Positions 1-64,000 of a DNA stretch of 64,000 nt are shown here, piece by piece. The notes under the pieces are model-generated. The model had not been told where the DNA came from. It ran no database searches and worked only from the letters and a program-made list of their open reading frames with translations. The DNA comes from Candidatus Riesia pediculischaeffi. GTDB taxonomy: Bacteria > Pseudomonadota > Gammaproteobacteria > Enterobacterales > Enterobacteriaceae. The first letter of the stretch is position 1; each line of letters begins with the position of its first letter. The stretch lies in NCBI RefSeq assembly GCF_002073895.1, contig NZ_CP012839.1, positions 20,464 to 84,463 of the forward strand. The letters are read 5' to 3'. Made by a program: the position numbers and the translations under genes.

Positions 1-507
1 CAACATGTTAAGAAATGAAGCGGTGATAATTCCAACAATGGACATAAATAAAAAACTAGAAAATGCGCTCAAACTTGTTTTTGTCTTATATCCATAAACG
101 GATAATGATCCAAACATGATTGAAGATATGAAAAATGTGGATACTATAGAAAAACTTGTATAGATAAACAGAGGTAAAGAAATTGTAATTCCAGTCAATA
201 AGGAGTATAACATGAGCAAAGTAGTAACAGAATCTCCATCAATCTTACGTAATACAGATGATGTTAAGAAATTCACCAAAAATATCTCAACAAGAAAAAC
301 AACGAGGAGAACCCATCTATTCGTAGACATGAAAAAAATAATTTTTTCATTCCTGATCATATAAAATGAAACAAACGCTGTTAACAATAAAGATACAGAC
401 ATCCATCCATAAACGTTCGCCATATAAAACTGCAACCTAGTTTTTTCTCTATGAAATAATGATTCACTTTGTCGATCAATTTGATTCACATATACCCCCA
501 TTTTCAT
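1..507 (-). CDS. ybhL: Bax inhibitor-1 family inner-membrane protein YbhL (3' end outside window)
   Basis: Translating the minus strand gives 169 residues, still open at the left edge. The product is an integral membrane protein of the Bax inhibitor-1 (UPF0005) family. Its cytosolic N-terminus is followed by hydrophobic segments near residues 35-51, 66-82, 95-115, 118-138 and 148-169. The family-typical 'YMANVYGWM' stretch lies at residues 28-36 and 'SVYGYKTK' at 136-143, and the match to E. coli YbhL runs through the whole piece. Its molecular role is not firmly known; relatives act as calcium-leak or stress-related channels. In E. coli ybhL lies a few genes beyond bioD, so it looks like a survivor of that neighbourhood after loss of uvrB and moaA-E. 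The ATG at 507 is used; an ATG at 501, or a GTG a few codons on with a GGGGG run before it, could be the real start. Confidence 0.85.
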   Translation of the reverse strand, partial: MKMGVYVNQIDRQSESLFHREKTRLQFYMANVYGWMSVSLLLTAFVSFYMIRNEKIIFFMSTNRWVLLVVFLVEIFLVNFLTSSVLRKIDGDSVTTLLMLYSLLTGITISLPLFIYTSFSIVSTFFISSIMFGSLSVYGYKTKTSLSAFSSFLFMSIVGIITASFLNML

Positions 508-737
508 TAGTTAAATGAAAAACAAATAAGAACTAAAAACCACTGATTATACCATATAAAAAAAAATGATAAACACAATACTACAGATACAAATCGATCA
601 AATAGAATTTAATTTCTTATGAACACATCAAATATTCTTCTTCTTCAAAGGATGAATGTGTAAAAAAATAAATCTAATTTGGTAACATTCAGATTGAATC
701 ATTAAATACCACGATATATAAATAAACAATATAAAAA
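508..737. other. A+T-rich spacer between ybhL and bioD
   Basis: No reading frame or RNA gene is recognisable here. In E. coli the corresponding interval holds uvrB and the moa operon, so this is probably the remnant of a deletion. No hairpin followed by a T run was seen after bioD. Confidence 0.5.
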
Positions 738-1433
738 TCAAAAAATATATCTTGATTTAATATACTTCTCCATTGGATAAGATTGCCAATCAGAAATATC
801 TGGTATTATTCCAATGCAAGGGTATGGAATCATATGAAGAAGAGAATAAAAATAATTACTATGAAATTTCTTTTTTAAAGAAAATCTATTCGCCACCCAT
901 CCAACGATCTTAAGATTACTGTTTTGAACAGCCTCTACTGTCAGTAGAGCATGGTTGATACATCCGATTTTAAAAGAAACTGTCAATATTATAGGAATTT
1001 CTCTTGATTTTACCCAGTCGGATATCTTCATATCAAATGAAAGTGGAGTATACCAACCACCGACTCCTTCAACCACGATAAAATCTGCTTTTCTTTTTAA
1101 ATTTTCTAGTCCAAAATTTATGACTTCTAGATTTATCTCTCTTCCGTTTATTCTGCTTGCAATATTAGGGGATGTTTTTTGAGAAAAAACGATCGGACTA
1201 ATCTCTGAATCACTTAATTTCAAATCACTGTATTTTCTTAGCAGGGATATATCAGAATTTATAAAATTTAATGAACTTTTCTCTGAAACACCTGTAGAAA
1301 CTGGTTTATAACCAACGGTTGTGTATCCTACATTACTTGCTTTCTTCAACATTATGCAACTAACTACAGTTTTCCCAACATCTGTATCTGTTCCTGTTAT
1401 GAAAAAACATCTATTCACGATATAAAGTTCCAA
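738..1433 (-). CDS. bioD: ATP-dependent dethiobiotin synthetase
   Basis: BioD closes the ureido ring of dethiobiotin from 7,8-diaminopelargonate, CO2 and ATP, the penultimate step of biotin synthesis in the cytosol. The 231-residue product has the P-loop 'TGTDTDVGKT' at residues 13-22, 'GYKPVSTG' at 41-48 and the carboxylate-binding 'VEGVGGW' at 121-127, followed by 'GCINHALLT' and 'GWVANR'. Length is close to the 225 residues of E. coli BioD. It is the last gene of the bioBFCD operon and overlaps the end of bioC by 23 bases. The real start may be a GTG five codons downstream of the ATG used here, which would align better with the E. coli N-terminus. No damage is seen. Confidence 0.95.
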   Translation of the reverse strand: MELYIVNRCFFITGTDTDVGKTVVSCIMLKKASNVGYTTVGYKPVSTGVSEKSSLNFINSDISLLRKYSDLKLSDSEISPIVFSQKTSPNIASRINGREINLEVINFGLENLKRKADFIVVEGVGGWYTPLSFDMKISDWVKSREIPIILTVSFKIGCINHALLTVEAVQNSNLKIVGWVANRFSLKKKFHSNYFYSLLHMIPYPCIGIIPDISDWQSYPMEKYIKSRYIF

Positions 1434-2178
1434 ATATAATTTTGTAGGTTAACGGAAACATATTATCTACGTTTGGATAATTTCGAACCAATTTCTCCAA
1501 ATACTTTTGAGTCATCAAACCTTTTTTTTTCCTTTTATATAGATAGCTTGCCCCTATCCCTTTAATGGAATTTAGCAAGCTCTGAAAGGAAGGATATAAA
1601 AAGTACCAAGATATTTGCTCTAATTTATTCAACCAAATTTTACAAGCAATCTCAACTTCTTCGTAAGTTAAAAAAGAATTAAAGTGGGAAAGGTTATTCA
1701 CTTTTTCCCAACATTGTCTTAATTCCTTCAAAGAACCATCCGCTAATGTCGTAAACACAACCAAACCTCCATATTTAGTCACTCTATACATCTGACTAAG
1801 TGGAATATGGATATTTCTACACCACTGTAAAACTAAATTACTAAAACATAGATCAACGCTATTACTCTTTAACGGAATCGATTCTATATCTGCTTGCATA
1901 TAACAAGACGCAGAATTTCCTACCTTAGCTACTTTCAGCATCTCCTGTGATATATCCAATGCGATCACACGTTTACCGATCAGTTTCCACTTCTTGCTAA
2001 AGAATCCAGTTCCACATCCAGCATCTAATATAATTTTCTGTTCGAAACTATCAGAACATTTTCTAAAAAGACGTGTCCCAATTTTTCTTTGTAATATCGC
2101 AAAATCATCATAATATTTTGCTGCTCTTCCGAAAGAAAAAGCGATAGCATTCTTATTGTTCATATTCATTTTGATCAA
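1411..2178 (-). CDS. bioC: Malonyl-ACP O-methyltransferase, biotin synthesis
   Basis: BioC methylates malonyl-ACP with S-adenosylmethionine, so that the fatty-acid machinery can build the pimeloyl chain of biotin. The 255-residue product starts with the family signature 'FGRAAKYYDD' and has the SAM-binding motif I 'LDAGCGTGFF' at 51-60, the acidic 'ALDIS' loop and 'DIESIPL'. The C-terminus 'FPLTYKIIFGTLYRE' matches E. coli BioC closely. An ATG three codons into the frame aligns best with the E. coli start. The gene overlaps bioF upstream by 26 bases and bioD downstream, which indicates translational coupling within one transcript. The partner esterase gene bioH is not in this window. Confidence 0.94.
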   Translation of the reverse strand: MIKMNMNNKNAIAFSFGRAAKYYDDFAILQRKIGTRLFRKCSDSFEQKIILDAGCGTGFFSKKWKLIGKRVIALDISQEMLKVAKVGNSASCYMQADIESIPLKSNSVDLCFSNLVLQWCRNIHIPLSQMYRVTKYGGLVVFTTLADGSLKELRQCWEKVNNLSHFNSFLTYEEVEIACKIWLNKLEQISWYFLYPSFQSLLNSIKGIGASYLYKRKKKGLMTQKYLEKLVRNYPNVDNMFPLTYKIIFGTLYRE

Positions 2179-3343
2179 AAAATTCTTTTAAAGAAAGTAC
2201 CAATTTTTCAATATCGACAACATCATGACAAGCAGTAATAACGATTCTAATTCTTGAAGTTCCAAATGGAACAGTTGGAGGAAAGATAGCTTGAGTCCAA
2301 ATGTTTCTTTTAAATAAAAATTCAGACAGTTCAATACACTTCTGATCATTTCCGACAATAATCGGTTGAATTCCACTTTTCGATAGTTCATGTAAGAAGG
2401 GAATCTTATATCTTTTTGTCATCTCTTTAAAAAATTCAATATTTCTTCTCAACTTCTTTCTTAAATGATCAGATTTCTTGACTTGACGAAGTGATTCAAG
2501 TAGAGCGAATGCTTGAGATGCCGGCATCATCGTGCTATAAATTAAATTCTTTGAGTAGTTTAAAAGATAATCTTTCATATCACCACTGCAAAGTATGGCT
2601 GATCCACATATTCCAAAAGCTTTCCCAAAACCTATCATCAATATCTCAGGTCGTATTTGAAACATATCGCAACTTCCTCTTCCTCCTTCTCCAAATACAC
2701 CTATTCCGTGAGCATCATCTACCATCAAATAGGAATCATATTTTTGAGATACTTCATGAATCATTTTTAATTTAGAAAAATTACCATCCATGCTAAAAAT
2801 TCCTTCTGTAAATATGAGATTTTTGTCACCATAAAATTTTTGTAATAACGTCTGTAAAGAGTCTGCAGAATTATGAACAAACCTCTTAAAAGTAGATCTA
2901 CTGAACGCAGCTGCTTCTACAAAAGAAGCATGACTTTTTTTATCTGCAAAAATCGAATCTTTTCTCTTCATAAGAGAAAATACAATACTCTGATTTGCTG
3001 AATAACCAGAACCAAATAGCAAAGCTTCTTCATATCCAAGCCATAATGATAATCTTCTTTCCAAAAGTTCATGTTCTTCACTATACCCAACAATATGTCC
3101 AGAACTTGAACTTCCATTACCATACCTATCTAATCCGATCTTCCAAGATCTTTTAATATCCTTGTTGAAACTTAATCCTAAATAATCGTTACTGGAAAAA
3201 CTAACATATTCTTTATCGTTAAAAGTTATTTTTGTCGGATCATTCTGACGAATTACAAATCTATTTCTCCAAATATTTCTTCTTTTTCTAAGGTAAATTG
3301 ATCTTTTTAAAAAAAATTTCCAACTATTATGAATATGCGTCAT
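2153..3343 (-). CDS. bioF: 8-amino-7-oxononanoate synthase
   Basis: BioF is a PLP enzyme that condenses pimeloyl-ACP with L-alanine to give 8-amino-7-oxononanoate. With the ATG at 3343 the protein has 396 residues (E. coli 384). It shows 'SSNDYLGL' at 50-57, '[10 protein letters not shown]' near 178-187, 'VDDAHG' at 208-213 and the PLP lysine in 'GFGKAFG' at about residue 241. A longer open frame exists to 3391, but those 16 extra residues are not family-like and lie deep in bioB, so 3343 is preferred. It overlaps the end of bioB by 17 bases. All catalytic motifs are intact. Confidence 0.94.
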
Positions 3344-4352
3344 AGAAATCTTCAAAACGTAATTTTTCTTTTGAGGATAAGGATTTGTCATGTGAAAGAT
3401 TGTTTAAATCATCAATTCTCATTACGTCAATATCCAATTTTTTAAATAATGCACGATCTTCCTTCTCATCTGGATTATCCGTAGTCAATAATTTACATCC
3501 AGAAAATACAGAATTAGCCCCTGCCATAAAACATAAAGTTTGCATCTGTTCATTCATATTTTTTCTTCCAGCAGATAACCTTATAAAAGATTGTGGAAGC
3601 ATAATTCTAGCTACGGCTATTGTCCTGACAAAGTCAAAAAAATCTATATCTTCTTTATCAAAGAAAGGTGTACCTTTAATCTTAACTAACATATTGATCG
3701 GAACACTTTCTGGAGTTTTAGGCAAGTTAGCTAACTGAACTAAAAGAGATGCTCTATCTTTCGTTCCTTCTCCTAATCCTAAAATTCCTCCAGAACATAC
3801 TTTAATTCCAGCTTTTTGTACTTTTTCAATTGTTTCAAGCCTTTCATGATATTTCCGAGTGGTAACAATTTTTTCATAAAATTCCTCAGAGGTATCTAAG
3901 TTATGATTATAATAATCCAACCCAGCTTCTGACAAAGAACGTGCTTGATTCTCACTTAAACTTCCAAGCGTCATGCAAGTTTCTAAACCTAAAGATTTCA
4001 CCTTCCTGATGATCTTTCGTAAATACGGTATATCTCTATCATGAGGATTCTTCCAAGCTGCTCCCATACAGAACCGGGTAGCTCCTATTTTTTTGGCTTG
4101 CTTTGCAGAATCCACTATCTCTTTAATTTCTAACAGTTTTTTCGTTTTTAGTTCTGTCCTATATCGTGCACTTTGCGAACAATACTTACAATCTTCTGGA
4201 CAGTTTCCAGTCTTAATTGATAATAAAGTACTAACTTGGATTGATTGCGGATTAAAATAAATTCTATGCGTCTGCTGAGCCTGAAAGATGAGTTCAAAAA
4301 ACGGTAGACCGAACAGCTTGTCTGCTTGGGAAATTGTCCACTTTTTCTTCAT
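3327..4352 (-). CDS. bioB: Biotin synthase, radical SAM
   Basis: BioB inserts sulfur into dethiobiotin using a radical-SAM [4Fe-4S] cluster and a sacrificial [2Fe-2S] cluster. The 341-residue protein (E. coli 346) carries the CxxxCxxC motif at Cys51, Cys55 and Cys58, then 'CMGAAWKNP', 'CMTLGSL' and 'YNHNLDTS', and the late 'RLSAGR' motif that ligates the second cluster. It is the first gene of bioBFCD and faces bioA across an 89-base gap. An AGAGG ribosome binding site lies 5 bases before the ATG (4358-4362). Iron-sulfur assembly genes must be elsewhere in the genome. Confidence 0.96.
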
Positions 4353-4441
4353 TTAAACCTCTTGTTGAAGATAACAAATATTCTTAATTAAAATTAATTA
4401 TGATATAAGTAATGAATAAAAATAATTGCATAAATATCAAG
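4353..4441. promoter_or_regulatory. Divergent bioB / bioA control region
   Basis: In E. coli the bioA and bioB promoters face each other across one operator bound by BirA. Here the gap is 89 bases and almost pure A+T. Promoter-like elements are present on both strands, for example TTGAAG and TAAAAT spaced 18 bases apart towards bioA. I do not see the paired half-sites of a BirA operator. The only matching half (TAAACC) is also the ribosome-binding region of bioB. Control by biotin has probably been lost, but this is inference. Confidence 0.4.
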
Positions 4442-5752
4442 ATGAAAAAATCAGAGATAAATTTCGATTCAAAACATGTTTGGCATCCATACTCTCCTAT
4501 TAATCGTGCCATTTCTTCGATCCCAGCTGTTAGCGCTTCTGGAACAAAAATAAAACTATCCAACGGTAATTATTTAATTGATGGTATGTCTTCTTGGTGG
4601 TCTGCAATACACGGATACAACCATCCAATTTTAAATAAATCGATCAAAAAACAACTACAAAAAATGTCGCATATAATGTTTGGAGGAATTACACATAAAC
4701 CCGCCATTTCTTTATGTAAGAAATTGATTAATATTACATCAAATAAATTAGAATGTGTATTTCTGGCTGATTCCGGATCTGTATCTATAGAAATAGCCTT
4801 AAAAATGGCTGTTCAATATTGGCAATCGAGAGGAAAAAAAAATAAAAAAAAGTTTGTAGCCCTACAATACGGATACCATGGAGATACACTGGGCGCGATG
4901 TCTGTATGTGATCCAAAGAATTCAATGCACAGTCTATATAAAGGATATCTACCAAAAAATTTTTTCACTAGAGCTCCATATTGTAATTTTCATGAAGATA
5001 GAAATCAAGAACATATTTTGTTTCTGGAAAAATTATTCGTTGACCATTCAAATCACATTTCTGCTATGATAATAGAACCTATAGTACAGGGAGCAGGTGG
5101 TATGCGATTTTATCATCCGAATTATCTGAAGAATGTGAGAAAATTGTGCGATCAATACGATGTTCTTTTGATTATAGATGAGATCGCCACTGGTTTCGGA
5201 AGAACAGGTAAGTTTTTTGCTTATGAATATGGTGATATTTTTCCAGATATACTTTGTCTGGGAAAAGCATTAACTGGAGGATATTTAACTTTAGCAGCTG
5301 TTATGACCACAAAAGATATCGCTAACACAATTTCTGAAGGAGAAGCTAAATGTTTAATGCATGGACCAACGTTTATGGCAAATCCGTTAGCTTGTGAGGT
5401 AGCAAACTCCAGCATAGATCTTTTAATAAGTGGTTCTTGGAGAAAAAAAATTAAAAAAATAGAAAAACAGTTGATCGAAGAGCTTGATTCGATCAGATTC
5501 AACGATTTAGTAAAAAATGTAAGAGTTTTGGGAGCGATAGGTGTAGTGGAAATGAAAAACCAAATAGATCTTAATATTTTACAAAAAAAATTTGTGGATT
5601 TAGGAGTATGGATTCGTCCATTTAGAAAAATAATTTATATAATTCCACCTTACATTATTGAAGAGAAAGATTTAACAAAACTTACTGATGCGGTTAAAGA
5701 AGTAATTTTTACGATATCAAACAGTGAGTTCGCATCAGATATAATCATCTGA
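4442..5752 (+). CDS. bioA: Adenosylmethionine-8-amino-7-oxononanoate transaminase
   Basis: BioA transfers an amino group from S-adenosylmethionine to 8-amino-7-oxononanoate, giving diaminopelargonate. It is a class III PLP aminotransferase. From the ATG at 4442 the product has 436 residues and its first 17 align without gaps to the E. coli start, ending in 'HVWHPY'. An ATG at 4412 would add ten unaligned residues. Visible motifs are 'DGMSSWWSAIHGYNHP' at 47-62, 'GYHGDT' at 144-149, 'DEIATGFGRTG' at 246-256 and the PLP lysine at about 275 in 'LGKALTGG'. The gene is transcribed away from bioBFCD and is intact. With its neighbours it gives the whole ring-assembly part of biotin synthesis. Confidence 0.95.
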   Translation: MKKSEINFDSKHVWHPYSPINRAISSIPAVSASGTKIKLSNGNYLIDGMSSWWSAIHGYNHPILNKSIKKQLQKMSHIMFGGITHKPAISLCKKLINITSNKLECVFLADSGSVSIEIALKMAVQYWQSRGKKNKKKFVALQYGYHGDTLGAMSVCDPKNSMHSLYKGYLPKNFFTRAPYCNFHEDRNQEHILFLEKLFVDHSNHISAMIIEPIVQGAGGMRFYHPNYLKNVRKLCDQYDVLLIIDEIATGFGRTGKFFAYEYGDIFPDILCLGKALTGGYLTLAAVMTTKDIANTISEGEAKCLMHGPTFMANPLACEVANSSIDLLISGSWRKKIKKIEKQLIEELDSIRFNDLVKNVRVLGAIGVVEMKNQIDLNILQKKFVDLGVWIRPFRKIIYIIPPYIIEEKDLTKLTDAVKEVIFTISNSEFASDIII

Positions 5753-5838
5753 TTTCAAAAACTTAATACTTCTCCTCTCTATCATATTTAAATAAATAAA
5801 TGTCCACATCAAGAATTACTATTCATGTATTGAATACA

Positions 5839-7596
5839 TTAAAAATTTAGTATTTTCCTAAGAGAAATAAACATCTCTCTGTTAGATCTTATTCTAAAAA
5901 AAGAAACAATTCTACTTGCAGCACTCTTTCCTATTTTTACACTAGAATCAGAAAAAGAACATTTTCCTTCAGAGAATCTTAAAAACAATCGATAATAATC
6001 AAAGTTATTCGCTATAGTTCTAGATAAAACCTGTCCTACTCCTTGAATTCCTAAAGAATACAAAAATCTATCTAAAGTAGTGTTCTTCGATTGTTCAATT
6101 GAACAAATAATTTTTTTAGCAGAACGTTCTGTCATTCTATCTATCTTCAGTAAAGAACTACACTTTAAATGATACAAATCTACCGGATTTCTGACAATAT
6201 TTTTTTTTACCAAATTTTTTACCATTACTTTTCCAATCCCGATAATGTTCATAGCTTTTTTTGAAACAAAATGGTTAATCATAGATTCTCTTTGAGAATC
6301 ACAAACTATGCCTCCCATACATCTTATTTTTCCATTTTTCTCTAAATGAACCGAAGAATAGCAACTTGGACAACATTTTGGAGAAATGATCTCTTTGGAA
6401 TATTGTCTCGTAGAAGAAGATATTTTTTCAATAATTTTCGGTATAACGTCTCCTGAAATACCTACAATAATTTCATCTCCTATCTTAATTCCAAGTCTCT
6501 TTATAAAATTCATATTATGTAAAGTTACACGACTAAATTGAATTCCATTAAATGATATAGTATTTATTTTTGCGATAGGAGTGATCGTTCCGGTCTTTCC
6601 AATCTGGAATATAACATCTACAAGAGTGGTTGTTTTTTTTTGAATAGGAAACTTAAATGCAATTGACCATTTCGGTGCATAAGATGTATAACCTAGAATT
6701 TTTTGGTATATTGCAGAATCAACTTTTATAACTATTCCATCTACTCCATAACATAGCTGATTTCTTATATCACAAGCAATTTTATAATACTCTAAAATTT
6801 CATCAGCAGATGAGCATAATTTAACATTTTCGATAATTGGAAAATTCCAACTTTTTAACAATATTAATGATTTAAATTGGTCTTTATAAAATTTAGCCAA
6901 TCCATTATACTTGATAACACCAAAACCATAACTAAAAAAATTTAAGAATCTCTTTATAAGATTTTTTTGACATGTTTTTCTTATTAATCCTACGGCAGCA
7001 CTTCTCGGATTAGAAAAAGTTCTTCCGTTCATTTGCTTCATATGTTTATTAAAATCTTTAAACTTTTTAAATTTCATAAAAATTTCTCCTCGAACTTCCA
7101 TCAGATCTGGGATATATCCATGTTCATCTTGAATCAGCAATGGGATATCTTTTAATCTACAGACATTCGAAAAAATATCTTCTCCAAGAATACTGTTACC
7201 TCTTGTAGAAGCGCTATGAAGTCTTCCATTTTTATAAATTAAATTAACCGCCAACCCATCTACTTTCAACTCACAACAGAAATGTATCTCCTCGTTCTTC
7301 TTATTAAGAATCTTCAGTACCTTTCTATAAAATCTTAAACACTCATCTTCATGGAATATATTTCTCAATGAAAGCATCGGAGAATGATGTTTAACCAGAT
7401 TGCTTCCACTCTTTAGATCAGAGACGATATGAATTTGTTTAGCGGAGTTTTTTTCTATATTATTCAATCTTTGAACCATTAAATCATATTCAAAATCTGG
7501 TATTTCTGATTTTCCAAATACATAATACAATCGTTGATATTTTTTAATCTTCTTTTTTAAACGAGATAAATATCTCTGCATGTTTTTATTCTTCAT
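5839..7596 (-). CDS. ligA: NAD-dependent DNA ligase lacking the BRCT domain
   Basis: LigA seals nicks during replication and repair using NAD+. The product has 585 residues against 671 in E. coli. In order it keeps domain Ia ('YDLMVQRL'), the adenylation lysine Lys111 in 'CELKVDG', the OB fold ('FQIGKTGTITP', 'GDVIPK'), the four-cysteine zinc finger ('CCPSCYSS...CMGGIVC') and the helix-hairpin-helix repeats up to about residue 580. The frame stops where the C-terminal BRCT domain would begin. Only 86 bases separate the stop from bioA, too little to hold the missing part, so the domain is gone rather than frameshifted. BRCT-less LigA usually keeps some ligase activity. Confidence 0.95.
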   Translation of the reverse strand: MKNKNMQRYLSRLKKKIKKYQRLYYVFGKSEIPDFEYDLMVQRLNNIEKNSAKQIHIVSDLKSGSNLVKHHSPMLSLRNIFHEDECLRFYRKVLKILNKKNEEIHFCCELKVDGLAVNLIYKNGRLHSASTRGNSILGEDIFSNVCRLKDIPLLIQDEHGYIPDLMEVRGEIFMKFKKFKDFNKHMKQMNGRTFSNPRSAAVGLIRKTCQKNLIKRFLNFFSYGFGVIKYNGLAKFYKDQFKSLILLKSWNFPIIENVKLCSSADEILEYYKIACDIRNQLCYGVDGIVIKVDSAIYQKILGYTSYAPKWSIAFKFPIQKKTTTLVDVIFQIGKTGTITPIAKINTISFNGIQFSRVTLHNMNFIKRLGIKIGDEIIVGISGDVIPKIIEKISSSTRQYSKEIISPKCCPSCYSSVHLEKNGKIRCMGGIVCDSQRESMINHFVSKKAMNIIGIGKVMVKNLVKKNIVRNPVDLYHLKCSSLLKIDRMTERSAKKIICSIEQSKNTTLDRFLYSLGIQGVGQVLSRTIANNFDYYRLFLRFSEGKCSFSDSSVKIGKSAASRIVSFFRIRSNREMFISLRKILNF

Positions 7597-8139
7597 ATTT
7601 TGATATTCTTTATAAGAATTTCGACTGTTTCAACCATTCAAATATGTTATAAATTTTTCGATAAAATGATTTATACAAAAAATAAAATCTATCATATTTA
7701 ATAAGTAGAAAAACTAATCTTTTAAAAATTGAAAATTCAACACACGAATCATATATGACAAATGATCTAGAAATAAAAGTTTAATGTAAAAATCTATTGT
7801 AGAATTTGAAACTTTTGCGATAAAATGATCGATCTATGTAAGCATGCTTTCACATTGATCCATCTAAAATTCAGACCATATACAACAGATATCATTTGTT
7901 ATATCTATACAATTTTCTAAAATGACAAAACATAACTTTCAAAAATAAAATATACTCAGTATACTAGAAACGTCAGATACCCTTATAAATTTAATATATT
8001 TATTTTTATAATTTCTGATTTGTACAAAATGTATTATTTTAAAAATCCTAATTAATTCTCTAGAATATCATGCCGAAAATTTGATGATTTATCAAAATAA
8101 TTTGTGCATTCAATTAAACTTAATAATCAGGTCATCAAT
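7597..8139. other. Spacer between ligA and ptsH
   Basis: This holds 543 A+T-rich bases with no recognisable gene. In E. coli the same interval carries zipA, cysZ and cysK, so it marks their loss. The upstream control region of ptsHI should lie at its right end, but I could not pick out a convincing promoter. Confidence 0.55.
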
Positions 8140-8397
8140 ATGTTCCAAAAAGAAGTCATTGTAAACATTAAAAACGGTTTTCATATACGTCCAGCTTCTC
8201 AATTCGTAAAAAAAGCAAAAGATTTTTCTTCTGATATAACAATTATTTTTAAAAAAAAAATGGTTAACGCAAAAAGTTTATTCAGATTACAGACTCTTGG
8301 CATATCTTCTGGTGACATTATCACAATATCAGCTGAAGGAAAAGATGAAAGAAATGCCGTAGAGGTTCTAACAAGACTGATAGATCAACTGAAATAA
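8140..8397 (+). CDS. ptsH: Phosphocarrier protein HPr of the PTS
   Basis: HPr carries phosphate from enzyme I to the sugar-specific EIIA domains of the phosphotransferase system. With the ATG at 8140 the protein has 85 residues, exactly the E. coli length. The active His15 lies in 'FHIRPA' and the conserved Ser46 in 'NAKSLFRL'. A GTG twelve codons upstream keeps the frame open, but those residues have no counterpart in the family. An AGG lies about 8 bases before the chosen ATG. It is followed after 47 bases by ptsI, forming a ptsHI operon. Confidence 0.96.
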   Translation: MFQKEVIVNIKNGFHIRPASQFVKKAKDFSSDITIIFKKKMVNAKSLFRLQTLGISSGDIITISAEGKDERNAVEVLTRLIDQLK

Positions 8398-8444
8398 AAT
8401 GAAAAATTTATTTTAATTTTCTCTTAAACAAGTAAGGTATATTT

Positions 8445-10178
8445 ATGATTAAAGGAATTCCAGTTTCTCCAGGAATTATCTCAGGAAATTGTGTTGTTCT
8501 TAAGAAAGAAAAAATTGCTATAAACTATAAAAAAATTTCCAAATGTCAAGTTAGAGACGAAATTAATGTTTTTTCTTATAACAAAAAAAAATCAGTAGAT
8601 CAAATTAAATCTATAAAAAATTTTTTAAAGAAGAAGAAAGTAGATAAGGAAAAAATAGAGATATTCGAAGGACATATCATGTTGATTGAGGATGAAGAAT
8701 TTGAAAGAGATGTGATAAGTTGTATACAAGATGAATATTACAGATCTTCTACAGCAGTTGCAAAAGTTATCGACCGTCAAATATCGATATTACGTAATGT
8801 AAAAGACGAGTATCTTAAAAATCGAATAATCGATTTTAAAGATATTAGAGAAAGAATAGTAAAAAATATAATGAAAATTCCTATTATTGATCTATCTACG
8901 ATTTCAAAGAAAATTATTTTGATTGCAGAAGATCTATCTCCATCCGACATAGTACAATCAAAAACAGAAAAAATCATCGGATTGATTATGGATAAAGGAA
9001 ACCTTAATTCTCATGTCTCAATCATAGCAAAATCATTAGATATTCCCACCATCGTTGGAACAAAACATGCTACCAAACTTATTGAAACAAATGATCATAT
9101 CATTTTAGATTCGATCAACAACAGAATTTATAGAAATCCATCTCAAGAAAAAATAGAAGAAGTAAATAAAATCAAGATAAATCATGCAATTTGGAAAAAA
9201 GAATTAAAAAAACTCAAACATTTTCCAGCAATTACATTAGATAATCATAAATTTAGCTTACAATCAAACATTAGAGATAATACAGAAATAAATTTAATAG
9301 AAAAAAGTGGATCAGAAGGGATCGGATTGTACAGGACAGAGTTTTTGTTCATGAACCGAAGCAATCCTCCTACTGAAGAAGAACAGTTTCAAACTTACAA
9401 AGAAGTTGCAGAGATCATGAATCCAAGACCAGTCATCATTAGAACGATAGATATTGGAGGAGATAAATTTGTTCCATACATAAATATACCGAAAGAAGAA
9501 AATCCTTTTTTAGGATTACGAGCAATAAGAATCATAAAAAATAAAGAAGATATCATGTTGACACAATTACGAGCTATACTACGTGCAACTCATTTCGGAA
9601 ATTTAAAGATCATGTTTCCGATGGTAATTTCTTTAGAAGAGATACTACATCTAAAAAGTCAACTTTCTTTTATTAAGAACCAGTTATCCCGTAAAAATTA
9701 TATCTTCAGAGAAGACATAGAAATTGGAATTATGATAGAAACGCCTTCTGCAGCCATTATATCTAGAGAGTTGGCAAAAGAAGTAGATTTTTTTAGCATT
9801 GGAACAAATGATTTAACTCAATATACACTGGCAGTTGACAGAGGAAACCAATCGATATCTTATTTATATGATCCAATATCACCGTCTGTATTAAGATTGA
9901 TAAAAAAAGTAATAGAAAATGCACATCAGGAAGGGAAAGAAGTGAGCATGTGTGGTGAACTGGCTTCGGATGAATTCGCGACGATTATCTTAGTTGGGAT
10001 GGAATTAGATAAGTTCAGTATGAACTCTGTCTCTATTCCTAAGATCAAAAAGCAAATTCGAAGATTAAGATTTCAAGAAGCAAAAGAGATCACGGAAAAA
10101 ATTTTAAGATTACCTTCTTCTAAAGAAATCAGAAATGAGATAGAGAGATTCCATAAAGAGAATGATATGCATTTTTGA
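8445..10178 (+). CDS. ptsI: PTS enzyme I (phosphoenolpyruvate-protein phosphotransferase)
   Basis: Enzyme I takes phosphate from phosphoenolpyruvate and passes it to HPr. The 577-residue protein (E. coli 575) has the N-terminal 'GIPVSPGI', the phosphorylated histidine at about residue 190 in 'LNSHVSIIAKS', the PEP-binding 'GLYRTEFLFM' and 'DIGGDK', and the catalytic cysteine in 'MCGELASDE' near residue 503. A good RBS (AAGTAAGG) precedes the ATG. In E. coli crr (EIIA-Glc) follows directly; here the next gene is an unrelated peptidase on the other strand. Phosphate must therefore go to an EIIA encoded elsewhere, such as a mannose-type permease. Confidence 0.96.
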   Translation: MIKGIPVSPGIISGNCVVLKKEKIAINYKKISKCQVRDEINVFSYNKKKSVDQIKSIKNFLKKKKVDKEKIEIFEGHIMLIEDEEFERDVISCIQDEYYRSSTAVAKVIDRQISILRNVKDEYLKNRIIDFKDIRERIVKNIMKIPIIDLSTISKKIILIAEDLSPSDIVQSKTEKIIGLIMDKGNLNSHVSIIAKSLDIPTIVGTKHATKLIETNDHIILDSINNRIYRNPSQEKIEEVNKIKINHAIWKKELKKLKHFPAITLDNHKFSLQSNIRDNTEINLIEKSGSEGIGLYRTEFLFMNRSNPPTEEEQFQTYKEVAEIMNPRPVIIRTIDIGGDKFVPYINIPKEENPFLGLRAIRIIKNKEDIMLTQLRAILRATHFGNLKIMFPMVISLEEILHLKSQLSFIKNQLSRKNYIFREDIEIGIMIETPSAAIISRELAKEVDFFSIGTNDLTQYTLAVDRGNQSISYLYDPISPSVLRLIKKVIENAHQEGKEVSMCGELASDEFATIILVGMELDKFSMNSVSIPKIKKQIRRLRFQEAKEITEKILRLPSSKEIRNEIERFHKENDMHF

Positions 10179-10217
10179 TCAAAAACAACAGTCCTTCGAT
10201 CTGAAAGATATTGTAAT

Positions 10218-10739
10218 CTAAAATTTTATAGTTAATGGATCAATCGCTTCTTCACCAATCCAGATTTCATAATGTAGATGCGGTCCGGTAGTTCTTCCAG
10301 TATTTCCAGAAAGACCGATTCTTTCACCTTTTTTCACCTTTTGTCCAGGTTTAACTAACAACTTAAACAAATGCATGTATTTCGTGATCAATCTATTTTT
10401 GTGATGTATTACAATGAAATATCCGGCGATATTACTATATCTTGCAGTAAAAACTGTTCCGTTAGCTACGGATAACACAGAGGTTCCAACAGGCATCGGT
10501 AAATCTATCCCTTTATGAGGAGAAATCAAACCAGTAACAGGATTGACCCTTTTCAGATTAAAATGAGAAGAAACCTTGAAGAATCTTTCAGCAGGATATT
10601 TCAAAAAATCGTTATCCGAATTCAAGAAGGATACTTCCGATACTTTTTCAACTCTAGAAAAAAAACTATTCTTATTTTCCAGAAGTATAATAAAGAAAGA
10701 AAGAAAAAATTGAAAGGATCTTTTAAAAATACAGTTCAC
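10218..10739 (-). CDS. mepM: Shortened MepM-type M23 peptidoglycan endopeptidase
   Basis: The product is a zinc metallopeptidase of the lysostaphin (M23) family, which cuts peptide cross-links in the cell wall. Residues about 55-173 match the catalytic part of E. coli MepM: 'VSSHFNLKRVNPVTG', the zinc ligands in 'HKGIDLPMPVGT' and 'TTGPHLHYEIW', and 'LVKPGQKVKKGERIGLSGNTG'. Only 173 residues are present against about 440 in E. coli: the LysM and regulatory parts are missing. A hydrophobic stretch at residues 9-20 remains and could act as signal anchor. The start is a GTG without a clear RBS, and no ATG is available upstream before a stop. It could be a functional minimal enzyme or a 5'-decayed gene. 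Confidence 0.75.
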   Translation of the reverse strand: MNCIFKRSFQFFLSFFIILLENKNSFFSRVEKVSEVSFLNSDNDFLKYPAERFFKVSSHFNLKRVNPVTGLISPHKGIDLPMPVGTSVLSVANGTVFTARYSNIAGYFIVIHHKNRLITKYMHLFKLLVKPGQKVKKGERIGLSGNTGRTTGPHLHYEIWIGEEAIDPLTIKF

Positions 10740-11518
10740 TATGTCTACAAATTTTAAAATTTTTATGAACTATAAAGTTCATCATCTTCACTAAAATTTT
10801 ACCTACCATGATATTTATCCAATTTCATAATCATCCTAAAAGATTTTTTTGAACCTTATATTTCTTTGTAACGTTTCTCAAATACTAAAAATTTCTTCTC
10901 TCAAGAGGTTAATAATACTTATAAAAATTAATCTATTTTTTAATAGAAGTATTATCAAAAAAAATATGATTTAAAGGATAACTTTCTTTAAATATAAAAT
11001 TAACTTTCAAAAACACCACGTGCCTTCATATCATAAATAACATTCGTAAATCTGTAAAACTTTTTCAAGGATATTATTCCATAAAATAGTTGTCAAAAAA
11101 TATTATCGATCTATCAAAATATTCCACGTACATACCTTTAAAACAAACATGCCGACATCTCTTATTTACTTGAATAATCGATATGAATCTTCAAGTAGAT
11201 GTATTTACACATATAAAACAAGATGTTGCTAGTTCGAAATATCCTTCTTTATTCGACGTAAAGTATCATCCAACAGTCAACTATCGATAGATATCACGGT
11301 TAACATTAATTACACGATTCACAATTTTATTCATCTCTCGTTTAGATAGCGGTAATACATTGTGAACGATACGAAACTACTTTATCCTGAAGATATCTAA
11401 AGGAAGATAGCATCAATGAAATAAATAACCGATTTCAACCTTAAAAGCGCATAGTATCTACCCATATTTTGAATAACCTCATGAACAGATTCCCTGAATA
11501 ATGGGAATGAAATAATAC
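10740..11518. other. Long spacer between the MepM-type gene and dapB
   Basis: This holds 779 bases without a recognisable gene on either strand. In E. coli carAB follows dapB, and no remnant of carA could be read. Just beyond dapB, at 11489-11508, the arms ATTCCC and GGGAAT form a 6-bp stem with an 8-base loop, but no T run follows, so it is not a clear terminator. A second inverted repeat (TTCACAAT / ATTGTGAA) lies near 11320-11365. Confidence 0.5.
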
Positions 11519-12319
11519 CTACCCATCTCTTTCGAAAAAAACTTCTTGCGAACTATATAATCCTTTATCCTTATTGACAATCCACAAACAAGATCTCATC
11601 ACTCCTTCACAAAAAACATCTCTATTTTGTACAGTATGTTTGATATCTAATTTCTCATATCGGTTCGAAAATGAAATTCTATGTTCGCTGACACTACAGA
11701 AAGATCTAACAGAAGAAATGTTGATATTTTTATTTTGTGAATCTATCTTACAACAATCACGTCCCTCATCATTGAAATCTAAATTATTCTCTCTTACTAT
11801 CAGTTCAGAAAAAATGTTTTTGATCTTAATGGATGTTCCAGAAGGAACATCGATTTTATCCTTATGATGAATCTCCATTATTTTTATAGCATAATTTTTT
11901 ATTAAGAAATTAGAAAATTTTTGAAAGGATCTAAATAGAAAATTCATACCGAAACTAAAATTCTCAGAAATTAATATTGGAATACTCTGAGAGAATTGAG
12001 CAATGTAACGTATCTGTCTTTTATCAAACCCTGTTGTTCCAATGATAATCGGTTTACCCAGTTTCTTACATAAACTTACATGTTTCATTGTTCCTAAAGG
12101 ACTGGTAAAATCGACAAAAATATCAAACTGATCAGAAATATTCTGATAACTAAAGTATGATCTGATTTTAATACCTTTTTTCAAGCTTTCTTCTAAAAGA
12201 AATTTTATTAAAAATCTTCGATCTTTAGAAAAGAATTTAATCAAACTTCCTCCCATCCTTCCAGAAGACCCTGCTATAACTATCCTGATACGATTTCGAT
12301 CATATTCAGAAACGTTCAT
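11519..12319 (-). CDS. dapB: 4-hydroxy-tetrahydrodipicolinate reductase
   Basis: DapB reduces hydroxy-tetrahydrodipicolinate with NAD(P)H on the way to diaminopimelate and lysine. The 266-residue protein (E. coli 273) has the Rossmann motif 'IAGSSGRMG' near residue 14, 'GTTGF' near 115 and the active-site segment 'EIHHKDKIDVPSGT' near 165, where the second histidine and the lysine are catalytic. The C-terminal 'SEHRISFSN' is typical. An ATG without close RBS starts the frame. Together with the aspartokinase part of thrA it suggests selection for diaminopimelate needed in peptidoglycan. Confidence 0.94.
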   Translation of the reverse strand: MNVSEYDRNRIRIVIAGSSGRMGGSLIKFFSKDRRFLIKFLLEESLKKGIKIRSYFSYQNISDQFDIFVDFTSPLGTMKHVSLCKKLGKPIIIGTTGFDKRQIRYIAQFSQSIPILISENFSFGMNFLFRSFQKFSNFLIKNYAIKIMEIHHKDKIDVPSGTSIKIKNIFSELIVRENNLDFNDEGRDCCKIDSQNKNINISSVRSFCSVSEHRISFSNRYEKLDIKHTVQNRDVFCEGVMRSCLWIVNKDKGLYSSQEVFFERDG

Positions 12320-12403
12320 TTTATCTATAACTCTCCATTTTTCTCATAAAAGAACAATTACTCTCACAATTTAAAATTTGAAACGTTCGAAGATTTTACA
12401 AGT

Positions 12404-13339
12404 TCAAAAACGAAATCTTGGAGATCTAAAAATCGTTCTCTCTTCTACAGAAGTTGGAATCTCTTGAACTTCGTCAAATCCAACAACCTTTAATCTTTTA
12501 ATTATCTCAGATATCGCTGAAGATGGAGTAGAAGCTCCCGCAGTCAATCCAACAGATGACAATTGATCAAAAGATATATTTTCAATATCCTCTACAGAAT
12601 CGATCAAGTAACTCCTCACTCCTAAACCATTAGATAGTTGAAGTAAACTATTTGAATTAGAAGAGTTCTTGGATCCAACTACTAAAATTATGTCAGATCG
12701 TTCAGATAGATTCCGTAAAGCTTCTTGCCTGTTTCGGGTGGCGTAACATATTTCCTCAGAACTAGGTCCTAGAATTTTCGGAAATTTAGAAAATAATTTT
12801 TGTACTATTTTTTTTGTACTATCCATCCATAAAGTTGTCTGCATTGAAAAAATTAAATTTTCTGTGTTTCGAATTTTTAAACGATCGATTTCATGTAAGG
12901 AATTAACGACATGTATTTCAGAACCATTATTTTCTTCATATTGTCCTAATGTTCCCTGAACTTCCGGATGTTTTGGATCTCCAATCAAAATGACATCTTG
13001 AGAATTCCTACTAGCTCGATGAATTCTATGATGTATCTTCTTAACTAAGGGACATGTAGCATCTAATACGGATGAAAAATCTCGATTCTTCGCTTCTAAA
13101 AAGATAGATTTCGACACTCCATGTGCAGAGAATACCAAAACTGATCTATCTGGAATATCGGAGATATCTTCAACAAAGGTAACTCCTCGATTACGAAAAT
13201 CTTCAACAACATGGGTATTGTGAACAATCTCATGTTTTACATACACTGGGTGACGAAGATCAAGAGCAAAGTTAACATAATCGATTGCCCTACGTACTCC
13301 CGCACAAAATCCTCTTGGATTAGCTAAAAATATCTTCAT
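12404..13339 (-). CDS. ispH: 4-hydroxy-3-methylbut-2-enyl diphosphate reductase
   Basis: IspH makes IPP and DMAPP in the last step of the MEP pathway and carries a [4Fe-4S] cluster. From the ATG at 13339 the protein has 311 residues and starts 'MKIFLANPRGFCAGV', aligning with the E. coli start. The cluster ligands are Cys12, Cys in 'DATCPLV' and Cys in 'EICYATRNRQEA'. 'GDPKHPEVQGTLGQY' is also present. An in-frame ATG at 13360 would add seven residues. fkpB, which lies between lspA and ispH in E. coli, is absent from the 160-base gap. Isoprenoids would feed ubiquinone and undecaprenyl synthesis. Confidence 0.95.
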   Translation of the reverse strand: MKIFLANPRGFCAGVRRAIDYVNFALDLRHPVYVKHEIVHNTHVVEDFRNRGVTFVEDISDIPDRSVLVFSAHGVSKSIFLEAKNRDFSSVLDATCPLVKKIHHRIHRASRNSQDVILIGDPKHPEVQGTLGQYEENNGSEIHVVNSLHEIDRLKIRNTENLIFSMQTTLWMDSTKKIVQKLFSKFPKILGPSSEEICYATRNRQEALRNLSERSDIILVVGSKNSSNSNSLLQLSNGLGVRSYLIDSVEDIENISFDQLSSVGLTAGASTPSSAISEIIKRLKVVGFDEVQEIPTSVEERTIFRSPRFRF

Positions 13340-13499
13340 AATTCGTATATTTCCATCCATTTATTTGTTGTAATTTTCTACAATTTTAAAAAATTTAATA
13401 TCTAAACATGTGACTAAGTGATAATGATTCTACAATATAGAAATACAAATTTTCTAAAATATAAACACTATCTATTTCTCAAAATTTATCATTAATTTA

Positions 13500-13967
13500 T
13501 CAAAAAAATATTTCATAAGCTAACATAGCTTCTCCCAAAAATATCGAAACATCCGCTAGATTAAAAGCTGGAAGATGATATTTCCCTAGATGAACATCTA
13601 TAAAATCAATTATATATCCGTGAATCAATCGATCTACCAAGTTACCAAGAGCTCCAGCAAAAATCATAGAACAAGCAACATGCTTTTTTTGAGTACTTTT
13701 TTCTTTAAAAACATGACAGAACAGAGTACATAGAGAGAACAATGTTATAAAAAATAATAAAAAATGGAAAAACTTTTTTCGAACATCAGCGAACAATCCA
13801 AATGCAACTCCGTAATTCCTAATGAATCTAATATTTAAAAAATTACTCAGACAGATCGTATTTGATAATCCTATTATGTTAAAGAGAAACAATTTCGTGA
13901 TACGATCAAAAAGAAAAATAAAGAAAATTAAAAAAAGATGGAGAAAAAGTATTTTTTTGAATTTCAT
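13500..13967 (-). CDS. lspA: Lipoprotein signal peptidase
   Basis: LspA is the inner-membrane aspartyl protease that removes signal peptides from lipoproteins. The 155-residue product has four hydrophobic segments (about residues 5-22, 55-62, 68-88 and 130-152). The two catalytic aspartates lie in 'GALGNLVDRLIHG' and 'FNLADVSI', and 'RNYGVAFG' is conserved. The ATG at 13967 shares one base with the TGA of ileS (TGATG), a coupled arrangement as in E. coli, so this start is preferred over an upstream ATG at 14024 inside ileS. It implies that lipoproteins are still made. Confidence 0.94.
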   Translation of the reverse strand: MKFKKILFLHLFLIFFIFLFDRITKLFLFNIIGLSNTICLSNFLNIRFIRNYGVAFGLFADVRKKFFHFLLFFITLFSLCTLFCHVFKEKSTQKKHVACSMIFAGALGNLVDRLIHGYIIDFIDVHLGKYHLPAFNLADVSIFLGEAMLAYEIFF

Positions 13968-16804
13968 CAAACAAATTTCCTGATTTCTTCCTTTTTTAAA
14001 AGGTTTAATACACATCTGTGACATAAATCATCGAATTTATGTTTTTTTTCACGTCCTTCGAAGATATTGAAATAATACCAACAACGGTTACATTTTTTTC
14101 CGTTCGATCTACTAACTTCTACTTTTAATCCATGTAAATCAGTTAAATCTGCTTTCATAGCGCAACATTTTGAATTTTCAACGTCCATAATTTTGACTGA
14201 CGATACTAAAAACAAGAACTTTAGTTCTTTCTCTAATACTTGCAACACTCCTGCTATTTTCGAATCAACGTAAAGGACTACATTAGATTCCATAGAATGG
14301 TTAACAATTTTTTCTCGTCTCTTTCTTTCAATTACCTTATTGACCTCTTTCTTCACAAGAAACACAAGATCCCAATTTTCCATACTAATGACAACATTAT
14401 TTTCAGATATTTCTTGTAAATATACATAATACTGATCTGAAAATAGATTGTTTTTAATCAGATCTTCAGCAAGAAATTTCCAAACTTCATAAGATGTAAA
14501 AGGTAATATCGGAGAAATCCACCTAACTAAAGCTGAAAGTATATGAAAAAAAGCAGTTTGACCACTCCTTCTCGAGAGACTATTACTTAAATTCATATAT
14601 TGGCGATCTTTCACTATATTGAGATACTCAGAACTCATCTCAATGGAACAGAACGTCAATAAAGCGTTAATCACCTTATGAAAATTGTAATTCTCATAGT
14701 ATCTTATAATTTTTTTCTGAAATCTTTTGGTGATCATCAAAATCCTTTGATCTAACGCAATCATGTTTGTAAAACAAATTCCGTCAGTTTTTATATTAAA
14801 ATCTTTTATGTTAGATAACAAAAAACGGATAGTATTTCTTATCTTTCGATAATGATCAACGATTCCAGAGAGTATCTCTTTCGAAATATTGATCTCCTTA
14901 CTATAGTCAGAGGATGTGACCCATAATCTTAAGATATCTGCTCCAAACTCATTTATAATTTCTTTAGGAGAAATAACATTTCCGATGGATTTGGACATTT
15001 TTTTCCCATTTTTATCCACCACAAACCCATGAGTGATGATTGTTTTACACGGAACGTCATTGCTGACAGCCACTGATAAAATTAAGGAAGACATGAACCA
15101 ACCTCTGTATTGATCAGATCCTTCTAAATAAACATCTGGAATATAATCCTTAAAATCATCGTTTATTGAAGAATAATTGATCGATCCAGAATCAAACCAA
15201 ACATCCAATACATCTTTTTCTTTGAAGTATTTTTTTGAATCCCCATTCTTTAGGAATTCGTCGATACTGACATTCCACCAATACTCACCTCCAAAACATT
15301 TTACCTTTTTGGAGATATCTGATATGAAAGATAAAGTATCTGGATGCATCTTATTGTTTTCTTTATGTATGAAAATAGGAATTGGAGTACCCCATGATCG
15401 CTGTCTAGAAATACACCAATCTGGACGTTTTTGAACCATTTCTTCCATACGTTCTCTGCCCCATTTAGGGTACCAAGAAATGCTATCTATCTTACTTAAT
15501 ATCTTTTCCCTTAGATGATTTTTATGCATGCTAATGAACCATTGAGTAGTGGATCTGAAGATAAGAGGAACGTTGTGCCTCCAACAAAACGGATATTTAT
15601 GGAAGATATTTTTAGAAATGAAAAAACAATTTTTCTCTTCTAAAATTTTTGTTATTTGTTCATCAGATTTAAAAATAGATAATTTATCTAGAATAGGATG
15701 TACATGATTGACAAATCTTCCTCTTTTATCAATGATGTTCGAGACTTCTAATTTATATTTCATTCCAATATCATAATCTTCTAGTCCATGACCTGGCGCA
15801 ATATGCACCAAACCAGTTCCTTCGTTTAGATGAACGTGATCACTTAAAACGATCGGAACTTTAAAATCTGTGATGGGATTAGAAAACATCGAAGATTCTA
15901 ACATTGATCCATGGCAGCTCGATAGAATTTTTAATTTACTCACATTCATTACTTTCGCAAAAGATTTTAGAAGACCTTCAGCCACTATAAAAACAAAATT
16001 ATTCGATTCCACTAGAAGATATGTGAAGTCTCTGTTAACTCCTATAGCTCTATTAGCAGGAATTGTCCATGGAGTTGTCGTCCATATAATAGCGTAAATT
16101 GGTAAACAAGAAGGTGAACTTTTCTGAAATCTTCTACAGATATCCAGGGAATTTAAAGATTTGAATGCTACGTACAAAGATAAAGAACATTTTTGAAGAT
16201 ACTCTAACTCTGCTTCTGCTAAAGCTGATTGACATTGAATACACCAATATACTGGTTTTCTTTTTCTGGTCAAATGACGATTTTTGATGATTTTCCCCAA
16301 TGTTCGAATAGAATGTGATTCTAAATTAGGTTCCATAGTCATATAAAACCGATTCCAATTTGTTAAAATTCCCATTCTTTTAAAATCACTTTTTTGTCTT
16401 TCAACTTGATATAATGCATATTTTCTACATTCTTTACGAAATTCAAAAAAATGGTGTTTATTGAATAATTTTCCTTTATTTTTTTCTACTTGATTTTCGA
16501 TCGGTAATCCATGGCAATCCCATCCGAGTACAAATGGGGAATCGAAACCATTCATTCTCTTTGAACGTATTAAAACATCCTTAAGGATTTTATTAACTGC
16601 ATGACCAATATGAACATCTCCATTAGCATATGGAGGACCATCATGTAATATGAATGTTTTTTTTCTTATTTGAGAACTACGAATAACGTCATATAATTTG
16701 TTTTCATCCCATTCTTTTAGAAGTTTAGGTTCTTTTTCCTTCAAATTCCCATACATCGAAAAACTTGTTTTTAATAAATTGATGGTTTCTTTGTAATTCT
16801 TCAT
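13967..16804 (-). CDS. ileS: Isoleucyl-tRNA synthetase
   Basis: IleS charges tRNA-Ile with isoleucine. The 945-residue product (E. coli 938) has the class I signatures 'GDVHIGHAVNK' near residue 62 and 'KNGKKMSKSIGN' near residue 605, the editing domain between them ('TTTPWTIPANRAIG', 'GTGLVHIAPGHG'), the 'SRQRSWGTPIP' segment and a C-terminal zinc ribbon with 'CNRCWYY' and 'CHRCV'. It lies between ribF, which it overlaps as ATGA, and lspA, with which it shares TGATG. All are on one transcript with conserved E. coli order. No interruption is seen. Confidence 0.97.
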   Translation of the reverse strand: MKNYKETINLLKTSFSMYGNLKEKEPKLLKEWDENKLYDVIRSSQIRKKTFILHDGPPYANGDVHIGHAVNKILKDVLIRSKRMNGFDSPFVLGWDCHGLPIENQVEKNKGKLFNKHHFFEFRKECRKYALYQVERQKSDFKRMGILTNWNRFYMTMEPNLESHSIRTLGKIIKNRHLTRKRKPVYWCIQCQSALAEAELEYLQKCSLSLYVAFKSLNSLDICRRFQKSSPSCLPIYAIIWTTTPWTIPANRAIGVNRDFTYLLVESNNFVFIVAEGLLKSFAKVMNVSKLKILSSCHGSMLESSMFSNPITDFKVPIVLSDHVHLNEGTGLVHIAPGHGLEDYDIGMKYKLEVSNIIDKRGRFVNHVHPILDKLSIFKSDEQITKILEEKNCFFISKNIFHKYPFCWRHNVPLIFRSTTQWFISMHKNHLREKILSKIDSISWYPKWGRERMEEMVQKRPDWCISRQRSWGTPIPIFIHKENNKMHPDTLSFISDISKKVKCFGGEYWWNVSIDEFLKNGDSKKYFKEKDVLDVWFDSGSINYSSINDDFKDYIPDVYLEGSDQYRGWFMSSLILSVAVSNDVPCKTIITHGFVVDKNGKKMSKSIGNVISPKEIINEFGADILRLWVTSSDYSKEINISKEILSGIVDHYRKIRNTIRFLLSNIKDFNIKTDGICFTNMIALDQRILMITKRFQKKIIRYYENYNFHKVINALLTFCSIEMSSEYLNIVKDRQYMNLSNSLSRRSGQTAFFHILSALVRWISPILPFTSYEVWKFLAEDLIKNNLFSDQYYVYLQEISENNVVISMENWDLVFLVKKEVNKVIERKRREKIVNHSMESNVVLYVDSKIAGVLQVLEKELKFLFLVSSVKIMDVENSKCCAMKADLTDLHGLKVEVSRSNGKKCNRCWYYFNIFEGREKKHKFDDLCHRCVLNLLKKEEIRKFV

Positions 16805-17745
16805 ATATTCCTACCGAAATAAAAAGAGTCAAAAAAAATTTTTGCTTGATCTATGTCCTTATGAATCTGTCTCGTCAATTCAAAAATAGAACTAAATCTT
16901 ATTTCTTCACGCAGTTTTTTATGTATAACGATATTAATGTAACTACCATACATGTTCATCTTGGTATCAATTAAATGTACTTCAATTTGTCTTTTCCTTC
17001 CTTCTACAGTAGGTCTAATTCCTACATTTACTACGGATTTTATTGCATTATCTAACAGACCTTGCACTTCAGCAACATATACTCCTTTGATAGCTATCGA
17101 AAAATATCTGAAAAGTAAATTGGCAGTTGGAAAACCGATAATGCTACCAAATTTATTTCCATGAACTATTTTTCCACTTAATTGATAAGGTCTTCCCATC
17201 AAATTTTTAGCTAAACTTAAGTCATCCTGTAATAAAGCTTTCCTAACGGATGTACTACTAACTCGGACACCGTATTTGAAAAAACTTTTCATTTTAAAAA
17301 CGTGAAATCCATATCTTCTTCCAGCTTGAAAGAGATGTTTAAAAGTTCCAAGTCTGTTTTTACCGAACTGAAAATCATCTCCTATGATTAATAATCTTAT
17401 ACCTAATCTTTTGATCAATAGATTATCAATAAAATCTCTATGCGTCAGACAAGAAAATGATCGATTGAAATTTACGCACAACAGATAATCTATTTCATAC
17501 TCTGAAATATATTTTATCTTATCTCTCAACCCAGTTAAACGAGCTGGAGCCAATTCTCCTAAAAAAAATTCTAACGGTTGGGGTTCAAAAATCATTACTA
17601 TAGTTGGAGATCCTGGATGTTTACATTGAATTAATTTTTTTAATATCATCTGATGACCAATATGAACAGAATCAAAATTTCCTATTGTCAAAGAACAACC
17701 ATAATGTTGATTACGTATATTATGTATTCCTCTAATTAGCTTCAT
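16801..17745 (-). CDS. ribF: Bifunctional riboflavin kinase / FAD synthetase
   Basis: RibF converts riboflavin to FMN and then FAD. The 314-residue protein (E. coli 313) has the N-terminal nucleotidyltransferase domain ('TIGNFDSVHIGHQMIL' near residue 20, 'GDDFQFGKNR' near 117, 'VSSTSVRKAL' near 161). The C-terminal kinase domain has 'GRPYQLSGKIVHGNKFGSIIGFPTANL' and 'GVYVAEV'. It is the first gene of the ribF-ileS-lspA series, overlapping ileS by four bases. FAD and FMN are needed by several enzymes in this window, including prenyl-FMN synthesis by UbiX. Confidence 0.96.
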   Translation of the reverse strand: MKLIRGIHNIRNQHYGCSLTIGNFDSVHIGHQMILKKLIQCKHPGSPTIVMIFEPQPLEFFLGELAPARLTGLRDKIKYISEYEIDYLLCVNFNRSFSCLTHRDFIDNLLIKRLGIRLLIIGDDFQFGKNRLGTFKHLFQAGRRYGFHVFKMKSFFKYGVRVSSTSVRKALLQDDLSLAKNLMGRPYQLSGKIVHGNKFGSIIGFPTANLLFRYFSIAIKGVYVAEVQGLLDNAIKSVVNVGIRPTVEGRKRQIEVHLIDTKMNMYGSYINIVIHKKLREEIRFSSIFELTRQIHKDIDQAKIFFDSFYFGRNI

Positions 17746-17846
17746 GACATCTCAAAAAACTATCGCATCAATAATTTATAATTCGCACAGAAGTTATTTT
17801 TAAAAAGAATTTTATCGATTGTAGTTGGATAAAAGTTGAAATACTT

Positions 17847-17876
17847 TTGACAAAGTATCAATAGAACAATTATAAT
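17847..17876 (+). promoter_or_regulatory. Consensus sigma-70 promoter of rpsT
   Basis: A perfect -35 box TTGACA (17847-17852) and a perfect -10 box TATAAT (17871-17876) are separated by 18 bases, 42 bases before the rpsT ATG. Perfect matches at both boxes are unusual even against this A+T-rich background, and the position suits the ribosomal protein gene. The expected transcription start is near 17883. Confidence 0.75.
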
Positions 17877-17918
17877 CGAAGGTATGTATGAGATTTAAAG
17901 AAAAAAAAAGTTAAATAA

Positions 17919-18194
17919 ATGGGATCTTCTAAAAAAACAGTTAAAAAGTCAGAAAAGTCACGTCATAATAATACGAGACGAAAATCAATGGTTAAAACTT
18001 TTACAAAAAAAGTTCTACTATTCTTATACAAGAATGAAATAGATGAAGCGAAACGCTACTTTAATAAAGTTCAATCAATACTTGATAGATTCTCTCAAAA
18101 AGGTGTAATCCACAAAAATAAAGCTTCCAGAAAAAAATCGAGGCTATCAAAGAAGATCAATCAGCACGTAAAAATTTTTAGAAATGAACAATAG
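17919..18194 (+). CDS. rpsT: 30S ribosomal protein S20
   Basis: S20 binds 16S rRNA early in small-subunit assembly. The 91-residue, very basic product matches E. coli S20 (87 residues) through 'KKSEKSRHNNTRRKSMVKTFTKKV' and the late 'GVIHKNKASRKKSRLSKKIN'. The first few residues differ (MGSSKKT instead of MANIKSA). It is transcribed against ribF and nhaA, as in E. coli, and has its own strong promoter 42 bases upstream. The RBS is weak and A-rich. Confidence 0.95.
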   Translation: MGSSKKTVKKSEKSRHNNTRRKSMVKTFTKKVLLFLYKNEIDEAKRYFNKVQSILDRFSQKGVIHKNKASRKKSRLSKKINQHVKIFRNEQ

Positions 18195-18261
18195 TGAACG
18201 AGCAAACTTAAATTTTTAGACTACATGAATGTTTTAAGCATCATCATATAATTTACTCTTT

Positions 18262-19512
18262 TCATTGTTTTATTACCATTTTTCTTCTCTGCTCTTTCTT
18301 AGGTAAAGTGAACTGTAGAAGAATCACTCCGATACTTGCCGATATCCAGGATCCTAAGAATATTCCAACTCTAGAATAACTTAACAGATTATCATAACGA
18401 TATTGATCAAAAGTTATTCCCGCTATAAATATCGACATCGTGAAACTTATTCCACAAAGTATAGAAGTTGCAAATATTTGACTTATTTCGATTCTTTTTG
18501 GAAAGTTTACAACCTTTAATCTTAACATCAGCAAGATAGAAAGAAAGATTCCAGTTGGTTTTCCGATTACTAAAGCAGAGATAATACCGATTGATACCGT
18601 AGAAAATACTGTAGAAGATATGTTTGACAAAATTTCATTAAAATCAACTCCAGAGTTAGAAAATGCAAATATCGGTAAAACAAAGTAATTTACAAATAGA
18701 CGAAGTATTTTTTCAACATTCACAGAAATATCATCATATCTATCGATTGGAAGCATTAAGCCTACAATTACTCCAGATATGGTAGCTTGAACTCCAGAGA
18801 ATAACAAAAAGTACCATAATATGATGCCAAAAAATAAATAAGGTAGAATGTTTCTTACTTTACATGAACACATAAGAAACAATATTATAACCGGAAAAAT
18901 AGAAAGGAATAAATAAAGTAGGGAAATAGATTTAGAATAAAAAATAGAAACTATTAAGATCAAAATCAGATCATCTACAGTCGCTAGCGTAAGTAAAAAG
19001 ATTTTTAGTTCTTTCGAAACGCGATCTCCAAAAATAGAGATTACTCCTACGACAAATGCTATATCAGTAGCAGACGGGATAGCCCATCCTTTCCTGGTAA
19101 TCTCATTAGAATGGTTAAAAATAAGATAAATTACGATCGGAACGACAACTCCACCGATTGCTGAAAATATTGAAAAGATCGCTTGATCTCTTTTTCTTGA
19201 TGAACAATTTTTTGAAAATTCTCTCTTGATCTCCAAACCAACCGTTAAAAAAAATATACTCATCAATCCATCGTTGATCCAATTTAAAAAAGATTGGTCT
19301 ATTTTAATAATATTCCAAACATTAAAGGATATAGTAGCTCTCAAAATATCATAATATAGATCTTTACAGGAACTATTCGCAACATATAATGATAGAATGG
19401 TTGATATTACCAACAATAATCCTACGATTAAATCAGATAATAAAAACTTCCTCAAATGAAAAATGAATTTAAACATCATCTCTGAAAATTTCTGTGATAT
19501 TTCCAAAAACAT
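18262..19512 (-). CDS. nhaA: Na+/H+ antiporter NhaA
   Basis: NhaA exchanges two external protons for one internal sodium ion across the inner membrane. The 416-residue protein contains about twelve hydrophobic segments. The transport motifs are 'TDIAFVVGV', the paired aspartates in 'LATVDDLILILIV', and the lysine in 'VIGKPTGIFLS'. The last part 'GILCGISFTMSIFIAG' is well conserved ('GISFTMSIFIAGITFDQ'). The start is uncertain: ATGs at 19479 and 19476 follow a GAG and align with the E. coli N-terminus better than the ATG at 19512. It sits next to dnaJ as in E. coli. Confidence 0.93.
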   Translation of the reverse strand: MFLEISQKFSEMMFKFIFHLRKFLLSDLIVGLLLVISTILSLYVANSSCKDLYYDILRATISFNVWNIIKIDQSFLNWINDGLMSIFFLTVGLEIKREFSKNCSSRKRDQAIFSIFSAIGGVVVPIVIYLIFNHSNEITRKGWAIPSATDIAFVVGVISIFGDRVSKELKIFLLTLATVDDLILILIVSIFYSKSISLLYLFLSIFPVIILFLMCSCKVRNILPYLFFGIILWYFLLFSGVQATISGVIVGLMLPIDRYDDISVNVEKILRLFVNYFVLPIFAFSNSGVDFNEILSNISSTVFSTVSIGIISALVIGKPTGIFLSILLMLRLKVVNFPKRIEISQIFATSILCGISFTMSIFIAGITFDQYRYDNLLSYSRVGIFLGSWISASIGVILLQFTLPKKEQRRKMVIKQ

Positions 19513-19739
19513 TAGAATAAGATAGAAATCCGTTCATCGAAACATATAAAAATCACCAATAAAATAGAGCAGTTGAAAGACATGATAAGAAAAGTATCGC
19601 AAAATAAAATTTATACCTTACAATTCAAAAAAATAAATCAATAAAATGTACCTCATTTTTTTGAATAAAAAACCTATCTTTCAAGATCAAGGAGCGTAAA
19701 AAATACTAATTCGATAAAAACATTAAATTTATTAAAATA

Positions 19740-20885
19740 TCATCTCCTTGAATTCCTTTTTAAAAAAACCTTCAATCTTTCTAAGAAATTGTTAGAAATC
19801 GGATTGTTCTGTCGACAACCTATTTTCTTTTCGGTTATTTCTTTAAATTTCCCCAAAAGTTTCTTTTGACTCTCGTTCAGACAAACTGGAGTTTCTATCA
19901 GAACCTTACATATTAAGTCTCCCATATGATATGAAGAACATATCCCATTTCCTTTTATTCTAAACATCCTGCCAGTCTGAGTTTCAGGAGGAATTCTCAA
20001 TGAAACTACCCCACCCTTTATTGTTGGAACATCTACTTCTCCACCTAATGAAGCCGTTACGAAATCAATTGGAATCTCACAATATAAATCGTTCTTCTCT
20101 CTCCAAAAAATCTCATGTTTTTTTACATTAATACGAACGTATAGATCACCGTTCGATCCTCCATTTTTTCCACTTTCTCCTTCTCCACTAAGACGAATTC
20201 TACTTCCATTACAAACCCCCGAAGGAATTTTGACCGACAATACCTTATATCTCTTAACTTCCCCATTTCCATTGCATTTGTTACAAATATCTTGCACGAT
20301 CCTACCTTTACCTAAACAACTTGAACATGTCTGTTGTACGGTAAAGAAACCTTGTCTTGTTTGAATTTGACCTAATCCATTACAACTTGCACAAGTGATC
20401 AAATGAGTACCAAACTTCGATCCATTTCCATTACAAGAACGGCACATAACTAACTTCGGTATCCTGATCTCCTTTAAAACTCCAAACACCGATTCTTCCA
20501 AAGAAAGAGAAATCTCATATTGTAAATCCGATCCCCTACTTCTATACGAACGCTTATTTCCTCCAAATATATCTCCAAAAACATCGCCAAATATATCTCC
20601 GAAATCTGATGTACTTCCAGAAGAAAAATCGTTATTAAATCCACCGTTCATCTTGATTTGATCAAAAGCAGAATGACCGTACTGGTCATACGTAGATCTT
20701 TTTTGTGGATCTGATAATATCTCATAAGCTTCTTTAATTTCTTTAAAACGATCTTCTGAATGCTTATTTCCTTTATTACGATCTGGATGATATTTCATAG
20801 CTAATCTTTTATACGCTTTTTTAATATCCTTATCTTCAGCATCGTTAGGAATACCTAATATTTCGTAATAGTTTCTTGTTGTCAT
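19740..20885 (-). CDS. dnaJ: Co-chaperone DnaJ (Hsp40)
   Basis: DnaJ delivers unfolded proteins to DnaK and stimulates its ATPase. From the ATG at 20885 the protein has 381 residues beginning '[12 protein letters not shown]'. The J domain carries the HPD in 'MKYHPDRN', then a Gly/Phe-rich region, four zinc-binding repeats ('CRSCNGNG', 'CASCNGLG', 'CSSCLGKG', 'CNKCNGNG') and the two beta-barrel domains. An upstream ATG at 20945 would add 20 hydrophobic residues and overlap the dnaK-dnaJ hairpin, so it is rejected. It is cotranscribed with dnaK. Confidence 0.96.
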
Positions 20886-20917
20886 TCTATTTGCCACAGA
20901 AATAAATATAGAAATAA

Positions 20918-20940
20918 GGGCGACGAGAAACTCGACGCCC
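20918..20940 (-). terminator. GC-rich hairpin between dnaK and dnaJ (attenuator or processing site)
   Basis: The transcript can form 5 bp (GGGCG/CGCCC) plus 4 bp (CGAG/CTCG) around one T-T mismatch, with a three-base loop. A T-rich run (TTATTTCTAT) follows. It is the most GC-rich short stretch in this neighbourhood and lies 25 bases after the dnaK stop, where E. coli also has a GC-rich hairpin. It probably lowers dnaJ expression relative to dnaK or protects the dnaK 3' end. Confidence 0.7.
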
Positions 20941-20964
20941 ATCAATGATTAAACAATATTCTTA

Positions 20965-22893
20965 CTATTTTTTGTTATGATCTTTTACTTCTTCAAATTC
21001 AGCATCTACTATATTTTCCTTATTGTTCTCTTTTTTGGAAGAAAAATCATTCTGATTCTTTTGATTATCTTCTGTACTTTTATTATCTTTATATTTCTCC
21101 AACAGTTTAGAGGATGAGTTAATTACATCTTGGATGCTGCTTTCTATTTTCTGTTTATCCTCAGTTTTGATATGCATTTCTAGAATATTTAGATGTTTTT
21201 CTAAATCTTGTTTTTCTTCAGATGTTACCCCGCTGATCTCTGCAAGTTGCTTTCTAGTACTATGAATTAACTGATCTGCCTGGTTTTTAACCCTAACTAA
21301 TTCTTCAAATTTTCGATCAGATTCTGCATTTACTTTTGCATCATTCACCATCTTTCTTATTTCTTCTTCTCGCAATCCAGAAGAAGCCTTAATAGCTATT
21401 TTCTGTTCTCTCCCTGTTTTTTTATCTTTTGCAGAGACATGAAGAATACCATCTGCATCAATATCAAATGTTACTTCAATTTGAGGAATGCCTCTCGGAG
21501 CTGGTTGGATACCATCTAAGTTGAATTGACCAAGAGACTTATTATCAGAAGATCGTTTTCTTTCTCCTTGAAGGATATGTATTGTAACAGCAGATTGATT
21601 ATCTTCTGCAGTGGAGAATATTTGACTATGTTTGGTCGGAACAGTAGTATTCTTAGAAATCAGAGTTGTCATTACTCCACCCATCGTTTCTATTCCAAGC
21701 GACAACGGTGTTACATCCAATAATAAAACATCCTTTACATCCCCTGCTAAAACACCGCCCTGTACGGCAGCACCGATTGCAACTGCTTCATCAGGATTAA
21801 CATCCTTTCTAGGATCTTTCCCAAAAAAATCAGCTACAGCTCGTTGAACCATTGGCATTCTAGTTTGACCACCAACTAAAATAACATCTTGGATTTGACC
21901 AATACTAAGATTCGCATCTTTTAGAGCTATCTCAACAGGATTCATTGATCTTCGAATCAAATCCTCTACTAAAGACTCCAATTTAGCCCTCGTAACCTTT
22001 ATGTTCATATGTTTAGGTCCAGAAGAATCTGCCGTAATATACGGTAAATTAACTTCAGTCTGATGAGAAGACGAAAGTTCAATTTTAGATTTTTCTGCAG
22101 ATTCCTTGAGTCTTTGCATGGCTAAAGGATCATTTTTCAAATCGAAACCACTCTCCTTTCTAAATTCATTGACTAGGTAGTTTATTAATCTATTATCAAA
22201 ATCTTCTCCTCCAAGATGGGTATCTCCATTTGTAGCAAGAACTTCATACGTTTTTTCTCCATCCACTTCATCTATTTCAATAATAGAAATATCAAACGTT
22301 CCTCCTCCAAGATCATAAACAGCAACTATTCTATTTCCAATCCCTTTGTCTAATCCATATGCTAGGGCTGCAGCGGTCGGTTCATTAATTATTCTTTTTA
22401 CATTCAAACCCGCGATTCTTCCTGCGTCTTTTGTAGACTGTCTTTGAACATCGTTAAAATATGCAGGTACCGTAATTACCGCATCAGAAACCTTTTCTCC
22501 AAGATAATCCTCAGCTGTTTTTTTCATTTTTTTTAAAATTTCTGCAGAAATTTGAGGTGGAGCAATTTTTTTTCCTTTAACTTCGATCCAAGCGTCTCCA
22601 TTTTCTGCTTCTATAATCTTATACGGTAGAATAGAAATATCTCTTTGCACCTCTTCTTCTTGAAATCTACGTCCAATTAATCTTTTAATTGCAAAAAGAG
22701 TATTCTTTGGGTTTGTCACAGCTTGTCTCTTTGCCGGCTGTCCTACCAATATCTCTCCTTCTTGAGAATAAGCGATTATAGATGGAGTAGTTCGATCTCC
22801 CTCACTGTTTTCCAACACTTTAGCATGCCCTCCATCCATAGTAGCTACGCAAGAGTTTGTCGTTCCAAGATCAATTCCAATAATTTTTCCCAT
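20965..22893 (-). CDS. dnaK: Chaperone DnaK (Hsp70)
   Basis: DnaK binds exposed hydrophobic peptides in an ATP-controlled cycle with DnaJ and GrpE. The 642-residue protein (E. coli 638) has '[12 protein letters not shown]' at the N-terminus, '[16 protein letters not shown]' near residue 190, '[11 protein letters not shown]' near 340, the interdomain linker '[16 protein letters not shown]' and a C-terminus with EEVKD, the motif that contacts co-chaperones. An RBS (GGAGG) precedes the ATG. Its sequence is less A+T-biased than its neighbours. A sigma-32-type promoter lies about 130 bases upstream. Confidence 0.98.
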
Positions 22894-23247
22894 TCAGTTC
22901 CTCCAAATCTAATAATTTTTAACTGCAGTCCTTTCAATGATCACTAACATGATTTTTATGAAACTCATTTGAATATCAAGAACATGTATTTCATACAGAA
23001 AGATTTTCACCTCAATATGAGAGATTGGGGCATTCATCATGTTCGTCAAGGGCAGAAGAAAAAAAATTCTTTTAATAGAGAAGATGTAGGAATAGTACCA
23101 AAAAAATTTTTTAAATATTTTAGAAAAGAAAAGTTAAATAACCGAATTTTTATATATCAAAAGTAACGAAAGGAACATTCATTTTTAAAAATGAGCAAAT
23201 CTCAAACACTATTTTTCACAACTAAACAATATGATCAAAAAATATTT
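22894..23247. other. dnaK leader and promoter region, otherwise empty
   Basis: This is the 354-base gap between dnaK and talB. The only identifiable element is the heat-shock promoter at 23022-23050. A 65-codon plus-strand frame that spans the promoter has no family resemblance and no good RBS, and is not called. In E. coli mog, satP and yaaW-yaaI occupy this interval. Confidence 0.6.
23022..23050 (-). promoter_or_regulatory. Sigma-32 (RpoH) heat-shock promoter of dnaKJ
   Basis: On the minus strand CTTGAC (23050-23045) and CCCCAATCT (23030-23022) are separated by exactly 14 bases. The E. coli dnaK P1 promoter has CTTGAT and CCCCATTTA with the same 14-base spacing. A run of four C in this A+T-rich intergenic sequence is itself unusual. 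The position, about 130 bases before the dnaK ATG, fits. It implies that rpoH is retained elsewhere in the genome. Confidence 0.85.
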
Positions 23248-24206
23248 TTATAAAAATCTATCGAAGATAATTTTCTTTATTCGATTTTGATCAAGGAAGA
23301 ATTTATAAATCCCATTAGATAAATTAAAATTAGCCATGTTGTTAGAACAATGTTCCCAGTAAAAATCCGATTCTGTCATTTTACTACTTGTTTCACAGTA
23401 ACCCATTGAATATGAAATAGGGCTCATGTTGTTGTCTATTGTACCTGGAGAATTTTTTAACTCTTGTAGCAAATATGACGGAATAGTCAAATAATCACAC
23501 CAAGAAAGATCAAAGATATGATTGATGTTTCGAATACTTGCTCCGATAATATTCGTGCGATACTTATTGATTTTATAATACTCATAAACTTCTTTTACAA
23601 AGCTAACTCCAGGATCTTTTAGAGGGAGATCGAAACTCTCTTCATCTTTATTTTTCTGATACCAATCGGTAATTCTTCCAACAAAAGGAGAAATAGAATG
23701 AACTTTAGAAATTGCGCAAGCTTTCGCCTGCGCAAGAGAAAATAATAATGTTAAATTACAGTTAATTCCGATATCTTCCAATCCGCTTGTATACCTTGCC
23801 AAGTGGCGGCGATTTTAATTAACACTCGATCTCTCTGTATACCTTCCTTTTCTAATTTATGAATAACATCTTTAGATTTAGTGAAACAATAATCTTCATC
23901 ATAAGAGAATCTTGAATCGATCTCTATTGATATTCTACCGGGAACTATCTTAAGAATCTCTAATGTCAATTTAACCAAGATAATATTGTACAAATCGGAG
24001 ATAATCTCTTTTTCAGGAAGATTTCTAAAATCAAACGAAGAAAAAATATCTTTTATAAAATAACTATTTTTACGATCTTCAACGAATCTAAGTATCGAAG
24101 AAGGATTGGTGGTGACATCGTGAGGTTGATATCTTCGAATATCTTCTATATCTGATGTGTCAGCCATCACGTTTGTTATGTTTTTTAAGGAATCTAATTT
24201 ATTCAT
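23248..24206 (-). pseudogene. talB: Transaldolase, frameshifted
   Basis: Transaldolase moves a dihydroxyacetone unit between sugar phosphates in the pentose-phosphate pathway. The 5' frame (24206 to about 23790) matches E. coli TalB from 'LKNITNVMADTSDI' through the Schiff-base lysine in 'ILIKIAATWQGIQ'. The 3' frame resumes with 'GINCNLTLLFSLAQAKACA' and runs to the end ('FLDQNRIKKII'). The frame must shift between about 23771 and 23790, where the sequence is also about two codons shorter than E. coli. No homopolymer lies at the break, so polymerase slippage is not an obvious rescue. Otherwise it is full length, suggesting a recent break or a sequence error. Confidence 0.88.
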
Positions 24207-24386
24207 ATTGATATTCTGCTTTATACGAAAGTTAAAATTATTTCATGTATCAGAATAAAATGTTTCCACTCAATGAGATATGATATTTGAATAATTAACG
24301 ATATCGCGATGATTTTTCTCAATCAGTCAAAAGTTTTAAAAGACCGCGTTTAAATGACAGAACAAGGCCATCAAAAATACACAACT

Positions 24387-25792
24387 TCATTCTTCTTTTT
24401 TAAAGAAGAATTGATGACATAGTCTTAATGTATCATTTGCAAGATCATCTTGAACAACAATGGACATTACTGGATCAAAACGATCTGTAAGGACTAAATA
24501 TATTTTTATATCATAAGAACTTAAAAAGTTTGATAAATTTTTTAAATTTTCCTCGTAAGAAATATTTAAACCTCCAATTATCGATATGATAGACAATTTT
24601 TCTACTATAGTAAAACTTTTTATTTCGTTTTCTTTCTTATCAAACATGAAATTCCTTTTCAATATGTAACAAACACTCTTTTTTTTATGAAAATACAAAT
24701 GTAATTCCTGTTTCTTTGGATTTCGAAGATTTTTAGAAGTTATTATTAATATTTTAAACTCAAAAAATTTGTTAAAAATTCTACATTTAATTTTTTCTAT
24801 AATCTTCTTATTATCGCTATAAATTACAACAACTACTATATTTTTGATACTCGTAATTCCCTTTACTGCCATTAAACAATTTATATTTTTTGAAACATTG
24901 GAGATCAGCGTTCCTGTTGAATGCGGAGAAAAAGTGTTTTTGATAACACATGGAATATTGAACTTACGAATCGGATAAACTGCTCTGTGATGCAATACAT
25001 TTGCTCCAAATTTAGAAAGTAAAATCGCATCTTTATAAGAAATTCTTTTAATCAAATGAGAACATTTAACAATATTTGGATCACAAGAATATATGCCGTT
25101 TACGTCCTTCCATATTTCGCAAATGTCTGCTCTTAAACATACGGAAAGAACAGATGCAGAATAATCTGATCCATTTCTTCCAAGAGTAACAATTTCTTTT
25201 TTGTTGTTTACAGCTACGAATCCAGCCATTAAAATGATGTGGTCTTGTGAGATTTTTAATGAGGAAAATTGATTAATTGATTTGTCTAAGTTAATTTTAA
25301 CGTCTAGATAGTTCGTACAATCGGAAAGTAAAAATTTGATTGGGTTAACAACTGTTGTAGGATAACCGAAAGAATAGAAGATTTCCGACATGATATCAAC
25401 CGATAACTTTTCTCCCATATACATCAATCTAGGATGGATCGTTTCTGAAAGATTTGCTAATCCAACAGAAATTTTTCTTAATTTGTCATAAAAAAAATTA
25501 ATTTCCTTTTCCACCTTAAATTTAATCTTCATAAATCTAAAATGAGAACGATGTATTTTTAATTGTGAAATGAGAGAAAAAAAAAATCCTCAATCCTCCG
25601 AACATGAAATAAAATGTTACCGTTCTTATTTGCTGCTTCAATCGCTTCTAGAATAAAATCTGTTAATCTTCCAGGGGCCGACAATACGATTGCGATCGGT
25701 TCGTATTGAAATTTCTCTATTATGATTTTAGCTACATGAATCATATTTCTATGATCTGCAAGAGATGTTCCTCCAAATTTTAAAACTTTCAT
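24387..25792 (-). pseudogene. thrA: Aspartokinase (ThrA N-terminal half), frame broken at a T10 run
   Basis: Aspartokinase phosphorylates aspartate, the entry to diaminopimelate, lysine, threonine and methionine. The first frame (25792-25559) begins 'MKVLKFGGTSLAD'. The second (25532-24387) carries 'MGEKLSVDIM', 'LGRNGSDYSASV', 'GVYSCDPN' and two ACT regulatory domains. They are joined by a run of ten T on the coding strand (25577-25586). One extra T keeps the frame open across the gap and aligns residue by residue with E. coli ThrA. The protein ends at the junction where the homoserine dehydrogenase domain should start, and thrB and thrC do not follow. RNA polymerase slippage at the run could still give a working kinase. 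About 465 residues are expected. Confidence 0.88.
25577..25586 (-). repeat. Ten-base homopolymer at the thrA frame break
   Basis: There are ten A on the plus strand, T10 in the coding sense. Reading it as eleven joins the two thrA frames. Runs of this length are known slippage sites for RNA polymerase and also common places for sequencing error. Confidence 0.8.
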
Positions 25793-27146
25793 AGAATTTC
25801 CTAGAATTTAATTTTTTAATCTTTTATACGAAAAACATTTCATTTATTTAAAAATGAAAATCGATTTAAAGTTTATTTTTAGAAGATTTTGATATGTTAT
25901 TATATATAAAAAAGTGATCTATTAACTTTTAAAACGGTAATCTATATGGACGTATAAGAAATCAGATAGATTTATGAGATTTGAAAGATAATTTTTAACA
26001 CGTTCCTATGAACCATATAAGAAGAATTCTTATCATTTTAAAAAACATTGGAAACGGAAATAAAATTGTAAATAATCATATTTTCTAAAAATATCGACGT
26101 TGCACTCTCGTGTGTATAAACATTAAAATAACCACGAAAGATATGATCTTTTTAACTTTGAATTAAGATGAAAAATTTTTATAAGATGGATCCTATGATG
26201 TAAAAGCAACGTTATTTAATCGAAATATAGAAAAAAGATCAACTCTATAAAAACGTAGAGATAACATAAACATATCTTTAAATCATGAATTCAACTTTTA
26301 TAAGAACCATAAGTTCGTCTCTATTCGTAGAACAATAAAAATTTTTGAAAAATAATGACTCTATTAATGATTGATCGTTAAAAACGATCAACAACATAAA
26401 TAAAATAATTTCAACGATTCATTAAGTTCCTGAAAGTAAATTCATTAAATCAATGTAACATAACACAACTGAAATAACTTAACAGATGAACAAAATCACT
26501 ATATTAAACATTTTCAATCATTTAATTTTACAAAAAAAAAAAGATATAAAAAATTAAAAAAGATATCGAAGGTATAGATGATCATTAAAACTATCTAATA
26601 TTTTTAAAATTGAAACATATCGAAGTATTTTCTTACATGAGTGTAACAATGTGTTTTGTTCTTAAAGAACATGAGGTTTGATCCCATGTGTTAAGGTTTC
26701 AATTTAGTGTATAAAGAACAAACGTCTTAAGGTTACAAAAATAAGAGATCTACAACGGTAAGAATACTTTTCGTATTAAATGATACGTGATCCAATTCTT
26801 TTAATTTTTTTAGTTTTGATCGAGAAATATGATTGATAATACTATCAATATTTTCAAAAAAATTAAATCTGAAATACGATTGGTAAAGAATATATTAAAT
26901 ATATGCGATGTAATCATGATATTTTTTATAGAATAAGGGTTAAATACAAGAATTATATCTCAAAATATTTACTAAATTTTAGTTGTTATTACAGAAGTTG
27001 ATAGAAGAAATATAGAGAAAGGAAATTACTAATTTCAACATATTAAAATATAATAAATCACACTGCATGACGATAAATTCCTAGATTTTTTATAAAAGCG
27101 ATCTACTATAAAACATTATAAATCTAACACAATCCTATACCATTTT
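25793..27146. other. Long spacer between thrA and ubiE
   Basis: This holds 1354 A+T-rich bases with no convincing protein or tRNA gene. I searched for RNase P, 4.5S and tmRNA core motifs by eye and saw none. No threonine/isoleucine-rich leader peptide before thrA was found. One notable structure is a perfect 10-bp inverted repeat (26607-26616 with 26696-26705) enclosing two smaller hairpins. This spacer is a rearrangement boundary relative to E. coli. Confidence 0.5.
26607..26705. other. Candidate structured RNA or nested inverted repeat
   Basis: AAATTGAAAC at 26607-26616 pairs perfectly with GTTTCAATTT at 26696-26705. Inside the 79-base loop lie a GTTCT/AGAAC hairpin (about 26668-26680) and a bulged hairpin with arms ACATG and CATGT (about 26679-26699) around GG-TTTGAT-CC. 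The GG-TTTGAT-CC resembles a tRNA T-arm, but no acceptor, D or anticodon arm fits. No family is recognised. Confidence 0.3.
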
Positions 27147-27863
27147 ATGTTTAATAAAATATCTGATGAATATATCAAATCTGTATTTGATCATGCTGCA
27201 AAGAAATATGACGTAATGAACGATATAATGTCGGTTGGTATGCATAGGATGTGGAAAAATTTTATGGTAAAAATCTGTAACCCAAAACCACATTCTATCG
27301 TTCTGGACTTGGCCGGAGGTACGGGTGATTTAACAATAAAATTTGCACAAAAGCTTAAAGATTCTGGAAAAATATTTTTAGTTGATTCCAACAAATCAAT
27401 GTTAACAGTCGGAAAAAAAAAAATACGAAATTTCGGTCTAATAAAAAATATATATTATATTCAAGCTTCTGCAGAAAATTTACCTTTTGCAAATTTTTCC
27501 TTTGATGTAGCAGCAATTTCATTCGGTCTAAGAAATATGTGTAATCAAGAGAAATCTCTTAGATCTGTTTTCAGAGTTTTAAAAACAGGAGGAAAATTAG
27601 TGATATTAGAGTTCTCCAAACCTTATTCTGAAGTGTTAAAGAAATTATACTCTGTATATTCTTTTTCTTTTCCGTATGTTGGATTACTACTATTTAATAA
27701 CTCTTTTAGTTATCGTTATTTGATAAAATCAGTACAGACCTATTATGATCAAAAACATCTAAAAAAAATCATTAGAGCGTCTGGGTTTAATAAAATATCT
27801 CATTTTAATTTGCTTGGAGGTATAGCTTCGATTCATGTTGGATTCAAAACCACATTATATTAG
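27147..27863 (+). CDS. ubiE: Ubiquinone/menaquinone C-methyltransferase
   Basis: UbiE adds the C-2 methyl group to the demethylated ubiquinone ring with S-adenosylmethionine. The 238-residue product (E. coli 251) has 'FDHAAKKYDVMNDIMSVGMHR' near residue 13, SAM motif I 'VLDLAGGTGDLT' near residue 52, 'PFANFSFDVAAISFGLRN' near 115 and 'GGKLVILEFSKP' near 148. The C-terminal 'GGIASIHVGFK' is typical. The N-terminus is shorter than in E. coli. In E. coli ubiJ follows and then ubiB; here ubiJ is missing from the 126-base gap. Confidence 0.95.
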   Translation: MFNKISDEYIKSVFDHAAKKYDVMNDIMSVGMHRMWKNFMVKICNPKPHSIVLDLAGGTGDLTIKFAQKLKDSGKIFLVDSNKSMLTVGKKKIRNFGLIKNIYYIQASAENLPFANFSFDVAAISFGLRNMCNQEKSLRSVFRVLKTGGKLVILEFSKPYSEVLKKLYSVYSFSFPYVGLLLFNNSFSYRYLIKSVQTYYDQKHLKKIIRASGFNKISHFNLLGGIASIHVGFKTTLY

Positions 27864-27989
27864 ATACTTCATACAATCTGTTCTCTTTAAGTTAGAAAAA
27901 ATTCTTTTAAAAAGGGAATCATGCAGAAAGCTGATAGTAAAGTAAAAATTTTTAATATTTTATAACGATGAAGTAATTTCTGCACTACA

Positions 27990-29528
27990 TTGAAAATAAA
28001 AGAAATAAGAAGGATCTTTTTTATACTTAAAGTTTTTTTGAAACATAGATTGTTAGGTATTCTTATACTTAAAAGAAGTAAATTTCTTTCTTACATGATA
28101 CATTCAAAAAAACCGATCGCTCGAAGAATTTGTTTGAGCTTTCAAGAGCTCGGTCCAATATGGATCAAGTTAGGACAGTTTTTATCTACTAGAGAAGATC
28201 TATTATCTAAAAAAATTTGTAAACAACTTTCTTCTCTCCAAAATAGGGTTTCAGTATTTGACGGAAAGTTAGCTAAATCATATATCGAAGAATCTTTAGG
28301 AAAAAAAATTCAAGAAATATTTGCTGATTTTAATGAAATTCCATTAGCTTCCGCATCGATCTCACAAATTCATGGAGCAATTTTAAAAAAGAATAATCTT
28401 TCGGTAATCATTAAAATAATTCGACCGGAAATCTTATCAACAATAAGAACTGATATTAAATTATTGTTCAAACTATCCGATTGGATAAATTTTTTTAAAA
28501 AAGTTAAGTTCTTTGATTTGATAGAACTAATCTCAGAGTATAAAAGAACTATCATTAAAGAATTAAATTTATTAAATGAATCTGTAAATACAATGCAACT
28601 AAGAAGAAATTTTAAAAATAGCAGTATGCTATATATACCAAAGATATACATAGAGTATTCTAGGACAAACGTCATGGTTGCAGAAAGAATTTACGGAATA
28701 TCTATTTCCAATGTTAAAAAATTAAAAGAACGTAATTTAGATTTGAAGAAGTTAGCTGAAAATGGAGTAAAAATATTTTTTACTCAAGTTTTTCGAGATA
28801 ATTTCTTTCACGCTGACATGCATCCAGGAAATATATTAGTTGATGATAAATTGTCAAAATATATTGGTGTCGATTGTGGAATAGTTGGTTCTTTGACAAA
28901 GAGACATAGATACTTTCTTGCAAAAAATTTCATTAATTTCTTCAACAGAAACTATCGGAAAATAGCAGAATCCCTCATAGATCTATCTGAAAGGGAGGAT
29001 AAAGATGAATCTGAAATTTATGAGATAGAACTATTCGTTAGAACTATATGCGAACCAATTTTTAAAAAACCAATTTCAGAAATTTCTTTTGGAAAATTTT
29101 TGCTAAGATTGTTCTCCATATTTAATAGATTTAACGTAAAAATCCATCCGCAAATTGTTCTATTACAAAAAAATTTATTATACGTAGAAAGTTTAGGAAA
29201 AAAATTATATCCGAATTTGGATCTTTGGAAAACTGCAAAACCTTTTATTGAAGAATGGTTGCATCAACAACTAAAAATTTCATCCATTCTAAATCTGATA
29301 AGCCGAGAAATGCCAGAACTAGTAGATCGTCTTAAAAATATTCCGGAACTATTTGATAAATTCTTAAAATTTAGCAATCACTATATGAACAACCTACATA
29401 ATAATAATCGTCTAATTGTACACAATTCTAAAAGAATTGATCGATTAATACGGATCTCTAAATTGATCTGTTACTTCTTAATCCTAAAAACTTCTTTAAT
29501 TTTGATTTTATCGATCTATCGGACATGA
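27990..29528 (+). CDS. ubiB: UbiB, ubiquinone-biosynthesis ATPase/kinase-like protein
   Basis: UbiB is an ADCK-family protein kinase-like ATPase needed for ubiquinone synthesis at the inner membrane. The start is TTG at 27990: the residues right after it ('KIKEIRRIFFILKVFL') align with the E. coli N-terminus, and no ATG occurs for another 30 codons. Family motifs are present: 'WIKLGQFLSTRED' (KxGQ), the alanine-rich loop 'LASASISQIHGA', 'FFHADMHPGNILV' and 'GVDCGIVG'. The 512 residues end in one hydrophobic segment instead of the two C-terminal helices of E. coli UbiB (546). A short C-terminal anchor is therefore retained. Confidence 0.94.
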   Translation: MKIKEIRRIFFILKVFLKHRLLGILILKRSKFLSYMIHSKKPIARRICLSFQELGPIWIKLGQFLSTREDLLSKKICKQLSSLQNRVSVFDGKLAKSYIEESLGKKIQEIFADFNEIPLASASISQIHGAILKKNNLSVIIKIIRPEILSTIRTDIKLLFKLSDWINFFKKVKFFDLIELISEYKRTIIKELNLLNESVNTMQLRRNFKNSSMLYIPKIYIEYSRTNVMVAERIYGISISNVKKLKERNLDLKKLAENGVKIFFTQVFRDNFFHADMHPGNILVDDKLSKYIGVDCGIVGSLTKRHRYFLAKNFINFFNRNYRKIAESLIDLSEREDKDESEIYEIELFVRTICEPIFKKPISEISFGKFLLRLFSIFNRFNVKIHPQIVLLQKNLLYVESLGKKLYPNLDLWKTAKPFIEEWLHQQLKISSILNLISREMPELVDRLKNIPELFDKFLKFSNHYMNNLHNNNRLIVHNSKRIDRLIRISKLICYFLILKTSLILILSIYRT

Positions 29529-29697
29529 ATTTTGAATTTTTTCTGTACGGAATGAAGTACAAGATAAGTGTTTTTGAATTTTTTTTAGAAAATAGATTAA
29601 TTGAATCATATTAACTTTCCAAAATGGTTAAAATTTGTATCAATATAATTTTCGACTTACAGATAATTCATAACAATATCAATTTGAAAAGTAGCAT

Positions 29698-31172
29698 ATG
29701 AAAAATGGATACAACAGTCTCAGAGATTTCATAGAATTCTTAGAAAGAGAAAATAAATTAAAAAGAGTTCAGCAGGAAATTAGTCCTAATCTAGAAATGA
29801 CTGAAATTTCCAGAAGATCAATATTATCTAATGGTCCTGCTTTACTGTTTGAACAACCTTCTGGATTTTTAAAAGGAAGAGTACTATGTAATCTTTTTGG
29901 AACTATTGAAAGAATCATTATGAGCATCGGTGAAAGAGATATAGGTTCTTTACAGAGAATAGGAAGACTAATAGCTTCTCTGAAAGAACCGAGCGCTCCA
30001 AAAAATTTTTCCGATTTTTTAAGGAAATTGAAAAAGTTTAAAAGTATCTGGTTCACAAAAGTTAAAAAAGTTAAAAATGCACTCTGTCAAGAAATTATTT
30101 TAAAAGGTAAGGATGTTAATCTATTCAACATACCAATCATGAGATGCTGGCCGAAGGATATTGCTCCATTAATAACGTTCGGAATTACTATTACTAAGAA
30201 CTATTTTTTAAACCGATACAACCTAGGGATATACCGACAACAGTTATTGTCTAGAAACAAACTAATAATGAGATGGTTACCCCATCGAGGAGGAGCTTTA
30301 GATTTTCATATCTGGAGAAAAAGATATCCGTCTCAACCATTCCCAGTTGCAGTATCGATTGGAGCAGATCCAGCTACTATTTTAGCATCAGTTATCCCTG
30401 TCCCTAATGAAATTTCCGAATACTCTTTCGCTGGCATTTTGAGAGGTTATAGATCAGAGAAGTGACAAGGTGTATTTCTATCCCTATTGATGTGCCAGCA
30501 AGCTCCGAAATCGTCTTAGAAGGACATATTAATCCAGAAGAACATTCTCAAGAAGGTCCACACGGAGATCATACCGGATATTATGGATCAGTTGAAAAAT
30601 TTCCAGTTCTTACGGTAACGCATATCACTAGAAGAGATAATTATATCTATCATTCCACGTATTCCGGAAGACCATTGGATGAACCGAGCGTTTTGGGGAT
30701 CGCAATGAACGAAATATTGATTCCAATATTGAAAAAAAGATTTTCTGAAATTGTAGATTTTTATCTTCCTTATGAAGCATGTTCTTATAGATTCGCAGTT
30801 ATCACAATTAAAAAGGAATATGCGGGTCAAGCTAGACAAGTGATGATGGGGACATGGACATATTTGAAACAATTTATGTATACTAAATTCATTGTAGTAT
30901 GTGATGATGATATTAACGCAAGGGATTGGAAAGATGTAATTTGGGCGATATCGACTAGATCTGATCCAGAAAGAGATATCTTATTTATAAAAAATACTCC
31001 TATGGATTATCTTGATTTCTCTTCAAAAATTTCGGGTTTAGGGACAAAAATGGGGATCGATGCAACTAATAAGTTTCCAGAAGAAACGAATAGAAAATGG
31101 GGAGAAATAATCAAAATGGAAAGATCCGTTCAAAAAAGAGTTGAAGAAGTTTGTAGATATCTAAAAATTTAG
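29698..31172 (+). pseudogene. ubiD: 3-octaprenyl-4-hydroxybenzoate decarboxylase, split by a small indel
   Basis: UbiD decarboxylates prenylated 4-hydroxybenzoate using prenyl-FMN made by UbiX. Frame 1 (29698-30465, 255 residues) matches the E. coli N-terminal half, including 'NLGIYRQQLLSRNKLIMRW' with the active-site arginine, and ends '[10 protein letters not shown]'. Frame 2 (30462-31172, 236 residues) begins at a GTG that overlaps the TGA stop as GTGA, and holds '[13 protein letters not shown]' with the catalytic glutamates, 'HGDHTGYYG' and '[13 protein letters not shown]'. Removing one GA from 'CAGAGAAG' (30455-30462) restores a single 490-residue protein. Either the gene is broken, or two coupled chains are made that share one active site. 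ubiX is intact at 61.7 kb. Confidence 0.88.
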
Positions 31173-31820
31173 GTTTTCAAAAAAAAATGAAGAGTTGTCA
31201 ACATCCTCTCCGTTCATTCCGACAAAAATGTAGAATTAAGACAATTTTATGTGAACGTAAGACATATTATTAGTAGTTTAAGCTGTTTCTTCCTTGATAA
31301 AACATTCTAAAGATAATCGAACAACTAATGAAACATTTTCAACTCTTAAAATTTTGGAATAATAGACGAGATAGTAGATCTTTGAATATCGACTTGAAAT
31401 ATGATCTTCAAATACTAGAGAATATGTCAAAAACTACAGAAGTAAACATTTTATATAAATTCGTAAATTTTTATTTCATACATATCTTTTTATGCTACAA
31501 ATCTTTATATGAGTTAGATAATTTAATTGCGATGTATGTTTGCAATATCAATAAAATCAGTTTTTTCATGGATGGATCCTTTAAAACAGATCTCTATTGG
31601 AACAGTTGATACTTCTTCATACAATAATGAGTTGGCTAACAGAATAAGAATTTCTAAAAAGTTCGCGTTTAAATGACATCGTTGTTCCAATTAATGCGAT
31701 TCAAATCAAAACATATGTTTTTCAAAAAAATTAATACGAAGAATTAGATCAAAGTTATTAAAAATTTTTAAATGATGTCTGACCACCTTTTATATCGATC
31801 ATCTGATCATAATATTCATC
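31173..31820. other. Spacer between ubiD and trkH
   Basis: In E. coli fre, fadBA, pepQ and yigZ lie here. A 93-codon plus-strand frame at 31328-31609 has no recognisable domain, low complexity and no RBS, so I treat it as chance. A 15-base sequence at 31664-31678 (CGCGTTTAAATGACA) also occurs at 24345-24359. Confidence 0.5.
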
Positions 31821-33284
31821 ATGGACTTTAAAAATATAATCAGGATTATTGGATTACTATTTGTCGTATTCTCGATAACTATGATTATTCCTGGATTAGT
31901 TTCCTTCCTTTACAAGGATAAAATGGAATATTCATTCATTCGAACTTTTTTCACAACATTGCTGATCGGATTAATTTTGTGGTTTCCAAATAAAAACAGA
32001 AATCAAGAATTAAATCAAAAAGAAGGTTTTCTAGCAGTCTCTTTATTCTGGATAGTACTAGGAAGTTTAGGATCTCTTCCTTTCGTATTTTCAGATGAAC
32101 CTAGGATACCGATAACAGAAGCTTTCTTTGAGTCTTTCTCAGGTCTGACGACAACTGGGGCGACGAACTTAGCTCGATTGAATCATCTTCCAAGATCCAT
32201 ATTGTTTTATAGACAAATGTTACAGTGGCTTGGAGGGATGGGCATTATAGTTCTCGCAATAGCGATATTTCCGCTATTTGGCATAGAATGTGGTGTTCAA
32301 CTCTACAAGGCAGAAATCTCTGGACCGATAAAAGAGAACAAAATTCATCCAAGGGTATCTAAGACAGCGAAAACATTATGGTCGATTTATTTACTACTTA
32401 CGGTAACATGCGCCGTATCTTTATGGATGGCTGGAATGGATTTTTTTGATGCTGTTTCACATAGTTTTTCAATCGTTTCTGTAGGTGGATTCTCTACTCA
32501 TGATGAGAATATAGGTTATTTTAAGAGCTATTGGATAAATTATATAGTAACTTTTTTTTTGATAATATCCAGTTGTAATTTCAATCTACATTTTTTTCTT
32601 CTTTCTAGAAAAAGTTTTAAGATTTATTGGAACGATTTAGAGTTTAAAGCATTCATTTTTTTTCAAATATCGCTCATTGTGATCGCTACGGTTGTATCCT
32701 TATTTTATATAAAAGATCAACCTATTTTAAAAACTGTTCATCAAACTTTCTTTCAAGTAATTTCCATGTCTACAACCGCAGGGTTCAGCGTTGATAATCT
32801 TTCCAACTTACCGACCTTTTTACCGATGTTGTTAATTTTCTCTACCTTCATAGGAGGATGCTCTGGTTCGGTAGGAGGTGGTATGAAAGTTATCAGGATT
32901 TTACTGCTTTTTTTACAAGGTTCAACGGAATTAAAACGTTTGGTACATCCAAATGCAGTTTATACGATCAAGATTAATTATAACGGTTATCGGATCCTAT
33001 CAGAAAAAAATATAGAGGCAATTTGGGGTTTTTTTTCCTCTTATATTCTGATATTTATAGTAAGTTTGCTACTTCTTATAGCAACTGGAGTAGATGAATT
33101 TTCAGCTTTTTCTTCGATTGTATCAACCTTGAATAATTTTGGAACTGCGCTTGGATCATTTTCTGAGAATTTTGTCAACATGAATTCCATCGGAAAATGG
33201 ATTCTGATATTCACTATGCTATTTGGAAGATTAGAAATATTCACTTTATTGATTTTATTCACTCCAACTTTTTGGAAGAAGTAA
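31821..33284 (+). CDS. trkH: Trk potassium uptake channel subunit TrkH
   Basis: TrkH is the membrane channel of the Trk potassium system and needs the NAD-binding gate TrkA, not seen here. The 487-residue product (E. coli 483) has the four pore-loop/glycine filters of the family. They include 'ESFSGLTTTGATN' near residue 110, 'SIVSVGGFSTHD' near 220, 'VISMSTTAGFSVDN' near 315 and 'STLNNFGTALGSF' near 436. 'WLGGMGIIVLAIAIFPLFG' and 'GGCSGSVGGGMKVIRILLL' are strongly conserved. No interruption is seen. It provides K+ homeostasis alongside NhaA. Confidence 0.96.
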   Translation: MDFKNIIRIIGLLFVVFSITMIIPGLVSFLYKDKMEYSFIRTFFTTLLIGLILWFPNKNRNQELNQKEGFLAVSLFWIVLGSLGSLPFVFSDEPRIPITEAFFESFSGLTTTGATNLARLNHLPRSILFYRQMLQWLGGMGIIVLAIAIFPLFGIECGVQLYKAEISGPIKENKIHPRVSKTAKTLWSIYLLLTVTCAVSLWMAGMDFFDAVSHSFSIVSVGGFSTHDENIGYFKSYWINYIVTFFLIISSCNFNLHFFLLSRKSFKIYWNDLEFKAFIFFQISLIVIATVVSLFYIKDQPILKTVHQTFFQVISMSTTAGFSVDNLSNLPTFLPMLLIFSTFIGGCSGSVGGGMKVIRILLLFLQGSTELKRLVHPNAVYTIKINYNGYRILSEKNIEAIWGFFSSYILIFIVSLLLLIATGVDEFSAFSSIVSTLNNFGTALGSFSENFVNMNSIGKWILIFTMLFGRLEIFTLLILFTPTFWKK

Positions 33285-33568
33285 ATTCGCTTTTTTTTAC
33301 AAAAAAATAACTCGTTCTACAAAACCAAATCAAATTGATTACAACACCGGAACTATCAAATAATATCCTATTCGAACGATAAGAATGTTAAGGATCAATA
33401 TTTTTAAACATTTTAAAAAATTTGAAATATGACGATCATTGATCATAAAATTAAAAATAAATTGTTCATAAATTATGTTTATTTCGAACAGTATTTTAAT
33501 TAAGTCTATAAAAATTTCATGACTTTTCTGATAAAATAGGAAACTTAACATCAAACTTTAGAGGAAAA

Positions 33569-34222
33569 ATGAACTATACTTTATCGAAATTGTCGTATGC
33601 TTATGAAGATTTAGAACCATTTCTAGATAAAAGAACAATGGTTTTGCACCATAAGATGCATCACCAGACATATGTAAATAACACAAATCAAATACTGAAA
33701 AATATAAAAATCGATTTTAAGAAACGTGATATATTTGATCTAATCCAAAATTTGGATATCATTTCTGACCGTGATATAAAAAGGTCATTGCTGAATAATG
33801 CCGGCGGACATGCTAATCATACAATTTTTTTTCAAGGATTAAAATTAGGTACGAATTTAAGTCAAGAAATGAAGAAAGAGATCAGTTCACACTTTAACAG
33901 CGTAGAAAATTTTAAGAAACTGTTTGAAGAAACTGCTATATCTTTTTTTGGATCAGGATGGGTTTGGTTAGTGTTAAAAAATAGCAAGTTAGAGATCTTG
34001 AGCACTGTTAACCAAGAAAATCCACTTATGTATAACAATTCAGCTAATTTTTATTATCCTATCTTCGGAATAGATTTATGGGAACATTCTTATTATTTAA
34101 AATACCAAAATCGTAAAAAAGAGTATATTCAATCTTTCTGGAATATACTAAGTTGGGAAGAGGCAGAAAAAAGATTCACAACGGGAATAAAATTGATCCG
34201 TAAAAAGATTAATGATAATTAG
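33569..34222 (+). CDS. sodA: Superoxide dismutase, manganese type
   Basis: This enzyme dismutates superoxide in the cytosol. The 217-residue product (E. coli SodA 206) has the metal ligands in 'MVLHHKMHHQTYVNN' (His27), 'GGHANHTIFFQGL' and 'GIDLWEHSYYLKY' (Asp and His). The glutamine in 'TVNQENPL' is the position typical of the Mn enzyme. A strong RBS (AGAGGAAA) precedes the ATG. It is convergent with trpS, whose end overlaps it by four bases. In E. coli sodA is not beside trpS, so this is a rearranged junction. Retention points to oxidative stress in the host cell or an active respiratory chain. Confidence 0.95.
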   Translation: MNYTLSKLSYAYEDLEPFLDKRTMVLHHKMHHQTYVNNTNQILKNIKIDFKKRDIFDLIQNLDIISDRDIKRSLLNNAGGHANHTIFFQGLKLGTNLSQEMKKEISSHFNSVENFKKLFEETAISFFGSGWVWLVLKNSKLEILSTVNQENPLMYNNSANFYYPIFGIDLWEHSYYLKYQNRKKEYIQSFWNILSWEEAEKRFTTGIKLIRKKINDN

Positions 34223-35252
34223 AAAATCTTTTCTAATCCGATAGCAGAAAGAACCCTTTCCATAGTTTTTTCTGCTATGATTCTTGCGTGTTCTGATCCT
34301 TCTTTTAACACTTTTTTAAGAAACTTTTCCTGTTTCCTGATATAAAAAAATTTTTTTTGGATTCTTTCCAACTTCTCTATCAATATCTTACAAATAGAAC
34401 TCTTAAAATATGAATAATTCTTACCAAAAAAACGATTCTCTGTTTCTGAAATTGATAGATCAGTTAAACTGGAAAAGATGTTGATCAGATTAGAAATTCC
34501 AGATTTCTTTTCTACATTGAACAATATTTGAGGTGGATCTTCAGAATCAGTACAAGCTGATTTGATCTTCCTCTTAATTAATTCAGAGCTGTCTAGAATT
34601 CTTACAATGTTATTTGAATCTTGATCGGATTTTGACATCTTTTTATACGGAGTTCTAAAACCCATAATTTTGCTCCCAACATCATCAATCATTGCGAATG
34701 GGATAGTAAAGATATCTCCATATCTTCTATTGAAACGACTAGCTATCTTTCTACATATTTCAATATGTTGTTTTTGATCAGCACCGACCGGAACCAAAGA
34801 GGTTTGATATAATAGTATATCGAAGCCATCAAGATAGGATAATTTAAAATTCCGACGTTAGTCTTGTTTCCGTGAGATAAGGAACCTTCTTTAAATTGGA
34901 TCATTCTTTTCAACTCTCCAATTTTAGTACAACAGCTCAATATCCAATTTAGTTGAAAATGTTGTGGAACGCTAGATTGAACAAATATTATGCTTTTTTT
35001 TGGATTAATCCCACATGCTATATACAAAGCTAAAGTATCTAAAATATGCTTTTTAAATGATATTTGTTTCTTGTTAAATTTAGTTATAGCATGTTGATCC
35101 GCAATACAGTAGATACAATTGTATCGATCTTGTATTTTAACCCATTTTTTAATCGCTCCAATATAATTTCCGATAGTGAGAGATCCAGACGGTTGCATTC
35201 CACTAAACACCACTTTTTTTTCTCGATTAAAAAATTCATTCATTTTTAACAA
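34219..35252 (-). pseudogene. trpS: Tryptophanyl-tRNA synthetase, frameshifted by one base
   Basis: TrpS charges tRNA-Trp and is normally essential. The 5' frame (35252 to about 34821) has the class I signature 'SGSLTIGNYIGA' and runs to 'LNYPILMAS'. The 3' frame resumes with 'DILLYQTSLVPVGADQKQH' and includes 'KKMSKSDQDSNN' and a normal C-terminus. The frames join exactly as in E. coli TrpS if one G is added, so that TTCGATATA becomes TTCGGATATA at about 34820-34822. No homopolymer is present. Without rescue both products are useless: one lacks KMSKS, the other lacks the HIGH-like motif. A sequence error is a real possibility. Confidence 0.9.
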
Positions 35253-35377
35253 AAATACGATTTTTCACCATTTGATACTTCATATAAATTTATAGAAATA
35301 TGTATTATGATCATAACTTCTGAATAATAACGATAGAATTTCGCCAAATTCCCGTACATATCAGAAAAATCATTTGT

Positions 35378-36061
35378 TCAAAATTTTTTACAAAAATCAA
35401 TTTTCTTATGAAAAATATTAAGAGCTTCAATAGAACCTATAGATTGATCAAAAACTGATGATCCTACCACTATAACATCTACGCCGGTTTGAACGATCTT
35501 ATCAACATTTTTAAAATTAATTCCACCATCAACTTCTAATAAAACATCTTTACCACTTTTATCGATTATAGAACGTGCTTCTAATAATCTTTCGATACTA
35601 CTTTCAATAAATAATTGTCCGCTAAACCCAGGATAGACAGACATAATTAATACCGAATCAATTTCGTTAATTAATCTATCTAATGTTTCTAAAGATGTTC
35701 TTGGATTAAATACTAATCCAACCTTACATCCGTTATTTCTGATTTTTCTTAACTCTTTTTCAATATTTTTACTATACTCAACATGCAATAAGATCTGGTT
35801 GACTCCTATTTCAATAAACTCATTAATCAATCTTTCTGATGGATCTATCATAAGATGAATGTCAAACTTAGACCGAATTCCATATTGTATTAAAGATTTA
35901 CAAATTACTGGACCAAACGTTAAATTTTGAACATAATGATTATCCATAATATCGAAGTGAATAGAATCGACTAATCCAGAATGAACTAATTCCTCAATAT
36001 CCTTTCCTAAATTTGCGAAATTTGCTGATAAAATAGAGACAGCTATCGAACAATTTTTCAT
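35378..36061 (-). CDS. rpe: Ribulose-phosphate 3-epimerase
   Basis: Rpe interconverts ribulose-5-phosphate and xylulose-5-phosphate. The 227-residue TIM-barrel protein (E. coli 225) has 'VSILSANFANLG' at the start, the metal-site 'SIHFDIMDNHYVQNLTFGP' near residue 34, 'DIHLMI' near 68, 'MSVYPGFSGQLF' near 141 and 'LEVDGGINFKNV' near 176. It sits between trpS and aroB in the E. coli order aroK-aroB-(damX-dam)-rpe-(gph)-trpS. The genes in brackets are gone. With talB frameshifted, the non-oxidative branch may run only towards pentose supply. Confidence 0.96.
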   Translation of the reverse strand: MKNCSIAVSILSANFANLGKDIEELVHSGLVDSIHFDIMDNHYVQNLTFGPVICKSLIQYGIRSKFDIHLMIDPSERLINEFIEIGVNQILLHVEYSKNIEKELRKIRNNGCKVGLVFNPRTSLETLDRLINEIDSVLIMSVYPGFSGQLFIESSIERLLEARSIIDKSGKDVLLEVDGGINFKNVDKIVQTGVDVIVVGSSVFDQSIGSIEALNIFHKKIDFCKKF

Positions 36062-36576
36062 AAATCATTAATGTCGAAATTAGTTTAATAATATATAGCT
36101 ACAACATTTTTGTAAAAAAGTCTAATACCTTTTACTACATAATTTAAGAGTGCCCATCTTTCTACCATATAGTATATACAGAAAAAATCGAAAAAATTAT
36201 AAGCTAATCAGATTAACAATGAATGATTCTTGATTGATATAACGTTGTTTCTCGGTTTATAAACGTCATGAAGATTAGAGAAACTCGTTTATTTAAAAAA
36301 CAATATAGTTTCAACTCTTTGGTAGATCATCTAAAATCTCTCGTCTTAAAATATAAAAAACGTTAACCATACAAGAAAATTAATATTTTGACTTATCAGT
36401 AAACTTTCAGAAAATGTAGAGAGAATATATCATTAATATAATCAATGAAAAAATATAAAATCGTTTACTGTTTACATAAAATACTAAAATTAATCAATTT
36501 ACAAATCATTACGATACACATCGAAAACATCATACTGTTTAAATACTATAAGACATAAATGATATTTTAATCATTC
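36062..36576. other. Spacer between rpe and aroB
   Basis: This holds 515 A+T-rich bases without a recognisable gene. E. coli has damX and dam in this interval, so Dam methylation and DamX are lost from this locus. No remnant of the Dam DPPY motif was seen on the minus strand. Confidence 0.55.
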
Positions 36577-37670
36577 TTAATATATCGCATGGTAAATAAT
36601 TTTTTTATCTATATTTCTATATAAAATAGATGTTCCTATTTTCAATGGCAAAACTAGGTTAATCTGATCTTGACCTGTCCTTTTTTTATCATAGTTCATG
36701 AAATATAGATAGTCTTCAAATGGAATGTGTCTTTGATAAGATAAAGGAAGATCGAACCTCTTTAACAAAGAAATAACTCTAAATATATCTCTCTCAGAGA
36801 ATCTATTCACAATATTCGCTATTTTAAGTGAAATAACCATCCCTATTGATACTGCTTCTCCATGGTACAAACTTTCGTTAAACTTTGAGAAAGATTCTAT
36901 AGAGTGAGCGAAAGTGTGACCTAAATTAAGGAGAACTCTCTTATTTCTGTATTCTTTGGGATCTTGAACAACCACTTCACATTTCATTTTACAACACAGC
37001 AACACAAGATGTCTTATGCTTTCCTCGTCAAGAAGAGATATTTTTTCATAATTGTCTTCAATCCAACAAAAAAAGTCATAATTCATGGCGATCCCATATT
37101 TTATCGCTTCCGCCATACCTGATCGAAAATGTCGAATTGGTAGGGTTTCTAAAAAATCCAAGTTAATTATTACTAGATCAGGGTGGTAAAATGATCCTAT
37201 CATATTTTTAGCATCTTCATAATTAATCGCATTTTTTCCTCCCATGGAAGAATCAATTTGAGATAAAAGACTTGTAGGAATCTGTACAAAATGAGTACCT
37301 CTTAAATAAATAGAAGATATAAAACCTGTCAAATCTCCAATTACTCCTCCACCTAACGCAACTAATACAATGCTTTTCGAATATTTATTCTTTTTTAAAA
37401 ATTCAAAAACGCGCACCGCCGTTTTTAATGACTTATTTTGTTCTCCATCAGGAATAATCACTTCATCTATTTTACTTGTCGTCTTTAAGATATTCTTTTT
37501 TACTTCTTGATAATGAAGAGAATATAACTTTTCGTTAGTTATAATAATAATGTGATCTTTATCTCTAAATCTGTCAAAAAGATTAAGGTATTTAAAGAGA
37601 TTAAATCCAATAAATATTGAACATTTCTTCCGCGATCAAAACTGAACTTTAGTTCATCGTAATTCTTCAA
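36577..37670 (-). pseudogene. aroB: 3-dehydroquinate synthase, frameshift near the N-terminus
   Basis: AroB makes 3-dehydroquinate, the second step to chorismate. A long frame (from a GTG at 37461) covers 'IIPDGEQNKSLKT', 'VALGGGVIGDLTGFISS', 'GMAEAIKYGI', 'LNLGHTFAHSIE' and the normal end. It lacks the first 70 residues with part of the NAD site. These are encoded upstream: a TTG at 37670 opens a short frame ('NYDELKFSFDRGR') that continues in another frame as 'CSIFIGFNLFKYL' and 'HIIIITNEKLYSL'. One extra A in the run at 37624-37626 joins both, and the joined N-terminus aligns without gaps to E. coli AroB. aroK is just upstream. Confidence 0.85.
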
Positions 37671-37702
37671 AATAATACTCAAAATTTATCTAAGTGAGAT
37701 GT

Positions 37703-38215
37703 TCATAATAAGTTAATAATATTCCTTACTAAAAAATTTGCACTTTTATCATTTACTTTTATGACAATATCTGCGATTTCTCGATATAGAGGATCTCTTT
37801 CATTTGCCAAAGTTTTCAATGTTTCTAAAATCTTTTCTTTTGATTCGATTAGTGGTCTTCTTTTATCATGATAGATTCGACTAATCTGTCTTTCAACAGT
37901 AGCTTCTAAATAAACCACAGTACCTCTTGCTGAGAGCCTACTCCTATTCTCCTTTAATTTAACAGATCCTCCACCAGTTGCTAGTATGATACCATATTTT
38001 TCAGTTAATTCATCAATAACTTGTTTTTCTCTTCTTCGAAATCCCGCTTCTCCTTCTAAATCAAATATCCACTCTATATTAACTCCAGTCCTTTTCTCTA
38101 TTTCTTGATCTGAATCGAAAAAATCCATATTTAATTTTTTCGCCAACTGACGACCTACTGTACTTTTTCCTGCACCCATAGGTCCAACTAAAAATATATT
38201 TCTTCTTTCTATCAT
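37703..38215 (-). CDS. aroK: Shikimate kinase I
   Basis: AroK phosphorylates shikimate in the chorismate pathway. The 170-residue product (E. coli 173) starts with the P-loop '[15 protein letters not shown]' at about residues 11-25, followed by the shikimate-binding '[17 protein letters not shown]', 'FRRREKQVI', 'ILATGGGSV' near residue 77 and the lid '[13 protein letters not shown]'. It precedes aroB in the conserved aroKB pair. In E. coli the pair is expressed with dam and trpS. Chorismate is needed for ubiquinone, so this may explain retention. Confidence 0.96.
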
Positions 38216-39189
38216 TTTTCATAAAACCAAGTGATTAACAAAAAGATTAATTTCTATGAAATTTAATTTTAAACAAGCTGATCTAAAAAGATAATATTAT
38301 TTGTTTTTATAACAACTTACGATTTACTTTATGAATCGACAACATTAAAAAAAATATTCTCTTATAATCGTGCTATAAATTAAAGTTCTTTTTTCTGTGG
38401 TGATACTTACTTGAAAAATATCTGAGATATTTCTTTTCTTTTGAATGTAATACTTACTGAGATAAATAATAAAAAAATCATAGTTCATTAATATTTTTTT
38501 TGAAAAAAATTTTTCTATTTAATGAATAGATTCATGAAGTACTAACTTTCGTCAACACAATTGAAACTCCAAATTTTTATAATTTAAAATGATCGTCAGT
38601 TTAACGCTTATATTTTTCATACAACAAATTGTCTTTAAATAAAATAATTGTGCGGAATTACACCAGAAAATTTTTCATATCACATATCTATCCGTATAAG
38701 AAAAACCTAAAAAATAACAAGAACCGTTACCACATTTAAGGAATTTATAACGAAAAATTGTAAATTTTTTAATATACAAGAATACATCCAAAAACTTGAC
38801 AGATTCGAAAAATTGCTCTTTTATAAATATCACATAGAATAATTTTTTTTCTACTTATTCACAAAGACCTTAAAAATCAATCATATAAATATTTACCAAC
38901 GTAGAAATAGTATCATCAACATTTTTCGATCTATTAAGTAATGATAAATGCTATCACAGTGCTAAATTTCTACAATCTTTTTAAAAAATTAAAAATAAAA
39001 GTACAAAAAAATTTTCATACAAATTTTTTATTTATAGAAACATTTTGATTTTTAAAATATAAAATAAATATTATTGTGATCCGCATGAAAACTTACAAAG
39101 TTTAGAAAATTATTTAAGTTAATTTTCAAAAATTTCAAAAAAAAGTAATATCTTAAAAATAATTTTTTATAATAAATGATAGTAGATCT
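38216..39189. other. Long spacer between aroK and pit
   Basis: This holds 974 bases, extremely A+T-rich, with no recognisable protein, tRNA or other RNA gene. It separates divergent genes and is a rearrangement boundary relative to E. coli. TTGACA near 38797 lies 17 to 21 bases before T/A boxes, which may be chance in this composition. Confidence 0.5.
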
Positions 39190-40674
39190 ATGTTACATGA
39201 ATTCATTACTTTAGACTACCGTACTTATGTACTTCTACCGTTAGCATTACTTTTTGTACTAATATATGAATTGATTAACGGATTTCATGATACAGCAAAT
39301 GCAGTAACCACAATCATTTATACCAGATCTATGAAAGCTGAGACAGCTGTAATAATCTCTGGAATTTTCAATTTTTTTGGCGTAATTTTTGGAGGATTAA
39401 GTGTAGCTTATTCCGTTATAGAACTATTACCCTTGGATTCTCTATTAAATGCAAATGAAACAAAAAATCTAACAGCCATAATTTTTTCTATTTTATTTTC
39501 TTCAATTCTTTGGAATATTGGAACTTGGTATTTTGGATTACCTAGTTCAAGTTCGCATACTTTATTCGGAACAATTTTTGGTGTGATCATTGCAGATTCA
39601 TTTATTGCTGATAAACTTATATTGGATACGTTAAACTTAGAAAAAATTTCTGAAGTTTTATTATCTCTGTTTCTTTCTCCAATTATTGGAATTGTACTGT
39701 CTGGAATACTAATGTTTTACCTTCGAAAATGTTGGAAACATACGGAAAACCATAGAAAAATTCATTTAACACCAACAGAAAGAAATGAGAAATATGGAAA
39801 AAAGAATCCACCATTCTTAATAAGAATAACGTTAATTTTATCTTCCATAGGAGTTAGTTTTTCGCATGGATCTAACGATGGACAAAAAGGAATAGGATTG
39901 ATCATGCTGATCCTGATTGGAATCACTCCTTCAAAGTTTTCTCTGAACATGCAAGCTAATTGTTACGACATATCTAAGATGTACGACGCTATTGTAGATT
40001 TAAAAAAATACTGTGAAAATCATCAATATGAGGTCAATTCAATTGCAGAAAAGTTACACAAATCAAAGAAATGGAGAAACAAATGTTATTTTCAAAATTT
40101 TTCTTGTGTAAAGGAGACAATGCGTAAAACATTACATATTATTAAAGACATTAAAACATATTCTGTATTAAAACCTCAACAGAGAAATCAGGTTCGAAAA
40201 TCTCTAACTTGCTTATCAGACATAACCTCAAGTATTATAAAATTATCTAGTATACAAAAAAAAGATGTCATTCTTTTAAAAAATTTAAAAAAAAGCTTGC
40301 TAAGAACAGTTGAGTATGCTCCACTGTGGACAGTGGTAATAATCGCTTTAACTCTATCCCTTGGTACGATAATAGGTTGGAAAAAGTCTGTGATTACAAT
40401 CGGGGAAAAAATAGGAAAAAAAGGTATGACTTATGCTCAAGGAGTTTCTGCACAAATTACTACTGCTTTTTCCGTAGGTATTGCAAGTTATTCTGGAATA
40501 CCAGTGTCTACAACTCAAGTTTTGTCTTCTGCTGTCATTGGATCTATGATTGTAGATAAAAAAAAAATACAAACAAGGACTATTAGAAATATTTTTTTAA
40601 CATGGATATTCACGGTACCGTTTTCTGTTACCTTATCTGGTGTTTTCTATATATCTCTTTCAAAGATAATTTAA
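39190..40674 (+). CDS. pitA: Low-affinity inorganic phosphate transporter (PitA type)
   Basis: PitA brings metal-phosphate into the cell with protons. The 494-residue product (E. coli 499) carries the two repeats of the PiT family: 'ELINGFHDTANAVTTIIYT' near residue 27 and 'GVSFSHGSNDGQKGIGLIM' near 224. 'WYFGLPSSSSHTLFG' near 113 and 'GIASYSGIPVSTTQVLSSAVIGS' near 433 also match. About ten hydrophobic segments surround a hydrophilic central loop (residues 255-370). Minor replacement: THVLSS of E. coli is TQVLSS here. No interruption is seen. Confidence 0.95.
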   Translation: MLHEFITLDYRTYVLLPLALLFVLIYELINGFHDTANAVTTIIYTRSMKAETAVIISGIFNFFGVIFGGLSVAYSVIELLPLDSLLNANETKNLTAIIFSILFSSILWNIGTWYFGLPSSSSHTLFGTIFGVIIADSFIADKLILDTLNLEKISEVLLSLFLSPIIGIVLSGILMFYLRKCWKHTENHRKIHLTPTERNEKYGKKNPPFLIRITLILSSIGVSFSHGSNDGQKGIGLIMLILIGITPSKFSLNMQANCYDISKMYDAIVDLKKYCENHQYEVNSIAEKLHKSKKWRNKCYFQNFSCVKETMRKTLHIIKDIKTYSVLKPQQRNQVRKSLTCLSDITSSIIKLSSIQKKDVILLKNLKKSLLRTVEYAPLWTVVIIALTLSLGTIIGWKKSVITIGEKIGKKGMTYAQGVSAQITTAFSVGIASYSGIPVSTTQVLSSAVIGSMIVDKKKIQTRTIRNIFLTWIFTVPFSVTLSGVFYISLSKII

Positions 40675-40843
40675 ATTCGATAGATTAAAAATATTTCGAT
40701 CAATTAATCCGATTCACAGCTAAACAAAAATATTGAAGTAATATTCGAAAGTGTTACAAGTACTATTTCTTTTTGTTCTGTTAAAAAAAATATATCATTT
40801 TGCCAATTTTTTAAATTTCGTTAAAAGGATAACATGAGGAGAT

Positions 40844-42187
40844 ATGAAAGACTTTTTATTATCAAACTTTCTAAATTCATTCAGTGTAAAATATAAATAT
40901 CAACCAGAATTTCATCAATCAGTAAAAAAATTCTTGTTGTCAATCTCTTCTTTTTTACAAGATAATTCACAATATCAAGATGTTTCTTTATTAACACGAT
41001 TAACTGAACCTGAACGAATAATACAATTTAGAATCTGTTGGATGGACGATTTAGGAGATATTCAGGTTAACACAGGTTGGAGAGTTCAATTTAATTCTGC
41101 AATTGGCCCATTTAAAGGAGGAATTCGATTTCACCAATCAGTAAATACATCGATCTTAAAATTTCTTGCTTTTGAACAAACTTTCAAAAATGCGCTTACC
41201 AATTTTCCAATTGGAGGAGGAAAAGGAGGATCTGATTTTAATCCTAAAGGGAAGAGTAAAATGGAAATTACAAGATTCTGTCAATCATTTGTTTTAAATT
41301 TATACAAATATTTAGGAACAAATGTGGATATTCCAGCAGGAGATATAGGAGTGAGTCATTTTGAAATAGACCTTATGGTCGGAATGATGAAGAAGATACT
41401 CGGAGACTCTTCATGCGTATTTACTGGAAAAGGACTATCTATATTTGGCAGTCAGTTAAGAAAAGAATCTACTGGATATGGGGTGATATATTTCACTGAG
41501 TTAGTTTTAAATTATCATAATCGATCAATAAAAGGGAAAAAAATATCGATTTCTGGTTCTGGAAATGTTGCCATATACGCGATTGAAAAATGTATAGAAT
41601 TTGGCGCAAAAGTTATTACAGCATCAGATTCCAATGGAACAGTTGTAGATTTGGATGGATTTAATTTGGAAAAGTTGAACAGACTAAAAACTATCAAGAA
41701 TGAGATACGCGGAAGAATTCAACAATATGCTTCGGAACTTAACCTAACTTATCTTAAAAATCAATCTCCATGGTCCATTCCTTCGGATATAGCTATCCCT
41801 TGTGCTACTCAAAACGAAATTGATGAGATTGATGCAAAATTGATGATAAAAAACGATGTTCAAATGATAGTTGAAGGATCTAATATGCCAGTTACGGAAA
41901 AAGCTATTCACTTATTTGAACTAGCTAATATTTTATTCATTCCAGGGAAAATAGCTAACTCTGGAGGAGTGATAGTTTCTATCTTAGAAAAAGTACAAAA
42001 TTCTACATATTCTGTATGGAAACGTAATAAAGTGGAAAAGAAATTAAAAGAAGTCATAAAAAATACTCACAAAATGTGTGTAGAATACGGAAAGAAGAAG
42101 AGTACAGTTGACTATGTCAAAGGAGCAAACATTGCTGCTTTTGTTAAAGTTGCTGAAGCAATGATCTCTCAAGGAATGATTAACTAA
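40844..42187 (+). CDS. gdhA: NADP-specific glutamate dehydrogenase
   Basis: GdhA makes glutamate from 2-oxoglutarate, ammonia and NADPH. At 447 residues it has exactly the E. coli length. Motifs include 'GWRVQFNSAIGPFKGGIRFH' near residue 87, the catalytic lysine region 'NFPIGGGKGGSDFNPKG' near 123, 'DIPAGDIGVS' near 164 and the Rossmann 'SISGSGNVAIYAIEK' near 231. A very good RBS (GAGGAG) precedes the ATG. It gives the symbiont a way to assimilate ammonia from the host's nitrogen-rich diet and supplies glutamate for MurI. Confidence 0.97.
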   Translation: MKDFLLSNFLNSFSVKYKYQPEFHQSVKKFLLSISSFLQDNSQYQDVSLLTRLTEPERIIQFRICWMDDLGDIQVNTGWRVQFNSAIGPFKGGIRFHQSVNTSILKFLAFEQTFKNALTNFPIGGGKGGSDFNPKGKSKMEITRFCQSFVLNLYKYLGTNVDIPAGDIGVSHFEIDLMVGMMKKILGDSSCVFTGKGLSIFGSQLRKESTGYGVIYFTELVLNYHNRSIKGKKISISGSGNVAIYAIEKCIEFGAKVITASDSNGTVVDLDGFNLEKLNRLKTIKNEIRGRIQQYASELNLTYLKNQSPWSIPSDIAIPCATQNEIDEIDAKLMIKNDVQMIVEGSNMPVTEKAIHLFELANILFIPGKIANSGGVIVSILEKVQNSTYSVWKRNKVEKKLKEVIKNTHKMCVEYGKKKSTVDYVKGANIAAFVKVAEAMISQGMIN

Positions 42188-42236
42188 GATAAAAGTATTT
42201 GATAAAGTTCTCGTTAATTTCGTAAAAATGTCGATA

Positions 42237-42318
42237 GCCGAAGTGGCGAAATAGGAAAACGCAATTGATTCAAAATCAATCACCTTATGGTTTGTCGGTT
42301 CGAATCCGATCTTCGGCA
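42237..42318 (+). tRNA. tRNA-Leu (CAA)
   Basis: The acceptor stem GCCGAAG (42237-42243) pairs fully with CTTCGGC (42311-42317), with discriminator A73. The anticodon stem ATTGA/TCAAT encloses TTCAAAA with anticodon CAA, reading UUG. A long variable arm, typical of class II tRNAs, and a T-arm with GGTTCGAATCC are present. The 3' CCA is not encoded, so CCA addition is needed. Confidence 0.93.
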
Positions 42319-42438
42319 AAAGAATCATATGGAATACTATATATTAATTTATTTTAAAATAATCCATATGGAAACGGTATCAAATAATTTTCAAGGATTC
42401 TCAAATAATACGTAATGTTTAATTTGCTGTAATTTAAA

Positions 42439-42917
42439 ATGACCAGAATCAACGTAGTTCATCCAAATTATTTATGTGATCAACATTTACTATCTGAAAA
42501 CAGAGAGATCGTAAGGTAAGGATACCTCATTATATTGCGAAAAAAAACGGATCGGTAAAGATATCTAAAGAACCTCGATACATTTTAGGAAGAGGACATG
42601 TCACTTTTTTCAGAGATAAGTTGTTATTTTTATATACAAGATACATTTCCATACAGAAAGAGTGTATCCAACGTGGATTCAGAGTAAGTTTCAGATGGCC
42701 TGAAATAACAATGAACTATCTTAATCTTTGGAATGATTATACAGTTAATGAGAATGATATGAAAAAAAATATAGAAAGAATACATGAGAAGATGCCTTTT
42801 CGTCCGAGATTTTCTAAAAAATCTAAAGGGGTAAATTTGCGTTCTCTACTACATCTTGATCAAAAATTTGAAATCTATATCACGAAATTTTTAATTAACA
42901 AAAAAATCGATCAATGA
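42439..42917 (+). pseudogene. Pyrimidine-dimer DNA glycosylase (T4 DenV family), frameshifted
   Basis: T4 endonuclease V (PF03013) cuts DNA at UV-induced pyrimidine dimers. The first frame gives 'MTRINVVHPNYLCDQHLL' then 'SENREIVR' and stops. It keeps Thr2, whose amino group is the nucleophile, and Glu23, the catalytic acid in T4. The second frame continues '[15 protein letters not shown]', '[22 protein letters not shown]' and 'ECIQRGF', to '[14 protein letters not shown]' and a stop at 42917. The break is a tandem TAAGG duplication at 42512-42521. Removing one copy restores 157 residues. The family is absent from E. coli K-12 but occurs in other gammaproteobacteria and phages. Light-driven damage is unlikely inside an insect, so loss is plausible. 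Confidence 0.85.
42512..42521 (+). repeat. Tandem TAAGG duplication breaking the DenV-type gene
   Basis: TAAGG occurs twice in direct succession. The upstream copy ends with the stop TAA of frame 1 formed by the second copy. Deleting either copy joins 'EIVR' to 'IPHYIA' in frame, so replication slippage is the simplest cause. Confidence 0.8.
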
Positions 42918-43241
42918 AATATTTTAACCTAACAGTTTTATTCGATTCAGAATTAAATATTCTGAAAAAATAATTCTGCTAAATCAATTAATAATATTGA
43001 ACAATTCTTGTTAAAAATTTATATAGTTTCTTTATCTTTATTTATGTATCGTGTTCTGATATGTTTTCGAGTTGAAATAAACATCTGGTAAATTATTCTT
43101 TAATTTCAATGTAGAAGAATATATAAATATGGTTCGCATGTTTTTGGATATATGATAATACTTAAAAGATGAAACAACAATTAAGATGATCTTATTCTTT
43201 ATTTTTATCATTTCTTGTTCAAAAGATAGGAGCAAATTTTG
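42918..43241. other. Spacer before the alanine symporter gene
   Basis: This holds 324 A+T-rich bases with no recognisable gene. The only clear element is the AGGAG ribosome binding site at 43228-43232 for the following gene, nine bases before its ATG. Confidence 0.5.
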
Positions 43242-44660
43242 ATGCAATTAATTGATAAATTAAATAATTTTTTGTGGAGTTATTTACTTACTTACTTTTT
43301 AATTTTGATAGGATTATATCTTACTGTTGGTACCAGATTCGTTCAGATAAAAAACTTCTTCCATATGTTTACAATATTAAAAGGAAGCAATAGATCAAAT
43401 AAATTTGGAATATCTTCATTTCAAGCTTTATGCACAACGTTAGCTTCTAGAGTCGGAACTGGAAATCTTACAGGAGTTGCTATCGCATTAAATTTAGGTG
43501 GAATAGGATCCATTTTTTGGATGTGGATCGCTGCGATGATAGGAATGGCAACATCCTTTTCAGAAAGTACACTTGCACAGGTTTACAAAATTATAGATAA
43601 AAAAGGACATTATTATGGAGGACCAGCTTATTATATAGAAAAAGGTTTGAATATGAGATGGATGGGAGTTTTGTTCTCCATACTTTTAATTATTTCTTTT
43701 GGTTTAGTATTTAATTCTGTTCAATCAAACTCCATTGTAAAAGCAGTTTCTTTAGCGTTTAACATAAACTCATTACATATCGGAACATGGATATCAATAA
43801 CTTGTGGAATCATTATATTCGGAGGATCACGATCTGTATCAAGAATATCTGAATTTATTGTACCTTTCATGGCAATGTCTTACTTGTCACTTTCCTGCTG
43901 GGCAATCAGTCAAAACGTAGGTCAAATTTTTGAAGTATTATTTTTAATCATAAAAAATGCTTTTGGTACAAAAGAAGCTTGCAGTGGAATGGTAGGATAT
44001 AGCATCTCTCAAGTAATGACTCAAGGAATTAAGAGAGGACTTTTTTCAAATGAAGCTGGAATGGGATCTACTCCGAATGCAGCTGCTTCAGCTTCTCCTT
44101 ATCCTCCACATCCAGTATCCCAAGGATATATTCAAATGTTAGGCGTATTTGTAGATACTATGATAATCTGCAGCACAACAGCTTTTTTAATTATTTTTTC
44201 TGGGGTATTAAATGATACGAATCGCTGTCTCAATGGAATTGAACTTACACAATTAGCTATTTCCTATTTTTTTGGAGATTTTGGAAAAGTTTTCATAGCA
44301 GTTTCAACCTTTTTCTTTTCTTTTACATCAATAATTTCGAACTATTGTTATGCCGAAAGCAACATGATTTTCTTAAAAAGGAACAATGCTCATTCTTTGT
44401 TCATCTTAAAAATAGGAACTTTGATCATGATTATTTTCGGAACGTACGCAGAAACTCCGTTGGTTTGGAAGTTGGCAGATATTTCTATGGGTTGCATGGC
44501 CATAATTAACCTAACTGCAATTTTTATGTTATCTAAACTAATATTTGTGTTAACTAAAGATTATAATTCCCAAAGAAGAGAAGGTAAAATACCAGTCTTT
44601 GATGCGAAAAAATATCCTAAAATACGAATTAAGAATGATGTATGGAAAAATATAAAATAG
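43242..44660 (+). CDS. Sodium:alanine/glycine symporter (AGCS family)
   Basis: The product is a 472-residue inner-membrane carrier that takes up alanine or glycine with sodium, close to E. coli YaaJ and AlsT-type proteins. Family signatures include 'SSFQALCTTLASRVGTGNLTGVAIAL' near residue 58, 'GMATSFSESTLAQVY' near 100, 'GGPAYYIEKGLNMRWMG' near 124 and 'GLFSNEAGMGSTPNAAASAS' near 265. About eleven hydrophobic segments can be seen. The ATG at 43242 is chosen because AGGAG lies nine bases before it; an adjacent TTG at 43239 extends the frame by one codon. It probably imports host alanine, which BioF and cell-wall synthesis use. Confidence 0.92.
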   Translation: MQLIDKLNNFLWSYLLTYFLILIGLYLTVGTRFVQIKNFFHMFTILKGSNRSNKFGISSFQALCTTLASRVGTGNLTGVAIALNLGGIGSIFWMWIAAMIGMATSFSESTLAQVYKIIDKKGHYYGGPAYYIEKGLNMRWMGVLFSILLIISFGLVFNSVQSNSIVKAVSLAFNINSLHIGTWISITCGIIIFGGSRSVSRISEFIVPFMAMSYLSLSCWAISQNVGQIFEVLFLIIKNAFGTKEACSGMVGYSISQVMTQGIKRGLFSNEAGMGSTPNAAASASPYPPHPVSQGYIQMLGVFVDTMIICSTTAFLIIFSGVLNDTNRCLNGIELTQLAISYFFGDFGKVFIAVSTFFFSFTSIISNYCYAESNMIFLKRNNAHSLFILKIGTLIMIIFGTYAETPLVWKLADISMGCMAIINLTAIFMLSKLIFVLTKDYNSQRREGKIPVFDAKKYPKIRIKNDVWKNIK

Positions 44661-44857
44661 CGACAATTTCTTCTTGAATAATATAATATTTAGTTTTGAT
44701 TGAATGTTTTTCTAGGATTAGAAAATATATTGTTTAATTAAATAACATAATTGAATGCTGTCGAATGAGAAGATAAAACCATATGTATTCAATTTAATAT
44801 ATTTATTTTATTTTATGATATTTATGAATTTTATAAGATGAATCGAAGAGGTTAACT

Positions 44858-46330
44858 GTGTCTTTAAAAGACAACATTTGTAATTTTAATCTGCTAAAAC
44901 AACCAAAACCTTTTTATTTAATTTTTTCAATAGAACTTTGGGAAAGATTTAGTTTTTACGGATTACAAGGAATTCTAACAATCTATTTAACTAAAATCTT
45001 AAACATGTCTGAAGATGCAGCTTTTTCTTTATTTTCGGCTTTTATAGCTTTAGTGTATGGTTTCGTAGCCGTTGGAGGATGGATAGGAGATAAGATACTA
45101 GGATCTAAAAGAGTTATTATACTAGGAACCTTAACATTAATTTTAGGATATTCTTTAATCGCATTCTCTAAAAATAAAATCTTTCTAATATATTTTGGAC
45201 TATCTTGCATTTCTGTAGGGAACGGATTGTTCAAATCTAATCCTTCCTCGTTACTCTCTTCTTGTTATGACAAAAAAGATGCTCGATTAGATGGAGCATT
45301 CACGATGTATTATATGTCAATTAACATTGGATCATTTTTATCGATGTTGACTACTCCAGTATTGGCAAAGATTTATGGATGGAACATAGCCTTCTCTTTA
45401 AGCGTATTTGGTCTTTTGGTTACTTTATTAGTGTTCTTATCCTTTAAAGGATTGATAAAGAATATAGGATCTTATCCAGATTTTCAAAGTATATCTTCAA
45501 AAACATATTTTTTTACGATTTCTGGAATTATTGTACTAATACTGATATCTAATTGGTTACTTTATAATTTAAAAGTTATCAAGATCGTTCTTATGATACT
45601 TTCGATGATCATCGTCATAAAGTTTATACAAGAAACGGTCTTAATGAAACGTTCAGATCGTTTAAAAATGTTAATTATATCTATTTTAACGATTGAAGCG
45701 TTGATTTTTTTCGTCTTATATGGACAGATGCCAATGTCTATAAACTTTTTTGCAGCACATAATGTAAAAAACACTATCTTTGGATTTCCGATAGAATCGG
45801 CGCAATATCAATCATTAAATCCTTTTTGGATTATTATTTTTAGTCCAATTTTGTCGAGAATATATGATAAAACAGGAAAATATTTAATGATCTCATACAA
45901 ATTTGCGATTGGAATGATCTTTTGCTCAATATCTTTCCTCATTTTGCCAATAGGATCAATATTTTCTGAATGTGGAATTGTATCTCCTTTATGGTTGATA
46001 TTCTCTTATGCTTCTCAAGGAATTGGAGAGCTCATGATTTCTGGGCTAGGATTATCCATGATTGCTCAATTTTCTCCGAGAAGACTGATGGGTTTTATAA
46101 TGGGTATTTGGTTTTTAACCAATTCTGTTTCTTCTTTCATATCTGGATATATTTCCTCCTTGACAGCTTTTCCTGAAGGGATTGTGACTGATCCGATAGA
46201 ATCGTTAAAAGTATACGATTCAGTTTTCACTAAAATAGGAATAATTAGCCTGATCATTTCGATTATTATGTTGTATACCGCTCCTTATTTAAATCGCATA
46301 ATCTTATTAAAAACTCAAGATAAACAATGA
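44858..46330 (+). CDS. dtpA: Proton-dependent di-/tripeptide permease (POT family)
   Basis: DtpA imports small peptides with protons. The 490-residue protein starts at a GTG with GAAGAGG nine bases upstream. It has the ExxERF motif in 'LIFSIELWERFSFYGLQG' near residue 27, then 'GGWIGDKILGSKRVI', 'VGNGLFKSNPSSLLSSCYDKKDARLDGAFTMYYMSINIGSF' and 'SQGIGELMISGLGLSMIAQFSPRRLMGFIMG'. The N-terminus ('LLKQPKPFYLIFSIELWERF') is closer to E. coli DtpA (TppB) than to DtpB. About fourteen hydrophobic segments are present. It is a cheap way to gain host amino acids when biosynthesis has been lost. Confidence 0.94.
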   Translation: MSLKDNICNFNLLKQPKPFYLIFSIELWERFSFYGLQGILTIYLTKILNMSEDAAFSLFSAFIALVYGFVAVGGWIGDKILGSKRVIILGTLTLILGYSLIAFSKNKIFLIYFGLSCISVGNGLFKSNPSSLLSSCYDKKDARLDGAFTMYYMSINIGSFLSMLTTPVLAKIYGWNIAFSLSVFGLLVTLLVFLSFKGLIKNIGSYPDFQSISSKTYFFTISGIIVLILISNWLLYNLKVIKIVLMILSMIIVIKFIQETVLMKRSDRLKMLIISILTIEALIFFVLYGQMPMSINFFAAHNVKNTIFGFPIESAQYQSLNPFWIIIFSPILSRIYDKTGKYLMISYKFAIGMIFCSISFLILPIGSIFSECGIVSPLWLIFSYASQGIGELMISGLGLSMIAQFSPRRLMGFIMGIWFLTNSVSSFISGYISSLTAFPEGIVTDPIESLKVYDSVFTKIGIISLIISIIMLYTAPYLNRIILLKTQDKQ

Positions 46331-46849
46331 AATATGACGTTTATTATTTTATCAACAAGATACTTTTTAATATTATTGAAATTGAATAAGATCAAAAATT
46401 TTTAGGGTAAAAATGTTGTGATATACACAATATCTCGCTGTGTAATCAACCAAATATCAATCAACCATCTGAAATAATTGCGATATCCCTCATTGAGGAA
46501 AGATATATACATCATATATATTTTTTATTTAAGGGATTAATAATGAACCATCATATTAAAGAAGTGAGCAATGTAGGAAATATTAAGTTTATTGATTAGA
46601 TATAAAAGTTATTATGCAACTTATAATACAATTTTAAGTAATGTAGACGAGCATGATTAACATCTTATTCTTTTAAAGCATGATTTCGTTATTATGATGA
46701 TTTTTATGATATGATTCTATTAATTTAACTGTTGAACCTACGGATAAATAAACGTTTTTATCGATCATTTATAAACTTACAACATAAAATAGATACTTTT
46801 ATAAAATATATTTAACAACATTTCTTAAGGATCATACAAAAATCTTTTA
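46331..46849. other. Spacer between dtpA and pgsA
   Basis: This holds 519 bases with no recognisable gene. In E. coli uvrC lies directly before pgsA, so this is probably its remnant. A short hairpin CCTC-ATT-GAGG occurs at 46488-46498, flanked by partly complementary ATATC/GATAT, but no T run follows. Confidence 0.5.
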
Positions 46850-47389
46850 ATGCGACTGCATCCAACTTTATTAACATTTTTTAGAGTGATTCTAACTCCT
46901 TTTTTAATAGCATTTTTTTATCTCCCTTTCTACTGGTCTCATGTAACATGTGTAATAATATTTATATTCGCAGCAGTAACAGATCTATTCGATGGATTTT
47001 TAGCCAGATATTTTGAAAAAACTACAAAATTAGGTACCTTTTTAGATCCGGTTGCAGATAAAATCATGATAGTTAGTTCACTTATACTGATTACCGACTG
47101 GTATCATGTTTGGTGGATAACTTTACCATCTATCGTATCAATAGTTAGAGAGATCATCATTTCATCTCTTCGAGAATGGATAGCAGAAACTAAAGAGAGA
47201 AGATACGTGTCAGTCTCTTTGATAGGAAAATGGAAAACTTTTTTTCAGATGGTATCATTGATCGGAATGCTTTCAAAAGTGGATGGTACGATGTTATTTT
47301 TTTCAACGATACTTCTTTACTTTTCTGTTTTTTTAACATATTGGTCCATAGCTCAATATTTTCGATCTATTTGGAATTTTCTGAGATAG
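46850..47389 (+). CDS. pgsA: CDP-diacylglycerol-glycerol-3-phosphate phosphatidyltransferase
   Basis: PgsA makes phosphatidylglycerol phosphate, the committed step to acidic phospholipids. The 179-residue inner-membrane protein (E. coli 182) has the CDP-alcohol phosphotransferase signature 'DLFDGFLARYFEKTTKLGTFLDPVADK' at about residues 45-71, with all three aspartates, and 'REIIISSLREW' near 100. Four hydrophobic segments are visible. As in E. coli, tRNA-Cys and tRNA-Leu follow on the same strand, but the tRNA-Gly (glyW) that comes first there is missing. Confidence 0.95.
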   Translation: MRLHPTLLTFFRVILTPFLIAFFYLPFYWSHVTCVIIFIFAAVTDLFDGFLARYFEKTTKLGTFLDPVADKIMIVSSLILITDWYHVWWITLPSIVSIVREIIISSLREWIAETKERRYVSVSLIGKWKTFFQMVSLIGMLSKVDGTMLFFSTILLYFSVFLTYWSIAQYFRSIWNFLR

Positions 47390-47473
47390 TAGTAAACTAT
47401 CGTATGGCATCAAAACTACATCTTATACCAAAATGAGTATTTTATGTTACAATTCTTCTTTCATTACATAGAC

Positions 47474-47546
47474 GGCGTATTGGCAGAATGGTATCATGCA
47501 TCGGATTGCAAATCCGAACAACTCGGTTCGATTCCGGGATACGCCT
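47474..47546 (+). tRNA. cysT: tRNA-Cys (GCA)
   Basis: The acceptor stem GGCGTAT pairs with ATACGCC, and the discriminator is U73, the identity base of tRNA-Cys. The anticodon stem TCGGA/TCCGA encloses TTGCAAA with anticodon GCA. The T-arm contains GGTTCGATTCC. No 3' CCA is encoded. Its place after pgsA matches the E. coli glyW-cysT-leuZ cluster. Confidence 0.95.
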
Positions 47547-47582
47547 TAACCAACTTCTCCTTATAAAAAATATTATATATCT

Positions 47583-47668
47583 GCCCAGATGGTGAAATTG
47601 GTATACACAAGGGACTTAAAATCCCTTGACCTACTTTGGTCGTGCGGGTTCGATCCCCGCTCTGGGTA
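47583..47668 (+). tRNA. leuZ: tRNA-Leu (TAA)
   Basis: The acceptor stem GCCCAGA (47583-47589) pairs with TCTGGGT (47661-47667), with one G-T pair, and A73 follows. The anticodon stem AGGGA/TCCCT encloses CTTAAAA with anticodon TAA, reading UUA, which should be the most used leucine codon here. A long variable arm and T-arm GGTTCGATCCC are present. CCA is not encoded. Position matches E. coli leuZ. Confidence 0.95.
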
Positions 47669-47959
47669 ATAAAAAGATGGACTTGTTATAAAATGAACAT
47701 CTAAATTGAATAGATTCATTGGCGTTGGTTTAAATCGATTTTTATATTTTTATTGATACCTCTGTATCACGGAATCGATCGCTGTATATTTGTATCGAGG
47801 TTGCAATTATTAATTTACCTTTTAAATTCTCCTTGTTTTTTTTGATATTAATCGTTATGACAATGTTTTAAAAGATACAATTATCTCTGATTGAATCTAT
47901 GTTTTTCCAAAAAATGATATATTTTCATCTGATTAAATAGCTTTCATAGAAGACATTAT

Positions 47960-50452
47960 ATGCGATTATATGGATTGTATCTATTTAAAAAAATACATTT
48001 TAAGATCTTTCAGATTCTTAGGACTTTCTTTTTTAAGAATACATTGCTTCCAGAAGATCCCGTCAAAACATTCAACTTGAATACCGAAGACCATTTCTTA
48101 TATATATTACCTTACCATTCTACGATCAGCTTAAGCATTCTACAACATCAATGTAGTTTATCTAGATTATCAGATCCATTTAAATCAATTATAATCAACG
48201 GAAAAGAACTTCCTTCTTGTTTATTCATAAAAAACAAGGAGATTGATGATGATTCCTTTTGTTTAGATCGCGAGATCATTTCTATCATGCTCAAATCATA
48301 TCTTCATCCCAGCATCATTCGTAGGAGACAAAAAATTCAAATATTATTTGTTTCGATCGTTTTTCACAAAATTTTTCATAAAAAAATTCGAGGGAACGGA
48401 TTCTCTATGAAAACGATCATGGGAAGATTGTACGAAATTCTGTTTATAATCCTTTTTAAGAGAAGAAGTTGGACAAGGATATATTTGATCTCTTCCCTAC
48501 AAGATCTATTTATAAAATCTTTAGAAGATCAAAAATCTGTTGAAAGAACGATTAAAGCAATGATGATGAAATATTTTAATGATGTATTTTTTACCGTTGG
48601 ACCTAATAAATTTCTACACTATCATGAAATTTTTAGAAAAATGCGACTTGATCGTTCCATCACAAATTTGATCAAAAAAGAAGCAGAAAAAAAAATGGTT
48701 TCTGTAAAAAAAATTGAAAAATATATCATCTCTCTCATAAGAGAGATGATTAGCAATACGTCATCTAAAGCAATATATTTGACCGACATCATCTTAAAGT
48801 TTATCTTGGAAAAGATCTATAAAAATATTTACATTTATAACATAAACGATGTTTATAAAATTTCTAACACCAGAAATATACAGCTTATTTATGTACCATC
48901 TCATAAAAGTCATATGGACTACCTCGTTTTATCCTATATTCTTTACCAAAAGGGAATGATGGTTCCATACATCATTGCTGGAATAAACTTAAAATTTTGG
49001 CCAATAGGATTCTTGTTCAAAAAATTAGGTGCAGTATTTATTCATCGTTCTTTCAAAAAGAGCGAGATATATATCAGAGTATTTCAAAAATGTTTTGATC
49101 ATTTAATGCTCTCTGGAAGATCTATTGAATACTTTATAGAGGGTGGAAGATCGAGAACTGGACTTCTGTTGTCTCCTAAAACTGGAATACTATCGACTAT
49201 CATCAAATATATCTTAAAAAATCATTTAACCTGTCAAGAAATTGCAATTATTCCAGTTCATATAACCTATGATAAGATCATAGAATTGCCTGACTATATA
49301 AAAGAAGTGAAAAAAAGATCAATAAAAAAAGAAAGATTTTTGAATATTTTTCAAAAGGCTTTAAAGTTTTATCGGTTCAAATCACGGTTCAGCTATATCA
49401 ATTTCGGAGATCCAATTTTGCTAAAAAATTCTTTACTTCGTAAAAATGATAAACCTGGTGTGATCCACCTAAAGAACGATTCTATTGTTCTCAACGAAGC
49501 TATTGAAGGGATGTCTATAGAAATCATGACTAGAATAAACGACTCCATTTCAGTGAATTCTGTAAATCTTTGCGCAATAGTTCTCTCATATATATCCAAT
49601 ACATCTGGAATAAAGGTTGAAACACTTACTTCGCAAGTGAAACTGTACCTTGATTTTCTTAGAAATGTTCCATACTCAAAAAGAGTGGTTGTACCAAAAA
49701 AAAATCCAAGAAAATTAGTGAAAGAATTCTTTATGATGCAAAAATTTCAAACTCTTATATCTCTGAAAGAGGATCACACGATCTTTTTGACAAAAGATAT
49801 AGAGATGCTACAGTACTATAAGAACAACATTATACATCTTTTCATACTTCCATCGTTTATATCTAAAATTTTGCTGGTTTTTCAAAAGATAAAGATTGAA
49901 AAAATACATTATGAAGTCATATCGATTCTACCAATCATGAAAGATGAACTATTTTTAAATTATAAAATAGATAAAGTATCCCAATACGTGAATGACATAA
50001 TCGAGGAGTTTGTTGTAAAGAAAATTATACTTATCAACTCTAAAAATCATGAGTTATGTCTAAACAAAAGAAAAACAGTATTTGTCAAATTATTTTCTCA
50101 GATAGCACAGGAGATATCTTATAAATATTTCATACTGTTGTTTTTTTTAAATTCAAAATCAAACTTCGATTTAAAACAAATAAAGCTATGGATCAGCATT
50201 TTTTTTTCTTATTCCTTTCGATCAGAAGACATAAAAAACATTATCCATATTTCTAACAGAAGATATTTTATTCAATTACTTAATATCTTATTTAAAAATG
50301 AATATTTGAAGAAAGAAGGAAACATAATATTGGTCTGTCAAAAGACCAAAAATCTATATCGAACTATATTTAACTTGATCCCAAGAGAAATTTATTCGGA
50401 GATGATGTATTTTAGATATTTTTTCTTTAAAAATTCGAAGTATCAAGAATAA
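47960..50452 (+). CDS. plsB: Glycerol-3-phosphate acyltransferase
   Basis: PlsB acylates sn-glycerol-3-phosphate at position 1, the first step of phospholipid synthesis, at the inner membrane. The 830-residue protein (E. coli 807) has the acyltransferase motifs in order: 'YVPSHKSHMDYLVLSYILY' (HX4D, near residue 312), 'GAVFIHRSFKKSE' near 357, 'EYFIEGGRSRTG' near 392 and 'IIPVHITYDKIIE' near 430. It is convergent with ubiA as in E. coli. The C-terminal third is weakly conserved and rich in Lys and Ile. It is unusual to retain such a long gene in a reduced genome, which suggests the membrane is not fully host supplied. Confidence 0.95.
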   Translation: MRLYGLYLFKKIHFKIFQILRTFFFKNTLLPEDPVKTFNLNTEDHFLYILPYHSTISLSILQHQCSLSRLSDPFKSIIINGKELPSCLFIKNKEIDDDSFCLDREIISIMLKSYLHPSIIRRRQKIQILFVSIVFHKIFHKKIRGNGFSMKTIMGRLYEILFIILFKRRSWTRIYLISSLQDLFIKSLEDQKSVERTIKAMMMKYFNDVFFTVGPNKFLHYHEIFRKMRLDRSITNLIKKEAEKKMVSVKKIEKYIISLIREMISNTSSKAIYLTDIILKFILEKIYKNIYIYNINDVYKISNTRNIQLIYVPSHKSHMDYLVLSYILYQKGMMVPYIIAGINLKFWPIGFLFKKLGAVFIHRSFKKSEIYIRVFQKCFDHLMLSGRSIEYFIEGGRSRTGLLLSPKTGILSTIIKYILKNHLTCQEIAIIPVHITYDKIIELPDYIKEVKKRSIKKERFLNIFQKALKFYRFKSRFSYINFGDPILLKNSLLRKNDKPGVIHLKNDSIVLNEAIEGMSIEIMTRINDSISVNSVNLCAIVLSYISNTSGIKVETLTSQVKLYLDFLRNVPYSKRVVVPKKNPRKLVKEFFMMQKFQTLISLKEDHTIFLTKDIEMLQYYKNNIIHLFILPSFISKILLVFQKIKIEKIHYEVISILPIMKDELFLNYKIDKVSQYVNDIIEEFVVKKIILINSKNHELCLNKRKTVFVKLFSQIAQEISYKYFILLFFLNSKSNFDLKQIKLWISIFFSYSFRSEDIKNIIHISNRRYFIQLLNILFKNEYLKKEGNIILVCQKTKNLYRTIFNLIPREIYSEMMYFRYFFFKNSKYQE

Positions 50453-50480
50453 ATACATGTTGGAGATGAATTTTATGATT

Positions 50481-51368
50481 TTAACGATTGTAATCTATAT
50501 AATTTAGTAGTATCCCCAAAAATAATATACATCCTACTAATCCATTGCTTAAGAACGCTTTAATATACGATTCAGGTTGATGATTACAGATGATTTTGTA
50601 TTGGTAGATGAATACGAGAACAACCAAAAATAAACCAAGAAAATAAACTGACTTTAAATTTTTTTGAAATCCGAGGTAAATCAACATAATGATCATCAAA
50701 ATTTGTAAAAAACAGATTGCTCTTTGATTAAAATTTGAGAAAAATATAGCTGTAGATTTTAGTCCGATCTTTAAATCATACTTTTTATCTACCATAGCAT
50801 ACTGTGTATCGTATATAACTGTCCAAACTATGTTGACCAAAAATAAGTTTAAGCACTCTGTACAAAAAAAACTGTTGTTTATCTCCAAAAAAATCATAGG
50901 GATGGATAGCCCTGTCGATATTCCAAGTACGATCTGTGGAAAATGATTGAACCTCTTAACCAAAGGGTAGACTATCGTCAAAATCATGGAAACCGAAGCT
51001 AACATTATAGATGCGTAACTCAGTTGAAAGGCTAAAAATACAGATATCGATGAAAATAAAAAAAATATGATTAGCGCTTCCTTTTCTTTAATTTCTTTTT
51101 TTGGAAACGGTCTATTCTTAGTTCTTTTCACAAGACCATCAAATTTCTTGTCCAGAAGATCATTTATTGTACAACCTGCTGATCGTACACTGAAAGTTCC
51201 AAAAATAAATATTAACAAGATACCTAAATCTGGCGTTCCTTTCTTTAACAGCCAAAAAGTCCATAATATAGGATATAAAAAAAGAAGAAAACCTATCGGA
51301 TTATTAATTCTAGCGATTCGAAAATATATCTTAGCTTTGGTAATCAGAAAAATAATCATTCTTGACAT
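50481..51368 (-). CDS. ubiA: 4-hydroxybenzoate octaprenyltransferase
   Basis: UbiA attaches the polyprenyl tail to 4-hydroxybenzoate in the inner membrane. The 295-residue product (E. coli 290) has the two aspartate-rich motifs 'INDLLDKKFDGLVKRTKNRP' near residue 68 and 'IYDTQYAMVDKKYDLKIGLKSTA' near 184, plus about eight hydrophobic segments. In E. coli ubiC (chorismate lyase) lies just upstream; here only 106 bases separate it from pgi and ubiC is absent. The 4-hydroxybenzoate must come from ubiC elsewhere or from the host. The product feeds UbiD/UbiX. Confidence 0.95.
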   Translation of the reverse strand: MSRMIIFLITKAKIYFRIARINNPIGFLLFLYPILWTFWLLKKGTPDLGILLIFIFGTFSVRSAGCTINDLLDKKFDGLVKRTKNRPFPKKEIKEKEALIIFFLFSSISVFLAFQLSYASIMLASVSMILTIVYPLVKRFNHFPQIVLGISTGLSIPMIFLEINNSFFCTECLNLFLVNIVWTVIYDTQYAMVDKKYDLKIGLKSTAIFFSNFNQRAICFLQILMIIMLIYLGFQKNLKSVYFLGLFLVVLVFIYQYKIICNHQPESYIKAFLSNGLVGCILFLGILLNYIDYNR

Positions 51369-51474
51369 ATCAAATAAATCAATTCCTTTTTCTTTCTTCT
51401 TTATCGTAGAAGTTCTGTATAAAAGATTTTTAGATAACTAATTAATCGGTTATAACTAAAAATTTGAATGTTAC

Positions 51475-53133
51475 TTAGGATTTCCAATTTTTATATAGAT
51501 TGATTAAACCATTTGTAGAATGATCATGAAACTTAATTTGTTTATTTGAAGGACTAACAATTTCTGAAAAAATATGATTGGCTAATTTTTTTCCAGATTC
51601 TACTCCCCATTGATCAAAACTAAAGATATTTAAGATAACTCCTTGAGAAAACACCTTGTGTTCATACATTGAAACCAAAGCACCCATTGTATATGGGGTA
51701 ATTTTTTTAATTAATATTGAGTTAGAAGGTCTATTTCCAAACAGAAATTTATGCGTATGAACGGAAGAAGTTAACTGTTCGTTTATTTTTTCTCTTTTAA
51801 TATTGCCAAAAGCAAGTATTTCAGATTGCGCAAAAAAATTACTCATCAGATTGTCATGATGATTTTTTGCAACATTATTTAGTAAATCTCTTTCAAATCC
51901 TCTAACAGATCCTATAAAATCGCAAGGTACAACATTCGTTCCTTGATGTAATAGTTGATAAAAGGCATGCTGTCCGTCAATTCCCGAACTTCCCCAAACA
52001 ATTGGACTACTCTTATAAGATATTTTTTGATGATTTCTATCAACGTTTTTTCCATTGGATTCCATACCAAGCTGCTGTAAATAAGACGGAAGAGTTCTTA
52101 AACAATAATTGTAAGGAAGAATAGCTACCGTTTCAAATTTAAAGAAATTACTATACCATATTTCTATTAAAGCCATAATTATCGGTATATTCCTTTCAAA
52201 ATCATTATTATAAAAATGATGATCCATGGAGTTTGCTCCAATCAAAATTTTTTTAAAATTTGAGAAACCTATGGATAATACCACTGATAATCCGATTGCT
52301 GACCATACCGAATATCTTCCTCCAACCCAACTCCAAATTTTAAATATGTTTCTGGAATTTAATCCGAAAATCTTTGCTTCACCGACATTCATAGTAATAG
52401 CAATAAAATGATTCTCAATATTTCCTTGATTGTTTGTTTTTTTTAAAAACCACTTTTTTAAAGCATACGCATTCATGAGGGTTTCTTGGGTTCGAAAAGT
52501 TTTTGAAGAAATTAAAAACAATGTTGTTTCCGGATGAATTATTTTTAGGAGATTGTTAAAATTTTCTTGATCAATACTTGATAAGAAATGTATTCTTAAA
52601 TGATTTCTATAAGATTCAAGAGCATGAACCATCATCTTTGGACCTAAATTAGATCCTCCGATTCCTACATTAACAATATCAGTTATCCTCTTTCCAGTAT
52701 ATCCTTTCCATAAACCGTTAATAATATTTTCACTAAAATTTTCCATGTTACTTAAAGATTCATCTATTTCCTTACGTATTCTTCGCAAAAAAATATTTTT
52801 AGCGTAGTCAATATTAGATATATTACCTCTTAAATATGTGTGAGAAACTTCTCTATTTTCCGTAACATTAATCTTTTCCCCATTAAACATACTATTTATT
52901 GCATCCTTTAAACATGTTTCTTTTGCAAGACCTATTAAATTTTTAAATACTCTTCTATTAATTCTATTCTTTGAATAATCTATTAGTATCTCATCATTAA
53001 AGTTAACAGAAAAATCTTTAAATCGATCTTTTTCATTCAGAAACATTTCTTTCATATGTATATTCTTAATGATCTCGTAATCTTGCTCCAATTTTTTCCA
53101 AGATTTTGTCTTTACAGGGTTTATATCTTTCAT
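51475..53133 (-). CDS. pgi: Glucose-6-phosphate isomerase
   Basis: Pgi interconverts glucose-6-phosphate and fructose-6-phosphate. At 552 residues it is close to E. coli Pgi (549). Visible motifs are 'VNVGIGGSNLGPKMM' near residue 154, 'SKTFRTQETL' near 210, 'VGGRYSVWSAIGL' near 272 and the catalytic region 'QLGMESNGK' near 357. Further on are 'GSSGIDGQHAFYQLLHQGT' near 380 and 'MYEHKVFSQG' with the catalytic lysine near 516. The start ATG is followed directly by 'KDINPVKTKSWKKL' matching the family N-terminus. It links the PTS-fed sugar phosphate to glycolysis. Confidence 0.97.
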   Translation of the reverse strand: MKDINPVKTKSWKKLEQDYEIIKNIHMKEMFLNEKDRFKDFSVNFNDEILIDYSKNRINRRVFKNLIGLAKETCLKDAINSMFNGEKINVTENREVSHTYLRGNISNIDYAKNIFLRRIRKEIDESLSNMENFSENIINGLWKGYTGKRITDIVNVGIGGSNLGPKMMVHALESYRNHLRIHFLSSIDQENFNNLLKIIHPETTLFLISSKTFRTQETLMNAYALKKWFLKKTNNQGNIENHFIAITMNVGEAKIFGLNSRNIFKIWSWVGGRYSVWSAIGLSVVLSIGFSNFKKILIGANSMDHHFYNNDFERNIPIIMALIEIWYSNFFKFETVAILPYNYCLRTLPSYLQQLGMESNGKNVDRNHQKISYKSSPIVWGSSGIDGQHAFYQLLHQGTNVVPCDFIGSVRGFERDLLNNVAKNHHDNLMSNFFAQSEILAFGNIKREKINEQLTSSVHTHKFLFGNRPSNSILIKKITPYTMGALVSMYEHKVFSQGVILNIFSFDQWGVESGKKLANHIFSEIVSPSNKQIKFHDHSTNGLINLYKNWKS

Positions 53134-53362
53134 AAGAATGATCTCTTGATTAGCGTAAACATATTAAGTTTTAGACGAATCGTGGTCTGTTTTTAGTAAA
53201 TATTTCATCGAATAAGAAATATTGTACTAAAAATCATTGTATTATTCGATGACGGATTATTTTTGATTTATATTCAATAACCATATCTTAAATTATAAAA
53301 GTAATCTTTTAATTAGTTCAACTCTAAAAATATAAGAATCAATAAAAATCTTTAAATATGTT

Positions 53363-54172
53363 TTAAACAATGATTCTTTGTATATCTGAAAATCCAATTG
53401 TTATAAATAAATCGTATAATTTTTTAATTTTATAGTCGAAACCGGTACAAAGGACTAAATTCTTACTTTTCCCATAAAAAATTTTGTTTTTTTGCTGTTT
53501 GTAAACAAAATTCAATAACTCGTTATAAATGCTTCTTTTAGAATCGATTAGATGTATACAGCTTGGAAAAGCCTCCTTGATTTCTGAAGAAATAAAAGAA
53601 AAATGAGTACATCCTAATATTATCGTATCCGGATTCTTATGATCAGAAAGATCAATCAGAATAGACTGAATTCTATTTTTTGAAACTGTTATTCCTCGAA
53701 TTTTTTTTTCCGCAAGTTCCACAATTTCAGAAGAATAAATTGAATAAATTTCGTATTTTTTTGAATAGCGTTCTATTACATTACTCATATGTTCAACTGT
53801 TTTACGAGTGGCTAATAAGCATACGATGTTGTTTTTAGTAGAATGAACAGCTATATCCACTTCTGGAAAAGATCCTAAAATCATTTGATTTGGAAAAACT
53901 TTCTTTAATATACCTATGCTAGTGACACTAACAGTATTACATGCAAGAACAATTATTTCAAAAGATCTATTTTTTTGAATTTTATTAATTATTTTTATTA
54001 CTCTGTTAATGATAAAAAGATCTTCCTTATCTCCGTACGGAAAAAATTTACTGTCAAATACATAAACATAATTTAAGCTTGGTAAATTATAAAACAAGTA
54101 TTTGTAGATAGATAAACCACCTAATCCAGAGTCAAAAATTAACACATTAATTGGACGGTTGATATATTGCAT
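53363..54172 (-). CDS. murI: Glutamate racemase
   Basis: MurI makes D-glutamate for the peptidoglycan stem peptide. The 269-residue protein (E. coli 285) has 'IFDSGLGGLSIYKYL' near residue 12, the substrate motif 'FPYGDK' near 46, and the two catalytic cysteines in 'IVLACNTVSV' near 79 and 'IILGCTHFSFI' near 191. The long N-terminal extension that regulates the E. coli enzyme is reduced to a few residues. With dapB, aspartokinase, lspA and the MepM-type enzyme it indicates a cell wall is still made. Confidence 0.94.
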   Translation of the reverse strand: MQYINRPINVLIFDSGLGGLSIYKYLFYNLPSLNYVYVFDSKFFPYGDKEDLFIINRVIKIINKIQKNRSFEIIVLACNTVSVTSIGILKKVFPNQMILGSFPEVDIAVHSTKNNIVCLLATRKTVEHMSNVIERYSKKYEIYSIYSSEIVELAEKKIRGITVSKNRIQSILIDLSDHKNPDTIILGCTHFSFISSEIKEAFPSCIHLIDSKRSIYNELLNFVYKQQKNKIFYGKSKNLVLCTGFDYKIKKLYDLFITIGFSDIQRIIV

Positions 54173-54355
54173 TATATGAATTAATTAACGTTTAAAACTC
54201 TAACAATTATAACATTAAGTAGGATAATTAATTATAATGAACTGAATTCAATTCATTTTAGAACATCGATTTGATTTCAAAACATAAATTATATATAATA
54301 TTTGATCTACAAGAGACGACCTAGGTTATTTAATAATTTCAAAACAATAGAAAAT

Positions 54356-54574
54356 ATGAGTAGAATATGTAAGGTAACCAAAAAAAAACCAATGAGAGGA
54401 AATCATCGTTCTCACGCAATGAATGCTACCAAACGTCGTTTCCTACCTAATTTGCATCACCATAGGTTTTGGATAGAGAAAGAAAAAAGATTCATCAGGT
54501 TACGTGTTTCGACAAAAGGAATTCGAATAATAGAGAAAAAAGGAATTGAACACATCTTAAAAAAGAATAAATAA
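54356..54574 (+). CDS. rpmB: 50S ribosomal protein L28
   Basis: L28 is a small basic protein of the large ribosomal subunit. From the ATG at 54356 the product has 72 residues starting '[20 protein letters not shown]' and containing '[17 protein letters not shown]' and '[16 protein letters not shown]', nearly identical in order to E. coli L28 (78). An open extension to 54302 adds 18 residues without family resemblance and is rejected. rpmG follows after three bases, as in E. coli. Confidence 0.96.
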
Positions 54575-54577
54575 AAC

Positions 54578-54745
54578 ATGGCAAAAAATTCAAGAAAAAA
54601 AATAAAGTTAATTTCCTCTTCGGGCACAGGCCATTTCTATACAACATCAAAGAATCAAAAGAACAATAATAAGAAATTATCAATAAAAAAATTTGATCCT
54701 ATAATAAAAAAACATGTGTTATACGATGAAAAAAAGATTAAATAA
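54578..54745 (+). CDS. rpmG: 50S ribosomal protein L33
   Basis: L33 is a 55-residue protein, the same length as in E. coli. Translation from 54578 gives '[20 protein letters not shown]' and ends '[11 protein letters not shown]'. '[14 protein letters not shown]' and '[11 protein letters not shown]' are the conserved segments. This variant lacks the zinc-binding CxxC pairs, as in E. coli. It begins three bases after the rpmB stop and is cotranscribed. mutM, which follows in E. coli, is absent. Confidence 0.97.
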
Positions 54746-54946
54746 ACATTCTTAACAATTAGATAATTTAATTTTTTATTCTGAATAGATCTTTTAAAAT
54801 TATTTTTATTTAAAAATTAACACTATTTTATAAAGTGTTATCAAGAAAATCTATATCCTCTATAAGAGAGCTATTTAACGAGATTATTCTCTAAATTATT
54901 CATAAAGTAATGAATAACTCCCTATCATCGACTAAAAATGTTCAAT

Positions 54947-55445
54947 TCATACTGAACGAATCTTTTTATAAATTATTTTTATCAACTTTCCTCTGATAGA
55001 ACTCGGTATAAATTTAGAAATATCTCCTCCATGATACGCTATCTCTTTGACTGAAGAAGACGAAATGAAAGAAAATTCATAGGAAGAGAATAAGAATACT
55101 GTTTCTATTTCTTTTGCAATTTTTTTATTCAGGTTAGCTAATTTCTCTTCGTATTCAAAATCAATAGCAGTTCTGACAGATCTTAATAGGATTTTTATTT
55201 TGTTGAATCTTGCAAAATCTGTTATCAGTCCATTGATACTCTTAACTTCAATATTTTTTATAGATTTGGTACTTCTTTTAACGAAAAATATTCTTTCTTC
55301 CAAGGAAAGAAGTGTTTTTTTTTATGTTATTTGGGATAGCAACGATAATTTTATCAAAAATATAAGAAGCGCGTACAATGATATCTAAATGACCTTTAGT
55401 AATTGGATCAAACGTTCCAGAATAAATTGCTATTTTATTTCTCAT
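54947..55445 (-). pseudogene. coaD: Phosphopantetheine adenylyltransferase, frame broken at an A9 run
   Basis: CoaD makes dephospho-CoA and is normally essential. The 5' frame from the ATG at 55445 reads '[20 protein letters not shown]' and '[20 protein letters not shown]', with the nucleotidyl-transfer motif TxGH as TKGH. It then enters a run of nine A (coding sense, 55323-55315) and stops soon after. The second frame resumes '[13 protein letters not shown]', followed by 'LLRSVRTAIDFEYE' (family 'LIRGLRAVADFEYE') and 'EFSFISSSSVKEIA'. Reading eight A instead of nine joins them with exact spacing to E. coli CoaD. RNA polymerase slippage at the run could supply correct mRNA. The expected joined length is 165 residues. 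Confidence 0.9.
55315..55323 (-). repeat. Nine-base homopolymer at the coaD frame break
   Basis: There are nine T on the plus strand, A9 in the coding sense. Loss of one base restores coaD. It has the same character as the T10 run in thrA. Confidence 0.8.
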
Positions 55446-56240
55446 CTTTTAACCTTACTTACATGATATATTTTACATTAAATTGATTTTAAAAATATCC
55501 TATCTAATTCATTAAAAAAATCAACTTTTAAAAATATATTTAAAAAATTTATAATGCTATCCATGTTTTAAGAATTGGTTATTATTGAAAACTATTAAAT
55601 AATTAATTCCTTTATAAATTTTATTTTTTTCATAAGATTTATGAAACATCATATCTTAAGGTTCAACATGAACAATTTAAAACTTTTTATAAAAAATCAT
55701 TTTACTTTTCGATTCTACTGAACATTCTTAAAACAGAAAATTTTTACATATCTACAACCAAGTTAATTAAATTACAAATTCATCATTTCTATAAAAATTA
55801 AATTAAAATATTACTTTTATAAAAAGTACACATTGATTATAAATGACATATTAGCAACAAATTTTTCTGTCAATTAAACGATTTTACATTAGCAATTTCA
55901 TCACGAAATGATAGGATAACTAATCTGCATAAATAAAAAATCAACAATTTAAAAATCATTTATTCTAAAAATACTTTATAATAATATAATCTACAGCTTA
56001 TCTTACAAATTCTAAAAATTTAAAGTCACTAAAAATAAAGTAATTTCTGACAAAACATACAGTAAAACCTTATGACTAAATCTTCTATACATTCCTATAA
56101 CTTTTTATTAAAATCCACTTTGAAACAAAATCGTTCAAAACTTTTTTAAAAAATTCATCTCGTCCGTAAAGATAAATGGTTATCTGTTTAAAAATAATAG
56201 AATGCTTACTTAAAATAAAACTTCTTAAAAATCTTATTTT
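55446..56240. other. Long spacer between coaD and yibN
   Basis: This holds 795 bases of very A+T-rich sequence with no recognisable gene. In E. coli the interval between coaD and yibN carries waaA, the whole LPS core (waa/rfa) cluster, kbl-tdh and envC. Their removal here suggests that the LPS core made from this locus is absent. Confidence 0.55.
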
Positions 56241-56675
56241 ATGAAGAACATAATCGTATTCCTCAGCAAGTATAAGTTAATTAGTTTAACATGGATCGCT
56301 CTGTTTCTCTCCTTCGTTTTTATTAGTCTATATCAATTTTTTTTGAGAATAAAAAATGTTGGAAATTATCAACTAATCCAATGGATCAATCAAAATAAAA
56401 CGATTATCATCGATTTTAGAGACTATGATGATTTCTATAAAGAACACATAATTCATTCTATTCACTTCTCTAAGATAATTCCGCAAGAAGAAAATCAAGA
56501 AAAAATTAAAAATCTAAGAAATAAAACGATTACCATAATTACAAAAAATGGAACAGAAACTTTAAAACCAGCTAAAATAATGAGAAAATTGGTTCGTGAG
56601 GATATTTATGTGTTGATTCATGGGATTAACGGATGGAAAAAGGATTTATTACCGTTAATCAAAAAACAACTCTAA
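56241..56675 (+). CDS. yibN: Membrane-anchored rhodanese-like protein YibN, without the active cysteine
   Basis: The 144-residue product has the size and layout of E. coli YibN (143): an N-terminal hydrophobic anchor at residues 14-34 and a rhodanese domain ('IIIDFRDYDDFYKEHIIHSIHFS'). The loop that holds the sulfur-carrying cysteine in E. coli ('GSGMQCQEPA') reads 'KNGTETLKPA' here, so the cysteine is threonine. Sulfurtransferase activity is therefore unlikely, and a non-catalytic role at the membrane is more probable. YibN has been linked to membrane protein biogenesis. In E. coli grxC, secB and gpsA follow; none is found here. Confidence 0.85.
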   Translation: MKNIIVFLSKYKLISLTWIALFLSFVFISLYQFFLRIKNVGNYQLIQWINQNKTIIIDFRDYDDFYKEHIIHSIHFSKIIPQEENQEKIKNLRNKTITIITKNGTETLKPAKIMRKLVREDIYVLIHGINGWKKDLLPLIKKQL

Positions 56676-58309
56676 AATTTTATGAAAGTAATAAGATTTT
56701 TATTTTTTACAAAAATTTACTGTATACGTTAGGATATCTACAAAGCTTAATTAGAATAAAAAACACGCATGTTAAGATAAATTAACTTGTATCCAAAATA
56801 TTCAATTATTTAACTAATCTCTCTACATATCAGAATATAAATTTCTACTTCAATAAATATATTAGAGTTCTTTAGAATCTTAAATATTTTTAAAATTACT
56901 AATAATATATTTGAAATGTTTAAAAATTTTCAAGAAATTATTTTCAACGTAAAACCTATTGATCTGATACGGCTATACAACTAAAATGTTTTATGTTGAT
57001 TTGTAAAATATAAAATTTTCTTAAAAATCAAAAATACGTAAGTAATTTATAAGATTTTGGATCATACACAGAATTAAAATATTGTTACGATCATCAATGA
57101 AAGGATCTGATTGAATAGAATTTTTATGTTCTATCTTCGATCATTTCGATAAAATCATTAATATATAACATCAAACATTGTTTCTGATGAAATATTTTGA
57201 TTCTTAAAATAACACGAAAAATGATAGAATAAGAATCTCAAAACGAAAAACCCAAATCTTGAGAAATCAATAATTTAAATTTCAACAATTCGAACACTAT
57301 TAAAAAATAAGATATTAAACGTTTTTCAAATAATAAACAAATTTCTGACCGATCGTACTCAGAAAGTTAATACAAATGTTAAAGATAGATAGGTAGGATC
57401 TTATCGTATTTATTCATATAAATAGTTCGAATGATCTAAACGTAAAAACATAATCTGATTTTACATTATTTGTAAAATTTTTTGTTACTCTCAAGAATCT
57501 TATGCTTTAATTTAATATGAAATGGATAGAATAAAAACATAAAATCAATTTTTAGTTCATTATATAATAATGATGGATTTCTTTAAAAAGAAACAAGGAT
57601 AATCTAGTATAACCAATATTCTTCATCGAAGATATTCTTACAAACAGTAAAAGCTTTAAAAATTTTCTTATATTTATATAAAATATTTTAACTTTTAAAA
57701 GGAAAATATTTTAAAAATAAAACAAAATTTCGTTAAAAATATTTCATCATAAAAAACACTATTAATATTCACAAGAATCTTGTATGAACGGACAATGTGA
57801 TATTCTTTAAATCATGTATAAACTAATGATAAAAACTTCTTCATTTTTAGAAATATCGTTATAAATCTTACGTCAAAAATTATTTTGATCATCTGGGAGT
57901 ACAATAAAAATGATATAAAAAATCTTCGATCAATTCGCATAAAAATACTGACGAACATTTAAGCAGTTACGATCATTTCTTTCAAAGAAATCTTATCTCA
58001 TACAAAAGATTAATCTCCAATGCTCATCAATAAACGTAACGTATAGGATGAAACAAGATTTTCTCTAAAAGAACTGATGTTGAAATATTCCAAATCTTTA
58101 GAAATGTCTTTATACAAATTACATTGTCTTTTATTTTCAATATCTACTTTATAAAAAAAGATAATGAGCATCATTTAAAACTGAACTAATAAAAGTTAAT
58201 TAAAAACAAAAAATTAAAATAATTAAAAAAAAGAATTCGAAATTTTAACTTTGCTTTTTTTTGTAGAAAAGAGAAAAAAAGAAAAATAAAAAATTTGAGA
58301 AGGTTGTTC
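56676..58309. other. Longest spacer of the window, between yibN and ackA
   Basis: This holds 1634 bases with no convincing gene on either strand. In E. coli grxC-secB-gpsA follow yibN, and I could read no trace of them. Only the ackA ribosome binding site (GAGAAGG, 58296-58302) is assigned at the right end. A minus-strand frame overlapping the ackA start has no family resemblance. I see no repeats or RNA motifs. Confidence 0.5.
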
Positions 58310-59533
58310 ATGTCTAAAAAAACTAAAAAATATATATTTGTATTAAATTGCGGAAGTTCTTCTTTAAAATTTGCAATTATTGACATTTTGAAAAAAGAGA
58401 AGATCTTTTCTGGAACAGTAGAATTCTTACATTCCAAAAAATCTCAAATAACCTTCAAAGATTGTACGAACGAAGAAAATAAAGTTATATTTCTTGAAAA
58501 TTTGACGTATAAGAAATCAATTGAAGTTATATTTCAGAAATCACTAGAAAAAATAAAATGTCTCCAATCCATCCTAGGAATAGGACATAGAATAGTTCAT
58601 GGAGGTGAAAAACTTCATCAATCTACGATAATTGACAAAAAAATCATAGAACAAATACGATCTTCAATTCCATTTGCTCCTCTCCACAACCCTTTTGGAA
58701 TAATTGGTTTCCAAGAAATATCATCTATCTTTCCGCACTTGAAACATAAACAAGTAGCAGTCTTTGATACTGCATTTCATCATACGATTCCATCAGAATC
58801 CTATCTGTACGCTATTCCCTACGAATTATATAAAAAATATGGGATTAGAAGATATGGCGCACATGGAATTAGTTATCAATATGTATCTAAGAAATTTTCT
58901 AAAATCGTTAAAAAAGATCTAAAATATTTGAACATAATTGTCTGTCATCTTGGAAATGGTGGATCAATCGCCGCAATAGCAAATGGAAAATCGGTAGATA
59001 CTTCTATGGGTCTGACTCCTTTAGAGGGTTTAATGATGGGAACAAGAAGTGGAGACATAGATCCTTCTATCATATTTTACCTATATGAAAATCTAAAAAT
59101 GAACATAGGTCAAATAAGAGAAATTCTAACAAAAAAATCTGGAATATTAGGAATTACTCAAATTAATAATGATATGCGATATGTGGAAGATAATTATCAC
59201 AAAGATACCAATGCAAATCGTGCTATGAAAATGTATTGTCATAGATTATCGAAATACATCGCATCATATTTTACTATGATGAATGATCATTTAGATGCAA
59301 TCATATTTACAGGAGGAATTGGAGAAAATTCGGTCATGGTCAGAAAAATGACAATGGAAAAATTAAAATTATTCAACGTTCAATGTGATGAAGAAAAAAA
59401 TGCAAACACTAAATTTGGAAAATGCGAAATGATTAGTAGTAAAAATAGTATTCCAGTATGGGTGATTCCAACAAATGAGGAAATTATCATCGCAGAAGAA
59501 ACTTTTCGTCTGTTAGAAATAGAACAAACGTGA
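58310..59533 (+). CDS. ackA: Acetate kinase
   Basis: AckA makes ATP and acetate from acetyl phosphate. From the ATG at 58310 the protein has 407 residues (E. coli 400). It shows 'VLNCGSSSLKFAIID' near residue 11, 'GHRIVHGGEK' near 90, 'VFDTAFHHTIP' near 150, 'RRYGAHGISY' near 183, 'HLGNGGSIAAI' near 212 and 'FTGGIGENS' near 335. A GAGAAGG RBS lies eight bases before the ATG, so a codon 15 bases upstream is not the start. pta follows after 49 bases. Substrate-level ATP from acetyl-CoA is a common economy in reduced symbionts. Confidence 0.96.
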   Translation: MSKKTKKYIFVLNCGSSSLKFAIIDILKKEKIFSGTVEFLHSKKSQITFKDCTNEENKVIFLENLTYKKSIEVIFQKSLEKIKCLQSILGIGHRIVHGGEKLHQSTIIDKKIIEQIRSSIPFAPLHNPFGIIGFQEISSIFPHLKHKQVAVFDTAFHHTIPSESYLYAIPYELYKKYGIRRYGAHGISYQYVSKKFSKIVKKDLKYLNIIVCHLGNGGSIAAIANGKSVDTSMGLTPLEGLMMGTRSGDIDPSIIFYLYENLKMNIGQIREILTKKSGILGITQINNDMRYVEDNYHKDTNANRAMKMYCHRLSKYIASYFTMMNDHLDAIIFTGGIGENSVMVRKMTMEKLKLFNVQCDEEKNANTKFGKCEMISSKNSIPVWVIPTNEEIIIAEETFRLLEIEQT

Positions 59534-59568
59534 CCATTATAATTTTTAGAAAGTATATCTTTTCAACG

Positions 59569-59575
59569 AAAGGAG
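59569..59575 (+). promoter_or_regulatory. Ribosome binding site that fixes the TTG start of pta
   Basis: AAAGGAG lies seven bases before the TTG at 59583. It is among the strongest RBS matches in the window and supports a non-ATG start. Confidence 0.8.
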
Positions 59576-59582
59576 TAAAATA

Positions 59583-61718
59583 TTGAATACAATTATCTTA
59601 ATTCCAGTTAACCCCTTAAGAGATCTGATTCATATCATGATGGGATTAGTTCATTCTTTGGAAAGAATAAAAAAGAGAGTATATTTCTTCGAACCAATTT
59701 TTGATGAAAAAAGAAGAAACGTTAATATCGAAAAATTTTTAAAATTTACTTCAAATAAATGTGCATATCAAAAAATTCAAAAAAAAATTATAGGTTCAGA
59801 AATTTTTGAAAAAGAAAAGATATTAGATGAAATAGTTGATATATATGAACTATTTACAAAAGATAAAGATCCCAATAAGATTTGTTTGATACTAGGAAAT
59901 TATTTAAAAGATGAATATTATTTAAGTAAATTTATAAATTATGAAATATTGCAATTTACTTCAGCAAAGATCATCTTCTTAACATTTAACGATAACGGTT
60001 GTTATAAATTCGTATTAAAATATATCGAACATCTAAAAATTTCAAAAAAAGATATCTTCGGAATTATCAATTATTCTTCAAACTATCCTAAAAAACTTTC
60101 CAACAAAAAATTTTTAGACATCCTTTACAAGGAAAGGATTCAAGAGGAGAAACATCAAGAATTTAAGAAAAATTTTAAATATTTTTCTAAACATAGAATA
60201 ATAGAGATTAAAAGGAACGTAGAGATGATTTCTATTAGGAGCATTGACATTTCAAATTATCTTAAGAGCAACGTACTAAACCGTGGTGAAATAAATACAA
60301 GAAGAATAAGTTCTATCATGGTTGGAAAAAGAAAAATATTCAACGATGAATTTGATCAAATCCCGAATGAAACATTAATATTTTCAAGTTCAAACGATCT
60401 TACGACAATAACATCGGTTTATCTTCTAATTTTAGAAGGAAACTTAAAGGTTAGTACATTGTTGATTACAGATGGACTCGATATTGATAGGAACTTGTAT
60501 AATCATCTACATCGCCTATTTTACAATACTTATCTACCTGTACTAATTGTCGAAGAAAATTTACTTGAAATTACGATCAAGTTACGTGAATTCGATTTTA
60601 TGAGATATCATCAAGATATTCATCAACTTAAAAAAATTAGAAATTATGTATCAACTCATTTCAAAAAAGGTTGGATCGAATCTCTTATTAAAAAAGAAAA
60701 GAGACATGATTCCATCTCGCTAAAACTTCGGGAAAATATCTCTTCAACAATATTCCGTCACAAATTAATTAATTTAGCTAAAAAAAATAAGAGAACGATC
60801 GTCCTACCGGAAGGAGAATCTTATAAAATCATTCAAGCGGCTTCTATATGTGAAAAACGTGGCATAGCGAACTGTATTTTGATCGGAGACCCAAAAAAAA
60901 TACAAAAGATCGCTATTTCATACGATATCAATTTAAAAGATATCAAAATAATCGATCCAAAACTCATTTACCATAAATACATAGATACGTTAGTTGCATC
61001 GAGAAAAAAGAAAGGAATGAATCATTCTATTGCTTCTCAACAATTAAGTAAAAACAACATATTATTAGCAACCATGATGTTACATGAAAATGAAGTAGAT
61101 GGATTAGTTTCCGGAATAGTTAACACTACAGCAGATACTATCCGTCCAGCTCTACAGATAATTAAGACAAAACCGGAAAGTTCGATCATCTCTTCCATAT
61201 TCTTTATGTTATTCCCGGAAAGAACCATAATATTTGGAGACTGTGCTATCAACGTAAATCCGAATTCGGAAGAACTATCTGAAATTGCTATCCAATCAGC
61301 AGATTCCGCTATAAAATTCGGAATAATACCTAAGATAGCTATGGTATCATATTCCACAGGATATTCTGCAGAAGGAAAGAGTGTTGAAAAAGTTAGATCA
61401 GCAGTCGAAATCGTCAGAAAAAAAAGGCCAGAACTTATAGTGGATGGACCAATTCAATATGATGCAGCTATCTCCGAACAAGTTGCTAATCAGAAATCTC
61501 CCGACTCCAACCTATCCGGAAAGGCCACAATATTTATTTTTCCAAATTTAGATACGGGTAATGTAGTATACAAAGCCGTTCAAAGAGCAGCGAATCTAAC
61601 TTCTGTAGGACCTGTATTACAAGGTATAAGGAAACCGGTCAACGATCTATCCAGGGGATCTTCGATTAAAGATATTGTTTATACGATCGCAGCAACGTCT
61701 ATTCAGTCAAGCAGATAA
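59583..61718 (+). CDS. pta: Phosphate acetyltransferase
   Basis: Pta converts acetyl-CoA and phosphate to acetyl phosphate for AckA. The 711-residue product (E. coli 714) starts at TTG behind a strong RBS and aligns from the first residues ('NTIILIPVN'). The N-terminal half (P-loop-like and DRTGG regulatory domains) is weakly conserved, but 'INTRRISSIMVGKRK' is clear near residue 240. The C-terminal catalytic domain from about residue 390 is well kept: 'KRTIVLPEGESYK', 'VDGLVSGIVNTTADTIRP', 'FGDCAINVNP', 'YSTGYSAEGKSVEKVR' and 'QGIRKPVNDLSRG'. The Walker-type N-terminal loop of E. coli looks degenerate. Confidence 0.95.
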   Translation: MNTIILIPVNPLRDLIHIMMGLVHSLERIKKRVYFFEPIFDEKRRNVNIEKFLKFTSNKCAYQKIQKKIIGSEIFEKEKILDEIVDIYELFTKDKDPNKICLILGNYLKDEYYLSKFINYEILQFTSAKIIFLTFNDNGCYKFVLKYIEHLKISKKDIFGIINYSSNYPKKLSNKKFLDILYKERIQEEKHQEFKKNFKYFSKHRIIEIKRNVEMISIRSIDISNYLKSNVLNRGEINTRRISSIMVGKRKIFNDEFDQIPNETLIFSSSNDLTTITSVYLLILEGNLKVSTLLITDGLDIDRNLYNHLHRLFYNTYLPVLIVEENLLEITIKLREFDFMRYHQDIHQLKKIRNYVSTHFKKGWIESLIKKEKRHDSISLKLRENISSTIFRHKLINLAKKNKRTIVLPEGESYKIIQAASICEKRGIANCILIGDPKKIQKIAISYDINLKDIKIIDPKLIYHKYIDTLVASRKKKGMNHSIASQQLSKNNILLATMMLHENEVDGLVSGIVNTTADTIRPALQIIKTKPESSIISSIFFMLFPERTIIFGDCAINVNPNSEELSEIAIQSADSAIKFGIIPKIAMVSYSTGYSAEGKSVEKVRSAVEIVRKKRPELIVDGPIQYDAAISEQVANQKSPDSNLSGKATIFIFPNLDTGNVVYKAVQRAANLTSVGPVLQGIRKPVNDLSRGSSIKDIVYTIAATSIQSSR

Positions 61719-61719
61719 A

Positions 61720-62289
61720 TTAATTTTTCGAATATCTTGAAGAGTGTTCTAAAAATATCCCAAACTGATCTAAAATTCGAAAAACGACCTGATCTACGAT
61801 ATCTGATATACAGTTCGGTTTTCTATAGAAAGACGGTATTAACGGAAATATAGTAGAACCCATCCTACAGAGTTCTTCCATCAAATTGATGTGTCCTAAA
61901 TGAAACGGAGTTTCCCGAATACATAACACTAATCTTCTCCTCTCCTTCAATACAACGTCAGCAGCACGAACCATCAAAGAATCATTATAACTATTTTTGA
62001 TTCCTGATAACGTTTTTATCGAACAAGGAACAATAATCATTCCTGATGTAATGAAAGAACCTGAAGATACAGAAGAAGATTGATCCACATTATTGTGAAC
62101 AAAGTTCGCTTTCTTATGAATTTGATCGATCGAATAATCTGTCTCTATCTTAATAACCTGTTCTGCAGACTGACTCATTATCAAATGTATTTCAAATACA
62201 CCTAGCGATTGCATCACATCTAATAGACGTATCCCATAGATTACGCCACTTGCTCCCGTCAATCCGATTATAATTCTTTTTTTACTCAT
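61720..62289 (-). CDS. ubiX: Flavin prenyltransferase UbiX
   Basis: UbiX prenylates FMN to make the cofactor of UbiD. The 189-residue product has 'IIGLTGASGVIYGIRLL' at residues 7-23, 'SSGSFITSGMIIVPCSIKTLSGI' near 74 and 'RAADVVLKERRRLVLCIRETPFH' near 108, with the conserved catalytic residues of the family. The C-terminal 'VDQVVFRILDQFGI' is typical. The 3' end abuts pta with one base between stops. In E. coli purF, cvpA and dedD lie between ubiX and folC; here folC is 78 bases away. An intact ubiX argues that UbiD activity is still used. Confidence 0.96.
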   Translation of the reverse strand: MSKKRIIIGLTGASGVIYGIRLLDVMQSLGVFEIHLIMSQSAEQVIKIETDYSIDQIHKKANFVHNNVDQSSSVSSGSFITSGMIIVPCSIKTLSGIKNSYNDSLMVRAADVVLKERRRLVLCIRETPFHLGHINLMEELCRMGSTIFPLIPSFYRKPNCISDIVDQVVFRILDQFGIFLEHSSRYSKN

Positions 62290-62367
62290 ATTAAAAGTAT
62301 CAAAAAAAGATAATAAAGCATAAGAAATATATTAAAAGTACGAAAATTTCTTAAAATCTTCACAACC

Positions 62368-63645
62368 TTATTCTCTACCGAAAATCTTTAGATATTCAGA
62401 AACAATATAAAAAGATCCGAAAATCAACAATATATTTCTTCCGACATCCTTTATGACTGATTCATAAGCATTTAAAAAATTCTCATACTCGATAGAATCG
62501 ATCATATATTTAGATAACTCCTTAGACGAAAGACCCCTCTCATCTTGAATATTGGAAACGAAATTCCATTGATATATCTTATCCTTCAGTTCTGATAGAA
62601 TCTTTTCTATATCCTTATCCGATAGAATGGAAACTATAGCATATATTCTTTTCCCACAATACTGAATATGATCTAACTTCTTCGACAAACACCTTGCAGC
62701 ATGTGCGTTATGAGCAACGTCCAGAATAATCAAAGGACCTTCTTTTTCAGAACCAATAACTTGGAATCTTCCAGGTAATCTAGAAAGTGAAATTCCATTT
62801 CTTATATGTTCATCTTTTATTTTTCTTCGAATTTTAACGCAGTTCTTTTTCGATACGTATATAGCTGCTAATCCAGAAGCAACATTTATCATAGGAATAC
62901 TCGTAGAAATAGGTAAATTACGAACGATATATTTTTCAGATTTCCATTTCCAGCCTGTTTCATCCGAATCAAAGATCCAATTTTTACGATATATGAATAA
63001 ATGAGTTGTTAATCTTCGCGCCTCTATTCTAATCGAACTCGGAACATTATCTTCTCCAATAACTGCAGTTTGACCTGATCGAAAAATTCCACATTTTTGA
63101 TATCCGACTTGTTCCCTATCGTTTCCGAGTAGGATATTATGATCTATGGAGATATTAACAATTACTGAAATATCTGCATCAATTATATTTGTTGCATCCA
63201 ACCTTCCGCCACATCCTACTTCCAATACGACAATATCTAAATGACTACTTTTGAATATTTTCAACGCCGCCAACGTAGAATACTCAAATTCCGTCAAAGT
63301 AATGTTCTCTCCTCTATTTTTTTCTACATCATAAAATGCTTTACAAAGTTCTTCACTAGAAATATCTTTACCGAAAATTCTGATCCTCTCTGTATAAGAG
63401 ATCAGATGTGGGGAACTATAAACCCCAACTTTCAAACCAGAACAGATTAAGATGTTTTCTATAACATTACAGGTCGTACCTTTCCCGTTAGTCCCAGAAA
63501 CGATGATAACAAAGGGAGCTGGACGAAGTAACTTCATATCATCTGCTACTTTTCTGATTCTATCCAAACTCATATCAATCTTATTTATATGTTGACAACG
63601 AATGTAAGATATCCAATGATCCAGGGAAAAATTTTTGATATCCAT
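62368..63645 (-). CDS. folC: Dihydrofolate synthase / folylpolyglutamate synthase
   Basis: FolC adds the first glutamate to dihydropteroate and further glutamates to folates. The 425-residue protein (E. coli 422) has the P-loop 'IIVSGTNGKGTTCNVIEN' near residue 47, 'GVYSSPHLISYTERIRI' near 74, 'LEVGCGGRLDATNII' near 141, 'ISIDHNILLGNDREQVGYQKCGIF' near 166 and 'LDVAHNAHAARCL' near 310. It lies between ubiX and accD as in E. coli. It may serve a folate pathway elsewhere in the genome or simply retain host-derived folate by polyglutamylation. Confidence 0.96.
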   Translation of the reverse strand: MDIKNFSLDHWISYIRCQHINKIDMSLDRIRKVADDMKLLRPAPFVIIVSGTNGKGTTCNVIENILICSGLKVGVYSSPHLISYTERIRIFGKDISSEELCKAFYDVEKNRGENITLTEFEYSTLAALKIFKSSHLDIVVLEVGCGGRLDATNIIDADISVIVNISIDHNILLGNDREQVGYQKCGIFRSGQTAVIGEDNVPSSIRIEARRLTTHLFIYRKNWIFDSDETGWKWKSEKYIVRNLPISTSIPMINVASGLAAIYVSKKNCVKIRRKIKDEHIRNGISLSRLPGRFQVIGSEKEGPLIILDVAHNAHAARCLSKKLDHIQYCGKRIYAIVSILSDKDIEKILSELKDKIYQWNFVSNIQDERGLSSKELSKYMIDSIEYENFLNAYESVIKDVGRNILLIFGSFYIVSEYLKIFGRE

Positions 63646-63702
63646 TATTATCTCATATTTAAATAAATAAAATTATGTTATCTCGACAATCTAAATAAAC
63701 AA

Positions 63703-64000
63703 TTAACGACCAGTTAACATGGACAATATGTTGTAAACTCTTTCTCTTATCTCTGATCTGTTTACGATCATATCAATTGCTCCATTTTTCAAATGAAATT
63801 CGCTTCTTTGAAAATTTTGTGGTAACTCTTTTCCAAGGGTATGTTTAATAACTCTCGGTCCAGTGAACCCAATGAGAGCTTTTGGTTCAGCGATGTTAAT
63901 GTCCCCTAACATTGCGATACTTGCAGATACTCCTCCCATCGTTGGATTAGTTAATATAGAGATGTATGGCAATCTTTTCTTTTTCATCTTTTTTAAAGAT
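63703..64000 (-). CDS. accD: Acetyl-CoA carboxylase carboxyltransferase subunit beta (5' part outside window)
   Basis: AccD, with AccA, transfers the carboxyl group from biotin to acetyl-CoA to make malonyl-CoA. The window holds the C-terminal third, about 98 residues. It contains '[20 protein letters not shown]', then '[19 protein letters not shown]' and '[17 protein letters not shown]', matching E. coli AccD. The C-terminal tail is shorter than in E. coli. The frame is open to the right edge. Acetyl-CoA carboxylase is the main biotin-using enzyme of such a cell, and its malonyl product is also the start of biotin synthesis by BioC. Confidence 0.95.

What the first reader, a model, noticed from the sequence alone, without database searches (positions are those of the whole stretch)
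24387..25792. thrA frame broken inside a T10 run: candidate for RNA polymerase slippage rescue
Both parts of the kinase read as good protein and join in frame if the ten T (25577-25586) are read as eleven. The joined gap region aligns residue for residue with E. coli ThrA. In Buchnera and Blochmannia, slippage at such runs is established as a way to make correct mRNA from out-of-frame genes. The frame downstream has no other damage, which would be surprising if the gene were dead.
Basis: partly seen in the sequence, partly recalled or inferred. Interest (0 to 1): 0.75.

Follow-up and report, generated by a model that had tools for sequence, protein, structure and literature searches.

The report
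Conserved frameshift in a symbiont aspartokinase
The only aspartate-kinase gene found in a chimpanzee-louse symbiont is split by a one-base frameshift at a run of ten T, and the human-louse symbiont carries the same split, so the gene is probably still used through slippage at that run rather than dead.

Summary
In detail: on the minus strand the thrA-derived frame breaks at a T10 run (25577-25586) and continues in the -1 frame. New and decisive: the one same-genus genome held (matching R. pediculicola) has the same split. Its upstream part is also 206 nt, its run is also T10, and the two bounding stops lie at the same positions, although pS is about 0.6. Selection persists: pN/pS is 0.22 (N part) and 0.31 (kinase C part), against a median of 0.26 for 329 orthologs; the ACT-like tail is relaxed (0.58). 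The stretch between the run and the internal start resembles ThrA only in the joined frame. Apart from PyrH no other AA_kinase-family gene was found, while asd, dapA, dapB, dapD, dapE, dapF and murE are present, so the kinase is probably needed for peptidoglycan. It is kinase-only: the homoserine dehydrogenase half is gone. RNA polymerase slippage is the likeliest rescue; -1 ribosomal frameshifting on U_UUU_UUU is not excluded, and no RNA was seen. A new member of a known kind. The window's assembly also has 33 frameshift places away from long runs, so its indels alone prove little.

The parts
25587..25792 (-). N-terminal part of the kinase (206 nt, 68 codons plus 2 bases; holds KFGGTS)
   Evidence: PF00696 positions 3-52; also 206 nt in G001; pN/pS 0.222
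25577..25586 (-). T10 run, the site of the frame break
   Evidence: also T10 in G001 (L005 1447-1456)
25590..25592 (-). TGA that closes the -1 frame just upstream of the run (TAA at the same place in G001)
25559..25561 (-). TAA that ends the zero frame 15 nt after the run (TAA at the same place in G001)
25533..25576 (-). 44-nt junction between run and internal start codon, ThrA-like only in the joined (-1) frame
   Evidence: 33 of 44 nt identical to G001; mean BLOSUM62 to 23 outgroups +0.63 joined against -1.25 and -1.37
24858..25532 (-). C-terminal kinase part, from internal ATG (GTG in G001) for 225 codons
   Evidence: PRK09436 E 7e-84 for the whole C ORF; pN/pS 0.306; boundary
24387..24857 (-). 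degenerate ACT-like regulatory part, open to stop TGA; homoserine dehydrogenase half absent after it
   Evidence: pN/pS 0.577, no third-position excess; no HSDH match
25595..25599 (-). GGAGG, 8 nt before the run; possible stimulator of ribosomal frameshifting, not present in G001

Best explanation
This is a monofunctional aspartate kinase derived from ThrA by loss of its homoserine dehydrogenase half. It is kept to feed aspartyl phosphate through Asd and DapA-F into meso-diaminopimelate for peptidoglycan. The DNA has carried a one-base deficit at a T10 run since before the two louse symbionts split, or the run has returned to that length in both. Full-length enzyme is made because RNA polymerase slips on the T10/U10 run, giving a mixture of messages of which those with 11 (or 8) U encode the whole kinase; the rest give a 77-residue stub. 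Shown here: the conserved split, selection on both halves, the joined-frame coding signal, and the presence of the pathway. Inferred: that slippage occurs, that it is transcriptional, and that the enzyme is active.
For: Same T10, same 206-nt upstream part and same bounding stops in G001. pN/pS 0.222 for the N part and 0.306 for the kinase C part against a median of 0.257 in 329 orthologs (of 765 reciprocal best hits; length and coverage filters); third-position excess 29 of 48 changes (p 1e-4) and 99 of 190 (p 8e-8). The junction scores positive against 23 ThrA proteins only in the joined frame, in both genomes. Of A/T runs of 10 or more in aligned coding ORFs, T runs are 2 of 28 in G000 and 1 of 40 in G001, and thrA's is the only one of T that is at least 10 in both. 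The family search gives three matches: PyrH and the two halves of this gene, while asd, dapA, dapB, dapD, dapE, dapF and murE match in both genomes. G001's own frameshifts relative to G000 lie at runs of 8-13 in 5 of 6 cases, against 6.3% of random windows. Precedent: passages of PMC3017870, PMC5009743 and PMC4972996 describe slippage at such runs in Buchnera and Blochmannia.
Against: No RNA, protein or raw DNA reads. Only two genomes. Long runs conserved in both genomes are not unique to thrA: 8 of the 28 aligned G000 runs of 10 or more are also 10 or more in G001, the other seven being poly-A in intact ORFs, so conservation of the run is not by itself proof of selection for slippage. The whole C part has pN/pS 0.412, as high or higher than all but 4.3% of the orthologs, and the 15-codon junction 0.573. 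The DapC/ArgD step was not identified (the best ArgD match is BioA). Any ribosomal shift would give the same protein.
Confidence: 0.62

Rival explanations
1. Programmed or fortuitous -1 ribosomal frameshifting: the message holds GAU UUU UUU UUU (AGU UUU UUU UUU in G001), a slippery U_UUU_UUU heptamer in the right register, and tRNA-Phe slips back by one.
For: Register fits in both genomes. In the window a GGAGG lies 8 nt before the run; its role as a dnaX-like stimulator is recalled, not tested.
Against: The GGAGG is absent in G001. RNA folding of four stretches around the sites gave z-scores of -0.18, -0.89, 0.63 and 0.89, so no stimulator structure.
Confidence: 0.14
2. The chromosome really has eleven T, or is mixed for ten and eleven, and both assemblies report ten.
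For: Long runs mutate fast. The window's assembly carries 33 distinct frameshift places relative to G001, in genes such as rpoC, fusA, glnS, rho and sucA, so it has indel problems.
Against: Those 33 places have no run longer than 8 within 20 nt, so they do not look like run miscounting. Seven other runs of 10-11 are read in frame in both genomes. PMC4232544 (passages) says the human-louse genome came from long-read technology, unlike the strain that paper sequenced; how PTSK was sequenced I could not find.
Confidence: 0.11
3. The gene has become two genes: a 77-residue N piece and a 381-residue C piece started by reinitiation at the internal ATG/GTG 26 nt after the first stop; the two chains assemble.
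For: A start codon at the same place in both genomes (ATG, GTG) with the same 26-nt spacing; both pieces under selection.
Against: The 44 nt before that start read as ThrA in the joined frame without a gap against 23 outgroups. The 26 nt upstream of the internal start are 21/26 identical between the genomes, against a mean of 11.7 upstream of 126 other aligned starts; but 7 of those 126 are as high, so this is suggestive only.
Confidence: 0.08
4. A recently dead gene; the symbiont gets DAP precursors or aspartokinase activity elsewhere.
For: Frame broken, regulatory part relaxed, dehydrogenase half lost.
Against: The break predates or recurs in both species and yet both halves stay under selection; no other aspartokinase found; the downstream pathway is kept.
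Confidence: 0.03

Closest known systems
Homopolymer frameshifts rescued by transcriptional slippage in Buchnera and Blochmannia (Tamas 2008 and Wernegreen 2010, seen only as cited in PMC3017870 and PMC4972996)
   Same: Obligate AT-rich insect symbiont; one-base break at an A/T run of 9 or more; rest of the gene intact and under selection; shared between species
   Different: Run is poly-T in a genus where 26 of 28 and 39 of 40 aligned coding runs of 10 or more are poly-A; gene is the only aspartokinase found and has also lost a whole domain; no RNA evidence yet
ThrA, bifunctional aspartokinase/homoserine dehydrogenase I
   Same: Sequence, order of neighbours (talA, dnaK, dnaJ, nhaA, rpsT-like, ribF, ileS, lspA) and kinase motifs
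   Different: Homoserine dehydrogenase half, thrB and thrC not found; ACT-like part degenerate; frame broken
dnaX-type -1 ribosomal frameshifting
   Same: Slippery heptamer in register
   Different: No conserved upstream Shine-Dalgarno-like stimulator and no supported downstream structure

Membership tests
Slippage-rescued homopolymer frameshift of insect endosymbionts | Single frame break at an A/T run of about 9 or more | tested here: met
   T10 in both genomes
Slippage-rescued homopolymer frameshift of insect endosymbionts | Remaining reading frame intact and under purifying selection | tested here: met
   pN/pS 0.222 and 0.306 in the N and kinase parts; the ACT-like tail is relaxed, 0.577
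Slippage-rescued homopolymer frameshift of insect endosymbionts | Frameshift kept across related lineages | tested here: met
   1 of 1 other same-genus genome held
Slippage-rescued homopolymer frameshift of insect endosymbionts | Messages of mixed run length and a full-length product | not testable with these tools
   no RNA or protein data
-1 programmed ribosomal frameshifting | X_XXY_YYZ heptamer in register | tested here: met
   U_UUU_UUU in both genomes (sequence; frames)
-1 programmed ribosomal frameshifting | Conserved stimulator (upstream SD-like element or downstream structure) | tested here: not met
   GGAGG in the window only; fold z-scores between -0.89 and 0.89
ThrA, bifunctional aspartokinase/homoserine dehydrogenase I | Kinase half with catalytic motifs | tested here: met
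   PRK09436 E 7.3e-84 (282 bits, below the 726 cut-off for the whole protein), alignment
ThrA, bifunctional aspartokinase/homoserine dehydrogenase I | Homoserine dehydrogenase half | tested here: not met
   no tblastn match for E. coli residues 465-820 at E 1e-3 in either chromosome

The most novel reading that the evidence does not exclude
The slip site has been kept because it throttles the enzyme. With the dehydrogenase half gone and the ACT-like part decaying, feedback control of aspartate kinase is lost, and a fixed, low yield of in-frame message from the T10 run may now set the flux into diaminopimelate: a mutation turned into a constitutive expression limiter.
Probability: 0.1. Interest if true: 0.75.

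Novelty: new member of a known kind. Interest (0 to 1): 0.5.

Why it matters
If the joined product is confirmed, an enzyme on which peptidoglycan depends has been made from an out-of-frame gene through about 5.4 million years (date from PMC4232544, passages) in symbionts that the same paper calls the fastest-mutating of the insect symbionts compared. It would extend the Buchnera/Blochmannia phenomenon to louse symbionts, give a poly-T case, and warn that such a gene may be called a pseudogene. It can be tested in louse RNA-seq.

Tried and rejected
Dead pseudogene: rejected for the reasons given under rivals. Assembly error in the window alone: rejected because G001 has the same break. Chance: rejected. 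A second aspartokinase: looked for with PF00696 (the other gene is PyrH) and with E. coli LysC and ThrA, not found; MetL was not used as a query.

Led nowhere: the search for related loci in genome contigs found no relative. A typed N-terminal pattern found three unrelated MAG contigs, not Riesia. Phage and plasmid collections gave only ThrA-like relatives under 60% identity. A promoter and terminator scan gave 16 promoter-like sites against 18.7 expected and no terminator. A first frame-scoring of the junction was out of register by one residue and scored the joined frame negative; one search repeats it in register. One search failed in its last part because of N letters; one search repeats that part. 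No structure was predicted.

Print search: Riesia with frameshift, transcriptional slippage, homopolymer and peptidoglycan, and aspartate kinase with frameshift and endosymbiont. The listings show no title on this gene; of those papers I looked at passages of PMC4972996 only. Papers seen: PMC8103877 whole text; PMC4232544, PMC12175528, PMC5009743, PMC3017870, PMC4389277 and PMC4972996 passages only; Tamas 2008, Wernegreen 2010, Kirkness 2010 and a fourth, the 2017 louse-symbiont paper, were not held and are recalled or cited at second hand.

Full report
What is there. On the minus strand an open frame starts at ATG 25792 with the aspartokinase motif KFGGTS, runs into ten T (25577-25586) and stops at TAA 25561-25559 after 77 residues. 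A second frame, -1 relative to the first, runs from the T run to TGA 24389-24387; its first start codon is ATG 25532. Read together with eleven T, the two make a 468-residue kinase that aligns with ThrA from residue 1 to the kinase/dehydrogenase border.

Which organism. The contig is 566,667 b with 31.6% G+C. A table in PMC12175528 (passages) lists Riesia pediculischaeffi PTSK from the chimpanzee louse at 566,667 b and 31.7%, and R. pediculicola USDA at 574,390 b and 28.5%. The same-genus genome G001 has 574,389 b and 28.5%. I take the two to be these strains by length and G+C; no tool names them. A search of the genus held 2 genomes, G000 and G001.

The sister genome has the same break. In G001 (locus L005) the N part is 206 nt, the run is ten T, the zero-frame stop and the -1-frame stop before the run lie at the same offsets (231 and 200), though the upstream stop is TGA in one and TAA in the other. 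Synonymous sites differ at about 60% (pS 0.605 in both parts). PMC4232544 (passages) dates the split at about 5.4 million years. This shared break is the main evidence that it is real and old, or at least recurrent: with two genomes I cannot tell one old event from a run that drifts between lengths.

Selection. Nei-Gojobori pN/pS is 0.222 for the 68-codon N part, 0.306 for the first 225 codons after the internal start, 0.577 for the remaining 153, 0.412 for the whole C part and 0.573 for the 15-codon junction; the median of 329 orthologs is 0.257 with a 5-95% range of 0.123-0.406. The whole C part is therefore unusual: 4.3% of orthologs are as high. The excess sits in the ACT-like tail, where changes show no third-position bias (63 of 174, p 0.23), whereas the N part (29 of 48, p 1e-4) and the kinase C part (99 of 190, p 8e-8) do. 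The catalytic part is kept; allosteric control is probably being lost (inference).

The junction is coding. Between the run and the internal start, 33 of 44 nt are identical in the two species. Scored against 23 outgroup ThrA proteins, the 15 residues average +0.63 (G000) and +0.39 (G001) in the joined frame, against -1.25/-0.37 in the zero frame and -1.37/-2.18 in the +1 frame. The 26 nt before the internal start are 21/26 identical; upstream of 126 other aligned starts the mean is 11.7, but 7 of 126 reach 21.

Why the enzyme should be needed. A PF00696 search of the window's genome gives three matches: the two halves of this gene and one other, which is PyrH. E. coli Asd, DapA, DapB, DapD, DapE, DapF and MurE match in both chromosomes; ThrB, ThrC, LysA and the dehydrogenase half of ThrA have no match at E 1e-3. 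The only ArgD match is BioA, so the DapC step is not accounted for. The simplest reading is that aspartate kinase now serves diaminopimelate for peptidoglycan alone.

Mechanism. The joined frame needs one base more (or two fewer) in the message, or a ribosome that slips back by one. T10 is within the range for which bacterial transcriptional slippage is described (runs of 9 A or T, PMC5009743 passage), and such breaks in Blochmannia are treated as functional, with about 30% full-length transcripts in earlier work (PMC3017870 passages). The message also holds U_UUU_UUU in the proper register, so -1 ribosomal frameshifting is possible. A GGAGG lies 8 nt before the run in the window but not in G001, and folding gives no structure beyond shuffles. 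I favour RNA polymerase slippage at 0.62.

How special is the run. In aligned coding ORFs there are 28 runs of 10 or more in G000 and 40 in G001; T runs are 2 and 1. Eight G000 runs of 10 or more are also 10 or more in G001: thrA, and seven poly-A runs in rne, plsC, cdsA, bamA, rnhA, dxs and murC. So long runs can persist in genes that are in frame, and persistence alone proves nothing about slippage; it also shows that runs of this length are read without frame loss in both assemblies.

Caution on the assembly. Tblastn of 452 ORFs of each genome against the other gives 6 frameshift places in G001 and 33 in G000. Those in G001 have a longest nearby run of 5, 8, 9, 10, 11 and 13; those in G000 of 2 to 8, while random windows of 48 nt reach 8 in 6.3% and 4.3%. 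The G000 places hit rpoC, fusA, glnS, rho, sucA, cyoB and ubiD among nine genes tested. I read most of them as assembly indels (inference). could not see thrA, because both genomes share its break.

Verdict. A real, shared frameshift in a gene that is still under selection: a new member of the class of homopolymer frameshifts known from Buchnera and Blochmannia, with rescue by slippage likely but unproven.

Noticed in passing
window 23248-24206 (talA), 29698-31172 (ubiD), 34219-35252: Genes split in the window but whole in G001, with no run of 6 or more near the break; 33 such places chromosome-wide, also in rpoC, fusA, glnS, rho, sucA. They look like assembly indels.
   Followed up: partly
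G001 (loci L065-L093); whole counterparts in G000 at 126007-126837, 183957-186152, 429170-431281, 532833-533402, 534144-535094: Relative to G000, G001 has breaks at long A runs in prmC (A10), priA (A11), recG (A13), rluD (A9) and near rplS (A8; in an N-terminal extension before the L19 domain): further slippage candidates.
   Followed up: partly
L105 1506-2420 (G006): Another 500-kb symbiont of the same family has ThrA cut to 304 residues, without the ACT and dehydrogenase parts, next to a DnaK-like ORF: a parallel loss of the same half.
   Followed up: partly
window 738-5752: Biotin genes bioD, bioC, bioF, bioB (minus strand) and bioA (plus strand) together, open in the window.
   Followed up: no
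window 25800-27146: About 1.3 kb without an ORF of 80 residues or more between the kinase gene and a ubiE-like gene: a possible eroded stretch.
   Followed up: no
L040, L044, L045, L052, L054-L055 (G000): A10 or A11 runs of the same length or within one base in both species, in frame, in rne, murC, cdsA, bamA, rnhA, plsC and dxs.
   Followed up: partly
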